Of a stretch of 48,470 nucleotides of DNA, positions 1 through 48,470 are shown piece by piece. Each line of letters begins with the position of its first letter. Positions within the stretch are counted from its first letter, which is position 1. A program made the position numbers and the translations under genes. The DNA comes from Rouxiella silvae (GTDB taxonomy: Bacteria > Pseudomonadota > Gammaproteobacteria > Enterobacterales > Enterobacteriaceae), in assembly GCF_002093625.1 (NCBI RefSeq), contig NZ_MRWD01000045.1, positions 1-48,470 of the forward strand. The letters run 5' to 3'. Below the pieces are notes generated by a model. That model worked only from the letters and a program-made list of their open reading frames with translations, ran no database searches and had not been told where the DNA came from.

Positions 1-75
1 ATCTCCTCAGGGGACATAATCAGTATGCCGGAAGATCTCTAAAAGTGAATGGTTCGCTTAAGAGGGATGCTTACA
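1..75 (-). mobile_element. Terminal fragment of an insertion sequence
   Basis: Read on the minus strand, the sequence from base 75 begins TGTAAGCATCCCT and interrupts a GNAT reading frame in the middle of its conserved N-terminal motif. A related sequence with the same terminus lies at 16268-16322, and the sequence that cuts an aldo/keto reductase at 48397 also begins TGTAAGCA. These three facts suggest an IS end. No transposase lies within the 75 bases and I cannot assign a family; TG at the terminus fits IS3-type elements. Confidence 0.5.
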
Positions 76-187
76 CAATGACCGAAATCCATTTGGAATA
101 GGCCGCAAGTACTATTTCACGAACCAATTCCGCATCGTTTTCTTCCGCGCGGCGGAACCCAACGGTGATGTCAGGCGATTTACTCAT
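76..187 (-). pseudogene. GNAT N-acetyltransferase, 5' fragment cut by an IS end
   Basis: From an ATG at 187 with a good ribosome site (AAGGAG) upstream, the minus strand encodes 37 residues starting MSKSPDITVGFRRAEEND and ending AAYSKWISVI. The R-x-A-x-x-x-D start and the A-Y-x-K-W-I block are typical of GNAT acetyltransferases, whose sequence would continue with an acetyl-CoA binding region. Instead the frame hits a stop two codons later, exactly where the TGTAAGCAT terminus begins. The 5' end and ribosome site are intact, so the insertion looks recent. The rest of the gene is outside the window. Confidence 0.6.
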
Positions 188-1011
188 ATAAACTCCTTGA
201 AACTCGGCTGCCACTAAATATGTGCAACATAGCAGGCTGTACAGCTTTTTGATTAATTAACACCGGATTGGCGCCACCAGTTTGACGTTGCAACTGCAAG
301 GTTACTGACACTGGATAGAATAAGCAAAGTGTACAGTTGGAGGGAAAAGAGGTGGGAAAGTATGTTACCGGCCTAGCTGTTAGGATTGACTTGATAATTG
401 AGATCTCACCGTTTGAATCAAATTCAACTGGTCTGCAATGTCCGCTCTTCGCTCAAAGCTGCCCCTCAGCATTTGTCTGCTTAAAAATAGTCTTAGCATG
501 GCTTATTTTGGCTTTTCCAAACGGATCCCTGCCTCAACGAAAAGTAGCCGATTTGAGAACATACCAGCGATATCAAATAGGCGGTTCCGAAGACAACCCA
601 CTTTTGAGCGTTCAGGCGCTTTTCTTAAGAGAAACTTTATGAAGGATGAATGTGGGCTAGTTTGACCTGCTCCCCGCTGATTAGTACAACCCGATTTTAG
701 TAATGTCTTCGTTTTGACCCGCTCCAGTGCATCTGAGGGGGCGAAACGGCTCGTATACAACTTACCTTTACCAATGCCCACTCAGTCAACCTTCACAGTT
801 TTGCTGTCCAGAAAACTATCATCGTGAGCGGGAAAGGGTATGATTAAATAGAGGTTTTAAACACATTTAACTTAAAAAAGCTGCAATATGGATAGCGTTT
901 AAGAGAGGAACAGGCTTAAGAGCAGGATACGTTGTGAAAGTCACGAGGCTTAAATCTAACGTCTTACTTGTATTGTGTTTATGAATACTGACTGTGAAGA
1001 TGACGTACAAC
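188..1011. other. Non-coding stretch with repeat and IS-like remnants
   Basis: No convincing gene is present. Short open frames overlap each other and a dispersed repeat (437-534). The stretch at 664-723 contains the string TTGACCTGCTCCC, and TCTGACCTGCTCCC recurs at 17219-17232, in both places within about 250 bases of a copy of the dispersed repeat, so a common degraded mobile element is possible. Confidence 0.5.
437..534 (+). repeat. Dispersed intergenic repeat, copy 1
   Basis: Begins AATGTCCGCTCTTCGCTCAA and ends near AAACGGATCCCT. It aligns over nearly its whole length with 17261-17349, including the shared block TTCGCTCAAAGCTGCC, and its start resembles the other copies at 7329, 8197, 13880, 14940 and 16203. 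Confidence 0.6.
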
Positions 1012-1042
1012 GAAAAAAGGGAACCTGTTTAAAGGCTCCCTT
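1012..1042 (-). terminator. Intrinsic terminator, probably of the tRNA-Phe gene
   Basis: On the minus strand AAGGGAGCC and GGTTCCCTT form a 9-base stem (one G-U pair) around an 8-base loop, followed by a T run. It lies about 110 bases beyond the 3' end of the tRNA-Phe fragment and in its orientation. It is therefore likely the original chromosomal terminator downstream of tRNA-Phe, left outside the integrated element. Confidence 0.55.
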
Positions 1043-1151
1043 CTTGAAGTTTAATGCTTGACCACAACTCAATGTTAATTTGAATTTTGATTTTCACACC
1101 AACTTTCTAACGCCAGTCAGAAGCTTTCTCTGACCCACGCTGTATGAATGA

Positions 1152-1200
1152 TGGTGCCCGGACTCGGAATCGAACCAAGGACACAGGGATTTTCAATCCC
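1152..1200 (-). other. Attachment site: 3' part of tRNA-Phe (GAA)
   Basis: Read on the minus strand these 49 bases are the 3' two thirds of tRNA-Phe: the anticodon arm with GAA, the variable loop, the T arm with GGTTCGATTCC, the acceptor 3' strand and the encoded CCA. The homology stops abruptly at 1200, just 5' of the anticodon stem, and no D arm or 5' acceptor strand follows, so it is not a working tRNA. SPI-7- and PAPI-1-type elements integrate into the 3' end of tRNA genes, tRNA-Phe for SPI-7, leaving such a partial copy at the end opposite the intact tRNA. The geometry predicts that the element extends to higher coordinates, where parA lies. Confidence 0.85.
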
Positions 1201-1296
1201 ATTGTTCGAAGGCAGCAATTCATCTACAAATGTCAATTTATCAGAAAGTTGGCATAACTGCATGTGATGTACTCCAATTCTTTATTGGAGTTACTA

Positions 1297-2172
1297 ATGA
1301 TAATTCTTCCTGTGGTATCCACTAAAGGTGGTGAAGGAAAATCGACAAAAGCGGCAAATTTAGCCGGATTTCTTGCTGATGCAGGCTTAAAAACCCTGTT
1401 AATTGATGGGGATTACGCTCAACCTACCGCGAGCAGCATCTATGCTCTTAAATATGAAGCTCCGTACGGTTTGTTTGAATTACTCATGCAATCTGTCGAC
1501 CTCAACCAACCTCATCAAATAATCTCTCGCACCGTCATCGATAATCTTGACCTTATAATTTCCAATGACCCTCTCGGTCAGTTGAAAACAGCCATGTTGC
1601 ATGCAACTGATGGCAGACTTCGCCTACGTAACGTACTTCAGCATCCTCTATTCCAAGATTACGATGTCATCATCATTGATTCGCAGGGTGCTCGCTCTGT
1701 GATGCTCGAGCTGATTTTACTTGCTGGCACAGAGTCAGCTTTAGGTATAGTCGTTCCAGTTCTGCCGGATGTTCGTGAATTTCTGCGCGGCACGATCACC
1801 ATGATGGAACAACTTCTCCCACTTACGTCTTATGGGATCTACCTTCCAAAAATCCTGATTCTTATCAACCGTATGAATTACACAACCCTGGCTAAAGAAA
1901 CCCTTGATTCGTTGAATGAAATTATTAGCCAAGGAAAATACAGTGAGAGATCTGCAGACCTCCCCATCTTTGTACTCAAAACCCAAATTTACGATCTGGA
2001 TATCTACAAGCGCGGTCACGCCGTTGGTCAACCAGTTCATCGGCTGGAGAGAAATACCTCACGAAAAAGTGATAGCGCAGCCAAAACCATGCACGACCTT
2101 GCCTGCGAAATTTTTCCGCAGTGGCAGAGCAGATTTAGAGTTTTGCTCGCAAAAGGGGCTGCACATGTCTGA
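1297..2172 (+). CDS. parA: ParA-family partition ATPase of an SPI-7-type ICE
   Basis: P-loop ATPase of the ParA/Soj family, used by SPI-7/PAPI-1-type elements to keep or segregate the excised circle. The deviant Walker A motif KGGEGKST lies at residues 10-17, with the ParA signature lysine at its start; the frame continues with FLADAG...LLIDGDYAQPTASS and a Walker B region at VIIIDSQG. I chose the ATG at 1297 because GGAG precedes it at normal spacing and the family starts just before the P-loop; an upstream ATG at 1264 has no such site. It is the first gene inside the attachment site, the usual place in this family, and its end overlaps the helicase gene by 8 bases, implying one transcript. 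Confidence 0.92.
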   Translation: MIILPVVSTKGGEGKSTKAANLAGFLADAGLKTLLIDGDYAQPTASSIYALKYEAPYGLFELLMQSVDLNQPHQIISRTVIDNLDLIISNDPLGQLKTAMLHATDGRLRLRNVLQHPLFQDYDVIIIDSQGARSVMLELILLAGTESALGIVVPVLPDVREFLRGTITMMEQLLPLTSYGIYLPKILILINRMNYTTLAKETLDSLNEIISQGKYSERSADLPIFVLKTQIYDLDIYKRGHAVGQPVHRLERNTSRKSDSAAKTMHDLACEIFPQWQSRFRVLLAKGAAHV

Positions 2173-3529
2173 ACCCCAAAGCACCTACTCTCTCGAAGCA
2201 GAGCAAAGCGTCCTTGGTGGCTTAATAATAGAAAATCATCGCTGGGACGACATAACTCACGACCTCAGTGCTCAAGACTTTTTCTGTTCGGCTCATCGTG
2301 TAATTTTTAATGCCATCGCGAAACTAGTCAGCAGGGATCACCCTTTTGATTTGATCACGCTAAATGAGCAGCTTATTTCACAAAATAATCTTGAGGCCGT
2401 CGGCGGATTTGCCTATCTGGCCGAGTTAAGCAAGAACACTCCCAGTGCGGCGAACATTAAGGCCTATGCCTCTATCGTGGTGGAAAAGAGCCGGCTCAGG
2501 CAACTGCAGCAATTAGGTAAAGCCCTCTATAAAGATGCCGTCAGCCTGGAAGCAGATTTTAAAACGATAACTGAACAGGTGGAGAGTAAGCTTTTTACCC
2601 TTTCAGAAAGTGGAACAAAACACTTACATCACGAGGTTAGCGTTCTTACTGCTCTGGACAATTTGATTGGCCATCTTGAGGTCGTCAATGGTGGTAATGG
2701 AGTAACCGGCACGCCAACCGGATTTTGTGAATTAGATTTGATGACCTGCGGATTACAGCCAGGAGACTTAGCGCTGTTGGCGGCACGTCCTGCAATGGGA
2801 AAAACTGCACTGGCGCTGGCGGCATGTTTGGGCGCTCTGCGTGCAAGCCCCGATAAAAGCACTCTGATATTTAGCATCGAAATGCCTACAGAACAGCTGA
2901 TCATGAGGCTTGTATCGATGGAAAGCCGAGTCGAATTGTCGCGTCTTAGAAGTGGTGAATTAGAGGATGAAGATTGGGCCCGTATTTCTCAGGCAATGTC
3001 CGACTTTGCCCAATGGAATAATAAGCTCATCATCGATGACAATAGCTTTCAGACCCCCTCCTTACTTCGATCTCGCGCCCGACGCTATGTGCGAAAATAT
3101 GGGCAACCCTCACTGATCATGATTGATTATCTGCAGCTCATGCGTTCGCCGGCTCAAGAAAATCGCACGCAGGAAATCGCTGAAATATCCCGCAGCCTCA
3201 AAGCACTGGCTAAAGAACTTAAATGCCCTGTTCTCGCGTTATCACAGCTTAATCGGCAGGTTGAGAGCCGTATCGATAAACGACCAAATAACGGCGACCT
3301 GCGTGACTCGGGCGCATTAGAACAAGATGCAGACCTCATTATGTTTATCTACCGCGATGAGGTCTATCACCCCAATAGCCATGACGATGGCGTGGCAGAA
3401 ATCATCATTGGCAAACAGCGTCAAGGGCCTACTGGAACCACCAGACTCCTCTTTGATGGCAGGTATACACTATTCTCGAACCCCTCAGAAAGTAGCTCGG
3501 TTAAGAAGATGAGGGGGAATAACGCATGA
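2165..3529 (+). CDS. dnaB: DnaB-type replicative helicase of the ICE
   Basis: A 454-residue DnaB-family helicase. The N-terminal primase-interaction domain starts with SLEAEQSVLGGL, as in chromosomal DnaB. The RecA-like domain has Walker A ARPAMGKT (about 207-214), a Walker B region with IDYLQLM (about 320) and the SQLNRQVE..R motif near the C-terminus. It is slightly shorter than chromosomal DnaB (about 470). The start overlaps the parA stop and the stop overlaps the parB start by 4 bases (ATGA), so the three are translationally coupled. In SPI-7-type elements this gene always lies between parA and parB; its presumed role is replication of the excised element. Confidence 0.93.
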   Translation: MSEPQSTYSLEAEQSVLGGLIIENHRWDDITHDLSAQDFFCSAHRVIFNAIAKLVSRDHPFDLITLNEQLISQNNLEAVGGFAYLAELSKNTPSAANIKAYASIVVEKSRLRQLQQLGKALYKDAVSLEADFKTITEQVESKLFTLSESGTKHLHHEVSVLTALDNLIGHLEVVNGGNGVTGTPTGFCELDLMTCGLQPGDLALLAARPAMGKTALALAACLGALRASPDKSTLIFSIEMPTEQLIMRLVSMESRVELSRLRSGELEDEDWARISQAMSDFAQWNNKLIIDDNSFQTPSLLRSRARRYVRKYGQPSLIMIDYLQLMRSPAQENRTQEIAEISRSLKALAKELKCPVLALSQLNRQVESRIDKRPNNGDLRDSGALEQDADLIMFIYRDEVYHPNSHDDGVAEIIIGKQRQGPTGTTRLLFDGRYTLFSNPSESSSVKKMRGNNA

Positions 3530-5076
3530 ATATGAAGAATCAGGATCTAGGATCAGCAATGCTTCAGCGCGGCCGTTCTTCTCCATCCGAGACCTCACAA
3601 GTATTACAAAACGTTGAATTACCGTTGCTGCTCACTCTGGATCAAATTCGGCCCAATCCCGATAATCCACGCACCTCTCGCAATCCAAAGTACGACGAAA
3701 TTAAAGCGTCAATAAAGGCCCGAGGACTAAGCTCAGTCCCAAAGGTTACACGCGACCCAGAAGGTGATGGGCACTATATGTTCAGCGACGGTGGGAATAC
3801 GCGATATCAGATACTGCTAGAGCTTTGGCAAGAGACTGCCGATAACCAGTTTTTTCAGTTTCACTGCATATTCAAGCCGTGGCCTGGAAGACTGCAATGT
3901 ATTATTGGTCACTTGGCTGAAAATGAAGCTCGCGGCGATCTGAGCTTTATAGAGAAAGCATTAGGCGTTCTCAACGCTCAGAAAATCTATGAAAAACAGT
4001 TCAAAGAAACTTTGTCTTTCCGAAAATTAGCCACCGTATTAACCGAGCAGGGATTACCGACCCATTACTCTGTTGTTAGCAGAATGACGGATACCATTAA
4101 TTATCTCTATCCGTATTTACCCACGTTATTGTCGGATGGTCTTGGGAGGCATCAGATAGAACTCTTGCTCGGCCTTCGCAAGGATGCTCAAAAAACGTGG
4201 TTGAGCTATCAGACCGGATCTAAGCAAGGGTCAGTTGAACGCTTTTTAGTGGTTTTTGCCGAATGCTGCAGCCAGTTTGATTGCCTTGAGACCTGGTCTC
4301 TGCCTATGTTTATTGACGAATTCATTGGGGCTCTGGTCACCGCTTTTCCTCATCCCTCTCTAAACTATGAGCGCTGGTTGCTGGAGCTGAGTCCTAAAGA
4401 GCGCAATAGGCGGCAAGTTCTGCAAGACGACAAGCTGCTGCCGGCGATTGAAGACACTGCAACGACTATCAATCTCACGCTGCCAGCAGAAAAAAACCAA
4501 TTAACCAAAAGTCAGCCCACACTTACCCTCGTCTCATCGCCTCCGGTCATTATTCCCAGCATTCATGAAGAAAATATTCAAATAGATAACGATTTGGCCG
4601 TTATCTCTAACGAATCAATCGAAGAACATTGTGACCAATATGCATTTGAAGATTTTCTATCTGAAACCTATGCACAAGCAGAATTAGAGCCTGTTGGCGA
4701 TATCTGGACAATATCACCGCTTCAGGACGATATTGAGCACCTGCAGGCCATGAGTTTTCGCCTGTCCTTCGAGCTCGCTGAGACTTTAGGCGTCGAGTCC
4801 GAGATTTTACCCAGCAGTGAGTCGCAGCATTCAGCAGGCTTTTACCTCCTTAATCCACCAACATCTTCCCCCTTTCCCCAACTCTTATTTTCTCTTACCT
4901 GCCCCGCGAGCCCGGCACCGCCTGTCACCCTCACCCAATTTTTCATCGGCACTGACGAAGCTACGATGCTCAGTGATGTGCAAGCCATGAAGCTTATGCG
5001 ACTGGTTCGTATTCAGCGCCGCCTGCAGCAACTTCAAATATCCGTAATGACACGGAAAAAAGAGAACGTCAAATGA
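3526..5076 (+). CDS. parB: ParB-family partition protein, ICE type
   Basis: A 516-residue ParB-like protein. The ParB N-terminal nuclease-like fold is visible at about 33-100: LTLDQIRPNPDNPRTSRN, then a GLSSVP box and FSDGGNTRYQIL. An E-N-E-A-R-G-D-L-S box and a helix-turn-helix region with LRKLAT-like sequence (SFRKLATVLTEQGLP) follow. The long C-terminal part is acidic and of low complexity, then ends in a helical arginine-rich tail. The length and arrangement fit the PFGI-1-class ICE ParB family rather than chromosomal ParB. Its likely job is to bind centromere-like sites and stimulate the upstream ATPase. Confidence 0.9.
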   Translation: MNMKNQDLGSAMLQRGRSSPSETSQVLQNVELPLLLTLDQIRPNPDNPRTSRNPKYDEIKASIKARGLSSVPKVTRDPEGDGHYMFSDGGNTRYQILLELWQETADNQFFQFHCIFKPWPGRLQCIIGHLAENEARGDLSFIEKALGVLNAQKIYEKQFKETLSFRKLATVLTEQGLPTHYSVVSRMTDTINYLYPYLPTLLSDGLGRHQIELLLGLRKDAQKTWLSYQTGSKQGSVERFLVVFAECCSQFDCLETWSLPMFIDEFIGALVTAFPHPSLNYERWLLELSPKERNRRQVLQDDKLLPAIEDTATTINLTLPAEKNQLTKSQPTLTLVSSPPVIIPSIHEENIQIDNDLAVISNESIEEHCDQYAFEDFLSETYAQAELEPVGDIWTISPLQDDIEHLQAMSFRLSFELAETLGVESEILPSSESQHSAGFYLLNPPTSSPFPQLLFSLTCPASPAPPVTLTQFFIGTDEATMLSDVQAMKLMRLVRIQRRLQQLQISVMTRKKENVK

Positions 5077-5669
5077 GTGGGAACATAGCGCAGGCGACTA
5101 ACAGCCTACTGACACAATTAGTTTTAGACCTCAAAAGCGGATATCTGCGTCGATGTGAATCGCTGGGACTTAAAAGGGATCACATGCAAATGCTGCTGAG
5201 TTTGACGCTAGAGGATTTGCATTATCTCAGCAACAGCCATGTGTCAGTTATGACCTTTAATATTGACTATGCCATTCTCGAACGCATGATGCAGCAATCA
5301 CGATTGGAGTTAAAACGGCTTGAAAGCATTGACCGTGCGTTGTCTCTCGGCTCGTCTATCGAACTCATGCAGCACTATTTTGGACTGTCTACTGCCGAAG
5401 TGGCAGCACGCAGGCGCATAGCAGGAATAGAAGTGCGAGCAGGCCGTATTCACGTACTGAGCGATGAGAAAGATGCCGAGGTTTGGAAACTCTGGCAGCA
5501 AAACAATAGTTCCGACGTCGATACCAGCCAAGGTCTCGCCTCCATGATGCAAATAGCCGAACAAATGGACGTCTCATTAACAGCAACTTGGCACGCCATT
5601 CACAACTGGCATCGCACGCAAAATGACGAGCCGTCTATATCAGCAGTCCGGATCGATAAATCACAGTGA
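5073..5669 (+). CDS. DUF2857-type ICE protein
   Basis: A 198-residue protein that starts inside the parB stop (ATGA overlap). It resembles the DUF2857 family found directly after parB in SPI-7/PAPI-1-type elements. A central segment with ALSLGSSIELMQHYFGLS followed by TAEVAARRR has the look of a helix-turn-helix recognition unit, and a second similar segment (MQIAEQMDVSLTATWHAI) lies near the C-terminus. A DNA-binding regulatory role is therefore an inference; the family has no firm function that I know of. No membrane segments. Confidence 0.75.
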   Translation: MSGNIAQATNSLLTQLVLDLKSGYLRRCESLGLKRDHMQMLLSLTLEDLHYLSNSHVSVMTFNIDYAILERMMQQSRLELKRLESIDRALSLGSSIELMQHYFGLSTAEVAARRRIAGIEVRAGRIHVLSDEKDAEVWKLWQQNNSSDVDTSQGLASMMQIAEQMDVSLTATWHAIHNWHRTQNDEPSISAVRIDKSQ

Positions 5670-5680
5670 TGGAGACTACG

Positions 5681-5938
5681 ATGAAGAATAAATTAAGGGA
5701 GATCGTTCCAGGATTTATAGCCTCCCCTTCGATTCCAGAGACTTATCGAGTAAAAGCCCTAACGCAGATCCAAAAGTTTCGCCGCGGCATGAGGAATTAC
5801 ACCCGTCTAAAAGACAATGGATCAGGGTATATCAAAATCAACGTTGGCCTTTTTTGGCGACTTTTAAGTCGTAACGACGGACTTACATGGGAACTCATGC
5901 ACCATGAACGTTACAGCAGTCTGATCCGTAAGCTGTGA
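5681..5938 (+). CDS. ParE/RelE-like toxin-domain protein of the ICE module
   Basis: A small basic protein (85 residues from ATG 5681; GGAG at 5671-5674 favours this start over GTG 5666). The C-terminal half, YIKINVGLFWRLLSR then WELMHHERY, matches the ParE/RelE-like fold seen in a small protein between DUF2857 and the STY4528-family gene in related ICEs. In true RelE/ParE toxins the strand carrying W-R-L and the following basic residues contact the target. No antitoxin-like gene is adjacent: the upstream neighbour is DUF2857 and the downstream one a replication protein. It may act as a replication accessory rather than a toxin. Confidence 0.6.
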   Translation: MKNKLREIVPGFIASPSIPETYRVKALTQIQKFRRGMRNYTRLKDNGSGYIKINVGLFWRLLSRNDGLTWELMHHERYSSLIRKL

Positions 5939-6019
5939 GCTTATATTCTGCACTCGGCATTCTGGGTGCAGTAATAAACTCATCGTGTGATGTCATCAAA
6001 ATAGTGACAAGGAGTCACA

Positions 6020-7201
6020 ATGAATTTTCCAGCTGAAAGCCTAATTCAAAGAACAGTCGCCATTATGAATGCAAAACTCGCCGAGCGAAGGCTGGATAAT
6101 GATGTTACTCAACTTCGAAGCGGGCTGCTTTATTTAGGCAATGTGCATGATGCCATTCCTCGCCGCCTGTTGCTTGATGCACGCCTTTCTCCATTAGATA
6201 AAATGGCCTGGATGATGATTCGCCTCTACGCACAGCAAAATGAGGGGGCAGTTTTTCCGAGCTACGACGACTTACAACTCCAGCTCGCTTCACCCAATAG
6301 CGGCAAGGCATCGCGAGAAACAGTAAGTCGCGTACTGCTGATGCTGCGAATCACCGGCTGGCTAAGTTTGTGCAAACGCGTGCGTGACGATCATGGCCGC
6401 GTGCGCGGCAATATTTATGCTCAACATGATGAACCGCTGACGCTGAAAGACGCCGAGCTTTTTGACCCCAATTGGTTAAACACCGTCGCCGAGGCATGTC
6501 GAAACAAGAATAAAACTATTAGCCTGATGGCCGCCGCAGTTCTGCAAGAAATTAGGCTCGATCCACTAATGCGCCATCATCATAGCCATATCACCCTGAT
6601 TGAAGCGCGACTCAATTCGCCCCAAACACCGCAGCATATGGCAAAGAAAATTGCTGTCAAACAACTGAGTTCGGATGCCGAACCCAGTCTCAAATTACTG
6701 AGTTCGGAAAGCGAACCATGCAGCCTTGATTCAACTAAAGCCCCGAATTCGGAAACCGAACTAAGTGCTAAATCAGCCAGTTATAACAGAGTTCGGGATC
6801 CGAACGGTTACGTACGTTCTCTTTCATTAGGTATAAATAAAAATACGTACGTAGTTGGGAAAATTACTCTTCCAGAGTCATTGAAATTAACCAGCGACGA
6901 CAGGGAAATGCTCGAGAAGCAGCTGTCAGCGTTGCCGGAAAAAGAAAGGGAACAGGTTTTATCGAATTTGAACAATGTGCTCGCCGCGGGGCGGTTAGCG
7001 AATCCGGTCGGGTGGCTGTTGGCGATGATGAAGAAGGCAAGAGACGGTCTACTGTTCATCTCGCCAATTTTAAATGCTGGAAAACAGAAGATGACTACGA
7101 AAGAAAATATTTATGAAAATAAATCCCATAACAAAACCTCTTCCCCAGAAATGATAAGTAAGGTTCTTGAAGATATTCGTAGGAAATTGGCAGTGAATTA
7201 G
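6020..7201 (+). CDS. STY4528-family pathogenicity-island replication protein
   Basis: A 393-residue protein preceded by AAGGAG at good spacing. The N-terminal part (about 30-160) contains LRSGLLYLGNVHDAIPRRLL, a DKMAWMMIR helix and a winged-helix-like segment with FPSYDDLQ and SRETVSRVLLMLRITGWLSLC, typical of the STY4528 family that follows parB in SPI-7-like elements and of plasmid replication-initiator winged helices. The middle (about 215-265) contains a degenerate repeat in which LSSD/SE-EP-type units recur four times; the C-terminal half is charged and helical. It closes the ICE core module here: the ssb, topB and pil genes usually found downstream are absent. Confidence 0.8.
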   Translation: MNFPAESLIQRTVAIMNAKLAERRLDNDVTQLRSGLLYLGNVHDAIPRRLLLDARLSPLDKMAWMMIRLYAQQNEGAVFPSYDDLQLQLASPNSGKASRETVSRVLLMLRITGWLSLCKRVRDDHGRVRGNIYAQHDEPLTLKDAELFDPNWLNTVAEACRNKNKTISLMAAAVLQEIRLDPLMRHHHSHITLIEARLNSPQTPQHMAKKIAVKQLSSDAEPSLKLLSSESEPCSLDSTKAPNSETELSAKSASYNRVRDPNGYVRSLSLGINKNTYVVGKITLPESLKLTSDDREMLEKQLSALPEKEREQVLSNLNNVLAAGRLANPVGWLLAMMKKARDGLLFISPILNAGKQKMTTKENIYENKSHNKTSSPEMISKVLEDIRRKLAVN

Positions 7202-7328
7202 TTAGTACGATGGTTTTGATAAAATGGAAACTCATTACAAAGAAGTACTACTTCTGGTGGTTGGCTGGCTACTAAAGTAGATTTATTAATCTGCACGCAA
7301 CTCAATATGAGATGATTATGCTCCTCAG

Positions 7329-7381
7329 ACTGTCCGCATGGAGCGAGGAGCGGAAGTTCGCAGTTGTTCTCAAAGTCAACG
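7329..7381 (+). repeat. Dispersed intergenic repeat, partial copy 2
   Basis: Starts CTGTCCGCATGGAGCGAGG. Bases 7342-7371 match 8251-8281 almost perfectly (AGCGGAAGTTCGCA then TTGTTCTCA), flanking the gene 7395-8075 on both sides. Confidence 0.55.
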
Positions 7382-7394
7382 GAGGAATATTAAA

Positions 7395-8075
7395 TTAAAT
7401 GAACTTGTCATTCATAAAACTACCGCATATTAAATTTTGCATGTGTATATTAAATTCCCACCTTGCAAGATTTCTCTTTTTTTTGTGCGTATTAAGTGGA
7501 GGCTGTAGCCAATAAATTAATTGTGATTCAATACTATCTAAAATATCAAGTGCAAGTTGTTCAGGCTGTATCCAATCAAGAGACATATATTCGTCATCAA
7601 TATAAAACCAAGCGGTGCATCTGTAGATATGTTTTGACTTGCTTTGGTACTCAGGTGCATGTAACTTCAATGCTGCGCTATGACCCCCATTGAAGCGCGA
7701 TGTATTTTTTGTCTTTCCAACATAGACCAGTTCTTCATCATCTCCATCACCACAAGATATAAGGTAGATGGGGAGTGATGGTAAGGGGGCTTCTCCCAAT
7801 TTAGTTAAGATTTGTTCCTGCTCCCATCCGTCAAGCCATCCGCCTTCAAGCCCACTAATGAGTTTACTAGCACTATTTAAGTAGGACTGAGTATTTGCTC
7901 TGACGTCTTTAAAGCTCAACCACTGCATACTCATTACCAAGTGAAGGGGTTCGCATTCCTCGATTGAAATCCAACAGGGCCAATCTGGGTTGGGGACATC
8001 TATGTGTCCCGGGTTATAAAAACGCGCTGGTATAGGATGACGCCGGTCAAGCCACCCTCTCAAGGGATTGATCAT
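7395..8075 (-). CDS. GIY-YIG-like nuclease-fold protein
   Basis: A 226-residue protein I do not recognise by name. The C-terminal half has the order of motifs of a GIY-YIG domain: LPIYLISCGD (GIY position), ELVYVGKT...SRFNGGH (YIG position with basic residues and His), an E in DSIESQLIYWLQ and a terminal N in PPLN. The spacing is loose and the arginine of classical GIY-YIG enzymes is represented by SRF. The N-terminal 100 residues are rich in Trp and lack recognisable motifs. It is AT-richer than neighbours, has only a weak ribosome site, and sits between two copies of an intergenic repeat, suggesting transfer. Function unknown; a defence or homing-type nuclease is possible. Confidence 0.55.
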   Translation of the reverse strand: MINPLRGWLDRRHPIPARFYNPGHIDVPNPDWPCWISIEECEPLHLVMSMQWLSFKDVRANTQSYLNSASKLISGLEGGWLDGWEQEQILTKLGEAPLPSLPIYLISCGDGDDEELVYVGKTKNTSRFNGGHSAALKLHAPEYQSKSKHIYRCTAWFYIDDEYMSLDWIQPEQLALDILDSIESQLIYWLQPPLNTHKKKRNLARWEFNIHMQNLICGSFMNDKFI

Positions 8076-8196
8076 TTATTCTATATCTCAATCTTTATTA
8101 AATGTTAAAAGAAACTAGACGAGTTTGTATCTTGTAATCTAAATGCTATTTATTGAGTATGTCTAACAAATTATATTGATACAGCTTATCACGTGT

Positions 8197-8288
8197 AATG
8201 TCCGTTTCTGGCACGAGGCGGACAGCCAACTGAGCCGTACGTCTGCTGTGAGCGAATAGCGGAAGTTCGCAATTGTTCTCACAACTTG
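8197..8288 (+). repeat. Dispersed intergenic repeat, copy 3
   Basis: Begins AATGTCCGTTTCTGGCAC, contains GGCGGACAGCC and ends with the AGCGGAAGTTCGCAATTG block shared with 7342-7371. The rest of 8076-8394 is AT-rich DNA with no gene that I can see. Confidence 0.6.
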
Positions 8289-8394
8289 TTAAGCCATTAC
8301 TGACATTACGACATATTAATTAACGGGGGTTAACGTCAAAAGCGATACTGAGGCACCCTGCCAGCCGACACTACTGCTATGAAGCTCAAGGTAT

Positions 8395-8658
8395 TCAAAT
8401 CGGACTCGACTGTGCCTCTGGCCATATGATGGCTTGTGCGACAATAACATCCTGACCATTAAACGTCGCGGCTGGGGAACCATAGAGTTGATAACCCAGC
8501 GACAGCGCTTCTGAAACACGATGACAAAATTTATCATCATCCTTGCCTGTCAGAATGCGATATCGAGGGAGCCCATCAGGCGGTAAATGCAGGCCATCAT
8601 TTTCTATTTCCGGATTTATCATCATAAGTAAGCCTATCTCAGCGAGTGCTTTTGTCAT
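8395..8658 (-). CDS. DUF1737 domain protein
   Basis: An 87-residue protein with the DUF1737 signature: LPRYRILTGKDD, then FCHRVSEALSLGYQLYGSPA, then FNGQDVIVAQA. The family is a small cytoplasmic domain of unknown function common in enterobacteria and pseudomonads. The usual family start is close to PPDGLPRYR, so either the ATG at 8658 or the internal ATG pair about 12 codons later could be the true start; neither has a strong ribosome site. It lies just upstream of the truncated hydrolase copy, in the same direction. Confidence 0.8.
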   Translation of the reverse strand: MTKALAEIGLLMMINPEIENDGLHLPPDGLPRYRILTGKDDDKFCHRVSEALSLGYQLYGSPAATFNGQDVIVAQAIIWPEAQSSPI

Positions 8659-8733
8659 TTTCGCAATTCTTATCTTCTGGAAGCAATTAAACCATACGCT
8701 CCTACTAATCAGATCACAGTGGATTTATTTATA

Positions 8734-9005
8734 TCAGGAGGCGCTCATGGACATGGCAATAAGCTCTTTTAACCATGCCCGTCCCTGAGGCCAGTCACTG
8801 AGTCCGCTGGCTGCGTTGATATGCCCTCGCTCACCGATATTGACCAGACTACTGCCCCAGGCATCAGCACATAGCTGGCTGTAATGGATATCAGCATAAG
8901 GGTCATTGGAACTGGCAATCATTATGCTCGGAAATGCGAAACACTTTTCACTAAGGGGAACACTAAACCCCTTAGCCTCTTCTGGAAAAACATTGCGTGT
9001 GGGAT
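8734..9005 (-). pseudogene. 3' fragment of an RBBP9-like alpha/beta hydrolase (duplicate of 12726-12994)
   Basis: Bases 8737-9005 are a direct repeat of 12726-12994 with no gaps. This copy encodes only the C-terminal part of the hydrolase, from NVFPEEAKGF through SSNDPYADI and GERGHINAASG to a stop at 8734, so it has the His-bearing end but lacks the nucleophile half. Upstream of 9005 the similarity stops at a perfect 7-base hairpin. Because it lacks the start and the active serine it should be non-functional. The terminal codon TGA here may be the ancestral end, whereas in the longer copy the end is replaced by an IS903-type terminus. Confidence 0.8.
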
Positions 9006-9028
9006 GCCGTGCAATTTTTCCGCACGGC
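9006..9028. repeat. Perfect hairpin at the duplication breakpoint
   Basis: GCCGTGC and GCACGGC form a 7-base perfect stem around a 9-base T-rich loop. It starts at the first base after the 269-base duplicated segment ends. It could be a terminator-like structure for the convergent or downstream genes, or a scar of the rearrangement; it has no T tract after the stem. Confidence 0.5.
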
Positions 9029-9063
9029 GTCAGAGTAATGTCGCGTGCTGCTGAGCCCCGTGG

Positions 9064-9582
9064 TTAGCTGTACTGAATAATCGTGAAACCTTCTGCGGCC
9101 ACAGGCTCAGTAAAATACTGAGATATCAATTCAAACTGCTCATCAGTGACCTTAAAGCGAGCAGTACCTGACTGATTACGGCTGTGCAACCGGGATTTGC
9201 ATACATCACTGGAGACATTGAGATAATGCAGACGATGATCTGCACATGACCCATTGATGATGCTCATCATCCATTTGCGGTTTGCCACAGTATTGGCGGG
9301 GAAATCCAGGACAACGGATATCCCCGCGTTGAGCAATGAAATAACATGCGGCTTTATGGCGTTTTTAAGCCTGGCAGAGCAGCGAATGTAATCTTCTACC
9401 GTCTGCATTTCATCGTTATAAAGCTGAGATAGCCACTGGTCTTCGCTGATCACCACCGTGACAGGTGATGTTGCCAATTTTAATGCAAGCGTCGATTTCC
9501 CTGAGGCAATTTTTCCACATAAAATATGCAGGATGGGTGGGCTTTTTTGTACAACGGTGTCGGCGTTGGCTGCGTTTGTCAT
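9064..9582 (-). CDS. P-loop ATP-binding protein (AAA_33/kinase-like)
   Basis: A 172-residue P-loop protein. Walker A is CGKIASGKST at about residues 22-31, followed by VVISEDQW, which fits the nucleoside/zeta-type small-molecule kinases of the AAA_33 group; VVLDFPANT is the likely Walker B-like strand with an adjacent region NRKWM. A C-terminal RLHSRNQ segment resembles the lid arginines, followed by F-x-V-T-D-E-Q-F. The substrate is unknown. GAGGTGA precedes the ATG. It is codirectional with the downstream-lying 9626-10426 gene (44 bases apart), so the two may be cotranscribed with the latter first. Confidence 0.75.
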   Translation of the reverse strand: MTNAANADTVVQKSPPILHILCGKIASGKSTLALKLATSPVTVVISEDQWLSQLYNDEMQTVEDYIRCSARLKNAIKPHVISLLNAGISVVLDFPANTVANRKWMMSIINGSCADHRLHYLNVSSDVCKSRLHSRNQSGTARFKVTDEQFELISQYFTEPVAAEGFTIIQYS

Positions 9583-9625
9583 TATTCACCTCACAGGTTA
9601 AGAGTTTGCATTCAGGGCATCAAAT

Positions 9626-10426
9626 TTAAAACATTGCATTGATTTCAGAATATGGCGCGGCATTTTCCATCAAGGGCGCCATGGCATCATCTTGTAAGAA
9701 TCCGCTGACGAGCTTTGCGTTATGCGCCCATAACGTTTGCGGTAACCACGAACCCACGCTGAGACGGCGCACACCCAAATTGGCTAGTTCATCCACGGGC
9801 GGAAGGCCTGGCCAGACGACAACATTGAGCAGCAATTTACTGCTGTCAGCAATAGCTCGCATATCTTTGGCATCGGCCAATCCAAGGACGAAGAGTCCGT
9901 CAGCCCCGGCACGTTGGTAGACCTGTGCACGCGCCATGACTTCAGCGGCTTTATCGTCCTGAGAAACCAAATTGCGTGCATAAACGTCAGTACGTACATT
10001 GATATACAATGCCACACCCCGCCGGGTGCTCTCTGTTCTTATAGCTTCGACCTTCTTGCACAATAAATGCGGATCTCCCGCACCATCCTCAATATTGATA
10101 CCGACCACCCCTGCATCGATCAGTCGCGATACGGTTAAGGCCACCGTGGAGGGATCATCACTGTATCCGCTCTCGATATCTGCGGTGAGGGGCACCGAAA
10201 TGACCCGCGCAATAGACAAAGCCCGCGCGACATACTCCTCCACCGGAAGCGCATTGCCGTCGCGATACCCCAGCGACCATGCCACGCCCGCGCTTGTTGT
10301 GGCAATCGCCGCTGCGCCAAGGTTCTCGATCAACCTTGCGCTGCCTGCATCCCAGGCGTTTGGTAATCTCAGGGGAGCGGCGTGCAGATGAAGGGAGTGA
10401 AATGCGGATTTTGACGGCGTATTCAT
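9626..10426 (-). CDS. Isocitrate lyase/PEP mutase superfamily enzyme
   Basis: A 266-residue TIM-barrel enzyme of the ICL/PEPM group, which makes or breaks C-C or P-C bonds of 2-oxo acids. Visible motifs: RLPNAWDAGSARLIE, ATTSAGVAWSLGYRDG, ADIESGYSDDP (the Mg-binding D-x-E-x-G-Y) and GINIEDG. The catalytic Cys loop of 2-methylisocitrate lyase (K-K-C-G-H) is absent; this position is occupied by HLLCKK. Length is as expected. GAGGAAAC precedes the start. It is transcribed away from a LysR gene 90 bases upstream, a layout in which the LysR protein usually controls the enzyme gene. The substrate is not known for this subfamily. Confidence 0.85.
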   Translation of the reverse strand: MNTPSKSAFHSLHLHAAPLRLPNAWDAGSARLIENLGAAAIATTSAGVAWSLGYRDGNALPVEEYVARALSIARVISVPLTADIESGYSDDPSTVALTVSRLIDAGVVGINIEDGAGDPHLLCKKVEAIRTESTRRGVALYINVRTDVYARNLVSQDDKAAEVMARAQVYQRAGADGLFVLGLADAKDMRAIADSSKLLLNVVVWPGLPPVDELANLGVRRLSVGSWLPQTLWAHNAKLVSGFLQDDAMAPLMENAAPYSEINAMF

Positions 10427-10484
10427 GATGTTTCCTCAAAAAAGAAACATTCTAATCATGCTAAATTTGCTTGATAATAGCTCA

Positions 10485-10495
10485 GAATGACATTC
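10485..10495. promoter_or_regulatory. Palindrome in a divergent LysR control region
   Basis: GAATGACATTC is a perfect 5-1-5 palindrome inside the 90-base gap between the PEP-mutase-like gene and its divergent LysR gene. It is flanked by TTGAT at 10470 and ATCAA at 10496. It is a candidate LysR operator; this is inference from position and symmetry only. Confidence 0.4.
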
Positions 10496-10516
10496 ATCAA
10501 TTCTTTGAGAGCAATA

Positions 10517-11404
10517 ATGAACCCGCCTTCACTGCACCTGGTGCAAGCTTTTATAGCTGTGGTTGAACATAATAGTTTTGCCCGTGCCGCAGACGCGCTC
10601 AGTATTACCCCCTCATCAGTCAGTCGTTTCATCAAAACACTCGAACAGCAGTTAGGCACAACCCTCCTGAATCGCACAACGCGCGCGATGTCTTTGACCG
10701 AGACCGGCAAACGCTATTTTTCCGAATGTAACCAAGCGCTGGTGCAGCTTAGAAATGCCGCTGAAATGGTGAGGGACGAACAAAAGCTTCCCTACGGTTC
10801 ACTGATAGTCAGTGCCCCCATTGCTTTTGGTCACACTCATGTGGTGCCTTACCTAGCTGACTTCCTGGCTGCCTATCCGCTCGTGCAACTGGATTTGCGC
10901 TTGAGCGATGACTACGCGGATTTGATTACTGACGGCATCATGTTGGCGCTGCGCATCGGCCGCATGAAGGATTCGTCGTTAGTGGCTCATAAAATACTCG
11001 CGAACCGCCGTATCTTGGTTGCGGCTCCGGCATATATTGACAGGCGTGGAGCTCCCACAACATTGGAAGATCTTTACCAGCATGAGTGCATCGTCTCGTC
11101 GGCCAGTCAAGATGGCATGCTCTGGCGGCTATTTTCTGCGGGAGAGGAGCGCACGCTGGCCCCCAAAGGCCCGGTCAAAGTCAACAACGCCGATGCAGCC
11201 CGAAGACTCTGCATAGACGGCCTCGGCATTGCTTTTCATTCAGCGGTTACGATGGAGGCGGCGCTGCACGCGGGTGATTTGGTTCAAGTACTGCCGCGAT
11301 GGACGGGTCGGGAAACCGGTGTTTATTGTGTGCGGCCAACCCGACGCATCGGGCCTGCCGCTAAAGCCTTTCTTGAATTTATGACCTCATGCTGGCAGCG
11401 CTAA
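10517..11404 (+). CDS. LysR-family transcriptional regulator
   Basis: A 295-residue LysR regulator. The N-terminal winged helix (about 1-65) reads VQAFIAVVEHNSFARAADALSITPSSVSRFIKTLE in pieces, followed by LGTTLLNRTTR and the effector-binding domain ending in FLEFMTSC. It belongs to the CrgA/AaeR-like subgroup (SVSR, LLNRTTR). I favour the ATG at 10517, with GAGAG upstream, over the ATG at 10487, because family members begin a few residues before the first helix. Divergent from the PEP-mutase-like enzyme gene, which it probably controls. Confidence 0.88.
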   Translation: MNPPSLHLVQAFIAVVEHNSFARAADALSITPSSVSRFIKTLEQQLGTTLLNRTTRAMSLTETGKRYFSECNQALVQLRNAAEMVRDEQKLPYGSLIVSAPIAFGHTHVVPYLADFLAAYPLVQLDLRLSDDYADLITDGIMLALRIGRMKDSSLVAHKILANRRILVAAPAYIDRRGAPTTLEDLYQHECIVSSASQDGMLWRLFSAGEERTLAPKGPVKVNNADAARRLCIDGLGIAFHSAVTMEAALHAGDLVQVLPRWTGRETGVYCVRPTRRIGPAAKAFLEFMTSCWQR

Positions 11405-11592
11405 TCAGAGGTTATATGACAAACAGAGAGCAACACCGTCCTGAAAAATAGGCTGGTTTCGGGGGCGTAGCCATTCCCTTTATCTAACAGCGCCGGCTCT
11501 AACCGGAGGGACGCAGACTAAAGGTGACGTTTAGCGGTTTTGGTATGGATGTTTCATGATCAAGCTGCCGCGCATTTTTTTAACTTGTTATT

Positions 11593-11745
11593 CTATAATG
11601 CTTTTTCACCATTATTTCCCTGCCAACCTTTGACCAGTTCAAAGCCAAAGGATTTGTACAGGCAACGGTCTGCGGTCAGTTTATCGAACGTCCAGAGCTG
11701 GACAGAAGAGAACCCCTATCCTCATACCCGGCATAGCTTACTCCG
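11593..11745 (-). pseudogene. C-terminal fragment of a GNAT acetyltransferase
   Basis: The minus strand encodes SVQLWTFDKLTADRCLYKSF followed by GFELVKGW and a stop at 11593. This is the C-terminal acetyl-CoA-binding end of a GNAT enzyme (V-x-L-W-T, then L-Y-x-S-F-G-F). Going upstream the frame is interrupted by a stop after about 37 codons, while a neighbouring frame carries AGYEDRGS, which fits the missing piece; a frameshift is likely. No start and no N-terminal domain are present. The rest of the gap 11405-11888 shows no gene. Confidence 0.55.
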
Positions 11746-11888
11746 TAGGTGGCGTAATGCGGGTCTAGATAACATACGCAGAGCGATTTAACCAGTGTGT
11801 TGCATCCATTCGTTGAACTCACACGTCATTGCAGTCATTCAGTTTGCCAGTAATCGACTGCTGCGGCAGGTGCTCATTAAATCGGGTT

Positions 11889-12347
11889 TTACCTGACTAG
11901 TGCCAAGCAGTAAAAGCGGTCCGCTCCACTTTCTGGTAGTGGGTCCGGGCCACGAACCCATCCTAAGGACTCATACAGGTGAACCGCAGCCCCCATGTCG
12001 CCCCAAGTATCGAGTTCCAGGTGAGTGAAATTATGGATAACGGCCTGTGCTATCCCCTCGCGCAGCAGCGTTCGGCCGATGCCCTGTCCTTGCATGCTCG
12101 CATCGACGTGGAAGCCGAACAGCTTGGCGATAGCCCCCTCCATACGCTGAATTGCAAGGCAGCCGACCAGTTTGCCATCCACCTCTGCCACTAATTCGAT
12201 TGCGTTAGGGGTGTTAGATTGGCCAAGCGCACCAATGGCAGCATCTAAGGTGTCAAAATCCGCGATTAAACCAAAAGAAGCTAATGATTTCTGTACTACA
12301 ACCTTGGCACCCGAATTATCGGTAGGAAGAGCTTTACGGATTGACAT
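11889..12347 (-). CDS. GNAT-family N-acetyltransferase
   Basis: A complete 152-residue GNAT enzyme that would transfer an acetyl group from acetyl-CoA to an unknown amine. Motif A is clear: VDASMQGQGIGRTLLREGI (Q-G-x-G-I-G), preceded by LVGCLAIQRM and followed by LELDTWGDMGAAVHLYESLGW, the usual motif B. GAGGT lies 6 bases upstream of the ATG. It shares no operon with its neighbours: a Tn3-type transposase fragment lies upstream and a broken GNAT fragment downstream. Substrate cannot be predicted. Confidence 0.88.
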   Translation of the reverse strand: MSIRKALPTDNSGAKVVVQKSLASFGLIADFDTLDAAIGALGQSNTPNAIELVAEVDGKLVGCLAIQRMEGAIAKLFGFHVDASMQGQGIGRTLLREGIAQAVIHNFTHLELDTWGDMGAAVHLYESLGWVRGPDPLPESGADRFYCLALVR

Positions 12348-12486
12348 TGCTACCTCTTGAGTGATTCAGAGCAATGATTCTATGCGAGAGGTCCGCGTCA
12401 GTCGAGTGAGCGGCATTCTTCCCATCAATCAATTGAACTCACAGCACATAGCAGACTGTAAAGTAGGAGCTACATTTACATTCAAG

Positions 12487-12648
12487 ATGATTGCTGTCCC
12501 GCCTTTACCCGGAGTATGGTTTGCGCTTTCGGTTCACCAGAACCGTTTACTGAAACTGGCACGCGAAGGCAGGAAGATGAGTAGCCGAGACCTGGCTAAA
12601 TTCACGGATATCCAGTTGGTGATTTTGAAATTTTGTTTTGCCACGTGA
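12487..12648 (+). pseudogene. Fragment of a Tn3-family transposase
   Basis: The plus strand encodes WFALSVHQNRLLKLAREG then KMSSRDLAKF. The H-Q-N-R-L-L-K-L-A-R-E-G segment followed by a loop and D-L-A-K-F is characteristic of the N-terminal region of Tn3-family TnpA, a protein of about 1000 residues. Only some 45 residues are recognisable and the frame then ends. The open frame itself extends upstream to 12361 without similarity that I recognise. An IS903-type terminus follows at 12704. Confidence 0.5.
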
Positions 12649-12703
12649 TACCGCCAGAGGGGCAGGACTTTGGTGATCTGATCCTGATTGCGGCCAAAAT
12701 TTC

Positions 12704-12721
12704 GATTTATTCAACAAAGCC
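12704..12721 (-). mobile_element. IS903-type terminal inverted repeat
   Basis: GATTTATTCAACAAAGCC is the reverse complement of the 18-base terminal repeat of IS903-group (IS5 family) elements. No IS903 transposase is present nearby; only this end remains. It forms the last codons and stop of the hydrolase gene 12711-13274, whose natural C-terminus it replaces. A weaker match (ACTATTCAACAAAGC) is visible at 21494-21508. Confidence 0.7.
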
Positions 12722-13274
12722 ATCCGGAGGCGCTCATTGATATGGCAAAAAGTTCTTTCAACCATGCCCGCCCCTGAGGCCAGTCACCGAGTCCGCTGGC
12801 TGCGTTGATATGCCCCCGCTCGCCGATATTGACCAGACTACTGCCCCAGGCATCAGCACATAGCTGGCTGTAATGGATATCAGCATAAGGGTCATTGGAA
12901 CTGGCAATCATTATGCTCGGAAATGCGAAACACTTTTCACTAAGGGGAACACTAAACCCCTTAGCCTCTTCTGGAAAAACATTGCGTGTGGGATCGGGTA
13001 CCGCAACCAGCAAAGCGCCTCTCACAACCGTGCGGCTATATTGTGCCCAGTTCGCCACCTGCAGGCAGCCAAGACTATGGGCGACCAAAATGACGTCTGG
13101 CCCGTTCTTTCTGACGGCAGTTTCTAAATTTTCGACCCACTCTTCGCAGACCGGGTGATCCCAGTTTTGTCCCGAAATGAGGGTCATTGACGCGTCAGTT
13201 TGTGTCCATAACGTTTGCCAGTGTCCTGAGCCCGAGTTGCCGATTCCCGGAAGAAGCAATATTGGAGATGTCAT
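12711..13274 (-). CDS. RBBP9/YdeN-like alpha/beta hydrolase
   Basis: A 187-residue serine hydrolase of the RBBP9/YdeN family. LLPGIGNSGSGHWQ is the N-terminal family signature; the nucleophile is Ser67 in AHSLGC, the acid is Asp in SSNDPYAD and the His is in GERGHIN. I chose the ATG at 13274, because residues upstream do not fit the family. The last residues (GWLC) and stop are supplied by an IS903-type terminus, so the natural end, seen in the duplicate at 8734, was lost; the active site is unaffected. Divergent from an Lrp/AsnC regulator, which is the likely controller. Substrate unknown. Confidence 0.85.
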   Translation of the reverse strand: MTSPILLLPGIGNSGSGHWQTLWTQTDASMTLISGQNWDHPVCEEWVENLETAVRKNGPDVILVAHSLGCLQVANWAQYSRTVVRGALLVAVPDPTRNVFPEEAKGFSVPLSEKCFAFPSIMIASSNDPYADIHYSQLCADAWGSSLVNIGERGHINAASGLGDWPQGRAWLKELFAISMSASGWLC

Positions 13275-13302
13275 GTCTTGATTCCCAAAGAGGTGTTCAC
13301 AT

Positions 13303-13381
13303 AATGTAGACGAATGACACATCGTTCCTGAATGGCAAGTCATCGAAATACAGCCCGATTAACCGATGATTCATCTACATT
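13303..13381. promoter_or_regulatory. Paired inverted operator between hydrolase and Lrp-type regulator
   Basis: AATGTAGACGAAT at 13303-13315 and ATTCATCTACATT at 13369-13381 are inverted copies of each other (12 of 13 matches). They sit at the two ends of the divergent control region, 29 bases from the hydrolase start and 19 from the regulator start. Lrp/AsnC proteins bind such spaced repeats as octamers, so control of both genes by the regulator is likely. Confidence 0.55.
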
Positions 13382-13399
13382 TTGTAGCAAAGGATTAGC

Positions 13400-13843
13400 A
13401 TGGAGCTTGACAACAAAGACCGGCAAATTTTGGAAGCACTTCAAATGAACGCACGTCAGAGTCTGGCCTCTCTGGGCAAATGCATTGGCCTTTCGCAGCC
13501 AGCCATGAGCGAACGGGTCAAAAAACTCGAAAGTGCAGGCATCATTGAAGGATACGGCGCACGCGTCAATTTGCGAGAGATAGGATTGGGATTACAGGCG
13601 ATCTTGCGAGTACGCACAACCCACCAATACATCAAACAATATCTGGCGTTATTTAACGATATCCCTGAGGTGATAGAAGCTGACAGGATCACAGGAGAGG
13701 ACTGCTTCATCGTGCGTTGTGTTTTTTCTCAACCGAATGATCTGGAAGCCATCGTCGATGCCTTTGCGGTTCATGGTTCAGTGACCACTTCGTTAGTTCT
13801 TTCTAATGCAGTGCGTAAACAGGTGCCTGTACGCCCGAGGTGA
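13400..13843 (+). CDS. Lrp/AsnC-family transcriptional regulator
   Basis: A 147-residue Lrp/AsnC regulator. The N-terminal helix-turn-helix begins LDNKDRQILEALQMNARQSL and continues with CIGLSQPAMSERVKKLESAG and IIEGYGA, all family hallmarks. The C-terminal RAM domain includes IPEVIEADRITGEDCFIVR, where the effector, often an amino acid, binds. It is divergent from the alpha/beta hydrolase with an inverted repeat between them. It is distinct from global Lrp (164 residues) and probably a local regulator. Confidence 0.92.
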   Translation: MELDNKDRQILEALQMNARQSLASLGKCIGLSQPAMSERVKKLESAGIIEGYGARVNLREIGLGLQAILRVRTTHQYIKQYLALFNDIPEVIEADRITGEDCFIVRCVFSQPNDLEAIVDAFAVHGSVTTSLVLSNAVRKQVPVRPR

Positions 13844-13879
13844 CCGGCTCACATGTGATCGACATGGCAGGATATTAGC

Positions 13880-13946
13880 AACGTCCGCTTCTGGCACTTA
13901 GCTGCCAGTATCAGAACCAAAGGCAGCTAAGTGCCAAAAGCTGACA
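13880..13946 (+). repeat. Dispersed palindromic repeat, copy 4
   Basis: TGGCACTTAGCTGCC at 13892-13906 and GGCAGCTAAGTGCCA at 13922-13936 form a perfect 15-base stem with a 15-base loop; GTCCGCTTC outside on the left pairs imperfectly with AAGCTGAC on the right. This is the clearest copy of the family. It could also terminate the upstream regulator gene. Confidence 0.75.
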
Positions 13947-14001
13947 TCCAATAGCTCTTATAAGCACATTTTTTTCAAGTGCTATCCAACATGAATATTT
14001 A

Positions 14002-14475
14002 TTATTGCACGGCCATCGCCAGCCGAATCCCAACTGCAGTAAAGGCCAGCGCTACCCCCCAACGAATGCCGGTCATCACCTTGTGATTTCCTAATACACT
14101 ATGACTAACAGCCGAAGCAAAAATGCCATACAGAGAAAATACAGGCAGAGTAAACTCGCCGCTGGCAAATTTCCCATCGGAAATATCGCTAAAGCAGCGA
14201 TTGATAAGCTCAGTATCAAAATAAAGCATCCGCGAGGCTCGTGGACCGCCGAGAGGTGTTCCATCGTGAACTTCCCCCGGGTTAACCGTGCTGATATCAC
14301 CCGCGTTCGACTCGACATACCCGCGCCCACTCAGGGATTTTTGCCCACCACTGTCCATCAAACCAATGCCGAACTGATCGTGAGTATGCCGCCCAAAAGA
14401 GATATCGCTGTTGGCGTTTACCGCCTCGATACCCGCTACAGTAATTGGGAGAAGCTGAATGGTATGTTGACGCAC
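14002..14475 (-). pseudogene. Fusion of AraC-regulator N-terminus to LysE-exporter C-terminus
   Basis: The frame joins two unrelated proteins. Residues from about the GTG at 14475 to GEFTLPVF form the cupin-like sensor domain of an AraC regulator: ISFGRHTHDQFGIGLM, GDISTVNPGEVHDGTP, RMLYFD. After this, YGIFASAVSHSVLGN and GIRWGVALAFTAVGIRLAMA match the C-terminal helix region of LysE/RhtB amino-acid exporters. AraC and LysE genes are often neighbours, so an in-frame deletion between them explains the fusion: the DNA-binding half of the regulator and most of the exporter are gone. Start is uncertain, since the frame stays open upstream into the chorismate mutase gene. Confidence 0.75.
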
Positions 14476-14479
14476 GATG

Positions 14480-14776
14480 TCAGATTTTTTCCTGTCGCAG
14501 TTGGTCGTGTTGCTCGAGCTCATAATCGATAAACGCACCGATCATAGTCCGATAGACCTTTTCGATAATCACTTCAGGAAGTCCTGCTTCAGTGGCCTGT
14601 TTACATACCTTGTCGATTACCTGTTGGACGCGGTCTGGAGCACGAACGGCTGAGTGGTCAATTTTGAAAGCTGCTGCAGCTTTAACACATTCGCTGCGTT
14701 GCGCGATCATCTTAACCAGTTCACTATCAATTTGATCGATTCGATTTCTAACGTCTTCAATTGACAAAAAATTCAT
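14480..14776 (-). CDS. Chorismate mutase, AroQ/PchB-like
   Basis: A 98-residue all-helical chorismate mutase-fold protein. The first helix (VRNRIDQIDSELVKMIAQRS) carries the two conserved arginines and FKID the conserved lysine; RAPDRVQQVI gives the next arginine. These are the ligand-binding positions of AroQ and of PchB, which cleaves isochorismate to salicylate, so either reaction is possible. It is a free-standing domain, not fused to prephenate dehydratase or dehydrogenase. AGGTGG precedes the ATG. Its stop overlaps or abuts the broken AraC-LysE frame, which suggests the original AraC gene lay directly downstream. Confidence 0.85.
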   Translation of the reverse strand: MNFLSIEDVRNRIDQIDSELVKMIAQRSECVKAAAAFKIDHSAVRAPDRVQQVIDKVCKQATEAGLPEVIIEKVYRTMIGAFIDYELEQHDQLRQEKI

Positions 14777-14939
14777 CTTCAGTCCACCTGGCTAGTACAT
14801 GGGTTTGTTAGGTTACATAAAATTTCGATTAAATACAGTATTGAACCTAAAAGGTTCTAGCTGAGAGGACGATATATCAAGTAAAACTTACCCAGAAGCT
14901 CGCTGCTATTGGCATGATGATGAATTGGTGAGTCTGGAG

Positions 14940-15003
14940 GTCCGCTTCTCGCTCATAGCAGCCCAATAAAATCCTTTTGGGCTGCTTGGTGCCAGGAGCG
15001 GAC
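14940..15003 (+). repeat. Dispersed palindromic repeat, copy 5
   Basis: Outer arms GTCCGCT (14940-14946) and AGCGGAC (14997-15003) are perfect inverted repeats, and AGCAGCCCAA (14957-14966) with TTGGGCTGCT (14977-14986) form an inner 10-base stem. The remainder of 14777-15113 contains no gene that I can see. Confidence 0.75.
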
Positions 15004-15113
15004 GTAACTAGCACTTCCATTCGTTAATTTTTAGGGTTCAGGTCAGTTGGTTTCCTTTTAAACCAAACTAATGGATTATGGATTCTCACCTTTGTTCTGA
15101 AAAGGATTCAAAC

Positions 15114-16151
15114 ATGAGTGTTCGCTTTCCACCCAAACTTATACCAGGAGATTTGATTGCTATAACCGCTCCATCCTCTGGTGTTCCTCAACACCTGCAC
15201 CCCCGGCTGGAACTTGCGATAGGGAACCTTAAGAAAAAGGGTTTCAGAGTTCTCGAAGGAGGGTGCTTGCGTTCGCAGCACAAAAATAAAAGCTCTTGTA
15301 AAAACTCTCGAGCAGAAGAGCTAATGTCTTATTTAACTGACCCGGAAATCAAAGCTGTTATGCCACCATGGGGAGGCGATCTTGCCATGGAGTTGCTTGA
15401 GTTGATTGATTTTAATCTGTTAGCTCAGTCTGAACCAAAATGGTTTGTGGGGTTTTCAGATCTAAGTACGCTTCATTTTCCACTAACTACGCTTTCTGGT
15501 TGGGCAACTTTGCATGGACCCAATTTAATGGATCTTGGTGCTCAAGAGTTAGACTCTACCACACAGGCTGTATGGAATATTTTGGGATCTGCACGAGGAA
15601 GTGTAGTTAAACAGAACTCTTCAGAAGCATTTCAAACTGATGAAAATCAGTGGGGGACAGCGACAAATGAAGGTTTCAATCTGACTCAGAAAACGCAGTG
15701 GAAACACCTAGATGGCGTTACATCTTCAGCTAGGTTTAGTGGGTGCCTAATTGGTGGCTGCCTAGAAATAATATCCAGATTAGCAGGTACGCAGTTCGGA
15801 AATCTGCCTTTGTTTAAGGCACAGAATAGCGGACAAGGAGTGATTCTCTATTTTGAAAATGTGGAAATGGCTCCCTGTGAATTAACGCGCGCACTATTCA
15901 GCTTACGCTTACAGGGTTGGTTTAATAATTTAAGCGGTATTCTTATAGGCAGAAGTGCGGTACCCGACGTAAGCGATCCGACTAAACATAACTATATGGA
16001 CGCCCTAAGGGCCGCTTTAGGAGATATTGCTGTGCCCGTGCTTTATGATGTGGATATTGGTCACATGCCGCCTCAACTTTCTCTGGTGAATGGGGCAAGT
16101 GCAACGGTCCTATTCACTGAAAATGGATGTTCAATAACTCAACGACTATAG
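15114..16151 (+). CDS. S66-family LD-carboxypeptidase (MccF-like)
   Basis: A 345-residue peptidase of family S66. KLIPGDLIAITAPSSG is the family N-terminus; the nucleophile is the Ser in FVGFSDLST; ILYFENVEMAP holds the Glu and DIGHMPPQ the His of the Ser-Glu-His triad. The length and the LHGPNLMDLG segment fit the MccF branch, which cleaves microcin-C-type peptide-nucleotides and gives immunity, better than cytoplasmic LdcA, which recycles murein tetrapeptide. ATG 15114 is preferred because AAGGA lies upstream at normal spacing. The gene is more AT-rich than the flanking genes and bordered on both sides by copies of the palindromic repeat, suggesting acquisition. Confidence 0.85.
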   Translation: MSVRFPPKLIPGDLIAITAPSSGVPQHLHPRLELAIGNLKKKGFRVLEGGCLRSQHKNKSSCKNSRAEELMSYLTDPEIKAVMPPWGGDLAMELLELIDFNLLAQSEPKWFVGFSDLSTLHFPLTTLSGWATLHGPNLMDLGAQELDSTTQAVWNILGSARGSVVKQNSSEAFQTDENQWGTATNEGFNLTQKTQWKHLDGVTSSARFSGCLIGGCLEIISRLAGTQFGNLPLFKAQNSGQGVILYFENVEMAPCELTRALFSLRLQGWFNNLSGILIGRSAVPDVSDPTKHNYMDALRAALGDIAVPVLYDVDIGHMPPQLSLVNGASATVLFTENGCSITQRL

Positions 16152-16202
16152 TAGGAAAAATAATTTTAAACGTAAAAGCGGGCGAGGCTGTGTTTTGCAT
16201 AA

Positions 16203-16268
16203 ACGTCCGCTCCTCGCTCACAGCGGACAGTCCGTTCGCGACGAGCTGCTATGTGCCAAAAGCGGAAG
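16203..16268 (+). repeat. Dispersed intergenic repeat, copy 6
   Basis: Starts ACGTCCGCTCCTCGCTCA and ends TGTGCCAAAAGCGGAAG, the same two ends as copies 4 and 5, with internal GCGGACAGTCCG. Confidence 0.65.
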
Positions 16269-16322
16269 CCGGAGTGCCAAAGACTCTTAAAGATGATGGT
16301 TCTTTTTGCAGGGATGCTTACA
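16268..16322 (-). mobile_element. Remnant of the IS end seen at the left edge
   Basis: On the minus strand from 16322 it reads TGTAAGCATCCCT and stays similar to bases 75-30 for roughly 50 bases (AGAACCAT, CTTT, AGAG, GGCA blocks align). No transposase is attached. The remaining stretch up to 16599 is very AT-rich and empty apart from the ribosome site of the next gene. Confidence 0.45.
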
Positions 16323-16599
16323 TTATGACGAGACTTAAGGATATTCCAAGCGTAAGGTGATTTCGAATTACTAATAGGTGACTTTTAACTAAAGATAAGT
16401 TATATGTAATATTAAATTTTGATTATCAACTTACTACGTTTATATAGCAAATAATCATAATTTTTAGAGCATATAACATGTCAAAATCTCTTTATTAGAG
16501 GGGGTTATGTTGTAAGGTTAATAATTTCTATTAAGTGAATTTAAAATTTAATGGTAAATGTTCAGTGGGAAAAGGTTAGTTATTTTTATGGGAGGAAAT

Positions 16600-17187
16600 A
16601 TGTCAGAAGATAATTATAATTATGCCATGTATACTTTTCAGGTGGGGACTCACCCTTTTCATGGCGTTGAAATGCTTATCTCGAACATGATAAAAAACTT
16701 TAAAGAGGTCACTAGTCATTCGTGTGGATCTTTCAGTACTACTAAAGATAGGATTGGAAGAAATGCAATTAGCGATACAGCGATTGTCATGTCTTACTCG
16801 TTACTTGAGGGTTTTTTTGACGAAGAGTATGATTTTTATATAAGTAAAAATAAAAACTCCAAAAAACCAGGGGAGCTAAGTGCTTTAATTAACACTGTGA
16901 TTTATGATCGAGGTGTTAAAGTGGAAGACTGGAGAAGAAGAAGAAAGGTCATCGATTTGTTTAAGGATGTACGTAATGCTGTTGTGCATAGCAATGGAAG
17001 GATAGATGCCTGTGTTTATAGGGGGGGGTTCTTAAAGCTTTTGGGTGTTGATTTATTTGAACATGCTGATGGTTACCTAACGCTGACTTTTGATGCATCG
17101 CTATGGCTAATAAATGAATTTAGAAGTATCGCTCAAGAATATGCGGAAGCGGTATTTATGGGAGATAGAGAAATAAAGAGTGACTAG
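16600..17187 (+). CDS. HEPN-like hypothetical protein
   Basis: A 195-residue helical protein without a name that I recognise. I chose the ATG at 16600 because GGGAGG lies directly upstream at good spacing. LFKDVRNAVVHSNGRI contains R125-x4-H130, the motif of HEPN-superfamily ribonucleases and RiboL-PSP-HEPN proteins, preceded by a helical region with SLLEGFFDEEYDF, the usual acidic first helix region. The gene is markedly AT-rich compared with neighbours and stands alone between repeat remnants. HEPN proteins often act as toxins or abortive-infection effectors, but MNT-type partners are absent, so a structural or tRNA-binding role is equally possible. Confidence 0.6.
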   Translation: MSEDNYNYAMYTFQVGTHPFHGVEMLISNMIKNFKEVTSHSCGSFSTTKDRIGRNAISDTAIVMSYSLLEGFFDEEYDFYISKNKNSKKPGELSALINTVIYDRGVKVEDWRRRRKVIDLFKDVRNAVVHSNGRIDACVYRGGFLKLLGVDLFEHADGYLTLTFDASLWLINEFRSIAQEYAEAVFMGDREIKSD

Positions 17188-17260
17188 CTTTCATATTTGA
17201 TGAATTGCGAAACTTAAGCTCTGACCTGCTCCCTGATAATTCACACAAAATACTGTTAGC

Positions 17261-17349
17261 AATGTCCGATTTTCGCTCAAAGCTGCCTGTCAGGGCTGCT
17301 TAAAAAACAGGCTTAACGTAGGATATTTTCCGTTTTCCAAGCGGACCCC
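17261..17349 (+). repeat. Dispersed intergenic repeat, copy 7
   Basis: Begins AATGTCCGATTTTCGCTCAA and ends TTCCAAGCGGACCCCT. It is the closest relative of copy 1 (437-534). Confidence 0.6.
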
Positions 17350-17354
17350 TTTAA

Positions 17355-17451
17355 GGCTGCCATTATATTCAGCAGGAGATTTACCTCCACCGGTTGGCTA
17401 ATGGTTTCTATTTTTATAATCATTCAATCCAGCCCTCATACGATTTTCCAT
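17355..17451 (-). pseudogene. C-terminal scrap of an IS3-type transposase
   Basis: The minus strand reads MRAGLNDYKNRNH, then a stop, then PTGGGKSPAEYNG. The pattern N-x-Y-N-x-R-x-H-x-x-x-G-G-K-S-P-A-E-Y is the usual C-terminus of IS3-group transposases. One in-frame stop and the lack of any catalytic domain mark it as a relic. Confidence 0.4.
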
Positions 17452-17455
17452 AGAC

Positions 17456-17640
17456 CTACTGCATCAAACTAGCCAGCTCCGCCTGCTTCAGATAAAAACG
17501 ATTTTCCCACCGACTAATCGTGACTTTTCTATCGACATAACCTCCATACAGTAAAACCCTTTCATATCGAGACTCAATTTCTGATTGAGCTGAATCCTTT
17601 GACTGGCCACTGCAAAAAATATGCGTTTTTGTTGAAAAAA
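17456..17640 (-). pseudogene. Unidentified C-terminal gene fragment
   Basis: An open frame on the minus strand ends with RYERVLLYGGYVDRKVTISR and continues WENRFYLKQAELASLMQ before a stop at 17456. The composition looks protein-coding (amphipathic, few rare residues) and no start codon is available before a stop upstream, so it is probably the 3' end of a lost gene. I do not recognise the family. Confidence 0.3.
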
Positions 17641-17681
17641 AGCTGATCTACATATTGTGAAATTAAATCCTATTTACAGTA

Positions 17682-17734
17682 TTGACGAATTACTTACACC
17701 AACCTAACATAAAAAGCACTGTAATTATGTACAG
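17682..17734 (+). promoter_or_regulatory. Promoter with LexA box for the bacteriocin operon
   Basis: TTGACG (17682-17687) and TAACAT (17705-17710) have a 17-base spacer, a good sigma-70 layout. CTGTAATTATGTACAG at 17719-17734 fits the LexA consensus CTGT-N8-ACAG exactly in its conserved arms and would cover the transcription start. This is the arrangement of colicin promoters, repressed by LexA and opened during DNA damage. The first gene begins 95 bases downstream. Confidence 0.8.
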
Positions 17735-17829
17735 TACTTTTGCCTGAGATCATCAGACCAAGTAGCGTGCTCTGCTTGCTCGGTAATCACGGACTAATGG
17801 ATTTTTTCATTTTAACTCAAGGAATTATC

Positions 17830-18963
17830 ATGGCAGATAAGCAAAATTCGCAGGTACAGAACGGCGTCAATGACGACATAACCGAACTTAAATCCCTGAC
17901 CCAACTTCGAAAACGTGTCATCAGCGATTCTGAACTGGTGTCGATGTCGCAAAATGCATTCAGACTCGCTTATGGCAATCGCGGCGTGCTACTGCGTAAC
18001 GATGGCAGTGATTTCTCGATGCTGACGACAGAAAACGGTCAGGCTCGTGATGGTAATCCGAACACGCTTCGCCCATTGTCTTTTAATCTGAATACCGGTC
18101 GCGTTTCGGTACGAAACGGATTAGATGTAGCCGGAGGGTTGATCACGTCTAACGACGCGGGTATCTCGGCGAGCACCACTGGACCCAATCCAATGATAGC
18201 CGGACAGACTTACCTGTCGCCTGCCATCACTTCCGATTTTATCAGCGGTAATGTGAAGACGACCATGCTGATGGGTTCGCGAGTGGTTGCCGGCAAGGAG
18301 GATTATGGCTTCGTTTCCTATCGGGATTGGCAGGGCGGATGGAACGAAATTCGAGTCAGGAAAAATCGCGAACTCGAGGCGGGGCAGTACCTTAAGGTTA
18401 ATCCTGATGGCTGGTTCACCGCGCGCGGTGACTACCTTACCAATAACAACAAAGACCGTACCACCAACGGTTATCGTGTGCAGGGTATTGGCGATTTATT
18501 TGCCGACATATATCACTACGAGCGCATAGGAAGTCACCACTTCCTTGCCATGCACGTCGCTAACGGCGGAGGCCAGGGTTGGTACGAGTTCCGTAATAAC
18601 GGCGATGCGTTTACGAACGGGAGCTGGCATTCCAGTTCAGACGTCAGGATGAAGACCGACATAAAAAAAATTCATAACGCGTTAGAAAAACTCGATCAGT
18701 TGCATGGCTATACCTATCTGAAGCAGGGGGTCCCTGAGGCCGGTGTTATCGCGCAAGAGGTCGAACAGGTTCTGCCTGAATCCGTATTACAAACAAGCCT
18801 GCGCCTGAATGATGGAACTGAGTTGGAAGATGCCCGGGGAATTAATATCAATGGCGTGGTAGCCCTGCTTGTTGAGGCTCTCCGTGAAGAGAAACAGGCA
18901 CGCGTTGCCCTGGAAGTTCGCCTGGCATTGCTGGAAACCGCCGCTGCGGGTGGAAAGGAATAA
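17830..18963 (+). CDS. Phage-type fibre protein with S74 intramolecular chaperone
   Basis: A 377-residue fibre-like protein. The N-terminal part (QNAFRLAYGNRGVLLRNDG, then NGLDVAGGLITSND) resembles tail-fibre and shufflon-type distal proteins; the middle is beta-rich and polar. The C-terminus carries a peptidase S74 chaperone domain: SSDVRMKTDIKKI with the Ser-Asp self-cleavage site, then LDQLHGYTYL, AGVIAQEVEQVLPESV and a final helix that forms a trimeric coiled coil. Such domains drive trimerisation and are cleaved off. AAGGAA precedes the ATG at 17830. No other phage structural genes are near. It is the first gene after the LexA-controlled promoter and 33 bases ahead of the bacteriocin gene, so it may act in target recognition for it; this is inference. 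Confidence 0.82.
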   Translation: MADKQNSQVQNGVNDDITELKSLTQLRKRVISDSELVSMSQNAFRLAYGNRGVLLRNDGSDFSMLTTENGQARDGNPNTLRPLSFNLNTGRVSVRNGLDVAGGLITSNDAGISASTTGPNPMIAGQTYLSPAITSDFISGNVKTTMLMGSRVVAGKEDYGFVSYRDWQGGWNEIRVRKNRELEAGQYLKVNPDGWFTARGDYLTNNNKDRTTNGYRVQGIGDLFADIYHYERIGSHHFLAMHVANGGGQGWYEFRNNGDAFTNGSWHSSSDVRMKTDIKKIHNALEKLDQLHGYTYLKQGVPEAGVIAQEVEQVLPESVLQTSLRLNDGTELEDARGININGVVALLVEALREEKQARVALEVRLALLETAAAGGKE

Positions 18964-18996
18964 CCATGAAAACAAGAAAAATAAAGGGAGAAAACA

Positions 18997-21114
18997 ATGA
19001 GCGGATTTGATTATGGTGGCGGGCCCGGCGATGGCACCCCCTGGAGTGAGGAGAGAGGAAAGTTACCTGATCCGGGCGGTGGCAAGGTAGGGAATAGCGG
19101 TAATGGTGAATACGGAAGCTCTACGGGAAATACCCTTGCAGATCAGCAGATTTCAGACATTTTAAATGATAAAGATGTTCATCAGAAATTGAGTAATCTG
19201 ATCGCCGCGGCACGCGGCTTAAATCCATCTGTAACAATGCAGGGAACACTCCTAACGGCAACCGGAACATTGACACTTGCGTTTAACGGATTAAATGTCG
19301 AACAGGTGACACAGCTTGGATTGCGTGGGGCAGCCATGGATGTAACCCCTGAAGGGAAGCCTCCTATAGGTTACGGCGATATCGAAACCGGCCATGCTCA
19401 GCCCAAGGGAACTCCCATTGCTGGCGGTAACAATGATGTGGGTGCTGACACAATAGGAAAATCCTCTGTGGGGACTTTGGTCTCTGTTGTACAAGGAACA
19501 ATACCACCAGGCTTTTGGCTGAATAACGGCAAGGTGATGACACAGTTAAAAAAGACAGTCATCACCGGTGGTAACGGTAAAAACGGAACGACGCAAACCA
19601 GTGTTGTCACCTATGACAGCGAGGTGCCGCAGCTGACTGAGGCTTACAGTGAAGGGGTAAAACAACGGGCTGAGGCCGCAGCTAAGGCCGAAGCCAGAGC
19701 GAAAGCCGAGGCAGAAGCCAGGGATAAAGCAGAAGCTGAGGCGAGAGCTAAGGCGGAGACGGCGAAAAGAGAGGCCGCGGAAGCACAGGCCCGAGCTGAA
19801 GCCGAAGCCCGAGTGAAAGCTGAAGCTCAGGCGCGTGCGGAAGCGCTTGCACAGGCAATGAAGAAAGCGGGCATAGAGCCAACACCTAATTGGACGCAAG
19901 AAAAAGCCGGCGCGGCTACTGCAGCATTATCCTCCGCGGGGACCCTTGCTTTGAACCGTGCTTCAGGAATGATGCAGCTTGGCATAGCGGGTAAAGGCGT
20001 TTTGACCACAACCAGTGAACTGGCTGGTTATATTGCAGGGGCAGTGTGGCGCGGTGCTGTTTCTTTAGGCCGAATTGCGGTAGTTACGCCCGCGGGCGCT
20101 GTAATAACGGCAATAGTGGGCGGACTTTGGCCTACTGAAGCAGGAAGTGGCAGCGATAAAGTGCCTGGTCGTGATGTCCCGGCTATTTTTGGGGTACAAG
20201 CGGGTCTGATGACGGCTGGGATGGTCAACATTGCACCGGGAATGAAGACGGTAAACTTGCCGGTACGTGGGTCACTGGTTTATGAGGAGGGGCGCCTTGC
20301 GGTAAAGTTGGTTAAGACTGGTGGAAGTGTGCCTGCTGAGGTCCAGGTATTGACTGGCGTACGTGATGCGGTAACCGGATTAGACCGTATAACAGTACCT
20401 GCAGTTGCGGGGATGCCCTCCAGAACGGTTCTGATTAACCCAGTACCTTTTGGACCCGCAGCTCCGCCAAATACAGGCAATACCGCGCCGGCACCTGTCA
20501 CGCCCGTACACACAGGGAACACGTTCAGGCAGGCGGACAGTATCGTCACGACAACCCTGCCGATATATGAAGGTGCAGGATTACAGGACTTTATCTACTG
20601 GCAACCGGATGCTACGGGGACCGGCGTCGAGCCCGTCTATGTCATGATCAGCGATATCTATGGTGAAACCAACGCCAAGGGAAAGTACAGCGGGCGTGAT
20701 TATCATACTGAAAAGTCCGGAGGCCCAATTCTAAATCTGGATTGGAAAACTGCGAAGATTGATAGTGTTGGCATTGATAAAGTTAAGTTACATACGAGCC
20801 GGTTCCCCCCTTCAGATGGTAACAAAATGATGATCGACCGTTTGGAGAAAATTTTAAATAATAAAATACCAGTGACAGATACAGATAAGCGATTTTATAC
20901 TCATGAGATTAGAGAGCTAGAGCGATACAGGAATTTGGGTATAAAAGATGGCGAAGTTCCTCAAAGCATTTCGAGGCGAAAAGAACTATGGAATAATACC
21001 CATACTGCAACTCTAGAGGATTATAAAATAAACGAAAGAGAACTGAGCCTTTATACTGATGAGGCCCTACAAGCCGATTATGAACAGGAACTTAAAGATG
21101 CCTTGGGAGGATAA
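18997..21114 (+). CDS. Colicin/S-type-pyocin-like bacteriocin
   Basis: A 705-residue bacteriocin-like protein. Residues 1-50 are glycine-rich and disordered as in nuclease colicins, with DGTPWSEE at 12-19 resembling the TolB-binding box of E colicins (DGSGWSSE). Residues about 215-290 form a long Ala/Glu/Lys/Arg coiled coil, similar to the receptor-binding hairpin of E colicins. A hydrophobic region and an S-type pyocin translocation domain follow (about 330-555, ending near PVYVMISDIYG). The last 145 residues are a separate toxin domain with GRDYHTEKSGGP, LHTSRF, YTHEIRELERY and NNTHTATLEDY; I cannot name it, but the conserved His/Glu pattern suggests a nuclease. GGAG precedes the start. A small gene follows 4 bases after the stop, as immunity genes do. 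Confidence 0.85.
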   Translation: MSGFDYGGGPGDGTPWSEERGKLPDPGGGKVGNSGNGEYGSSTGNTLADQQISDILNDKDVHQKLSNLIAAARGLNPSVTMQGTLLTATGTLTLAFNGLNVEQVTQLGLRGAAMDVTPEGKPPIGYGDIETGHAQPKGTPIAGGNNDVGADTIGKSSVGTLVSVVQGTIPPGFWLNNGKVMTQLKKTVITGGNGKNGTTQTSVVTYDSEVPQLTEAYSEGVKQRAEAAAKAEARAKAEAEARDKAEAEARAKAETAKREAAEAQARAEAEARVKAEAQARAEALAQAMKKAGIEPTPNWTQEKAGAATAALSSAGTLALNRASGMMQLGIAGKGVLTTTSELAGYIAGAVWRGAVSLGRIAVVTPAGAVITAIVGGLWPTEAGSGSDKVPGRDVPAIFGVQAGLMTAGMVNIAPGMKTVNLPVRGSLVYEEGRLAVKLVKTGGSVPAEVQVLTGVRDAVTGLDRITVPAVAGMPSRTVLINPVPFGPAAPPNTGNTAPAPVTPVHTGNTFRQADSIVTTTLPIYEGAGLQDFIYWQPDATGTGVEPVYVMISDIYGETNAKGKYSGRDYHTEKSGGPILNLDWKTAKIDSVGIDKVKLHTSRFPPSDGNKMMIDRLEKILNNKIPVTDTDKRFYTHEIRELERYRNLGIKDGEVPQSISRRKELWNNTHTATLEDYKINERELSLYTDEALQADYEQELKDALGG

Positions 21115-21118
21115 TTCA

Positions 21119-21376
21119 ATGTCTTTAAAAGATATAATCAAAAATGAAAGTGTAGAGGATATATTAACATTTTTAGGACCAACGTCTGACTATCCAAAGT
21201 TAGATAAGTTATTTACATACAACCGATATGATGTAATTACCAGTGGAGAACTTTCATCTAAATACGATGAGTTATTTAGAAAAGGTGTACTAGCTGATCA
21301 AAATGGGAAAGTCGTAAAAGGCCCAAATTGGAAAACCCCTAAATTTGTTACTGAGAAAAAATACGGTATCGCATAA
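21119..21376 (+). CDS. Probable cognate immunity protein
   Basis: An 85-residue protein starting 4 bases after the bacteriocin stop, with GGAGG at ideal spacing. It has an N-terminal helical part (LKDIIKNESVEDILTFLG) and ends with VVKGPNWKTPKFVTEKKYGI, a conserved-looking tail that I associate with small immunity-like proteins. The position, size and strong ribosome site (needed for excess over toxin) support the immunity role; I cannot assign a family. It is followed by an intrinsic terminator, so it is the last gene of the LexA-controlled transcript. AT-rich relative to the fibre gene, like the toxin-coding 3' end. Confidence 0.75.
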   Translation: MSLKDIIKNESVEDILTFLGPTSDYPKLDKLFTYNRYDVITSGELSSKYDELFRKGVLADQNGKVVKGPNWKTPKFVTEKKYGIA

Positions 21377-21409
21377 TCGCTAGCGCTATCTGATAAGTGC
21401 GCTTTAAGC

Positions 21410-21446
21410 AACGTCCAGCAAACGAGGGTTTGTTGGACGTTTTCTT
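21410..21446 (+). terminator. Intrinsic terminator of the bacteriocin operon
   Basis: AACGTCCAGCAAAC and GTTTGTTGGACGTT form a 14-base stem with one mismatch and a 4-base loop, followed by TTCTTT. It lies 33 bases after the immunity stop. A weak IS903-type end (21494-21508) follows in the gap before the next gene. Confidence 0.85.
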
Positions 21447-21588
21447 TGGCGGTTAGAAAGGGAAACCGAACCTAATTCTGACCAGGATTTCGAACTATTC
21501 AACAAAGCGTATAAGCGTATCAATGCTCGACTATTTGGGGTTAACTACATATCTATGAGAAGGATTTTAGATATTAAATGGAGTTAAC

Positions 21589-22434
21589 ATGTTTATATCC
21601 AGCCACTTTCGGTCGTTGTCGCTTTTACCTCTCTTATTCCTTTTTTCCTGTACGACACAAATCAAAAAAGTACAGAATGAGACTTCTCAGCAGGTCGTAT
21701 CTGGCGCAACAAGCGTCAATTGCCCTGTAGGTTGTCCTGTGGGCGGCAGTATTCAGACTGTTACCCGCGAAGCTTATACATTGAACAACAATCCTGATAC
21801 GAAGTTTGCCAACTGGGTTGCCTATACGATAACCAAAACCAGTCAGGCAAGCGGTCGCCCCCGTAACTGGAAACGCGATCCTGCTCTGCCTGAATCAGAT
21901 ACTCTGTCTCCCGCCGCATATACAGGCGCCAACGGTGAACTCGCCGTAGACAGAGGCCATCAGGCCCCCTTGGCCAGCCTGGGCGGTACTGCTGATTGGC
22001 CGTCATTAAACTACTTATCTAATATCACGCCCCAAAAGTCAGCGCTCAATCAAGGCCCATGGGCGCGGCTAGAGGATAAAGAACGCGCTTTGGTCAATCA
22101 GGACGAGGGCACGGACGTTCACTCAGTGACCGGCCCGTTGTTTGAAAGGGATATAGCGGTTTTACCTGCTGCACCTGCAATACAGATCCCCAGCGGTTAC
22201 TGGAAGATAATCTTCATTGGCTCTGGGCCGGACAAGGGAAAATACGCCGCGTTTCTGATGGATCAAAGCGTTCCCAGGGCAGCCAACTTTTGTGATTATC
22301 AGGTCACTGTCAAACAGATTGAGGCAAAAACCAATCCCAATCTGAATATTTGGTCTTCCCTGCCCCCAGAGATTGCCTTAGGTGTTAAAGAAAAAATAGG
22401 AACGCTAGCTAAGGATAAGATGGGATGTCAGTGA
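21589..22434 (+). CDS. Lipoprotein DNA/RNA non-specific endonuclease (NUC family)
   Basis: A 281-residue beta-beta-alpha-metal nuclease of the Serratia nuclease family. A lipoprotein signal ends LLFLFSC with the lipidated Cys21, so the enzyme should sit on a membrane in the periplasm or at the surface, unlike the freely secreted Serratia enzyme. The active-site motif is VDRGHQAP (His124), followed by NYLSNITPQ and the metal-binding Asn with W-x-x-L-E, all in the correct order. GGAG precedes the ATG. The next gene overlaps its stop (TGATG), suggesting translational coupling with a possible inhibitor. Its role could be nutrient nucleic-acid digestion or antagonism. Confidence 0.87.
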   Translation: MFISSHFRSLSLLPLLFLFSCTTQIKKVQNETSQQVVSGATSVNCPVGCPVGGSIQTVTREAYTLNNNPDTKFANWVAYTITKTSQASGRPRNWKRDPALPESDTLSPAAYTGANGELAVDRGHQAPLASLGGTADWPSLNYLSNITPQKSALNQGPWARLEDKERALVNQDEGTDVHSVTGPLFERDIAVLPAAPAIQIPSGYWKIIFIGSGPDKGKYAAFLMDQSVPRAANFCDYQVTVKQIEAKTNPNLNIWSSLPPEIALGVKEKIGTLAKDKMGCQ

Positions 22435-22751
22435 TGAATTTAGTTATTGGTTGCGCTACGGGGACGGGGAAAACCTCAACTCCGGAAGATTTTTCGGCGA
22501 ATTCGGATGTTGTCATCCAACCCAGTGCGGAATGGGGACGACACTGGTTCACAGATACAGTGCGCCGACATGTCAAAACAGTAGAAGTAACTCAAATAGA
22601 GTGTTGTGATGATGAGCTGAAGAGACTTAGAAACTGGTATAGACCCGAGGTTATTAGTTTGGATCCAATTACTTATGATAAAGATAAATTTAAAAAATGT
22701 CAAATTCATGGAGATATTATAATTAATTTGTGTTATGAGGCTTTTCCTTAA
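22434..22751 (+). CDS. Small hypothetical protein coupled to the nuclease gene
   Basis: A 105-residue protein starting inside the nuclease stop codon. I do not recognise it. The N-terminus MNLVIGCATG could include a lipobox (LVIGC), though the hydrophobic stretch before it is too short for a standard signal peptide. The body contains WGRHWFTDTVRRHV and CCDDELKRLRNWYRPE. Gene overlap with a nuclease is the typical layout for an inhibitor/immunity protein, which is the best guess; a simple accessory lipoprotein is the alternative. Confidence 0.5.
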   Translation: MNLVIGCATGTGKTSTPEDFSANSDVVIQPSAEWGRHWFTDTVRRHVKTVEVTQIECCDDELKRLRNWYRPEVISLDPITYDKDKFKKCQIHGDIIINLCYEAFP

Positions 22752-22838
22752 AACTAGCATGCTTCACTTGCTACCAGCAGGATTTCGGGATCGAACATCG
22801 GAACCATCAAGCCAGTCAATCGGATGAAGGAACAGGAT

Positions 22839-23519
22839 ATGACCGACACAACAGCAGTGTTCTGGGGCATAGATAAACCCACCTGGGCGGTAATAGGGGC
22901 GATTGCCGCAGTTGCCATTCCGATGATTTACAATATGGTTAACGAAATCATCAAAGCAAGCAGAGAAAGAAAATACGTTATGGTGCAGTTGATTTTCTTG
23001 CTCGACAAGTTTACCTCCGGATGTGAAGCTGTGGCCTGGGATGACGGTTTCCCGCCAGGCCACCCAGGAAATGGCGCTGCGCATAAGCAACATAAGTCGC
23101 CGAAACTCGGTCTGATCACGGTAAAAGGGGAACTAAAGTTTTTAAAAGCAGCACGACTGCATGAACTCCAGAGCATTGATATCAGACAGCGTCAGATCCA
23201 GCAGGAATTACGAGAGGTGGATTGGCAATATGACCACCCTGATTTGAGTAATTATTTTGGACAGCGCCGTAGGCATTATGCCGAACTAGGCATCTTTACA
23301 GCTGAGCTGACGAGGAAAATTTGTCGAGAACTCGTCATCACGCAGGATGAGTGGAAGGGTAAAGAAACGCCAGAGGCATCCTGTCAAAGAAGCCTTATAA
23401 AGTTGAATCGGCGTCGAGCAGACATGACTATGTCGCGTAAATATAACAAGGCAAAATCGGTGATGAAACGCCAAGAAACGGCAAAAAATGCAAAAAGCAG
23501 CAGCGCCAACGACGAATAG
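22839..23519 (+). CDS. One-helix membrane protein of unknown function
   Basis: A 226-residue protein not recognised by name. One membrane helix near the N-terminus (WAVIGAIAAVAIPMIYNMV, about 13-31) is followed by a basic stretch (KASRERKY), so the bulk is probably cytoplasmic. The rest is charged and helical (RQRQIQQELREV, RRRHYAELG) and ends in a Lys/Ser-rich tail. The start at 22839 follows AAGGAACAGGAT; ATG 22824 is an alternative. It is codirectional with the nuclease pair but 87 bases away. Confidence 0.6.
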   Translation: MTDTTAVFWGIDKPTWAVIGAIAAVAIPMIYNMVNEIIKASRERKYVMVQLIFLLDKFTSGCEAVAWDDGFPPGHPGNGAAHKQHKSPKLGLITVKGELKFLKAARLHELQSIDIRQRQIQQELREVDWQYDHPDLSNYFGQRRRHYAELGIFTAELTRKICRELVITQDEWKGKETPEASCQRSLIKLNRRRADMTMSRKYNKAKSVMKRQETAKNAKSSSANDE

Positions 23520-23582
23520 TCTTCAAATTTCACTGGAACATCAAATACAAGTTTCATACCGAAATAAAATTAGGAATTAAAG

Positions 23583-23786
23583 TTGGAAAATATAAGTTGT
23601 AAGGAATTTAAAGATGAGCTAACTAAAAATCTTAGGGGTTATGAAGACTCGCTTGGAGATTGTTTAGAGCAAAAAGATGACCTAAATTCGTCAGATACAG
23701 ACATGCTTGAAGCAACAACATACATAGAGTTGTATTCCATCTTGATAGAAGAATATCAAAGCCAAATTGCCAAACTACCCTGCTAG
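23583..23786 (+). CDS. Small acidic hypothetical protein
   Basis: A 67-residue acidic protein starting at a TTG with AGGA seven bases upstream. It has a helical, coiled-coil-like composition (CKEFKDELTKNL, SILIEEYQSQIAKL) and no membrane segment. Its size and acidity resemble immunity or antitoxin proteins, but there is no adjacent toxin gene beyond the membrane protein 64 bases upstream. No family recognised. Confidence 0.45.
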   Translation: MENISCKEFKDELTKNLRGYEDSLGDCLEQKDDLNSSDTDMLEATTYIELYSILIEEYQSQIAKLPC

Positions 23787-23985
23787 ATATTGAGCCATCA
23801 CTACGTTGAAATCCTAATAGCCGCCAAAATCTACGTTATCCACGCTGTATTAACCCGCAGCTGTGCGTGAACTGCAAAGTACTTCCCGAGAGCACGTCCA
23901 GAGGGCAGTTTGGAGATAGGGAATTCTTGTGCGCTAAAAACATTATTTAACCAATTCATATGGTTAGATTATTTATAAAGTTAAT
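23787..23985. other. Gap without recognisable content
   Basis: I see no gene, repeat or strong hairpin between the small acidic gene and the phosphatase remnant. Confidence 0.4.
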
Positions 23986-24190
23986 CTAGGTAGCGCGCAA
24001 AAAAGCTACGGAGATGTTGTCTTCCAGTGCATTATTGTCGTAAATTAATTCTTCATATACTTTACTCAAAGTATTCTCAGAATGGAGATCATAAATATCA
24101 TGGTCATCAAGGTGGGACCAAAAGCCATCGGTGCAAATAATCAGGGTTTCACCCGCCGTTTGTTCTCGCTCAAACCACTGGAGCTTATGC
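23986..24190 (-). pseudogene. C-terminal fragment of a PP2C-type protein phosphatase
   Basis: The minus strand encodes AGETLIICTDGFWSHL then ALEDNISVAFLRAT and a stop at 23986. L-I-I-C-T-D-G-F-W is the PP2C motif with the metal-binding Asp, and D-N-I-S-V is the next conserved metal-ligand motif. Only the last 65 or so residues remain. The fragment is cut exactly at the end of the IS3-family element. The N-terminal part is not found on the other side of the IS, so sequence was lost as well as interrupted. Confidence 0.7.
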
Positions 24191-24198
24191 TGAAGTGG

Positions 24199-25373
<1,175 letters not shown>

Positions 25374-25556
25374 AATGTCACCTGTTTTTACTGTGAGGTG
25401 ATGATATCACCTCTATTCAGGTGGCCAAATTCAGTGTGCCACTACACTATGACTGAATCCCATGCAACCTAATCAGTGGTAGAAAGGTCCAGACTACCAA
25501 GTTTTCCTTGTTCATATTTCCCTTCTTGATAAATAGTAAAAAGGCTGTTTCGCCTA

Positions 25557-26543
<987 letters not shown>

Positions 26544-26698
26544 GATTACCTCAATTTGGTTGTTCTAAATTCTTTTAAATAATTGAAAGTGCATCTCTTA
26601 AGAAGAATGAAACAATTTCAAATCTATGCAGATATAAAAGTTTAGAATAGTGACTGGATAAAACTATGGCTAAATAGCAATAAGATTTATGAGGTAAA

Positions 26699-26842
26699 TT
26701 AATTAATTGACGCCGATGGATACGGACAATTTAAAATAAGAACTGCGGCCATCAGAGGTACGAAAAAGATTATCGCGAGAGCTAGAACTGTCATCATCAG
26801 TAGCACGCCGGCCAGCGTTAGCTTCAGGGCTTTGCGTATCAT
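26699..26842 (-). CDS. Possible small membrane peptide
   Basis: A 47-residue frame, MIRKALKLTLAGVLLMMTVL and so on, with a single very hydrophobic stretch (about 8-38) after three basic residues, then CPYPSASIN. The composition is that of a single-pass inner-membrane peptide. No clear ribosome site precedes the ATG, so it may instead be the relic of a longer membrane protein. GC content is higher than that of the surrounding gap. Confidence 0.35.
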   Translation of the reverse strand: MIRKALKLTLAGVLLMMTVLALAIIFFVPLMAAVLILNCPYPSASIN

Positions 26843-27099
26843 TGCGCGGCGCAAACTATTTTAGATGCGTTAACGGGCACATTATTGAAACTTTTTTCAC
26901 TAACTAAAATAAAATAGTGAGTAGATTAACGTCAACTGTCATTAAATTTTCTCATATCGGTTATCACAGAAAGACCCTTCTTAAATGTCATGCCGTTCAT
27001 TAAAGTTACCTTTCACGGCTTAGCCCACCTAGGCCTCTACAATATTTCGTTGAGTGTTTTATTTCTTTTTGAAGCCCACTGTAGAACAGGAAGATTTTT
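26843..27099. other. AT-rich gap
   Basis: No gene seen. GAAGCCCACTGTAGAACAGGAAG-type sequence directly before 27100 contains AGGAAG, a possible ribosome site for the broken esterase gene. Confidence 0.35.
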
Positions 27100-27852
27100 A
27101 TGCATTGCGCTTTGAAACGGTTACTCATCGCGGCAGATATAGGTTTCCTGATGCCACGTCTACATGCGGCTGAAGAAAAACTCACCCCCCTGTTGCAAAT
27201 CGATAGTGGGGAGCTAAGAAGTATTGAACAGGAAAACATGAATGCCTACCTTGGCATACCCTACGCAAAACCGCCCGTTGGTAGTCTGCGTTGGATGCCA
27301 CCGCAAAAAAATACACCTTGGAAAATGCCCTATAGCGCAACAAAGTTCGGAAATTTTTGTGCTCAAAATGCCGAGCTTGGCGTATTTGGTAAAGCGGGTG
27401 GGAGTGAAGACTACCTCTATCTAAATGTTTATCGCAGCAAAGATGTAAAAGGGTGCGATAAGAAACTGCCAGTTCTTTTCTGGATCCACGGAGGCAGTTT
27501 ATGGGTGGGTACCAGCAATGATTATGATCCCAGTATGAATTCGCCGAAAGAACGACTCCGTCATATTTAAAACCGACCACATTCTTTTTAGGAGCTGCCC
27601 ATGCCTCTGAACTGGCCTACCTTTTCCCAGGATTTCATGGTGGTAATGGCTTGCCTGTGAAGCTGCACGCCCTGCAAACAAAACTTGCGGAGCAGAGCTG
27701 GCGCGTTGACGTCAGGCAACTCAACATGGCCGCGATACAACAAATCTGAAGATAACTATATGCGTCTGATATTGCCCGCTGCGGAGATGGGATCTGGCAA
27801 TTTCAACGAGACTCATTATTGTGCTTTCTGGGGTCAAGCTGGAATTTATTGA
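27100..27852 (+). pseudogene. Type-B carboxylesterase with a large internal deletion
   Basis: The first part (27100-27570) encodes a signal-like N-terminus, then YLGIPYAKPPVGSLRW, GGSEDYLYLNVY and LPVLFWIHGGSLWVGT, the N-terminal half of a PnbA-type carboxylesterase including the oxyanion loop. It then stops. From about 27583, in shifted frames, FLGAAHASELAYLFPG (with the catalytic His) and, after another shift, STWPRYNKSEDNYMRL to NETHYCAFWGQAG match the C-terminus of the same family. The centre, with the nucleophile Ser (GESAGG) and the Glu, is missing: about 250 residues of the usual 500. The gene is therefore dead. Confidence 0.75.
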
Positions 27853-27961
27853 GAATTTCAATGCATGAACTGAGAGCTAAAGCCAAATAACATTGCCACT
27901 TCGTCGGAACATGCAAGTTGGAGCGGTGTAGTTCGTTAGTACTCAAACAGGTAGGAAATTT

Positions 27962-28714
27962 ATGACCCATAATGTGAATATAGAAGGCAAAGTCATCGTT
28001 ATTACCGGAGCAAGCAGTGGGCTGGGTGAAGCCACTGCGAGACTGTTGGCCTTAAATGGGGCTAGTCTGGTACTGGCGGCCCGAAGAGAAGATCGCATTC
28101 AGGTTCTGGCGGATGAATTAAAGAAAACCAACGGAAAGATCATCGCAGTTAAGACAGATGTGACTCAGTGCGATCAGGTGCAGCGCCTTGTCGATACGGC
28201 GGTCAATAAGTTTGGCCAGGTTGACGTCATCATCAATAACGCGGGCGTCATGCCGCTTTCACTGTTAGAAAAATGCGAAGTGAAAGAGTGGGACCAGATG
28301 ATTGATATCAATATTAAAGGCGTTCTGTACGGGATTGCGGCAGTGCTTCCCTACATGAAATCGCGTAAAAGCGGTCATATTATTAATGTGGCCTCGACGG
28401 CGGGCCATCGTGTCATGCCGACATCCTCAGTGTATTCCGCAACGAAATATGCCGTCAGAGTTTTGTCAGAAGGGCTGCGTCAGGAAGTCACGCCTTACAA
28501 TATCCGCACAACGATCATTTCTCCCGGGGCAAGTTCTACTGGCCTGTTAGACGGGATCAGTGACGGTAATTTGCAGGATACCATCAGGAAAAGCGCATCT
28601 GCTTTTTCATTGCCGCCTGAGGCCTTTGCCAAAATGGTTCTGTTTGCGATTGAGCAGCCTGATGAAGTTGATGTTAACGAAATCCTGTTCCGCCCAACCT
28701 CGCAGGAAAAGTAG
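27962..28714 (+). CDS. SDR-family oxidoreductase
   Basis: A 250-residue classical short-chain dehydrogenase. [12 protein letters not shown] is the cofactor-binding T-G-x3-G-x-G; INNAG, the Ser in NVASTAGH and Y-S-A-T-K complete the active site. An Arg-Arg after the second strand (LAARREDR) suggests NADP(H). It ends [12 protein letters not shown], almost identical to the SDR at 47173, to which it is clearly paralogous. AGGA-containing sequence precedes the ATG. First intact gene of the plus-strand run 27962-31570 with an isochorismatase-like and an aldo/keto reductase gene. Confidence 0.92.
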
Positions 28715-28849
28715 CGGTTCACTTTTTTGAGAACGCAAACCCCTCCCCCCGATGTGTAAAAGCCGGGGAGCATTCGCTACGCACACCCTCTTTATTTAGG
28801 CCGCCAAGAGTACATTGCCCGAAAAGTCAGAGAGAATCTGGAGAAATCA

Positions 28850-29593
28850 ATGCCCTATCCCAGCCATGCAACGCCATCATTAGCTGCGTCCACCTCTAGC
28901 GTGAGTCATACCAGAGCTTTTTTCCTCAGTATTAGCTTACTGACTGCAGCGATCATTTCAGCACCGGTTAGTGCTAATACTAAAATGCAGCCGGCTCCCC
29001 CGGCTCCCATCGTCAATAGTGACAATCACATTCTTAATGCTCGTGATGTGCAGATCATTTTTGTTGATTTACAGCCAGAGCTGATTAAAGGAAGTCAGAC
29101 GGTAAAACCTGAAGCACTGGCGGGCAATGCCGCCATTCTGGCTAAAGTCGCCAGCCTGACGCACGTCCCAGTGACGTTTTCAATCGTGCCGGTTCAGGGA
29201 GAGGCTGGCCACAATATTCCAGAACTGAGCCAGTACGCCACGGTTAACAATACCGTGCCGCGAGTTATGGCTGGAACGTTTATGGAACCCCGACTGGTTT
29301 CTGCTCTTGCATCTCATCACCGTAAAACGCTGGTTATTTCTGGCTTCGCGACGGAAGTCGCCGTGCTTCAGACGGCGCTGGATGCACGCAAGGCCGGATA
29401 TACGGTGTATGTTGCGATGGACGCGACGGGCAGCCGCTCGGGCCGCACGGAAAGTGCGGCGATGCAGCAGATGGAAATGGCGGGTGCCATACCGACATCT
29501 GTACTGGCGGTTGCTGCACAGCTTGCCCCTAATTTTTCTAAAAAGCCGGGTTCAGATGTTCTGGCCACATTTGATTCACTCAGTTCCCCTTAA
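28850..29593 (+). CDS. Exported isochorismatase-fold protein lacking the catalytic Cys
   Basis: A 247-residue isochorismatase-like hydrolase with a Sec signal (hydrophobic stretch AFFLSISLLTAAIISAPVSA, cleavage about residue 42). The fold is shown by IIFVDLQPEL with the family Asp, then VPVTFSIVPV and ISGFATEVAVLQTALDARKAG. In cysteine hydrolases of this superfamily the position after T-E-V is Cys; here it is Ala (TEVAV), so it cannot work as a YcaC/nicotinamidase-type hydrolase, although EntB/PhzD-type isochorismatases also lack this Cys. GGAG precedes the ATG. Its export is unusual, since the family is mostly cytoplasmic. Confidence 0.82.
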   Translation: MPYPSHATPSLAASTSSVSHTRAFFLSISLLTAAIISAPVSANTKMQPAPPAPIVNSDNHILNARDVQIIFVDLQPELIKGSQTVKPEALAGNAAILAKVASLTHVPVTFSIVPVQGEAGHNIPELSQYATVNNTVPRVMAGTFMEPRLVSALASHHRKTLVISGFATEVAVLQTALDARKAGYTVYVAMDATGSRSGRTESAAMQQMEMAGAIPTSVLAVAAQLAPNFSKKPGSDVLATFDSLSSP

Positions 29594-29686
29594 GCGATAA
29601 TCACAGTCATTACCCTTCGCGGTTTGCCTAAAACCGCTATGCGAATACCCATGTAATCCGAAAGTTATAAGTAAGGAGTATCTAAG

Positions 29687-30775
29687 ATGAAATATCGCAA
29701 GCTAGGTAAAACCGGCACTGCCGTATCAGAGCTGGCACTGGGTACGATGTATTTTGGTGAAGAAACCAATGAAACCGATGCGTTTGCCATTCTTGATACA
29801 TTTACCGACGCAGGCGGCAGCCTGATTGATACCTCAAACGTATACGTCAACGGAAAGTCCGAGGAGGTGCTTGGCCGCTGGCTGGCGGCCCGACCTGCTG
29901 AAGTTACAGACCGGCTGGTGATCGCCACTAAAGGCCGCTTCAGCGCCAGCTCCGACGTCAATGACTCCGGGCTGTCACGCCGTCATCTGCAGCGCTCACT
30001 GGAAGGTTCATTGAAGCGTCTTGGTTTGGAACAGGTTGACCTTTATCAGCTTCACGCCTCTGACATGGAGACACCCGTTGAGGAAACGCTCCTTTTTCTC
30101 AACGATGCCGTACAATCAGGCAAAATTAACTACATCGGCCTGTCTAACTTTACCGCCTGGCAACTCCAGTTGATGATTTCGACCGCTAAAGAGATGGGGT
30201 TGTACCTGCCTGTATCGCTCCAACCCCAGTACAGCCTGCTGTCGAGGGAGATTGAATGGGAAATCGTGCCTGCGGCACTTTATAACGGGATCGGTCTGTT
30301 GCCATGGTCTCCGCTGGCTGGCGGCTTCCTCGCCGGAAAATATCAGCGTGGTGGCGTTCCGGCTGCGGATACGCGTGCAGGCTCGAACAAAGCACTCTAT
30401 CAGTTTGTGTCCGGTGAGTATGCGGAATCTGAACGTAACTGGGCAACCATCAATCTGGTCAATCAAATTGCGCAGGAAATGGGCGTTTCATCAGCACAGG
30501 TTTCACTGCGCTGGCTGGCCGAGCGACCGGGCGTTATTGCCCCAATTTGCGGCGCACGTACCGTTAATCAACTAAAAGATAATCTGGGAATGGTGAACGT
30601 TACGCTGAGCGACGTGGCAATGCATATGCTGGATGAGGTCAGCAAACCGGTTTCAGGTGGCTATCCCTACGGTGAGTTTGGTCAGTGGCAGCGTGAACGC
30701 TGGATGCAGGATGGTTCGCCGGAGCCCATACCCGTGGTAACAGCCGGTTCATCGCATCCGTTAGGAAACAAATGA
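29687..30775 (+). CDS. Aldo/keto reductase, long form
   Basis: A 362-residue aldo/keto reductase. ALGTMYFGEE, then LIDTSNVYVNGKSE (Asp and Tyr), LVIATKGRF (Lys) and DLYQLHASD (His) give the tetrad; the phosphate-binding end is APICGARTVNQLKDNLG. Length and the G-x-S-E-E-V-L-G segment fit the AKR group of about 350 residues. GTAAGGAG precedes the ATG. It lies 93 bases after the isochorismatase-like gene and is followed by a strong hairpin, so it likely ends a transcript begun at 27962. Substrate unknown. Confidence 0.92.
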   Translation: MKYRKLGKTGTAVSELALGTMYFGEETNETDAFAILDTFTDAGGSLIDTSNVYVNGKSEEVLGRWLAARPAEVTDRLVIATKGRFSASSDVNDSGLSRRHLQRSLEGSLKRLGLEQVDLYQLHASDMETPVEETLLFLNDAVQSGKINYIGLSNFTAWQLQLMISTAKEMGLYLPVSLQPQYSLLSREIEWEIVPAALYNGIGLLPWSPLAGGFLAGKYQRGGVPAADTRAGSNKALYQFVSGEYAESERNWATINLVNQIAQEMGVSSAQVSLRWLAERPGVIAPICGARTVNQLKDNLGMVNVTLSDVAMHMLDEVSKPVSGGYPYGEFGQWQRERWMQDGSPEPIPVVTAGSSHPLGNK

Positions 30776-30805
30776 CCGCGCTACTAAAAACACGCTGATA
30801 ACCCA

Positions 30806-30834
30806 CCGTTGGTCCCTTTAGTTGGGGCCAACGG
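30806..30834 (+). terminator. Strong hairpin after the aldo/keto reductase
   Basis: CCGTTGGTCCC and GGGGCCAACGG form an 11-base stem (one wobble) around a 7-base loop. No T tract follows, so it may be a Rho-assisted or processing structure rather than a classical terminator. Confidence 0.5.
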
Positions 30835-30908
30835 ATCAGCACTTCGTCCTATATTTGCTTTCGACGACCTCTAGGCCATATCAGATATCAATCGGGAATA
30901 AGCAAAAA

Positions 30909-31570
30909 ATGAAAACCTTTGTCAGTATTGGCACCGGCCCGGGTATCGGTTTTGCTACCGCAGAACGCTTTGCCCGTGAAGGATTTCGAATCATCCTTAC
31001 CGCACGCAACCTGGAACGTACCACCGGGCTCGCTCAGCGCTTCAGGCGCAAGGCTTTGATGCGGAAGTCTACGCCCTCGACGCCACTGACGCTGATAAAG
31101 TTGTCGCTTTAATCGCGGAGATAGAAGCCAGCCATCGTGCTGTGGATGTGCTGCATTACAACGCGGCGAGCTTGCGCAAGGCGACGCTTGCCGTTCAGCC
31201 TGTGGAAACCTTCAACAGCGATCTGGCCGTGAATATCGGCGGTGCAATGGCAGCCGCTCAGGCCGTCATGGCTACAATGTCAGCGCGTCAGTCAGGCTCA
31301 ATTCTTCTGACTGACGGTACGTTAGGTATTAACCCCAGCCCTGGGCATCTGTCACTGAGCATCGGTAAAGCGGGTATTCGCGCACTGACGTTAGGCCTGT
31401 TCGATGCCACCAAGGAAAAGGGAGTCCATGTCGCAACGGTTACGGTCGGTGCCTATTATGTACAGCTGGACTCCGGAGAAGCTTCAGAGATTGCTGAAGA
31501 GTTTTGGAAATTGCATATTCAGAAGGATAACTGGACAGCTGAAACGATCTATTCCCCTTCAGCAGAATAG
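30909..31570 (+). pseudogene. SDR-family oxidoreductase with a one-base frameshift
   Basis: The start (MKTFVSIGTGPGIGFATAER, FRIILTARN) is an SDR with an atypical G-x-G-P-G-I-G cofactor motif. Near 31035 the frame is lost; in the next frame the protein continues QAQGFDAEVYALDATDADKV then VDVLHYNAASLRKATL and runs to a stop at 31570. Restoring one base in CTCAGCGCTTCAGG joins the two parts as LAQRLQAQGFDAEV. N-A-G of typical SDRs is N-A-A, and the usual Y-x-x-x-K is replaced by a sequence with LSIGKAG, so it is of the divergent YdfG-like/NAA group. A sequencing error is also possible. Confidence 0.8.
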
Positions 31571-31628
31571 ACGCACGAGATACTCAGCTTCCAGCATGCC
31601 CAGCAGAAAATGGCGATGGGACACGCAT

Positions 31629-31664
31629 CCCGCCAGCGGCAGTAACAGAATTGCCGCTGGCGGG
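31629..31664. terminator. Bidirectional hairpin between convergent genes
   Basis: CCCGCCAGCGGCA and TGCCGCTGGCGGG form a perfect 13-base stem with a 10-base loop, between the end of the SDR pseudogene and the convergent MFS gene. The structure can act on both strands although T tracts are short. Confidence 0.7.
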
Positions 31665-31684
31665 TATTACCGATTTACGTTCTG

Positions 31685-32878
31685 TTAGTTGTTCATTGCC
31701 GGACGAATGCGAAACAGAATTAATGCCGCCGCACAGATAAGCGTGACTGCGCTACCAATGATGGCGCCGTATGCGCCGGTGCGATCAATAAGGAAACCCC
31801 CCATGCCTGCACCGACCGTAACAGCCAATTGAATGGCTGCAACCTGCAATCCACCGCCACTTTCGGTCTCGTCCGGTACTGCGCGAGTCAGCCAGGTTGT
31901 CCAAGCAACGGGCACGGCACCAAACAGAAAGCCCCACACCACGACTAACAGAGCAACAATGATGGTCGACTGTCCGATCACCACCAGTGCAAAGGCCAGA
32001 GCAGACATACACAAGGGCATCAGTGCCAGAGTCATGCGCAGGCTACGTGCCAGCATCATCCCGGCAAAAGATGTTCCGGCAATATTGGCGACACCGAAGC
32101 AGAACAACAGTGTCGATACGCCATTAACGCCAAAGCCGGCGGCCTGTTCTAGGAATGGTCGAAGGTAAGTGAAGAAGGCAAAATGTCCGCCGAACACTAA
32201 TGCCATACCCAGCATACCTGCACCAATTTGCGGCCTTTTCAGCAGGCTGAAAAGTGTGCCTAAACTGGATTGGCTGCGGGGCTGCATCTGTGGCAGCACC
32301 CGCCATTGCCAGACTAATCCCACCACACCTAATAATGCAGCTGCATCAAATACGCCGCGCCAGCCGATCAAGCCACCGAGCCAGGTACCCAGGGGAGCCG
32401 CTATGGCCATTGCAATCGACACCCCGCCAAAGATGATTGAAAGTGCGCGCGGAATGCTGGCTTCAGGGACCAACCGCATCGCGATGGCCGCCGCCATTGA
32501 CCAAAAGCCACCGAGCGAAACTCCCAGTAAAACGCGACCGGCAATTAAGGTGGGGTAGCTCGACGAAATGCTGACCAAGGTATTGGATACGATATAAATT
32601 AGCGTAAACATCAACAACACCAGACGGCGATCAAGCCGACGGGTTGCCGCTGCAATAAACAGGCTGGCTATCATCCCCACGACCGACGTAGCCGTAACGG
32701 CTTGACCCGCCATGCCTTCTGACACATTGAGCGCCGAGGCAATCGGCGTCAGCAGGCTTATAGGCAATAGTTCCGCCGTGACAAGACACACCACGCTAAA
32801 TGACAGAGAAAATACGGCACTCCATTGCGCATTTGATGGGGCTAATGTCTTTTCTTTTATTATTGAGCTTTGACTCAT
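31685..32878 (-). CDS. NepI-like MFS efflux transporter
   Basis: A 397-residue 12-helix major-facilitator transporter closely resembling NepI, the purine-ribonucleoside efflux pump: NAQWSAVFSLSFSVVCLVTAE, ELLPISLLTPIA, GLGGFW-like LGVSLGGFWSMAAAIAMRLVP and FFTYLRPFLEQAAGFGV match that family along its length. The DHA1 motif in the loop between helices 2 and 3 is present as TRRLDRR. Located in the inner membrane and driven by the proton gradient. It is divergent from a LysR gene 130 bases away, the likely regulator. The actual substrate in this island may differ from nucleosides. Confidence 0.88.
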   Translation of the reverse strand: MSQSSIIKEKTLAPSNAQWSAVFSLSFSVVCLVTAELLPISLLTPIASALNVSEGMAGQAVTATSVVGMIASLFIAAATRRLDRRLVLLMFTLIYIVSNTLVSISSSYPTLIAGRVLLGVSLGGFWSMAAAIAMRLVPEASIPRALSIIFGGVSIAMAIAAPLGTWLGGLIGWRGVFDAAALLGVVGLVWQWRVLPQMQPRSQSSLGTLFSLLKRPQIGAGMLGMALVFGGHFAFFTYLRPFLEQAAGFGVNGVSTLLFCFGVANIAGTSFAGMMLARSLRMTLALMPLCMSALAFALVVIGQSTIIVALLVVVWGFLFGAVPVAWTTWLTRAVPDETESGGGLQVAAIQLAVTVGAGMGGFLIDRTGAYGAIIGSAVTLICAAALILFRIRPAMNN

Positions 32879-32973
32879 AATTTACGTCTCTAATGGTTTT
32901 GCACTGAAATACGCGGCAGAGCAGTGTGAATAACAACGATCATTTTAAGGAATGCGGTGCCATCTAAGAAGTG

Positions 32974-32996
32974 TCATACTCAGATTACTGGTATGA
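32974..32996. promoter_or_regulatory. LysR-type operator candidate
   Basis: TCATAC and GTATGA, a perfect 6-base inverted repeat with an 11-base spacer, lie in the MFS/LysR divergent gap, 12 bases before the LysR start. The spacing fits the T-N11-A rule of LysR boxes. The right arm context ACTGGTATGA partly recurs at 46644-46653 (ACTGGTATCC) upstream of the cupin-SDR pair. Confidence 0.55.
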
Positions 32997-33008
32997 GGTA
33001 AATTCATA

Positions 33009-33905
33009 ATGAGCACCATAAACTTTAATGGCCTGTCTGTGTTTATCGTTGTTGCACGTGAACGAAGTTTTACCCGGGCAGCGGCGCACCTTGGTATTTC
33101 GCAGTCTGCAGTTAGCCATAGCATCAATGCGCTGGAAGAAAGTCTGGGAATGCGGCTGCTAACACGCACAACTCGGGGGGCTGCGCCGACAGAGGCTGGC
33201 GAACGGTTATTGTCTAATCTGACACCTTATTATGCCGGGATAGAAGCTGAGCTTTCAGCCTTAACAGCACTTTGCGAGAAACCCTCCGGCACGGTGCGGA
33301 TCAGCACTCACGACCATGCTGCTACCACCATTATCTGGCCTAAATTGGGTCCGTTGCTGCGGAACTATCCTGATATTACCCTCGAGATCAATATTGATTA
33401 TGGATTAATCGACATCGTCTCAGAACGTTATGATGCAGGTGTCCGAAACGGTGACCAGATAGCCAATGACATGATCGCGATGCGGATATCCCCCGATTAT
33501 CGAATGTTAGTGGTCGGCTCGCCTGATTACTTTGCGCAGCATGACGCTCCAATGACTCCTCATGATTTGATAGCACATAATTGTGCCAATCTACGGCTTT
33601 CGACTCATGGCGGGATATATGCCTGGGAGTTTGAGAAAGACGGAAAATCCGTAAATGTGCAGGTGCCGGGACAGATGATTTTCAACACATCACCTCAACT
33701 CCTCACTGCTGCATTGGAAGGCTATGCTTTAGCGTATGCCCCTGAGGACTTGGTGGAGCCTTATATTAAAGCAGGCAAACTTGTTACCGCTCTCGAAGAC
33801 TGGAGTCCACATTTTCCTGGCTATCATCTCTATTATCCAAGTCGACGCCACTCTCTGCCTGCCTTTCAACTGGTTCTCGATGCGTTACGTTATCAGGTGG
33901 GATAA
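33009..33905 (+). CDS. LysR-family regulator (CrgA-like)
   Basis: A 298-residue LysR regulator: FIVVARERSFTRAAAHLGIS and QSAVSHSINALEESLGMRLL form the DNA-binding domain, and TRTTRGAAPTEAGE the linker. The effector domain has LRLSTHGGIYAWEFEKDG and ends with YYPSRRHSLPAFQLVLDALRY. The same pattern occurs in the LysR at 39378 (RLPTHGGFYVWEFEKDG), so the two are paralogues and may sense related ligands. Divergent from the NepI-like exporter. Overlapped by a candidate operator just upstream of its ATG, suggesting autoregulation. Confidence 0.92.
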   Translation: MSTINFNGLSVFIVVARERSFTRAAAHLGISQSAVSHSINALEESLGMRLLTRTTRGAAPTEAGERLLSNLTPYYAGIEAELSALTALCEKPSGTVRISTHDHAATTIIWPKLGPLLRNYPDITLEINIDYGLIDIVSERYDAGVRNGDQIANDMIAMRISPDYRMLVVGSPDYFAQHDAPMTPHDLIAHNCANLRLSTHGGIYAWEFEKDGKSVNVQVPGQMIFNTSPQLLTAALEGYALAYAPEDLVEPYIKAGKLVTALEDWSPHFPGYHLYYPSRRHSLPAFQLVLDALRYQVG

Positions 33906-33952
33906 CGGATTACGTGAACACCCATCCAGTACCGACGTCGTCTGAAAACGCT

Positions 33953-34168
33953 TCAGACTCTGTTTGGATTGAGCACAAATTTCTCGCCGATAGCCCGACG
34001 CGCATACTCGCTAATGATATCGGGCCTGCGCAACTCGGTAAACGAAATCACACGCTTGTAGTTGATAGTGAAAGTCGTTTTGATTTCGTTCGCGATGCGT
34101 TGCTTCATTTCCCCTACTTCAGCAGGGGGAGCTTGTTGAGTGAAATGAATACTGCTCCCATCGCCCAT
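33953..34168 (-). pseudogene. Unidentified gene fragment
   Basis: A minus-strand frame of about 71 residues reads PPAEVGEMKQRIANEIKTTF, then YKRVISFTELRRPDIISEYAR and GEKFVLNPN. It looks like the C-terminal part of a real protein (regular helix periodicity, Arg/Glu pairs) but it lacks a ribosome site and an N-terminal domain. Family not recognised. The rest of 33906-34313 is empty. Confidence 0.35.
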
Positions 34169-34313
34169 TCCAGAACGAAGGCGAGGTTAAACCGCCTCTA
34201 GCCGTCTAAACCCATCAACTTGCTTGTGCATGCCAGAACCATACCGGCTATAGGTTGCTGCTGATTTATTCAGGACGACTTCATCGCGGCAAGGATCTTA
34301 ATGAGACTCAGAT

Positions 34314-35648
34314 TTAATGTTGTTCAGGATTGTTGATAACGGCATATTTTTCATGTTTACGCCCGAGCCAGATACTCATGCCCAGCCACAAACAGCTGAA
34401 AGGCACGGCGACAATCGCAATACCACTCAGACTTAAACCCGCAGCAATGAATCCGGCATAAGTCCAGCTTGCCAGTTGATCGCCCGCCCGATAGACAAAT
34501 GTGTCGATAAAGTGTTTAGTTTTATAGCGATCTTCTCTGGAGACTGAGATGAACAATATCTCCCGTGCCGGGCGGGCGAGTGCATAGTTACTGACACGTC
34601 TGGCGACCTGAACGGCAATAAACAATGTTACCGAAGAATGGCTAATCAAGGCGGCAAAACCCAGGGCACTAATTAAAGGTAAGGCGCAAAGTGTAAAGGC
34701 CACTCCCAGCCATCCCAGTATTCTGCTGGTCAGTAGCAATTGAAACAGCAATGTAAATACGCTCACCCAGAAATCAATATTGGCGAAAAAGGCTGTTCTG
34801 CTGTTTCTATCGATGAAAACAGACTCGGCAATACTGGCCTGATGGAAGTAAAGAATGGTGGAGGTGGTGGAGTAAAAGAAAATAAACAGCGCAATAGAAA
34901 AGAGGTAAGGAGAGCGAAAAGTATGCGCCACTCCGGTAAAAATGCCACCGCCTATTGGCTGCTGCTTATGGCTGTGCGTGAAATTAATGCCCTGAAGATT
35001 ATGAGCTTTAGCCAGACGCTGAGAAGCAAAGACCGCGCATTCAATTAACACCATGGCGATAAGTAACAGGCCATTCTGGCCGATCTTATCAACCAACCCT
35101 GAAGTTAATGATGATCCGGCCATCCCTCCCAATGTTGCACCTGTTGCCAGAAATCCAAAGAGACGCTTACTCTGCTCAGCAGTGAAAATATCAACGACGA
35201 ATGACCAAAAAACCGAGACAACGAAGAGATTAAAGACCGAAACCCAGATAAAAAATATCTGTCCAATCCAGACATTCTGTTCAGGTGATGCGAATTTAAG
35301 TGCAGCAAGAAATATCAGCAGATGGAGTGAAAAGAAGCGATACGTCAGCTTGATAAATTGCTCCCGACTGCATCGCTTTACCAGCCAGGCGAAAAGAGGA
35401 TTGACCAACAGCATGGCAAGCAGAGTACCCGTAAAGAGCCATGGGAGATTTTTTACGCCGCCTGCCACCCCGAGCTCATCACGAATGGGGCGCAGGATAT
35501 AATAAGAGATAAAAAGGATAGAAATATAGAGCCATGACCAAAATAATAATCTGGCTTCGCATGTGGTTACGTGTGTAATATTAAATGTACTACGCGTAGC
35601 CTGAATGAGCCGAAAAAAACCAATTCTGTCAGTAGACAAAAGTCGCAC
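34314..35648 (-). CDS. NTP/NDP exchange transporter-like membrane protein
   Basis: A 444-residue protein with about 11-12 membrane helices, resembling the Npt/TLC (ATP/ADP antiporter) superfamily relatives found in free-living bacteria: FWSWLYISILFISYYILRPI, RDELGVAGGVKNLPWLFTGT and FNLFVVSVFWSFVVDIFTAEQ are signature stretches, as is RAGDQLASWTYAGF. In obligate parasites these proteins import ATP; the role in enterobacteria is not established. The start is uncertain: GTG at 35648 overlaps the best ribosome site (GGGAGG), whereas TTG at 35639 is at good spacing. It stands alone between two plus-strand units. Confidence 0.8.
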   Translation of the reverse strand: MRLLSTDRIGFFRLIQATRSTFNITHVTTCEARLLFWSWLYISILFISYYILRPIRDELGVAGGVKNLPWLFTGTLLAMLLVNPLFAWLVKRCSREQFIKLTYRFFSLHLLIFLAALKFASPEQNVWIGQIFFIWVSVFNLFVVSVFWSFVVDIFTAEQSKRLFGFLATGATLGGMAGSSLTSGLVDKIGQNGLLLIAMVLIECAVFASQRLAKAHNLQGINFTHSHKQQPIGGGIFTGVAHTFRSPYLFSIALFIFFYSTTSTILYFHQASIAESVFIDRNSRTAFFANIDFWVSVFTLLFQLLLTSRILGWLGVAFTLCALPLISALGFAALISHSSVTLFIAVQVARRVSNYALARPAREILFISVSREDRYKTKHFIDTFVYRAGDQLASWTYAGFIAAGLSLSGIAIVAVPFSCLWLGMSIWLGRKHEKYAVINNPEQH

Positions 35649-36056
35649 CCTCCCTTATGGAAGTTTATTTCAGTCAGCCATTTATCGTAAAAAAATAGCT
35701 TTGATGTTACCCAATATATTGAATTATCGCTATGACGTTTAGCGGGCAAATGATATGAGTCAGATTCATAATTAAACTGGCAGGTTCAACCTCTGACCAA
35801 TTAGAAACCATTGCATTAAATGTCTTTTAATGTCATCAACTGTAAAGAAATCTCAATTTTTATTAATGAAAGCTACTCATGTCTGTATTGCGTTTTTTAG
35901 CATAGCGCATATAAACTGACTGATATAACATCAGTTATGAATAGCCCGAACTGGAAAAGAGTTTTTATTTAAAATAAATTTACTTTCATACTGCTATTTA
36001 AAATGTGCGAGTTATTTAACTCATGCTATCGGGATGTCTGTATTTTAGGAGGTTGT
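35649..36056. other. AT-rich divergent control region
   Basis: This 408-base gap separates the transporter gene from the exported DUF2255 operon. It is AT-rich, has several possible -10 elements, and no gene, repeat or hairpin that I can support. Confidence 0.4.
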
Positions 36057-36590
36057 ATGATATTTATTAAACGCGCCAGGCGTTCCTTTGCGTTATTATT
36101 TGGTGCCCTTATATTTTCAACAACCAGTCATGCCGCAACGTCTGATGCAGCGCCATTCGGTAACGCTAAAACTCTCAGTGCACGTGATGCAACCCTGGCA
36201 GCGGCACGGTGGTCATCGACTGAATTCAATCAAATTATTAAAGCCGATGATCTTCATATTGCGCCCTTTCGGGAAGATGGTATGACCTATGGCACGCCGA
36301 CATGGATTTGGTGTGTTGAGGTTGACGGTAATCTTTATGTCCGAGCATATAACGGACAACGCTCAAGCTGGTATCAAGCGGCCTTACGAGAAAAAGCGGG
36401 GAAAATTATCGCAGCCGGTATGACAAGAGAAGTCAGATTTGAACACGTTACGGGGGCTGTGAATGAACAAATCGATAATGCATATAAGGCCAAATATCAG
36501 GGCAGCCGCTACCTCGGCCATATGATCAGTGATGGCTCGAAAAATGCCACCATCAGAATTGTTCCCCTGAACCTGAAAAGTGCTGGCTGA
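36057..36590 (+). CDS. Exported DUF2255 protein
   Basis: A 177-residue protein. A Sec signal (basic RARRS, hydrophobic FALLFGALIFSTTSHA, cleavage after AHA-type A27 region) is followed by a DUF2255 domain: ADDLHIAPFREDGMTYGTPTW, then LYVRAYNGQRSSWYQAAL and AGMTREVRFEHV. The family is related to FMN-binding split-barrel/nitroreductase-like folds (deazaflavin-dependent) and is normally cytoplasmic; here it is directed to the periplasm. AGGAGG lies 5 bases before the ATG at 36057. First gene of an operon with the Tat-signal dehydrogenase (70-base gap), a cupin and a CMD protein. Confidence 0.82.
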   Translation: MIFIKRARRSFALLFGALIFSTTSHAATSDAAPFGNAKTLSARDATLAAARWSSTEFNQIIKADDLHIAPFREDGMTYGTPTWIWCVEVDGNLYVRAYNGQRSSWYQAALREKAGKIIAAGMTREVRFEHVTGAVNEQIDNAYKAKYQGSRYLGHMISDGSKNATIRIVPLNLKSAG

Positions 36591-36660
36591 TAAATTTCCG
36601 CTGATATTTCTCTTCAAATACGGCACCGGTGAACTAAGTCATAGTATGGAGACAAGTGTA

Positions 36661-37932
36661 ATGAACAATTCTGCCGACAGTCGCGCGATTGACAACAGCG
36701 ATGACCAACCAAACGTCAACGCCCGGCGACGAAACTTGCTCAAAAGTGCGATGACAGCTGCACTTGTCGGCTCTGGAATGGGTGCAGCCTCTTTGATGGC
36801 GCCATCTGCCTCTGCGGCCAGCACACCCGCAAGATTAAAGAACCTCGTTGGTCCGATATCCACGAATAACACTATTCCAGCAGTGGGCTATGCCGTATAC
36901 GCAAGCGATCAGCCAATGCGTGCATTTAAATTTCTTCGTCGTCCTGTTGGGCCAAAAGATGTCGCCATCGAAATACAGTATTGTGGCGTTTGCCATTCAG
37001 ATATCCATACTGGCCTTGGTCATTGGGGACCACAAAAGCTGCCGCTTATCACTGGCCATGAATTGGCGGGCGTGGTCGTCGCCGTTGGCGGTTCGGTAAG
37101 TCGTTACCGTGTAGGTGATCGGGTTGGTGTGGGGTGCATGGTGGATTCCTGCGGCGTTTGCTCAGAGTGTACCGTTGGATTTGAACAGTTCTGTACCAAG
37201 GGAACCACCTGGACTTATGGCAGCCCGACCAGCGATCCCACAGGCGTCACACAGGGAGGATATTCAAACGTTGCCGTGGTGAAAGAGCATTTTGTTATTT
37301 CAGTACCGGATAACATCGAGCTAGCCGCCGCCGGTCCGATTATGTGCTCAGCAGTCACCGTCTACTCTCCTCTGCGTCACTGGGATGTGCGTCCCGACAG
37401 TAAGATTGGCATCGTCGGGTTAGGCGGTTTGGGGCATATTGCGGTCAAGCTGGCGAAAGCAATGGGAGCCAAGGTTATCGTCCTTACTACGTCGTCAGAC
37501 AAAGTCGCTGATGCTAAAAAGTTTGGTGCCAGTGATGTCATCGTTAATTACGATAAAGCGTCAATGGATAAGTATTCCCGGAGCCTGGACTTTATTTTAG
37601 ATACCGTTCCCTACAAACATGAGATGGATCCTCTGGTTAGCTTACTCAAACGCGATGCCACACTATGCCTAGTGGGTGTAGGTAAAGCAGACGAGCCCAA
37701 TCAATTGGCGCCAATCACCAATGTACTTGCAAGAAATTCGTTTGCAGGTTCGTTAATTGGCAGTATTCGGGAAACGCAGGATGTCATCGATTTTTGTTCT
37801 CAGCATAATATTAGTCCTGAAGTTAATTTAATTCCTATTCAACAGATCAATAGTGCCTGGCGAGAGGTAATAGATAAAAAAGCACGTTATCGTTTCGTTA
37901 TTGATATGACTTCACTGAAGAAAGAGATCTAA
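36661..37932 (+). CDS. Zinc alcohol dehydrogenase with a Tat signal
   Basis: A 423-residue medium-chain zinc dehydrogenase of the CAD/YahK group. A twin-arginine signal lies at the N-terminus: ARRRNLLKSAMTAALVGSGM followed by a hydrophobic run and an A-S-A-A cleavage region (about residue 55). The enzyme domain has the catalytic-zinc site CGVCHSDIH and GHE in TGHELAGVV, four structural-zinc cysteines in SCGVCSECTVGFEQFC, and the Rossmann motif GLGGLGHIAVKLAKA. The length without the signal is normal. Tat export fits a protein that must fold with its cofactor first. Periplasmic NAD(P) dehydrogenases are unusual, which makes the redox partner unclear. ATG 36661 was chosen because GGAG lies upstream. 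Confidence 0.88.
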   Translation: MNNSADSRAIDNSDDQPNVNARRRNLLKSAMTAALVGSGMGAASLMAPSASAASTPARLKNLVGPISTNNTIPAVGYAVYASDQPMRAFKFLRRPVGPKDVAIEIQYCGVCHSDIHTGLGHWGPQKLPLITGHELAGVVVAVGGSVSRYRVGDRVGVGCMVDSCGVCSECTVGFEQFCTKGTTWTYGSPTSDPTGVTQGGYSNVAVVKEHFVISVPDNIELAAAGPIMCSAVTVYSPLRHWDVRPDSKIGIVGLGGLGHIAVKLAKAMGAKVIVLTTSSDKVADAKKFGASDVIVNYDKASMDKYSRSLDFILDTVPYKHEMDPLVSLLKRDATLCLVGVGKADEPNQLAPITNVLARNSFAGSLIGSIRETQDVIDFCSQHNISPEVNLIPIQQINSAWREVIDKKARYRFVIDMTSLKKEI

Positions 37933-38024
37933 ATTTAATAATTATTGCTGGTCATTAAGCAATTAGCTCCCCGTTTTTGTCAAAAACGACATTTTTAAAA
38001 ATATTCATTAATCTGGAGATAATG

Positions 38025-38546
38025 ATGGCTCGAATAACCTCTGCGGCACTCTTGATAACCGTAATGGCCAGCGCTTCAGCTATGGCTGACAATAATCCGT
38101 CTTCTCAGGATTCGGATAATAAAGCCGTAACTGAGAAAGTCTCCATCAGTAAAAATGGCTCCCGTCCCTGGCTTAAAGGCCCGGAACAAAACTTCACCGG
38201 AACCGTCCGCGTTGAACCGCTTTTCACTCAACCGCAATCGCCCGTTCGCACCACGGTTGGACAGGTTAATTTTGAGCCTGGCGCACGGAGTGCCTGGCAT
38301 ACGCATCCACTAGGGCAAACGCTGGTGATTACGTCTGGCTCGGGATGGACTCAGGAATGGGGTGGGGAGAGAAAAACAATCCATGCTGGCGACATCATCC
38401 ATTGTCCGCCGGGGGTAAAGCATTGGCATGGCGCAACGGCGACCACGGGCATGACGCATCTGGCCATCCAGGAAGGTACGCCTGAAGGTAAAAATGTTGA
38501 GTGGATGGAAAAAGTCACAGATCAACAATACAACCGCGAACTGTAA
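38025..38546 (+). CDS. Exported cupin-domain protein
   Basis: A 173-residue single-domain cupin with a Sec signal (ITSAALLITVMASASAMA). Cupin motif 1 is [18 protein letters not shown] and motif 2 GDIIHCPPGVKHWHG, with the metal-binding His residues in H-T-H and H-W-H. NFTGTVRVEPLF and the final EWMEKVTDQQY are shared with the signal-less cupin at 46772, so the two are paralogues; this family includes hydroxynitrile lyase-like and carboxymuconolactone-decarboxylase-associated cupins. GGAG precedes ATG 38025 (ATG 38022 is possible). It is followed 10 bases later by a CMD-domain lipoprotein gene. Confidence 0.88.
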   Translation: MARITSAALLITVMASASAMADNNPSSQDSDNKAVTEKVSISKNGSRPWLKGPEQNFTGTVRVEPLFTQPQSPVRTTVGQVNFEPGARSAWHTHPLGQTLVITSGSGWTQEWGGERKTIHAGDIIHCPPGVKHWHGATATTGMTHLAIQEGTPEGKNVEWMEKVTDQQYNREL

Positions 38547-38556
38547 GGGCATCGTT

Positions 38557-39339
38557 ATGCGATTACATGCTTTAACACTCTGTTCACTGGCGCTTTTGCT
38601 TAGCGGTTGTGTTCACAATGCAAGTAACAATCAGCCCGTTCCATCATCCCCTTCATTGGCTGAACTGGGCGAGGCGTCGCCTGCGTTAGCGCACTACACA
38701 CAAAAATACGTTGATGATGATTTATGGAAAAGAACGCAGCTTAGCCCACGCGATCGCAGCATTGTCACCTTAGCTGCGCTGATTGCCCGTAACGATCGTG
38801 TTGAATTGCCTTACCATCTCAACCTTGCACTCGATAATGGCGTAAAGCCGGGTGAGATTTCTGAGATTGTCGCGCATCTCGCGTTTTATAGTGGCTGGCC
38901 AAGTGCGACATCTGCCGCTGAAATTACGCGCTCGGTCTTTGCACAGCGAGGAATAACCCAAAGTCAGTTACCACCGGTGAATGTCACACTACTGGGTGTA
39001 GATGAAAAGGCAGAAACGGCAAGATCGACGCAGGTGGCCAGTAGCTTCAATAGCGTATCTTCTGGCACGGTAGAATTCACGGAGAAAGCCGTATTTGGTG
39101 ATCTCTGGCGACGTCCGGGACTGACGCCACGCGATCGCAGCATGGTCACTGTGAGTGCGTTAATCACCAGTGGTCAGGTGGAGCAAATTGGCTACCATCT
39201 CAATCGCGCAATGGATAATGGCCTTACGCAACGCCAGGCATCAGAAATGCTGACCCAACTGGCATTTTATGCAGGATGGCCAAAAGTGTTCTCAGCTTTA
39301 CCGGTTGCAAAAAAGGCATTTGAAGCCCGAAACAGTTAA
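38557..39339 (+). CDS. Lipoprotein with two CMD (AhpD-like) domains
   Basis: A 260-residue lipoprotein (signal LALLLSGC, lipidated Cys18) with two carboxymuconolactone-decarboxylase domains. Each has the repeat LSPRDRSIVTLAALIA / LTPRDRSMVTVSALIT followed by YHLNLALDNG / YHLNRAMDNG and AFYSGWP / AFYAGWP. The peroxidase cysteines of AhpD are absent, as in real decarboxylases. CMD proteins are normally cytoplasmic, so membrane anchoring facing the periplasm is notable. Cupin and CMD genes are frequent neighbours, implying joint action on one substrate. Ends the four-gene operon before a hairpin. Confidence 0.87.
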   Translation: MRLHALTLCSLALLLSGCVHNASNNQPVPSSPSLAELGEASPALAHYTQKYVDDDLWKRTQLSPRDRSIVTLAALIARNDRVELPYHLNLALDNGVKPGEISEIVAHLAFYSGWPSATSAAEITRSVFAQRGITQSQLPPVNVTLLGVDEKAETARSTQVASSFNSVSSGTVEFTEKAVFGDLWRRPGLTPRDRSMVTVSALITSGQVEQIGYHLNRAMDNGLTQRQASEMLTQLAFYAGWPKVFSALPVAKKAFEARNS

Positions 39340-39347
39340 AAAGCAGG

Positions 39348-39372
39348 CAGGTATTGAGCGCATCAATGCCTG
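39348..39372. terminator. Hairpin between convergent genes
   Basis: CAGGTATTG and CAATGCCTG form a 9-base stem (one wobble) with a 7-base loop, 8 bases after the CMD stop and 5 bases beyond the stop of the convergent LysR gene. No long T tract. Confidence 0.55.
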
Positions 39373-39377
39373 TCTGT

Positions 39378-40271
39378 TCAGGCCCGATACCGCAAAGCTT
39401 CAACCACGAGAGAGAACGCTTTTGACGCGTTACGACGGTTAGGATAGTAAATATGAAGTCCTTCCCAGTAAGGCGTCCACTCTTCCATTACGTTGATTAG
39501 CTGTCCTGATTTGATAAATGGCGCGGCCAGTTCTTCTGGTACGTGAGCCAATCCAAATCCGGCGACAGCAGCATTCACGATCTGAAAAACACTGTGAAAA
39601 ATTATTTGCCCTTCAACCCTGGCCGTCACTTCCCTCCCATCTTTCTCAAATTCCCAGACATAAAAGCCGCCATGTGTTGGCAGACGCAAATTAATGCAGC
39701 AGTGCTTGAGTAAATCCGACGGAGAGGTAGGTATAGATTTGCCTGCAAAATAATCCGGAGAACCCACCACCAGAAAACGCAAGTCGGGACCGATGCGCGA
39801 TGAAATCATACCATTCGCTAACTGCCCGCCCAACCTTACTCCGGCGTCATAACGTTTCTCCACGATATCAGTGAGACCGTAATCATTGACGAACTCAATG
39901 TTGATATCGGGATAGGTACGCAGCAAGGGGGACAGTTTTGGCCAGAGAATGGTTTCAATCGCAAAATCCGTTGCTGAGATACGAATAGTTCCTGCTGGTT
40001 TCTCTTTTAAATCATGAAGAACGGCCAATTCACTGAAGATGTCATCAAACTTAGGCGCGAGGCTGGCAAGCAACTGTTCACCAATCTCAGTGGGTGAGAC
40101 GCTTCGTGTGGTCCGGGTCAGCAAACGTACACCCATTTTCGCTTCGAGCGATCGCATGGTGTGACTCAGTGCAGACTGAGATACACCCAGCTGCGCAGCT
40201 GCTCGGGTGAAACTTTGTTCACGCGCCACGGTGACGAATGCGACTAAATCGTTGAGGTTATCGCGGGCCAT
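39378..40271 (-). CDS. LysR-family regulator (CrgA-like), paralogue of 33009
   Basis: A 297-residue LysR protein. DNA-binding domain: FVTVAREQSFTRAAAQLGVS, QSALSHTMRSLEAKMGVRLL; linker RTTRSVSPTEIGEQ. The effector domain carries RLPTHGGFYVWEFEKDG and ends IYYPNRRNASKAFSLVVEAL, closely parallel to the LysR at 33009. AGGAG precedes the ATG. It is divergent from the PQQ sugar dehydrogenase gene (210-base gap) and convergent with the DUF2255-ADH-cupin-CMD operon, either of which it may control. Confidence 0.92.
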   Translation of the reverse strand: MARDNLNDLVAFVTVAREQSFTRAAAQLGVSQSALSHTMRSLEAKMGVRLLTRTTRSVSPTEIGEQLLASLAPKFDDIFSELAVLHDLKEKPAGTIRISATDFAIETILWPKLSPLLRTYPDINIEFVNDYGLTDIVEKRYDAGVRLGGQLANGMISSRIGPDLRFLVVGSPDYFAGKSIPTSPSDLLKHCCINLRLPTHGGFYVWEFEKDGREVTARVEGQIIFHSVFQIVNAAVAGFGLAHVPEELAAPFIKSGQLINVMEEWTPYWEGLHIYYPNRRNASKAFSLVVEALRYRA

Positions 40272-40367
40272 CTTTCGTTACTCCTGCGCCAAAAGGAATG
40301 CGATTTAACACCATATTTCTAAACGTGTCCATGAATCAGATAAACGACGATAAAAGTTATTGGTGAA

Positions 40368-40379
40368 GATTCTTCATGA
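40368..40379 (+). promoter_or_regulatory. Shared upstream motif, GATTCTTCATGA
   Basis: GATTCTTCATGA overlaps the palindrome GAAGATTCTTC and lies in the LysR/PQQ-dehydrogenase divergent gap. A related sequence, GAATCCTTCATGATTC, occurs at 41589-41604 upstream of the tautomerase gene. A common regulator-binding site is possible; evidence is similarity of 12 bases only. Confidence 0.35.
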
Positions 40380-40481
40380 CCGCATTCCGATCCCGGTGCT
40401 AATCACTTTGCGTGATTACCGCTACCTTTATGATGAAATCGTTAGCTCCCGACGTTTGAAAGATTGTTGAAAGGAACGTGA

Positions 40482-41555
40482 ATGAAAGCATTGTTAATGG
40501 GTTTGTCGATATCATTCTGCGCCGCAATGGCACCGGTGTCTGAGAGACTGGCGGAACAAAAATCGCTGAAAGAAGTGATCAAACCAGTCATCAATAATGA
40601 CTGGAAAATGGAAGTGATCACCAATGAACTTAATTATCCCTGGAATATTGAAGTTGCTGGCGATCAGCTCATTGTGACTGAAGCGGCAGGAAATATTGTC
40701 ATGCTGCAGCAGGGAAAACTTCAACGTTACGCGGTAAAGACATCTGACCCCGTCGTTAATGAGGGCGGTGCAGGATTATTGGGAATGGCGCTTGCCAGGG
40801 ATTTCACCACGAGCGGTGTAGCCTGGCTCTATCATACCTATCGCTCAGATTCGGCGCTTTTCAATAAAGTGATCAAGGTTCATTTCGACGGAAAACAATG
40901 GCAGGAAACGGATGTGCTGGTATCACGCATCCCCGGGCATCGTCTGTATAACGGTGGAAGAATTGCCATTGGCCCTGACGGCAACCTCTACGTCACGACT
41001 GGCTGGACTGAAACTGAAGAGCGCCCACAGGATTTACAGAGCCTTGCTGGCAAAGTGCTAAGAATGACCCTTGATGGTAAACCTCCAGGAAATAATCCCG
41101 TCGGCGGTTCACTCATTTATTCCTGGGGACACCGCAATCCCCAGGGACTGGCGTGGAACCCACGCGGCGAGCTTTTCGTTACAGAACACGGTCAACTCAC
41201 ACACGATGAAATTAATCTGGTTACACCGGGCAGTAACTATGGATGGCCAGTGATACAAGGTGATGAGGAACATGCGGGTATGAAAAAGGCCTGGCTCAAT
41301 TCGGGCAAGCACACCTGGGCACCCTCCGGCGCGACCTATGTAGGAGAGGAACTGTTGGTTGCTACGCTTGGTGCGAAAGGCTTGTATGCCTATGACAGAG
41401 ATAACCGCAATTTAAAGCAAATTTTCAGTTCCGGCGATCGCTTGCGGGATGTTACAGCAGTTAATGATGATATCTACGTCATAACGACCAATCGCTCTCC
41501 CAGGGCTGCGGGACCTTCTGTGGATCGATTGATTAAACTTACGTTGGTTCGTTAA
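40482..41555 (+). CDS. Exported PQQ-dependent sugar dehydrogenase (YliI-like)
   Basis: A 357-residue six-bladed propeller of the GSDH family (soluble aldose sugar dehydrogenase), using PQQ and calcium to oxidise aldoses in the periplasm. A short signal peptide (LLMGLSISFCAAMAPVS) is followed by LNYPWNIEVAGDQLIVTEAAG, NEGGAGLLGMALARDF, PGHRLYNGGRIAIGPDGNLYV and GHRNPQGLAWNPRGELFVTEHG, all family blocks; the usual catalytic His falls in the LYNGGR/GHRNPQ region or equivalent. GGAAC-type ribosome site upstream. No PQQ synthesis genes are in the window, so the cofactor must come from elsewhere. Divergent from a LysR gene. Confidence 0.88.
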   Translation: MKALLMGLSISFCAAMAPVSERLAEQKSLKEVIKPVINNDWKMEVITNELNYPWNIEVAGDQLIVTEAAGNIVMLQQGKLQRYAVKTSDPVVNEGGAGLLGMALARDFTTSGVAWLYHTYRSDSALFNKVIKVHFDGKQWQETDVLVSRIPGHRLYNGGRIAIGPDGNLYVTTGWTETEERPQDLQSLAGKVLRMTLDGKPPGNNPVGGSLIYSWGHRNPQGLAWNPRGELFVTEHGQLTHDEINLVTPGSNYGWPVIQGDEEHAGMKKAWLNSGKHTWAPSGATYVGEELLVATLGAKGLYAYDRDNRNLKQIFSSGDRLRDVTAVNDDIYVITTNRSPRAAGPSVDRLIKLTLVR

Positions 41556-41588
41556 ACCATTATGAAGAAAACGAATTCACAGTTATGA

Positions 41589-41604
41589 GAATCCTTCATG
41601 ATTC
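41589..41604 (+). promoter_or_regulatory. Palindromic motif before the tautomerase gene
   Basis: GAATC-CTTCAT-GATTC is an inverted repeat with a 6-base spacer, and it includes the TTCATGA core also present at 40373-40379. It lies about 85 bases before the tautomerase start. Confidence 0.35.
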
Positions 41605-41687
41605 CATCCCATGGTTGATGGGTAATCATCATAATCCTGTAGTGCTAATATCAATCACTCAGAATCCAGTTAATCAGGGAGCCAATT

Positions 41688-41915
41688 ATGCCTCATGTCA
41701 TTGTTAAAATTGTCGGACAGTCTGAAGAGAGTAAACAACGGATTTCTGAAAAATTAACGCAGACCCTTACTGATACGCTGAGCATAGATGAACAATTTGT
41801 TTCTATTTCGATTGAAGATATCGTCAAAGAGAACTGGGTAGAGGATGTGTACAAACCAGATATTCTGGAGAAGAGTGATTCTCTCTATAAAAAACCTGGC
41901 TACGACCCTCTTTAA
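41688..41915 (+). CDS. Tautomerase (PptA/4-OT-like)
   Basis: A 75-residue tautomerase. The protein begins MPHVIVKIVG, so the catalytic Pro is exposed after Met removal, as in 4-oxalocrotonate tautomerase and PptA. QRISEKLTQTLTDTL is the conserved helix, VSISIEDI the second strand, and the C-terminus SLYKKPGYDPL matches the PptA group. It would interconvert keto and enol forms of a small molecule in the cytoplasm. GGGAG precedes the ATG. It stands between the sugar dehydrogenase and an SDR gene, in the same direction, and fits a catabolic role with them. Confidence 0.88.
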   Translation: MPHVIVKIVGQSEESKQRISEKLTQTLTDTLSIDEQFVSISIEDIVKENWVEDVYKPDILEKSDSLYKKPGYDPL

Positions 41916-42046
41916 TGATAATGGCCTAAGAAAGACATTACTCATTTAATTAACTCTGCATAAATTACATTCTTTTCACAATGATGACGCACATTGTCGA
42001 TGACATGTGTTGTCGGCTTCTTATACGTTGAAGACAGGAAAAAACA

Positions 42047-42808
42047 ATGAGCTTTTCATTTAAAGATCAGGTTGCACTGATTACCGGTGCAGCTTCCGGA
42101 ATGGGACTGGCAACAGCCAACGCTTTCGCAGCAGCGGGTGCTTCGGTTGTCATGGCTGATATAAGCGAAGAAGCGGTAAAGGCAGCCGCCGCTGCGTTAA
42201 ACGATGCGGGTTACAAAGCGCTGGGTATTCGCTGTGATGTTGCCAATATTGATGAAGTTAAAGCCATGGTCGATCAGGCCGTTGCGACGTTTGGCCGCAT
42301 CGATGTTGCATTTAATAATGCAGGCGTGCAAAGCCCGGTAGCAGAAACTGCCCTTGCAGACCCGGAAGATTACGACTTTGTTATGGATGTGAATCTTCGC
42401 GGTATCTGGAACTGCATGAAGTACGAACTTATTCAGATGAAGAAGCAAGGCAGCGGTGCAATCGTTAACAATTCATCGTTGGGTGGTCTGGTCGGCATTG
42501 CCGAGCGTGGTATCTACCACGCCTCAAAACATGGTGTAGTCGGTCTGACCAAAAGCGCCGGTTTAGAATATGCGCCACAAAATATCCGCGTAAACGCCAT
42601 CTGTCCCGGCATCATTGAAACCCCGATGGTTTCAGGCATGCTGGAAAGCCAGCCTGAAGCCATGGCTGAATTAATGAAAGATGTACCGATAAAACGACTG
42701 GGGCGTGCAGAAGAAATTGCAGATGCCGTGCTGTGGTTATGCAGTCCAGCTTCCAGCTTTGTCATTGGTCATGCATTGCCCGTCGATGGTGGCTATACAG
42801 TGCGTTAA
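42047..42808 (+). CDS. SDR-family oxidoreductase (classical, KR-like)
   Basis: A 253-residue classical short-chain dehydrogenase: TGAASGMGLATA (cofactor loop), VMADIS with the Asp that favours NAD, CDVANID, FNNAGVQSP, the Ser in NNSSLGGL, Y-H-A-S-K and the end LPVDGGYT. It is from a different subgroup than the SDRs at 27962 and 47173. AGGA-containing sequence precedes the ATG. It lies 131 bases after the tautomerase gene and is followed by a perfect hairpin. The substrate is probably a secondary alcohol or ketone; not further predictable. Confidence 0.92.
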   Translation: MSFSFKDQVALITGAASGMGLATANAFAAAGASVVMADISEEAVKAAAAALNDAGYKALGIRCDVANIDEVKAMVDQAVATFGRIDVAFNNAGVQSPVAETALADPEDYDFVMDVNLRGIWNCMKYELIQMKKQGSGAIVNNSSLGGLVGIAERGIYHASKHGVVGLTKSAGLEYAPQNIRVNAICPGIIETPMVSGMLESQPEAMAELMKDVPIKRLGRAEEIADAVLWLCSPASSFVIGHALPVDGGYTVR

Positions 42809-42814
42809 TTTGAA

Positions 42815-42846
42815 AAAGGTTCGCTTCTTTATTGAGGCGAACCTTT
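42815..42846 (+). terminator. Hairpin after the SDR gene
   Basis: AAAGGTTCGC and GCGAACCTTT form a perfect 10-base stem with a 12-base loop, 7 bases after the stop. The flanks are A-rich on the left and pyrimidine-rich on the right, consistent with a terminator. Confidence 0.75.
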
Positions 42847-42930
42847 CACTTTCTAAAAATATCCTCGCAAGCCTGAAGCGAATTAATAACACAATACCTG
42901 TAAGTAACGTTAATAAAAGGATATTAAAAA

Positions 42931-45300
42931 ATGGTTACGACAAAAAAGTCTGGGGCCGCTAAGGTCGTTACGATAATTCTGGCAATTATTGTGATTGCTG
43001 TGGGCATATTTATGCTGGCAGGCGGTATTTATTTAATCAGTCTTGATGGTTCCTGGTACTTTGCGCCAACAGGGTTAGTGATCGCTGTTTCAGGTGTGCT
43101 ACTGGGCATGCGGCGACCTTCAGGTGCGGCACTTTATCTCTTTGCACTGATCGCGAGTGTCCTGTGGTCTGTCTGGGAGGTCGGCTTTACTTTTTGGCCA
43201 CTGATCTCTCGTCTCTTTGCGCTGTCAGTATTAGCGTTATTTATTATGTTGAGCGTTCCTCTTCTCAACTTTAAACATCGCACACCGCCAAAAAAGGTTT
43301 CTTTCAGTGCTGCTGGCATTATTTTCATTGTCTTAATTGCTGCAGGCTGGAAGGCATTCATACCGCAACCGCTTGTCATGGAAGCATCGCCACCTCAGCC
43401 TGTTATGGGTAAAGCCTCTGGTGCTGAACCGGGTGCTGAGTGGCTGCATTATGGTCGAACGCCTGCAGGAACACGCTTTGCTGATGCCGACCAGATTACG
43501 CCAGAGAATGTATCTAGGCTGAATGTTGCATGGACATATCGCACGGGTGAGATCCCGAAGGGTCCCCAAGCGCATGTTGTCACCCCGTTGTTTGCTAATG
43601 GCATGCTTTACGGTTGTACGCATTCGAGCCAGATATTTGCGCTCAATGCAGAAACCGGTAAGGAAATATGGCATTACAATCCACATGCCAGCGGCAATTT
43701 TTTCCCACGCTGTCGTGGCGTCGCTTTCTACGATGCATCAACCGACCCCGTTGCCACATCTCAAGGTATTGACATTGCTGCCGTTTGCCGCCGCCGCGTT
43801 ATTTCAACCACAGTTGATGCACGTATTGTCGCGCTGGATGCGCAAACGGGTAAACCCTGTGAAGACTTTGGTGAACACGGCATTGTTGACTTACACACCG
43901 GTATGGGAACGTTCAAACCCGGATTTTATTTCCCCACTGCTGCACCGACGGTGGTACGCAACCTGGTCGTGGTAGGCGGTCTGGTTCAGGATAATCACGA
44001 GACGGGTGAACCTTCTGGCGTTATCCGTGCCTTTGATGTGCATTCAGGCAAGCTGGTATGGGCGTGGGATCTTGGTAATCCCGCCATTACCGCCCTTCCG
44101 CCTCAAGGTGAAGGCTACACGCCTGGAACGCCGAATGTCTGGTCGACCCCCGCTTATGACGACAAACTCGGGTTGATTTATCTTCCGACTGGAAATGCCA
44201 CACCCGATTTCTGGGGCGGTCACCGCACACCTGCGGCTGATAAATATTCTTCTTCAGTAGTAGCTCTGGACATCACAACAGGTCGTGAGCGCTGGCATTT
44301 CCAGACTGTTCACCATGATCGCTGGGATTACGACGTACCTTCGCAGCCTGCACTTTATGATGTGCCTGATGGAAAAGGCGGCACGACTCCGGCGTTGATA
44401 CAGACGACCAAACGCGGTGAGATATTCATGTTAGATCGCCGTACAGGGGTTCCTATTGCAAAAGTTGAAGAACGTCCCGTTCCCCAGGGCGGCGTCAGCG
44501 ATGATCGTAGCTCACCGACTCAGCCTTACTCTGTGGGTATGCCTTCCATCGGTACAGAGCCACTGAAAGAATCCCGTATGTGGGGAATGACGCCGCTGGA
44601 TCAGCTGGTCTGTCGCATTGAATTTCGTCAAGCGCGGTATGAAGGCGAGTTCACCCCGCCATCCGAAAAAACCTCAATTTTCTTCCCTGGCTGGGCGGGC
44701 GGCATGAACTGGGGTTCATCTTCCATCGCCGAGAACCGGGGTTACCTGCTGGTGAATGATTCGCGCATGGCAGTGTTGAATCGTTTGGTTCGTCGCCAGC
44801 AATATGATGCTACCGTTAAGGGCGACGGCACGCATGATGGCGGTGCACCTCAATATGGTACGCCATGGGGTGTTGAGCAGTCGCGCTTCCTGTCCCCGTT
44901 AGGTATTCCCTGCCAGGAACCGCCATACGGAACCTTAACGGCTATCGATCTCGCGACCAGAAAGATTGTCTGGTCAGTACCGATGGGTACGGTCGAGGAT
45001 ACTGGACCGCTAGGGATCGCAATGCATTTGCCGCTCCCCGTTGGCTTACCCACCCTCGGTGGACCTGTTTCAACTGCTTCAGGGCTGGTCTTCATGGCGG
45101 GTACGCAAGATTACTACATCCGCGCTTTGGACATCAAAACGGGCAAGGAGCTGTGGAAAGGACGTTTGCCTGTGGGAGGAGAAACTACACCAATGACCTA
45201 TACCGCCCAAAATGGTCGTCAGTACGTGGTAATCAGTGCCGGAGGGAATCGCACAACACCTATCAGGGGGGACTACATCATTGCCTTTGCACTCCCTTAA
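42931..45300 (+). CDS. Membrane-bound PQQ-dependent glucose/quinate/shikimate-family dehydrogenase
   Basis: A 789-residue quinoprotein of the Gcd family. Five membrane helices (about 10-140) include IYLISLDGSWYFAPTGL and VWEVGFTFWPLI, the parts that bind ubiquinone in Gcd. The periplasmic eight-bladed propeller starts EWLHYGRTPAGTRFADADQI and shows RCRGVAFYDAS, IRAFDVHSGKLVWAWD, GNATPDFWGGHRTPA, HHDRWDYDVPSQP (active-site Asp) and YVVISAGGNRTTP. It oxidises a sugar or polyol in the periplasm and passes electrons to ubiquinone. It resembles E. coli Gcd but with many differences, so it may be a paralogue with another substrate. A terminator follows. Confidence 0.9.
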   Translation: MVTTKKSGAAKVVTIILAIIVIAVGIFMLAGGIYLISLDGSWYFAPTGLVIAVSGVLLGMRRPSGAALYLFALIASVLWSVWEVGFTFWPLISRLFALSVLALFIMLSVPLLNFKHRTPPKKVSFSAAGIIFIVLIAAGWKAFIPQPLVMEASPPQPVMGKASGAEPGAEWLHYGRTPAGTRFADADQITPENVSRLNVAWTYRTGEIPKGPQAHVVTPLFANGMLYGCTHSSQIFALNAETGKEIWHYNPHASGNFFPRCRGVAFYDASTDPVATSQGIDIAAVCRRRVISTTVDARIVALDAQTGKPCEDFGEHGIVDLHTGMGTFKPGFYFPTAAPTVVRNLVVVGGLVQDNHETGEPSGVIRAFDVHSGKLVWAWDLGNPAITALPPQGEGYTPGTPNVWSTPAYDDKLGLIYLPTGNATPDFWGGHRTPAADKYSSSVVALDITTGRERWHFQTVHHDRWDYDVPSQPALYDVPDGKGGTTPALIQTTKRGEIFMLDRRTGVPIAKVEERPVPQGGVSDDRSSPTQPYSVGMPSIGTEPLKESRMWGMTPLDQLVCRIEFRQARYEGEFTPPSEKTSIFFPGWAGGMNWGSSSIAENRGYLLVNDSRMAVLNRLVRRQQYDATVKGDGTHDGGAPQYGTPWGVEQSRFLSPLGIPCQEPPYGTLTAIDLATRKIVWSVPMGTVEDTGPLGIAMHLPLPVGLPTLGGPVSTASGLVFMAGTQDYYIRALDIKTGKELWKGRLPVGGETTPMTYTAQNGRQYVVISAGGNRTTPIRGDYIIAFALP

Positions 45301-45319
45301 CATGACTAATGCCCTTAAC

Positions 45320-45342
45320 GCCCGCTGAATGGCGGGCTTTTT
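45320..45342 (+). terminator. Intrinsic terminator
   Basis: GCCCGC and GCGGGC form a 6-base stem with a 6-base loop, followed by five T, 19 bases after the quinoprotein stop. Confidence 0.85.
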
Positions 45343-45368
45343 GGTGATTTTTTTAAGAGATATTCGTT

Positions 45369-46547
45369 ATGCAAAGTGAGTCTATGCAGTCTGATGAATC
45401 AATAAGTTTTATGCGGATGCTAATGACATTGATGCTGGTTGTCTTGGCCGGTTTTTTAATTATCGGCATCGCACTACCGGTACTTCCCCGTTACGTTCAT
45501 TACCAACTGGGATTTGGAACCTTTGCTGTTGGTTTGGTGACGGGCGTGCAGTTCGCCGCATCTTTGTGTACCCGCTTTGCAGCGGGTCGTTATGCCGATC
45601 AGTACGGTGGTTGCCGATCCATTTATCTTGGCCTGATTATGGCGATTGTAGGTGGCGTGTTTTATCTGGTCTCAATCCCTTTTACTGCACAGCCTGCCCT
45701 GGCTATTACGCTGGTATTACTAGGAAGAGCCGTTGTAGGTGGAGCTGAAAGTTTCATTATTACGGGCGGAATGACGCTCGGACTGGCGCTGGCAGGCGGT
45801 AAACAAACTGGCCGGGTGATTGCCTGGGTGGGGACGGCCATGTTCGCCGCTTTTGCCCTTGGCGCGCCATTAGGAACATTTATCTTTGATCACTCTGGTT
45901 TTATTGCCATTGCCGTGACAACGGTAGTTCTGCCGTTTGCCGCGATGGCCATGGTACGCGTTCTTCCTGAACGAGTAGCGCCCTCAAATCAAAAAGGAAC
46001 GCTTTCACAGGCGTTGTCTTCAGTATGGTTACCAGGTTTGGGGGCTGCCTTTAATGGCGTGGGTTACGCCGCCTTGCTGTCATTTTCGGTACTGCTGTAT
46101 TCCCAGAAAGGTTGGGGGATGGGTTGGTTACCCATCACGGCGTTTGCTGCTGCATTGATCGCTGCACGACTGTTTATGGGACAGCTTATCGATCGTTCTG
46201 GTGGCACTCTGGTCGGTGTTTTATTTTCTCTGGTGACCGCTGTTGGTCAGGGACTGCTGTGGGCAGCACCTTCGCCGTGGATTGCAGCAGCAGGCGCAGC
46301 GCTGACAGGTGCCGGTTGGGCCATGGTTTATCCCGCATTTGGTTCTGAAGCAGTTAAACGTTTAGGTGGCTCGAACAAAGGCGTGGCGATGGCGACTTAC
46401 TCCGCATTCCCTGATCTTGCCATTGGATTGACCAGCCCCCTCTTAGGTCTGGTGGTGCCGGCCGGTCAAATGAACATGGCATTTTTATGGAGTGCCATTC
46501 TGGTGTTACTTGCAGTGCCTGTTGCACTGCTCGCAGCGAAGAAGTGA
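45369..46547 (+). CDS. MFS transporter, YhhS/YfcJ-like
   Basis: A 392-residue 12-helix major-facilitator protein of the YhhS/YfcJ (arabinose-efflux-like) group: GIALPVLPRYVHYQLGFGTF, GLVTGVQFAASLCTRFAAGR then YADQYGG (motif A), LGRAVVGGAESFIITGGM and GAGWAMVYPAFGSEAVKR are typical. Inner membrane; probably exports a sugar or organic acid. AAGAGA lies before the ATG. It is separated from the quinoprotein gene by a terminator, so it may have its own promoter. It could export the product or intermediates of the neighbouring oxidations. Confidence 0.87.
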   Translation: MQSESMQSDESISFMRMLMTLMLVVLAGFLIIGIALPVLPRYVHYQLGFGTFAVGLVTGVQFAASLCTRFAAGRYADQYGGCRSIYLGLIMAIVGGVFYLVSIPFTAQPALAITLVLLGRAVVGGAESFIITGGMTLGLALAGGKQTGRVIAWVGTAMFAAFALGAPLGTFIFDHSGFIAIAVTTVVLPFAAMAMVRVLPERVAPSNQKGTLSQALSSVWLPGLGAAFNGVGYAALLSFSVLLYSQKGWGMGWLPITAFAAALIAARLFMGQLIDRSGGTLVGVLFSLVTAVGQGLLWAAPSPWIAAAGAALTGAGWAMVYPAFGSEAVKRLGGSNKGVAMATYSAFPDLAIGLTSPLLGLVVPAGQMNMAFLWSAILVLLAVPVALLAAKK

Positions 46548-46771
46548 ACTGTGTTATAGGCCAGAATCACACAAATTATTGGTGAGTAATTCTCATATAT
46601 GCATTCAGCATTAGAGGGTTAATCGCGAGTAATCTTTTAGGCATACTGGTATCCCAATTTTGCAGTAGACAGTACCGAGCTGAAAGTAATCTTTCTTTCC
46701 AGGGCAAAAGCCCTGACATGCCGAATCATCTGCGTATCAAAAATGATTACTTCAAATTTTAAGGAAATGAA

Positions 46772-47176
46772 ATGACTACAATTTTCAAAGCGGGTTCACA
46801 GGCATCAATGGTTGGTCCTGCAGACTGGTTTACTGGCACCGTACGTATTGACCCGATGTTTGCCACCGATGAAAACGCACGAGCCAGTGCTGGTCACGTA
46901 ACGTTTGAACCAGGCGCACGTACAGCGTGGCATACCCATCCACTGGGACAGCGTTTGATTGTGACTTCAGGTTTTGGTTACGTGCAAACCTGGGGCGAGC
47001 CTGCACGTGAAATCCGAGCGGGTGACGTGGTTTGCATTCCTGCACATGAAAAACACTGGCACGGTGCCAGCGCGACAACCGCAATGACCCATATTGCCAT
47101 TCAGGAAGCACAAGATGGCAGCGTCGTTGAGTGGCTGGAGAAAGTCACCGATGAGCAATATGGGGACACTAAATGA
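46772..47176 (+). CDS. Cupin-domain protein, cytoplasmic paralogue of 38025
   Basis: A 134-residue single-domain cupin with no signal peptide. [17 protein letters not shown] and [17 protein letters not shown] are the two cupin motifs; [12 protein letters not shown] and [14 protein letters not shown] parallel the exported cupin at 38025. AAGGAAATGAA precedes the ATG. The gene overlaps the next SDR gene by 4 bases (ATGA), so both are made together. The family includes mandelonitrile-lyase-like and CMD-associated cupins; exact reaction unknown. Confidence 0.88.
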
Positions 47177-47919
47177 GCAATAACATCAACGGAAAAGTCA
47201 TTGTCATTACAGGTGCCAGCAGCGGACTGGGTGAATGCACTGCACGTACCTTAAGCGCAAAAGGCGCGATTGTTGTTCTTGGGGCACGACGAATTGATCG
47301 TCTTGAAAAATTAGTCCATGACATTGAGAGCGGGGGTGGCAGAGCGCTTGCAGTTGCCACCGATGTCACAGATAAGTCTCAGGTTGAGAACTTGATGAAA
47401 GCAGCGGTCGATAAGTTTGGCCGGATTGATGTCCTTCTCAATAATGCCGGATTGATGCAGCAGTCCATGCTGGAAAGCCTGAAGGTAAATGAGTGGGATA
47501 ATATGATAGACATCAACATTAAAGGGACGCTTTATGGTATTGCCGCTGTTCTTCCTGTCATGAAAGAACAGAAGTTTGGCCATATCATTAATGTCTCTTC
47601 GATTGCGGGTCATAAAGTGACACCTGCTGGCGTGATTTACTGCGCGACTAAGCATGCTGTTCGCGTCATTAGCGAAGGGCTGCGTTCCGAGGTGAAACCC
47701 TATAATCTACGCACCACGATTATTTCTCCAGGCGCGGTAGATACTGAGCTGACGAACCATATCACTGAAGAAGGTGTCGCTGGACAAATCAAGCAATTCT
47801 ATGACGAGCATGCCCTTCCTCCGTCCTCGTTTGCGAGTGCTGTAGAGTTCGCGATTACTCAGCCAGAGAATATCGATATCAACGAAATTCTTTTCCGACC
47901 TACCAGTCAAGAGATGTAA
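47173..47919 (+). CDS. SDR-family oxidoreductase, paralogue of 27962
   Basis: A 248-residue short-chain dehydrogenase translationally coupled to the cupin (ATGA overlap). [24 protein letters not shown] (Arg pair suggesting NADP), [29 protein letters not shown] and [10 protein letters not shown] form the usual cofactor and Ser-Tyr-Lys sites. It ends [14 protein letters not shown], nearly the same as the SDR at 27962, and both share LYGIAAVLP. Followed by a clear terminator. Probably reduces a ketone or aldehyde; substrate unknown. Confidence 0.92.
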
Positions 47920-47931
47920 TTCAATCCACAT

Positions 47932-47963
47932 GAGCCCAAATGTTTATTTCGGGCTCTTTTTTT
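47932..47963 (+). terminator. Intrinsic terminator of the cupin-SDR operon
   Basis: GAGCCC and GGGCTC form a 6-base stem, extended by A/T pairs, around an A/T-rich loop and followed by seven T. It lies 12 bases after the SDR stop. Confidence 0.85.
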
Positions 47964-48009
47964 CTAATTTAGGATTATTTGACGGTGAAATTGCCTCCCC
48001 GTTATTTAA

Positions 48010-48470
<461 letters not shown>

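What the first reader, a model, noticed from the sequence alone, without database searches (positions are those of the whole stretch)
17682..21447. LexA-controlled operon pairing a phage fibre (S74 chaperone) with a Tol-type colicin and immunity gene
Seen: a sigma-70 promoter with an exact CTGT-N8-ACAG LexA site, then a fibre protein ending in an S74 self-cleaving chaperone domain, then 33 bases later a colicin/S-type-pyocin-like protein, then a small gene 4 bases on, then a terminator. Known: nuclease colicins are SOS-induced and normally carry receptor binding in the same chain; S74 domains mature trimeric phage fibres. Inference: the fibre may be a separate, trimeric receptor-binding or delivery subunit of a two-component bacteriocin, which I do not know as a described arrangement. 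No other phage tail genes or lysis gene lie nearby.
Basis: partly seen in the sequence, partly recalled or inferred. Interest (0 to 1): 0.85.

Follow-up and report, generated by a model that had tools for sequence, protein, structure and literature searches.

The report
Phage fibre partnered with a colicin
A phage-tail-fibre gene sits just in front of a colicin-like bacterial toxin gene and its likely immunity gene, a layout known since 2005 from Klebsiella, and comparison of relatives shows that the fibre keeps company with one lineage of the toxin's middle domain while the other toxin parts are swapped, so the fibre is likely a detachable targeting part that aids killing without being essential for it.

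Summary
In detail: LexA-type box, fibre with S74 chaperone, colicin-like toxin, small probable immunity gene and terminator-like hairpin lie as described. The claim that the arrangement is undescribed is wrong: it is the phage-associated bacteriocin layout of klebicins C and D (kcp/kca/kci, Chavan 2005, known here through citations). An obligate two-component toxin is unlikely, because published klebicin C with a swapped nuclease kills as an isolated protein. New here: in 41 distinct relatives the 24 fibre-linked central (colicin D-like) domains form one clade (100/100), whereas uptake modules on one side and the window's type of killing module on the other cross between fibre-linked and fibre-less toxins. 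A LexA-like box lies before 41 of 41 fibre genes read (near-copies included). In one Pluralibacter gergoviae-type locus the S74 domain is replaced by another phage tip plus its own assembly-chaperone gene. Best reading: a trimeric targeting subunit that works with the toxin's central domain and helps adsorption. Not shown: physical contact, SOS induction, or any effect on killing. The window's toxin combines a colicin A-like TolB-type start with a killing domain for which no solved relative was found. New member of a known kind; the fibre's role becomes testable.

The parts
17682..17710 (+). sigma-70-like promoter (TTGACG-17-TAACAT)
   Evidence: 9 of 12 matches; consensus match only
17719..17734 (+). 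LexA-type (SOS) box CTGTAATTATGTACAG
   Evidence: position conserved before fibre genes of relatives
17830..18963 (+). fibre gene, Kcp (klebicin C phage associated protein) family, 377 aa
17842..18177 (+). fibre residues 5-116: conserved base with a Gp34_trimer-like part
   Evidence: mean pairwise identity 79-82% among 22 fibres
18178..18633 (+). fibre residues 117-268: variable shaft/tip, predicted receptor-binding part
   Evidence: mean pairwise identity 56-66% among 22 fibres; role inferred
18637..18963 (+). S74 intramolecular chaperone, residues 270-377, predicted to cut itself off before Ser270 (Ser270/Lys275 pair)
   Evidence: same Ser and Lys+5 spacing as T5 pb1 Ser1264/Lys1269
18997..21114 (+). 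colicin-like toxin gene, 705 aa
19024..19059 (+). TolB-box-like peptide, residues 10-21 PGDGTPWSEERG
   Evidence: match to colicin A (3iax); colicin A box KGDGTGWSSERG
19609..19881 (+). Ala/Lys/Glu-rich predicted coiled coil, about residues 205-295
   Evidence: TolA-like repeat matches; sequence
19840..20667 (+). central colicin D-like domain, residues 282-557, of the fibre-linked lineage
20227..20646 (+). [quoted passage not shown]
   Evidence: role shown for pyocin G
20668..21111 (+). killing domain, residues 558-705, no Pfam or solved relative found; confident all-helical model
21119..21376 (+). probable immunity gene, 85 aa
   Evidence: position; relatives beside the same killing domain in other loci at 29-47% identity
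21410..21441 (+). intrinsic-terminator-like hairpin, 14 pairs, T tail

Best explanation
This is a klebicin C/D-type phage-associated bacteriocin operon, predicted to be SOS-controlled, in which the fibre is likely a detachable trimeric targeting subunit that works with the toxin's central domain and would help the toxin adsorb to prey without being indispensable. Steps: DNA damage would lift LexA from the box (inferred; box conserved). Fibre, toxin and immunity protein would be made together (inferred from spacing, promoter and terminator). The S74 domain would trimerise the fibre and cut itself off at Ser270, leaving residues 1-269 (predicted from conserved residues). The fibre's conserved base would meet the toxin's central domain (inferred from their joint inheritance) while its variable half binds a surface structure of the prey (inferred). 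The toxin would then use its own colicin A-like N-terminus to reach TolB through its own outer-membrane route, its IMT domain to cross the inner membrane, and the C-terminal domain to kill (predicted from homology).
For: Kcp-family identity: 68% to an annotated klebicin C phage associated protein and 67% to the fibre of L020, whose toxin carries MVSLG at 16-20 counted from its second Met (sequence), the TonB box given for KlebC, and Pfam Cytotoxic. Conserved adjacency, 37 of 40. LexA-like box before 41 of 41 fibre genes read. Central domains: 24 fibre-linked of 41 distinct rows form one clade, support 100/100, 1 change, 0 of 500 shuffles as low; four quarters of the domain give the same split, SH-aLRT 97, 96, 71 and 97. 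Modules on both sides cross the border: uptake modules of one linked family, 6 fibre-linked and 7 fibre-less, one clade rejected, p 4e-40; single pairs are L012/L077 at 55% over 261 residues and L002/L008 at 49% over 230; killing domain of the window's type, 8 and 7, one clade rejected, p 0.00065. Serratia, Enterobacter and group g19 occur on both sides, so host does not explain the split. Fibre base and S74 are conserved and the part between varies. In L095 the switch falls at the S74 border: another phage tip plus a tail-fibre assembly chaperone gene, while the fibre-linked central domain is kept. In 392 family genomes all 7 with a fibre carry the central domain, which is in 19.
Against: No contact, induction or killing was measured. 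Published KlebC hybrid kills without a fibre. Joint inheritance could come from recombination that uses fibre and central domain as homologous arms. tRNase (5 and 4 rows, p 0.18) and DNase (5 and 5 rows, p 0.42) tips did not reject one clade. The uptake-module tree has long branches, gappy rows and odd letter make-up. Fibre and central-domain distances correlate only moderately (r 0.44, Mantel p 0.0001), as common descent would give too. The tip swap with its chaperone gene was seen in one locus. The single-chain fibre model was poor (pLDDT 48).
Confidence: 0.55

Rival explanations
1. The fibre has no part in the toxin's action: it is inherited with the central domain because both serve as recombination arms when modules are exchanged, or it acts by itself, for example by covering phage receptors.
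For: KlebC hybrid kills as an isolated protein; toxins with a fibre-less lineage of the same central domain are common (17 of 41 rows); fibre remnants occur (L019, L069, L070, L079).
Against: The fibre is conserved at 58-69% identity to the window's in 39 other near-full-length loci, with invariant S74 residues and a conserved LexA-like box, and the tip was replaced together with its chaperone in L095, which suggests use. In L069, L070 and L079 the toxin too is cut or lacks the central domain, and L019 shows no toxin.
Confidence: 0.25
2. Obligate two-component bacteriocin: the toxin cannot enter prey unless the fibre carries it.
For: Adjacency and joint inheritance.
Against: Isolated KlebC hybrid kills K. 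pneumoniae, K. variicola, K. quasipneumoniae and E. coli; the authors conclude that its own domains hold all the information needed for transport. The window toxin has its own TolB-type N-terminus.
Confidence: 0.08
3. The fibre is a carrier or stabiliser that holds toxin-immunity complexes together outside the cell (one trimer, three toxins) and gives no target specificity.
For: Trimer-type fibre and joint inheritance with the central domain.
Against: The most variable part of the fibre is the shaft/tip and a whole tip was swapped in L095, the pattern of receptor-binding proteins.
Confidence: 0.1
4. Prophage remnant beside an unrelated colicin gene.
For: The best records of phages match at about 32% identity, long tail fibre distal subunits among them. 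17 viral contigs hold close relatives at 64-68% identity.
Against: All 1449 phage records with a match lie under 60% identity; of the 17 viral contigs 15 carry the toxin's central domain behind the fibre and the other two end too early, so they are carried operons. The pairing recurs in several genera, on plasmids and on megabase contigs.
Confidence: 0.02

Closest known systems
Klebicin C and klebicin D gene clusters (kcp-kca-kci, kdp-kda-kdi), phage-associated bacteriocins (Chavan 2005, seen here only as cited in PMC10269471 and others)
   Same: Gene order fibre-toxin-immunity, Kcp-family fibre (67-68% identity), colicin D-like central domain of the fibre-linked lineage, SOS-type box.
   Different: Here the N-terminus is colicin A-like (TolB type) instead of TolC/TonB type, and the killing domain is of a kind with no Pfam model or solved relative found.
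Colicin D (5ZNM)
   Same: Central domain including Pyocin_S/IMT.
   Different: No fibre gene found beside it; its central domain belongs to the fibre-less lineage (L078); other uptake module and tRNase tip.
Colicin A N-terminal domain (3IAX)
   Same: TolB box region, residues 1-93.
   Different: Colicin A is pore-forming, without Pyocin_S domain or fibre (recalled).
Phage tail fibres: gp34-type (4UXE, 5NXF), tail fiber protein S (5YVQ), long tail fiber distal subunit (6F45); T5 pb1 (phage names T4, Mu and S16 for these entries are recalled)
   Same: Gp34_trimer-like base and S74 chaperone with the Ser/Lys pair.
   Different: Much shorter, encoded apart from tail genes, with a conserved N-terminus: in 10 of the 15 listed best phage matches the alignment begins only at residue 29-34, in 5 of 15 at residue 6.
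Tailocins (R- and F-type pyocins)
   Same: Fibre-guided bacteriocins.
   Different: No sheath, tube or baseplate genes were seen beside the fibre; the killing agent is a single colicin-like protein.

Membership tests
phage-associated bacteriocins of klebicin C/D type | Kcp-family phage-fibre gene directly upstream of the toxin gene | tested here: met
   68% identity to an annotated klebicin C phage associated protein; gap 33 bases
phage-associated bacteriocins of klebicin C/D type | colicin-like activity gene with Pyocin_S and colicin D-like central domain | tested here: met
phage-associated bacteriocins of klebicin C/D type | cognate immunity gene after the activity gene | tested here: inconclusive
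   position and sequence relatives beside the same killing domain; no protection test
phage-associated bacteriocins of klebicin C/D type | SOS (LexA) control | tested here: inconclusive
   box conserved; induction not measured
group A (Tol-dependent) colicins | TolB box in a disordered N-terminus | tested here: inconclusive
   sequence match to colicin A residues 1-87, E 9.2e-9; box PGDGTPWSEERG against KGDGTGWSSERG; no binding or tol-mutant test
S74-type self-cleaving phage fibres | S74 domain with Ser and Lys five residues apart at the cut | tested here: met
   Ser270 and Lys275 invariant in 22 rows; Pfam E 3.3e-15; T5 pb1 pair Ser1264/Lys1269; cleavage itself not tested
colicin DNase, tRNase (colicin D) or rRNase (E3) killing domains | match to PF21431, PF11429 or PF09000 | tested here: not met
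   no such match in the window toxin at E up to 1; relatives with such tips do match
any killing domain of known structure | fold match to a solved structure | tested here: inconclusive

The most novel reading that the evidence does not exclude
A modular two-part colicin family: a phage-derived trimeric fibre docks on one dedicated lineage of toxin central domain and acts as an exchangeable aiming part, so that aiming (fibre tip with its own chaperone), outer-membrane entry (toxin N-module) and killing (C-module) evolve as three independently swapped units around a constant fibre base-central domain core.
Probability: 0.4. Interest if true: 0.85.

Novelty: new member of a known kind. Interest (0 to 1): 0.56.

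Why it matters
I found no test in print of what the phage gene of klebicin C-type operons, reported in 2005, does. The joint inheritance of fibre and toxin central domain points to one interface to test, and the swap of tip plus chaperone suggests a colicin aimed by a separate phage-derived part. If true, target range of such bacteriocins could not be judged from the toxin alone, and purified-toxin assays would miss part of their natural activity.

Tried and rejected
Prophage remnant: rejected, the pairing is conserved; all 1449 matching phage records lie under 60% identity to the fibre and the 17 viral contigs with close relatives are carried operons or end too early to tell. Undescribed arrangement: rejected. 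Fibre-linked killing domains as one clade: rejected for the window's type; a first run (5 changes, p 9e-8) wrongly counted L097 as fibre-less although L097 and L098 look like two ends of one toxin gene broken between contigs, and held two remnants (L006, L092); these three rows were dropped. tRNase and DNase tips: too few rows. Structure of the fibre: single-chain model too poor to search. Killing domain: good model (pLDDT 93) but no fold found with Foldseek or VIA-align, so its activity is unknown. Conserved columns such as His79, Glu80, Glu83, His112 and Glu117 of the domain suggest an enzyme, perhaps metal-dependent; this is a guess. Host as the cause of the central-domain split: not supported. 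Literature: beyond the suggestion repeated in PMC10269471 that Kcp resembles receptor-binding parts, no paper testing Kcp or noting the central-domain link was seen in searches (listings, mostly not opened); the library lacks most subscription papers, and Chavan 2005 itself is known to me only from citations, annotation and recall. Papers: PMC8324772 passages and one section; PMC10269471, PMC6817936, PMC5536347, PMC10906532, PMC12042878, PMC9040868, PMC2821528, PMC4690869 and PMC3120645 passages only.

Full report
What is there. The operon stands as described. A sigma-70-like promoter (17682-17710) is followed by an exact LexA-type box (17719-17734). The fibre gene is best read from ATG 17830 to 18963 (377 aa); the frame stays open back to TTG 17740, but alignment with relatives supports the ATG. 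It holds a Gp34_trimer-like part (27-84) and Peptidase_S74 (270-320). After 33 bases comes a 705-aa toxin (18997-21114) with Pyocin_S at 411-550, after 4 bases an 85-aa gene (21119-21376), then a terminator-like hairpin (21410-21441). One such LexA pattern in 48 kb is no surprise (at least one in 49 of 100 shuffles), but the position is conserved: a box with at most one mismatch lies within 200 bases upstream of 41 of 41 fibre genes whose start was read, 26 of 41 exact, against 6.2% and 0.28% of base-shuffled upstream stretches (near-copies were not removed).

The toxin is a mosaic. Residues 1-93 match the colicin A N-terminus that binds TolB (3iax, E 9.2e-9), residues 275-557 match colicin D (5znm, E 2e-70). 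The TolB-box-like peptide PGDGTPWSEERG compares with KGDGTGWSSERG of colicin A. Pyocin_S is the inner-membrane translocation domain shown to act so in pyocin G. For residues 558-705 no Pfam, NCBIfam or solved relative was found (the profile's one hit, a sortase at E 0.27, is chance-like; one search matched colicin D only in the first 29 residues of a longer piece), though 34 plasmid records carry the domain. Its model is confident and helical (pLDDT 93.3), with no solved fold found by Foldseek or a second look.

It is a known kind. The fibre is 68% identical to an annotated klebicin C phage associated protein. PMC10269471 (passages) describes klebicin C and D clusters as phage-associated gene, activity gene and immunity gene, citing Chavan 2005, and reports the suggestion that the phage proteins are comparable to colicin receptor-binding domains. 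Locus L020 appears to hold klebicin C itself by two marks: MVSLG at residues 16-20 counted from the second Met (sequence; the TonB box) and Pfam Cytotoxic (E3-type rRNase, recalled). For klebicin C an isolated hybrid with the colicin E9 nuclease killed three Klebsiella species and E. coli, and TolC served as its outer-membrane route (that paper's main text holds neither 'phage' nor 'fib' as word starts). So in that case killing does not need the fibre.

How the family is built. I gathered 44 loci with at least part of a Kcp-type fibre (and the window). Of the 40 with a near-full-length fibre (58-69% identity to the window's), 35 are followed by a toxin with a complete central domain and 2 by one cut by a contig end; 1 shows only the toxin's start before the contig ends (L036), 1 ends just after the fibre (L030) and 1 has Tn5403 right behind the fibre (L005). 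In the 37 the gap from fibre to toxin is -4 to 196 bases, except L003 (725; toxin frame split) and L095 (543; a chaperone gene between). The other 4 of 44 are cut fibres (L019, L069, L070, L079). In 392 genomes of the family the fibre (E up to 1e-60) is in 7 and the central domain (E up to 1e-25) in 19; all 7 are among the 19. In 394 genomes of the order the counts are 2 and 3. A protein search scored 279 clusters at E 1e-40 or better, 120 of them listed.

The joint inheritance. After removal of near-copies (97%) 41 central domains of at least 230 residues remained, 24 fibre-linked (one, L069, with a fibre remnant) and 17 without a fibre match in the fetched stretch. The 24 form one side of a branch with support 100/100; 1 change, 13.3 on average in shuffles, 0 of 500 as low. 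Quarters of the domain give the same split with SH-aLRT 97, 96, 71 and 97. The neighbouring modules do not: an uptake-module family linked by sequence matches and present in 6 fibre-linked and 7 fibre-less toxins needs 4 changes and rejects one clade (p 4e-40), though that tree has long branches (L069, L008), gappy rows and odd letter make-up; plain pairs across the border are L012/L077 (55% over 261 residues) and L002/L008 (49% over 230). The window's killing-domain type (8 and 7) needs 4 changes, as few in 83 of 500 shuffles, and rejects one clade (p 0.00065). For tRNase (5 and 4) and DNase (5 and 5) tips one clade is not rejected (p 0.18 and 0.42). Of 8 fibre-linked toxins scanned, Pfam names the tips as DNase in 2, colicin D in 3 and Cytotoxic in 1, and 2 are unnamed. 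Serratia, Enterobacter and the unnamed group g19 hold both kinds. The uptake module lies between the fibre gene and the central domain, so simple closeness on the DNA should tie the fibre to the uptake module first; the reverse is seen. Recombination that uses fibre and central domain as arms could also give this pattern, which is why function is inferred and not shown.

The fibre behaves like a receptor-binding protein. Among 22 fibres, mean pairwise identity is 82% at residues 5-30, 79% at 31-116, 66, 56 and 65% over 117-180, 181-215 and 216-268, and 82% over 270-352 in S74. Ser270 and Lys275 are invariant in 22 rows with the spacing of the T5 pb1 pair Ser1264/Lys1269, so self-cleavage to residues 1-269 is predicted. 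In L095 (fibre 100% identical, as rounded, to Pluralibacter gergoviae P0121) the match to Kcp ends at residue 268; a different sequence follows with weak matches to phage tail proteins, S74 is missing, and a tail-fibre assembly chaperone gene (2295-2828; PF16778 E 1.8e-7, several PHROG tail-fibre assembly families) stands between fibre and toxin. Five listed clusters cover the whole L095 fibre (P0121-P0124, P0126; 120 of 241 hits listed); I read three of them and saw the chaperone gene only in L095. The toxin of L095 still belongs to the fibre-linked clade. Thus tip and chaperone were exchanged as a unit there while the fibre base and the toxin core stayed.

Verdict. The most likely mechanism is an accessory trimeric targeting subunit coupled to the toxin's central domain. 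What is shown: anatomy, family, conserved box, joint inheritance, tip swap. What is inferred: SOS induction, trimer, cleavage, docking, prey receptor, immunity, killing activity.

Noticed in passing
L095:1046-2828: Fibre with the S74 domain replaced by another phage-like tip, followed by a tail-fibre assembly chaperone gene, inside a bacteriocin operon (Pluralibacter gergoviae type).
   Followed up: partly
L020:8496-9311, L028:8808-9263, L031:9047-9667: Fibre-bacteriocin operons in viral contigs lie next to a lambdoid Q-like antiterminator, NinB or NinG gene, so the operon rides in prophages as cargo.
   Followed up: partly
L011:8583-9523, L013:8881-10983, L086:436-1688, L087:6066-6988, L025:8493-8750: Orphan killing-domain pieces and/or immunity-like genes stand near complete toxin operons, as if a reserve of alternative tips.
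   Followed up: no
window 731-811 (-): A 27-residue remnant of the same killing domain (70% identity) lies 17 kb away.
   Followed up: no
P0125: A metagenomic 398-aa protein (contig 1980 bases) joins an L095-type fibre to a colicin DNase domain at a short shared stretch; a deletion or an assembly artefact.
   Followed up: no
window 20668-21111: Killing-domain family with a confident helical model and no solved fold found; 41 invariant columns in 17 rows.
   Followed up: partly
window 22824-23519: Matches PADLOC candidate defence family PDC-S67 (E 1.5e-28).
   Followed up: no
window 16558-17187: Weak HEPN-like matches (Pfam RiboL-PSP-HEPN E 6e-4, below its cut-off; PADLOC RTasHEPN E 0.0017), just upstream of the operon.
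   Followed up: no
window 21589-22434: DNA/RNA non-specific endonuclease (E 3e-45) with a lipoprotein-like start, behind the terminator.
   Followed up: no
L092 (G714:C2:71618-80821): A genome of the window's own genus holds remnants of the same killing domain (82% identity) and no fibre at E 1e-60.
   Followed up: no
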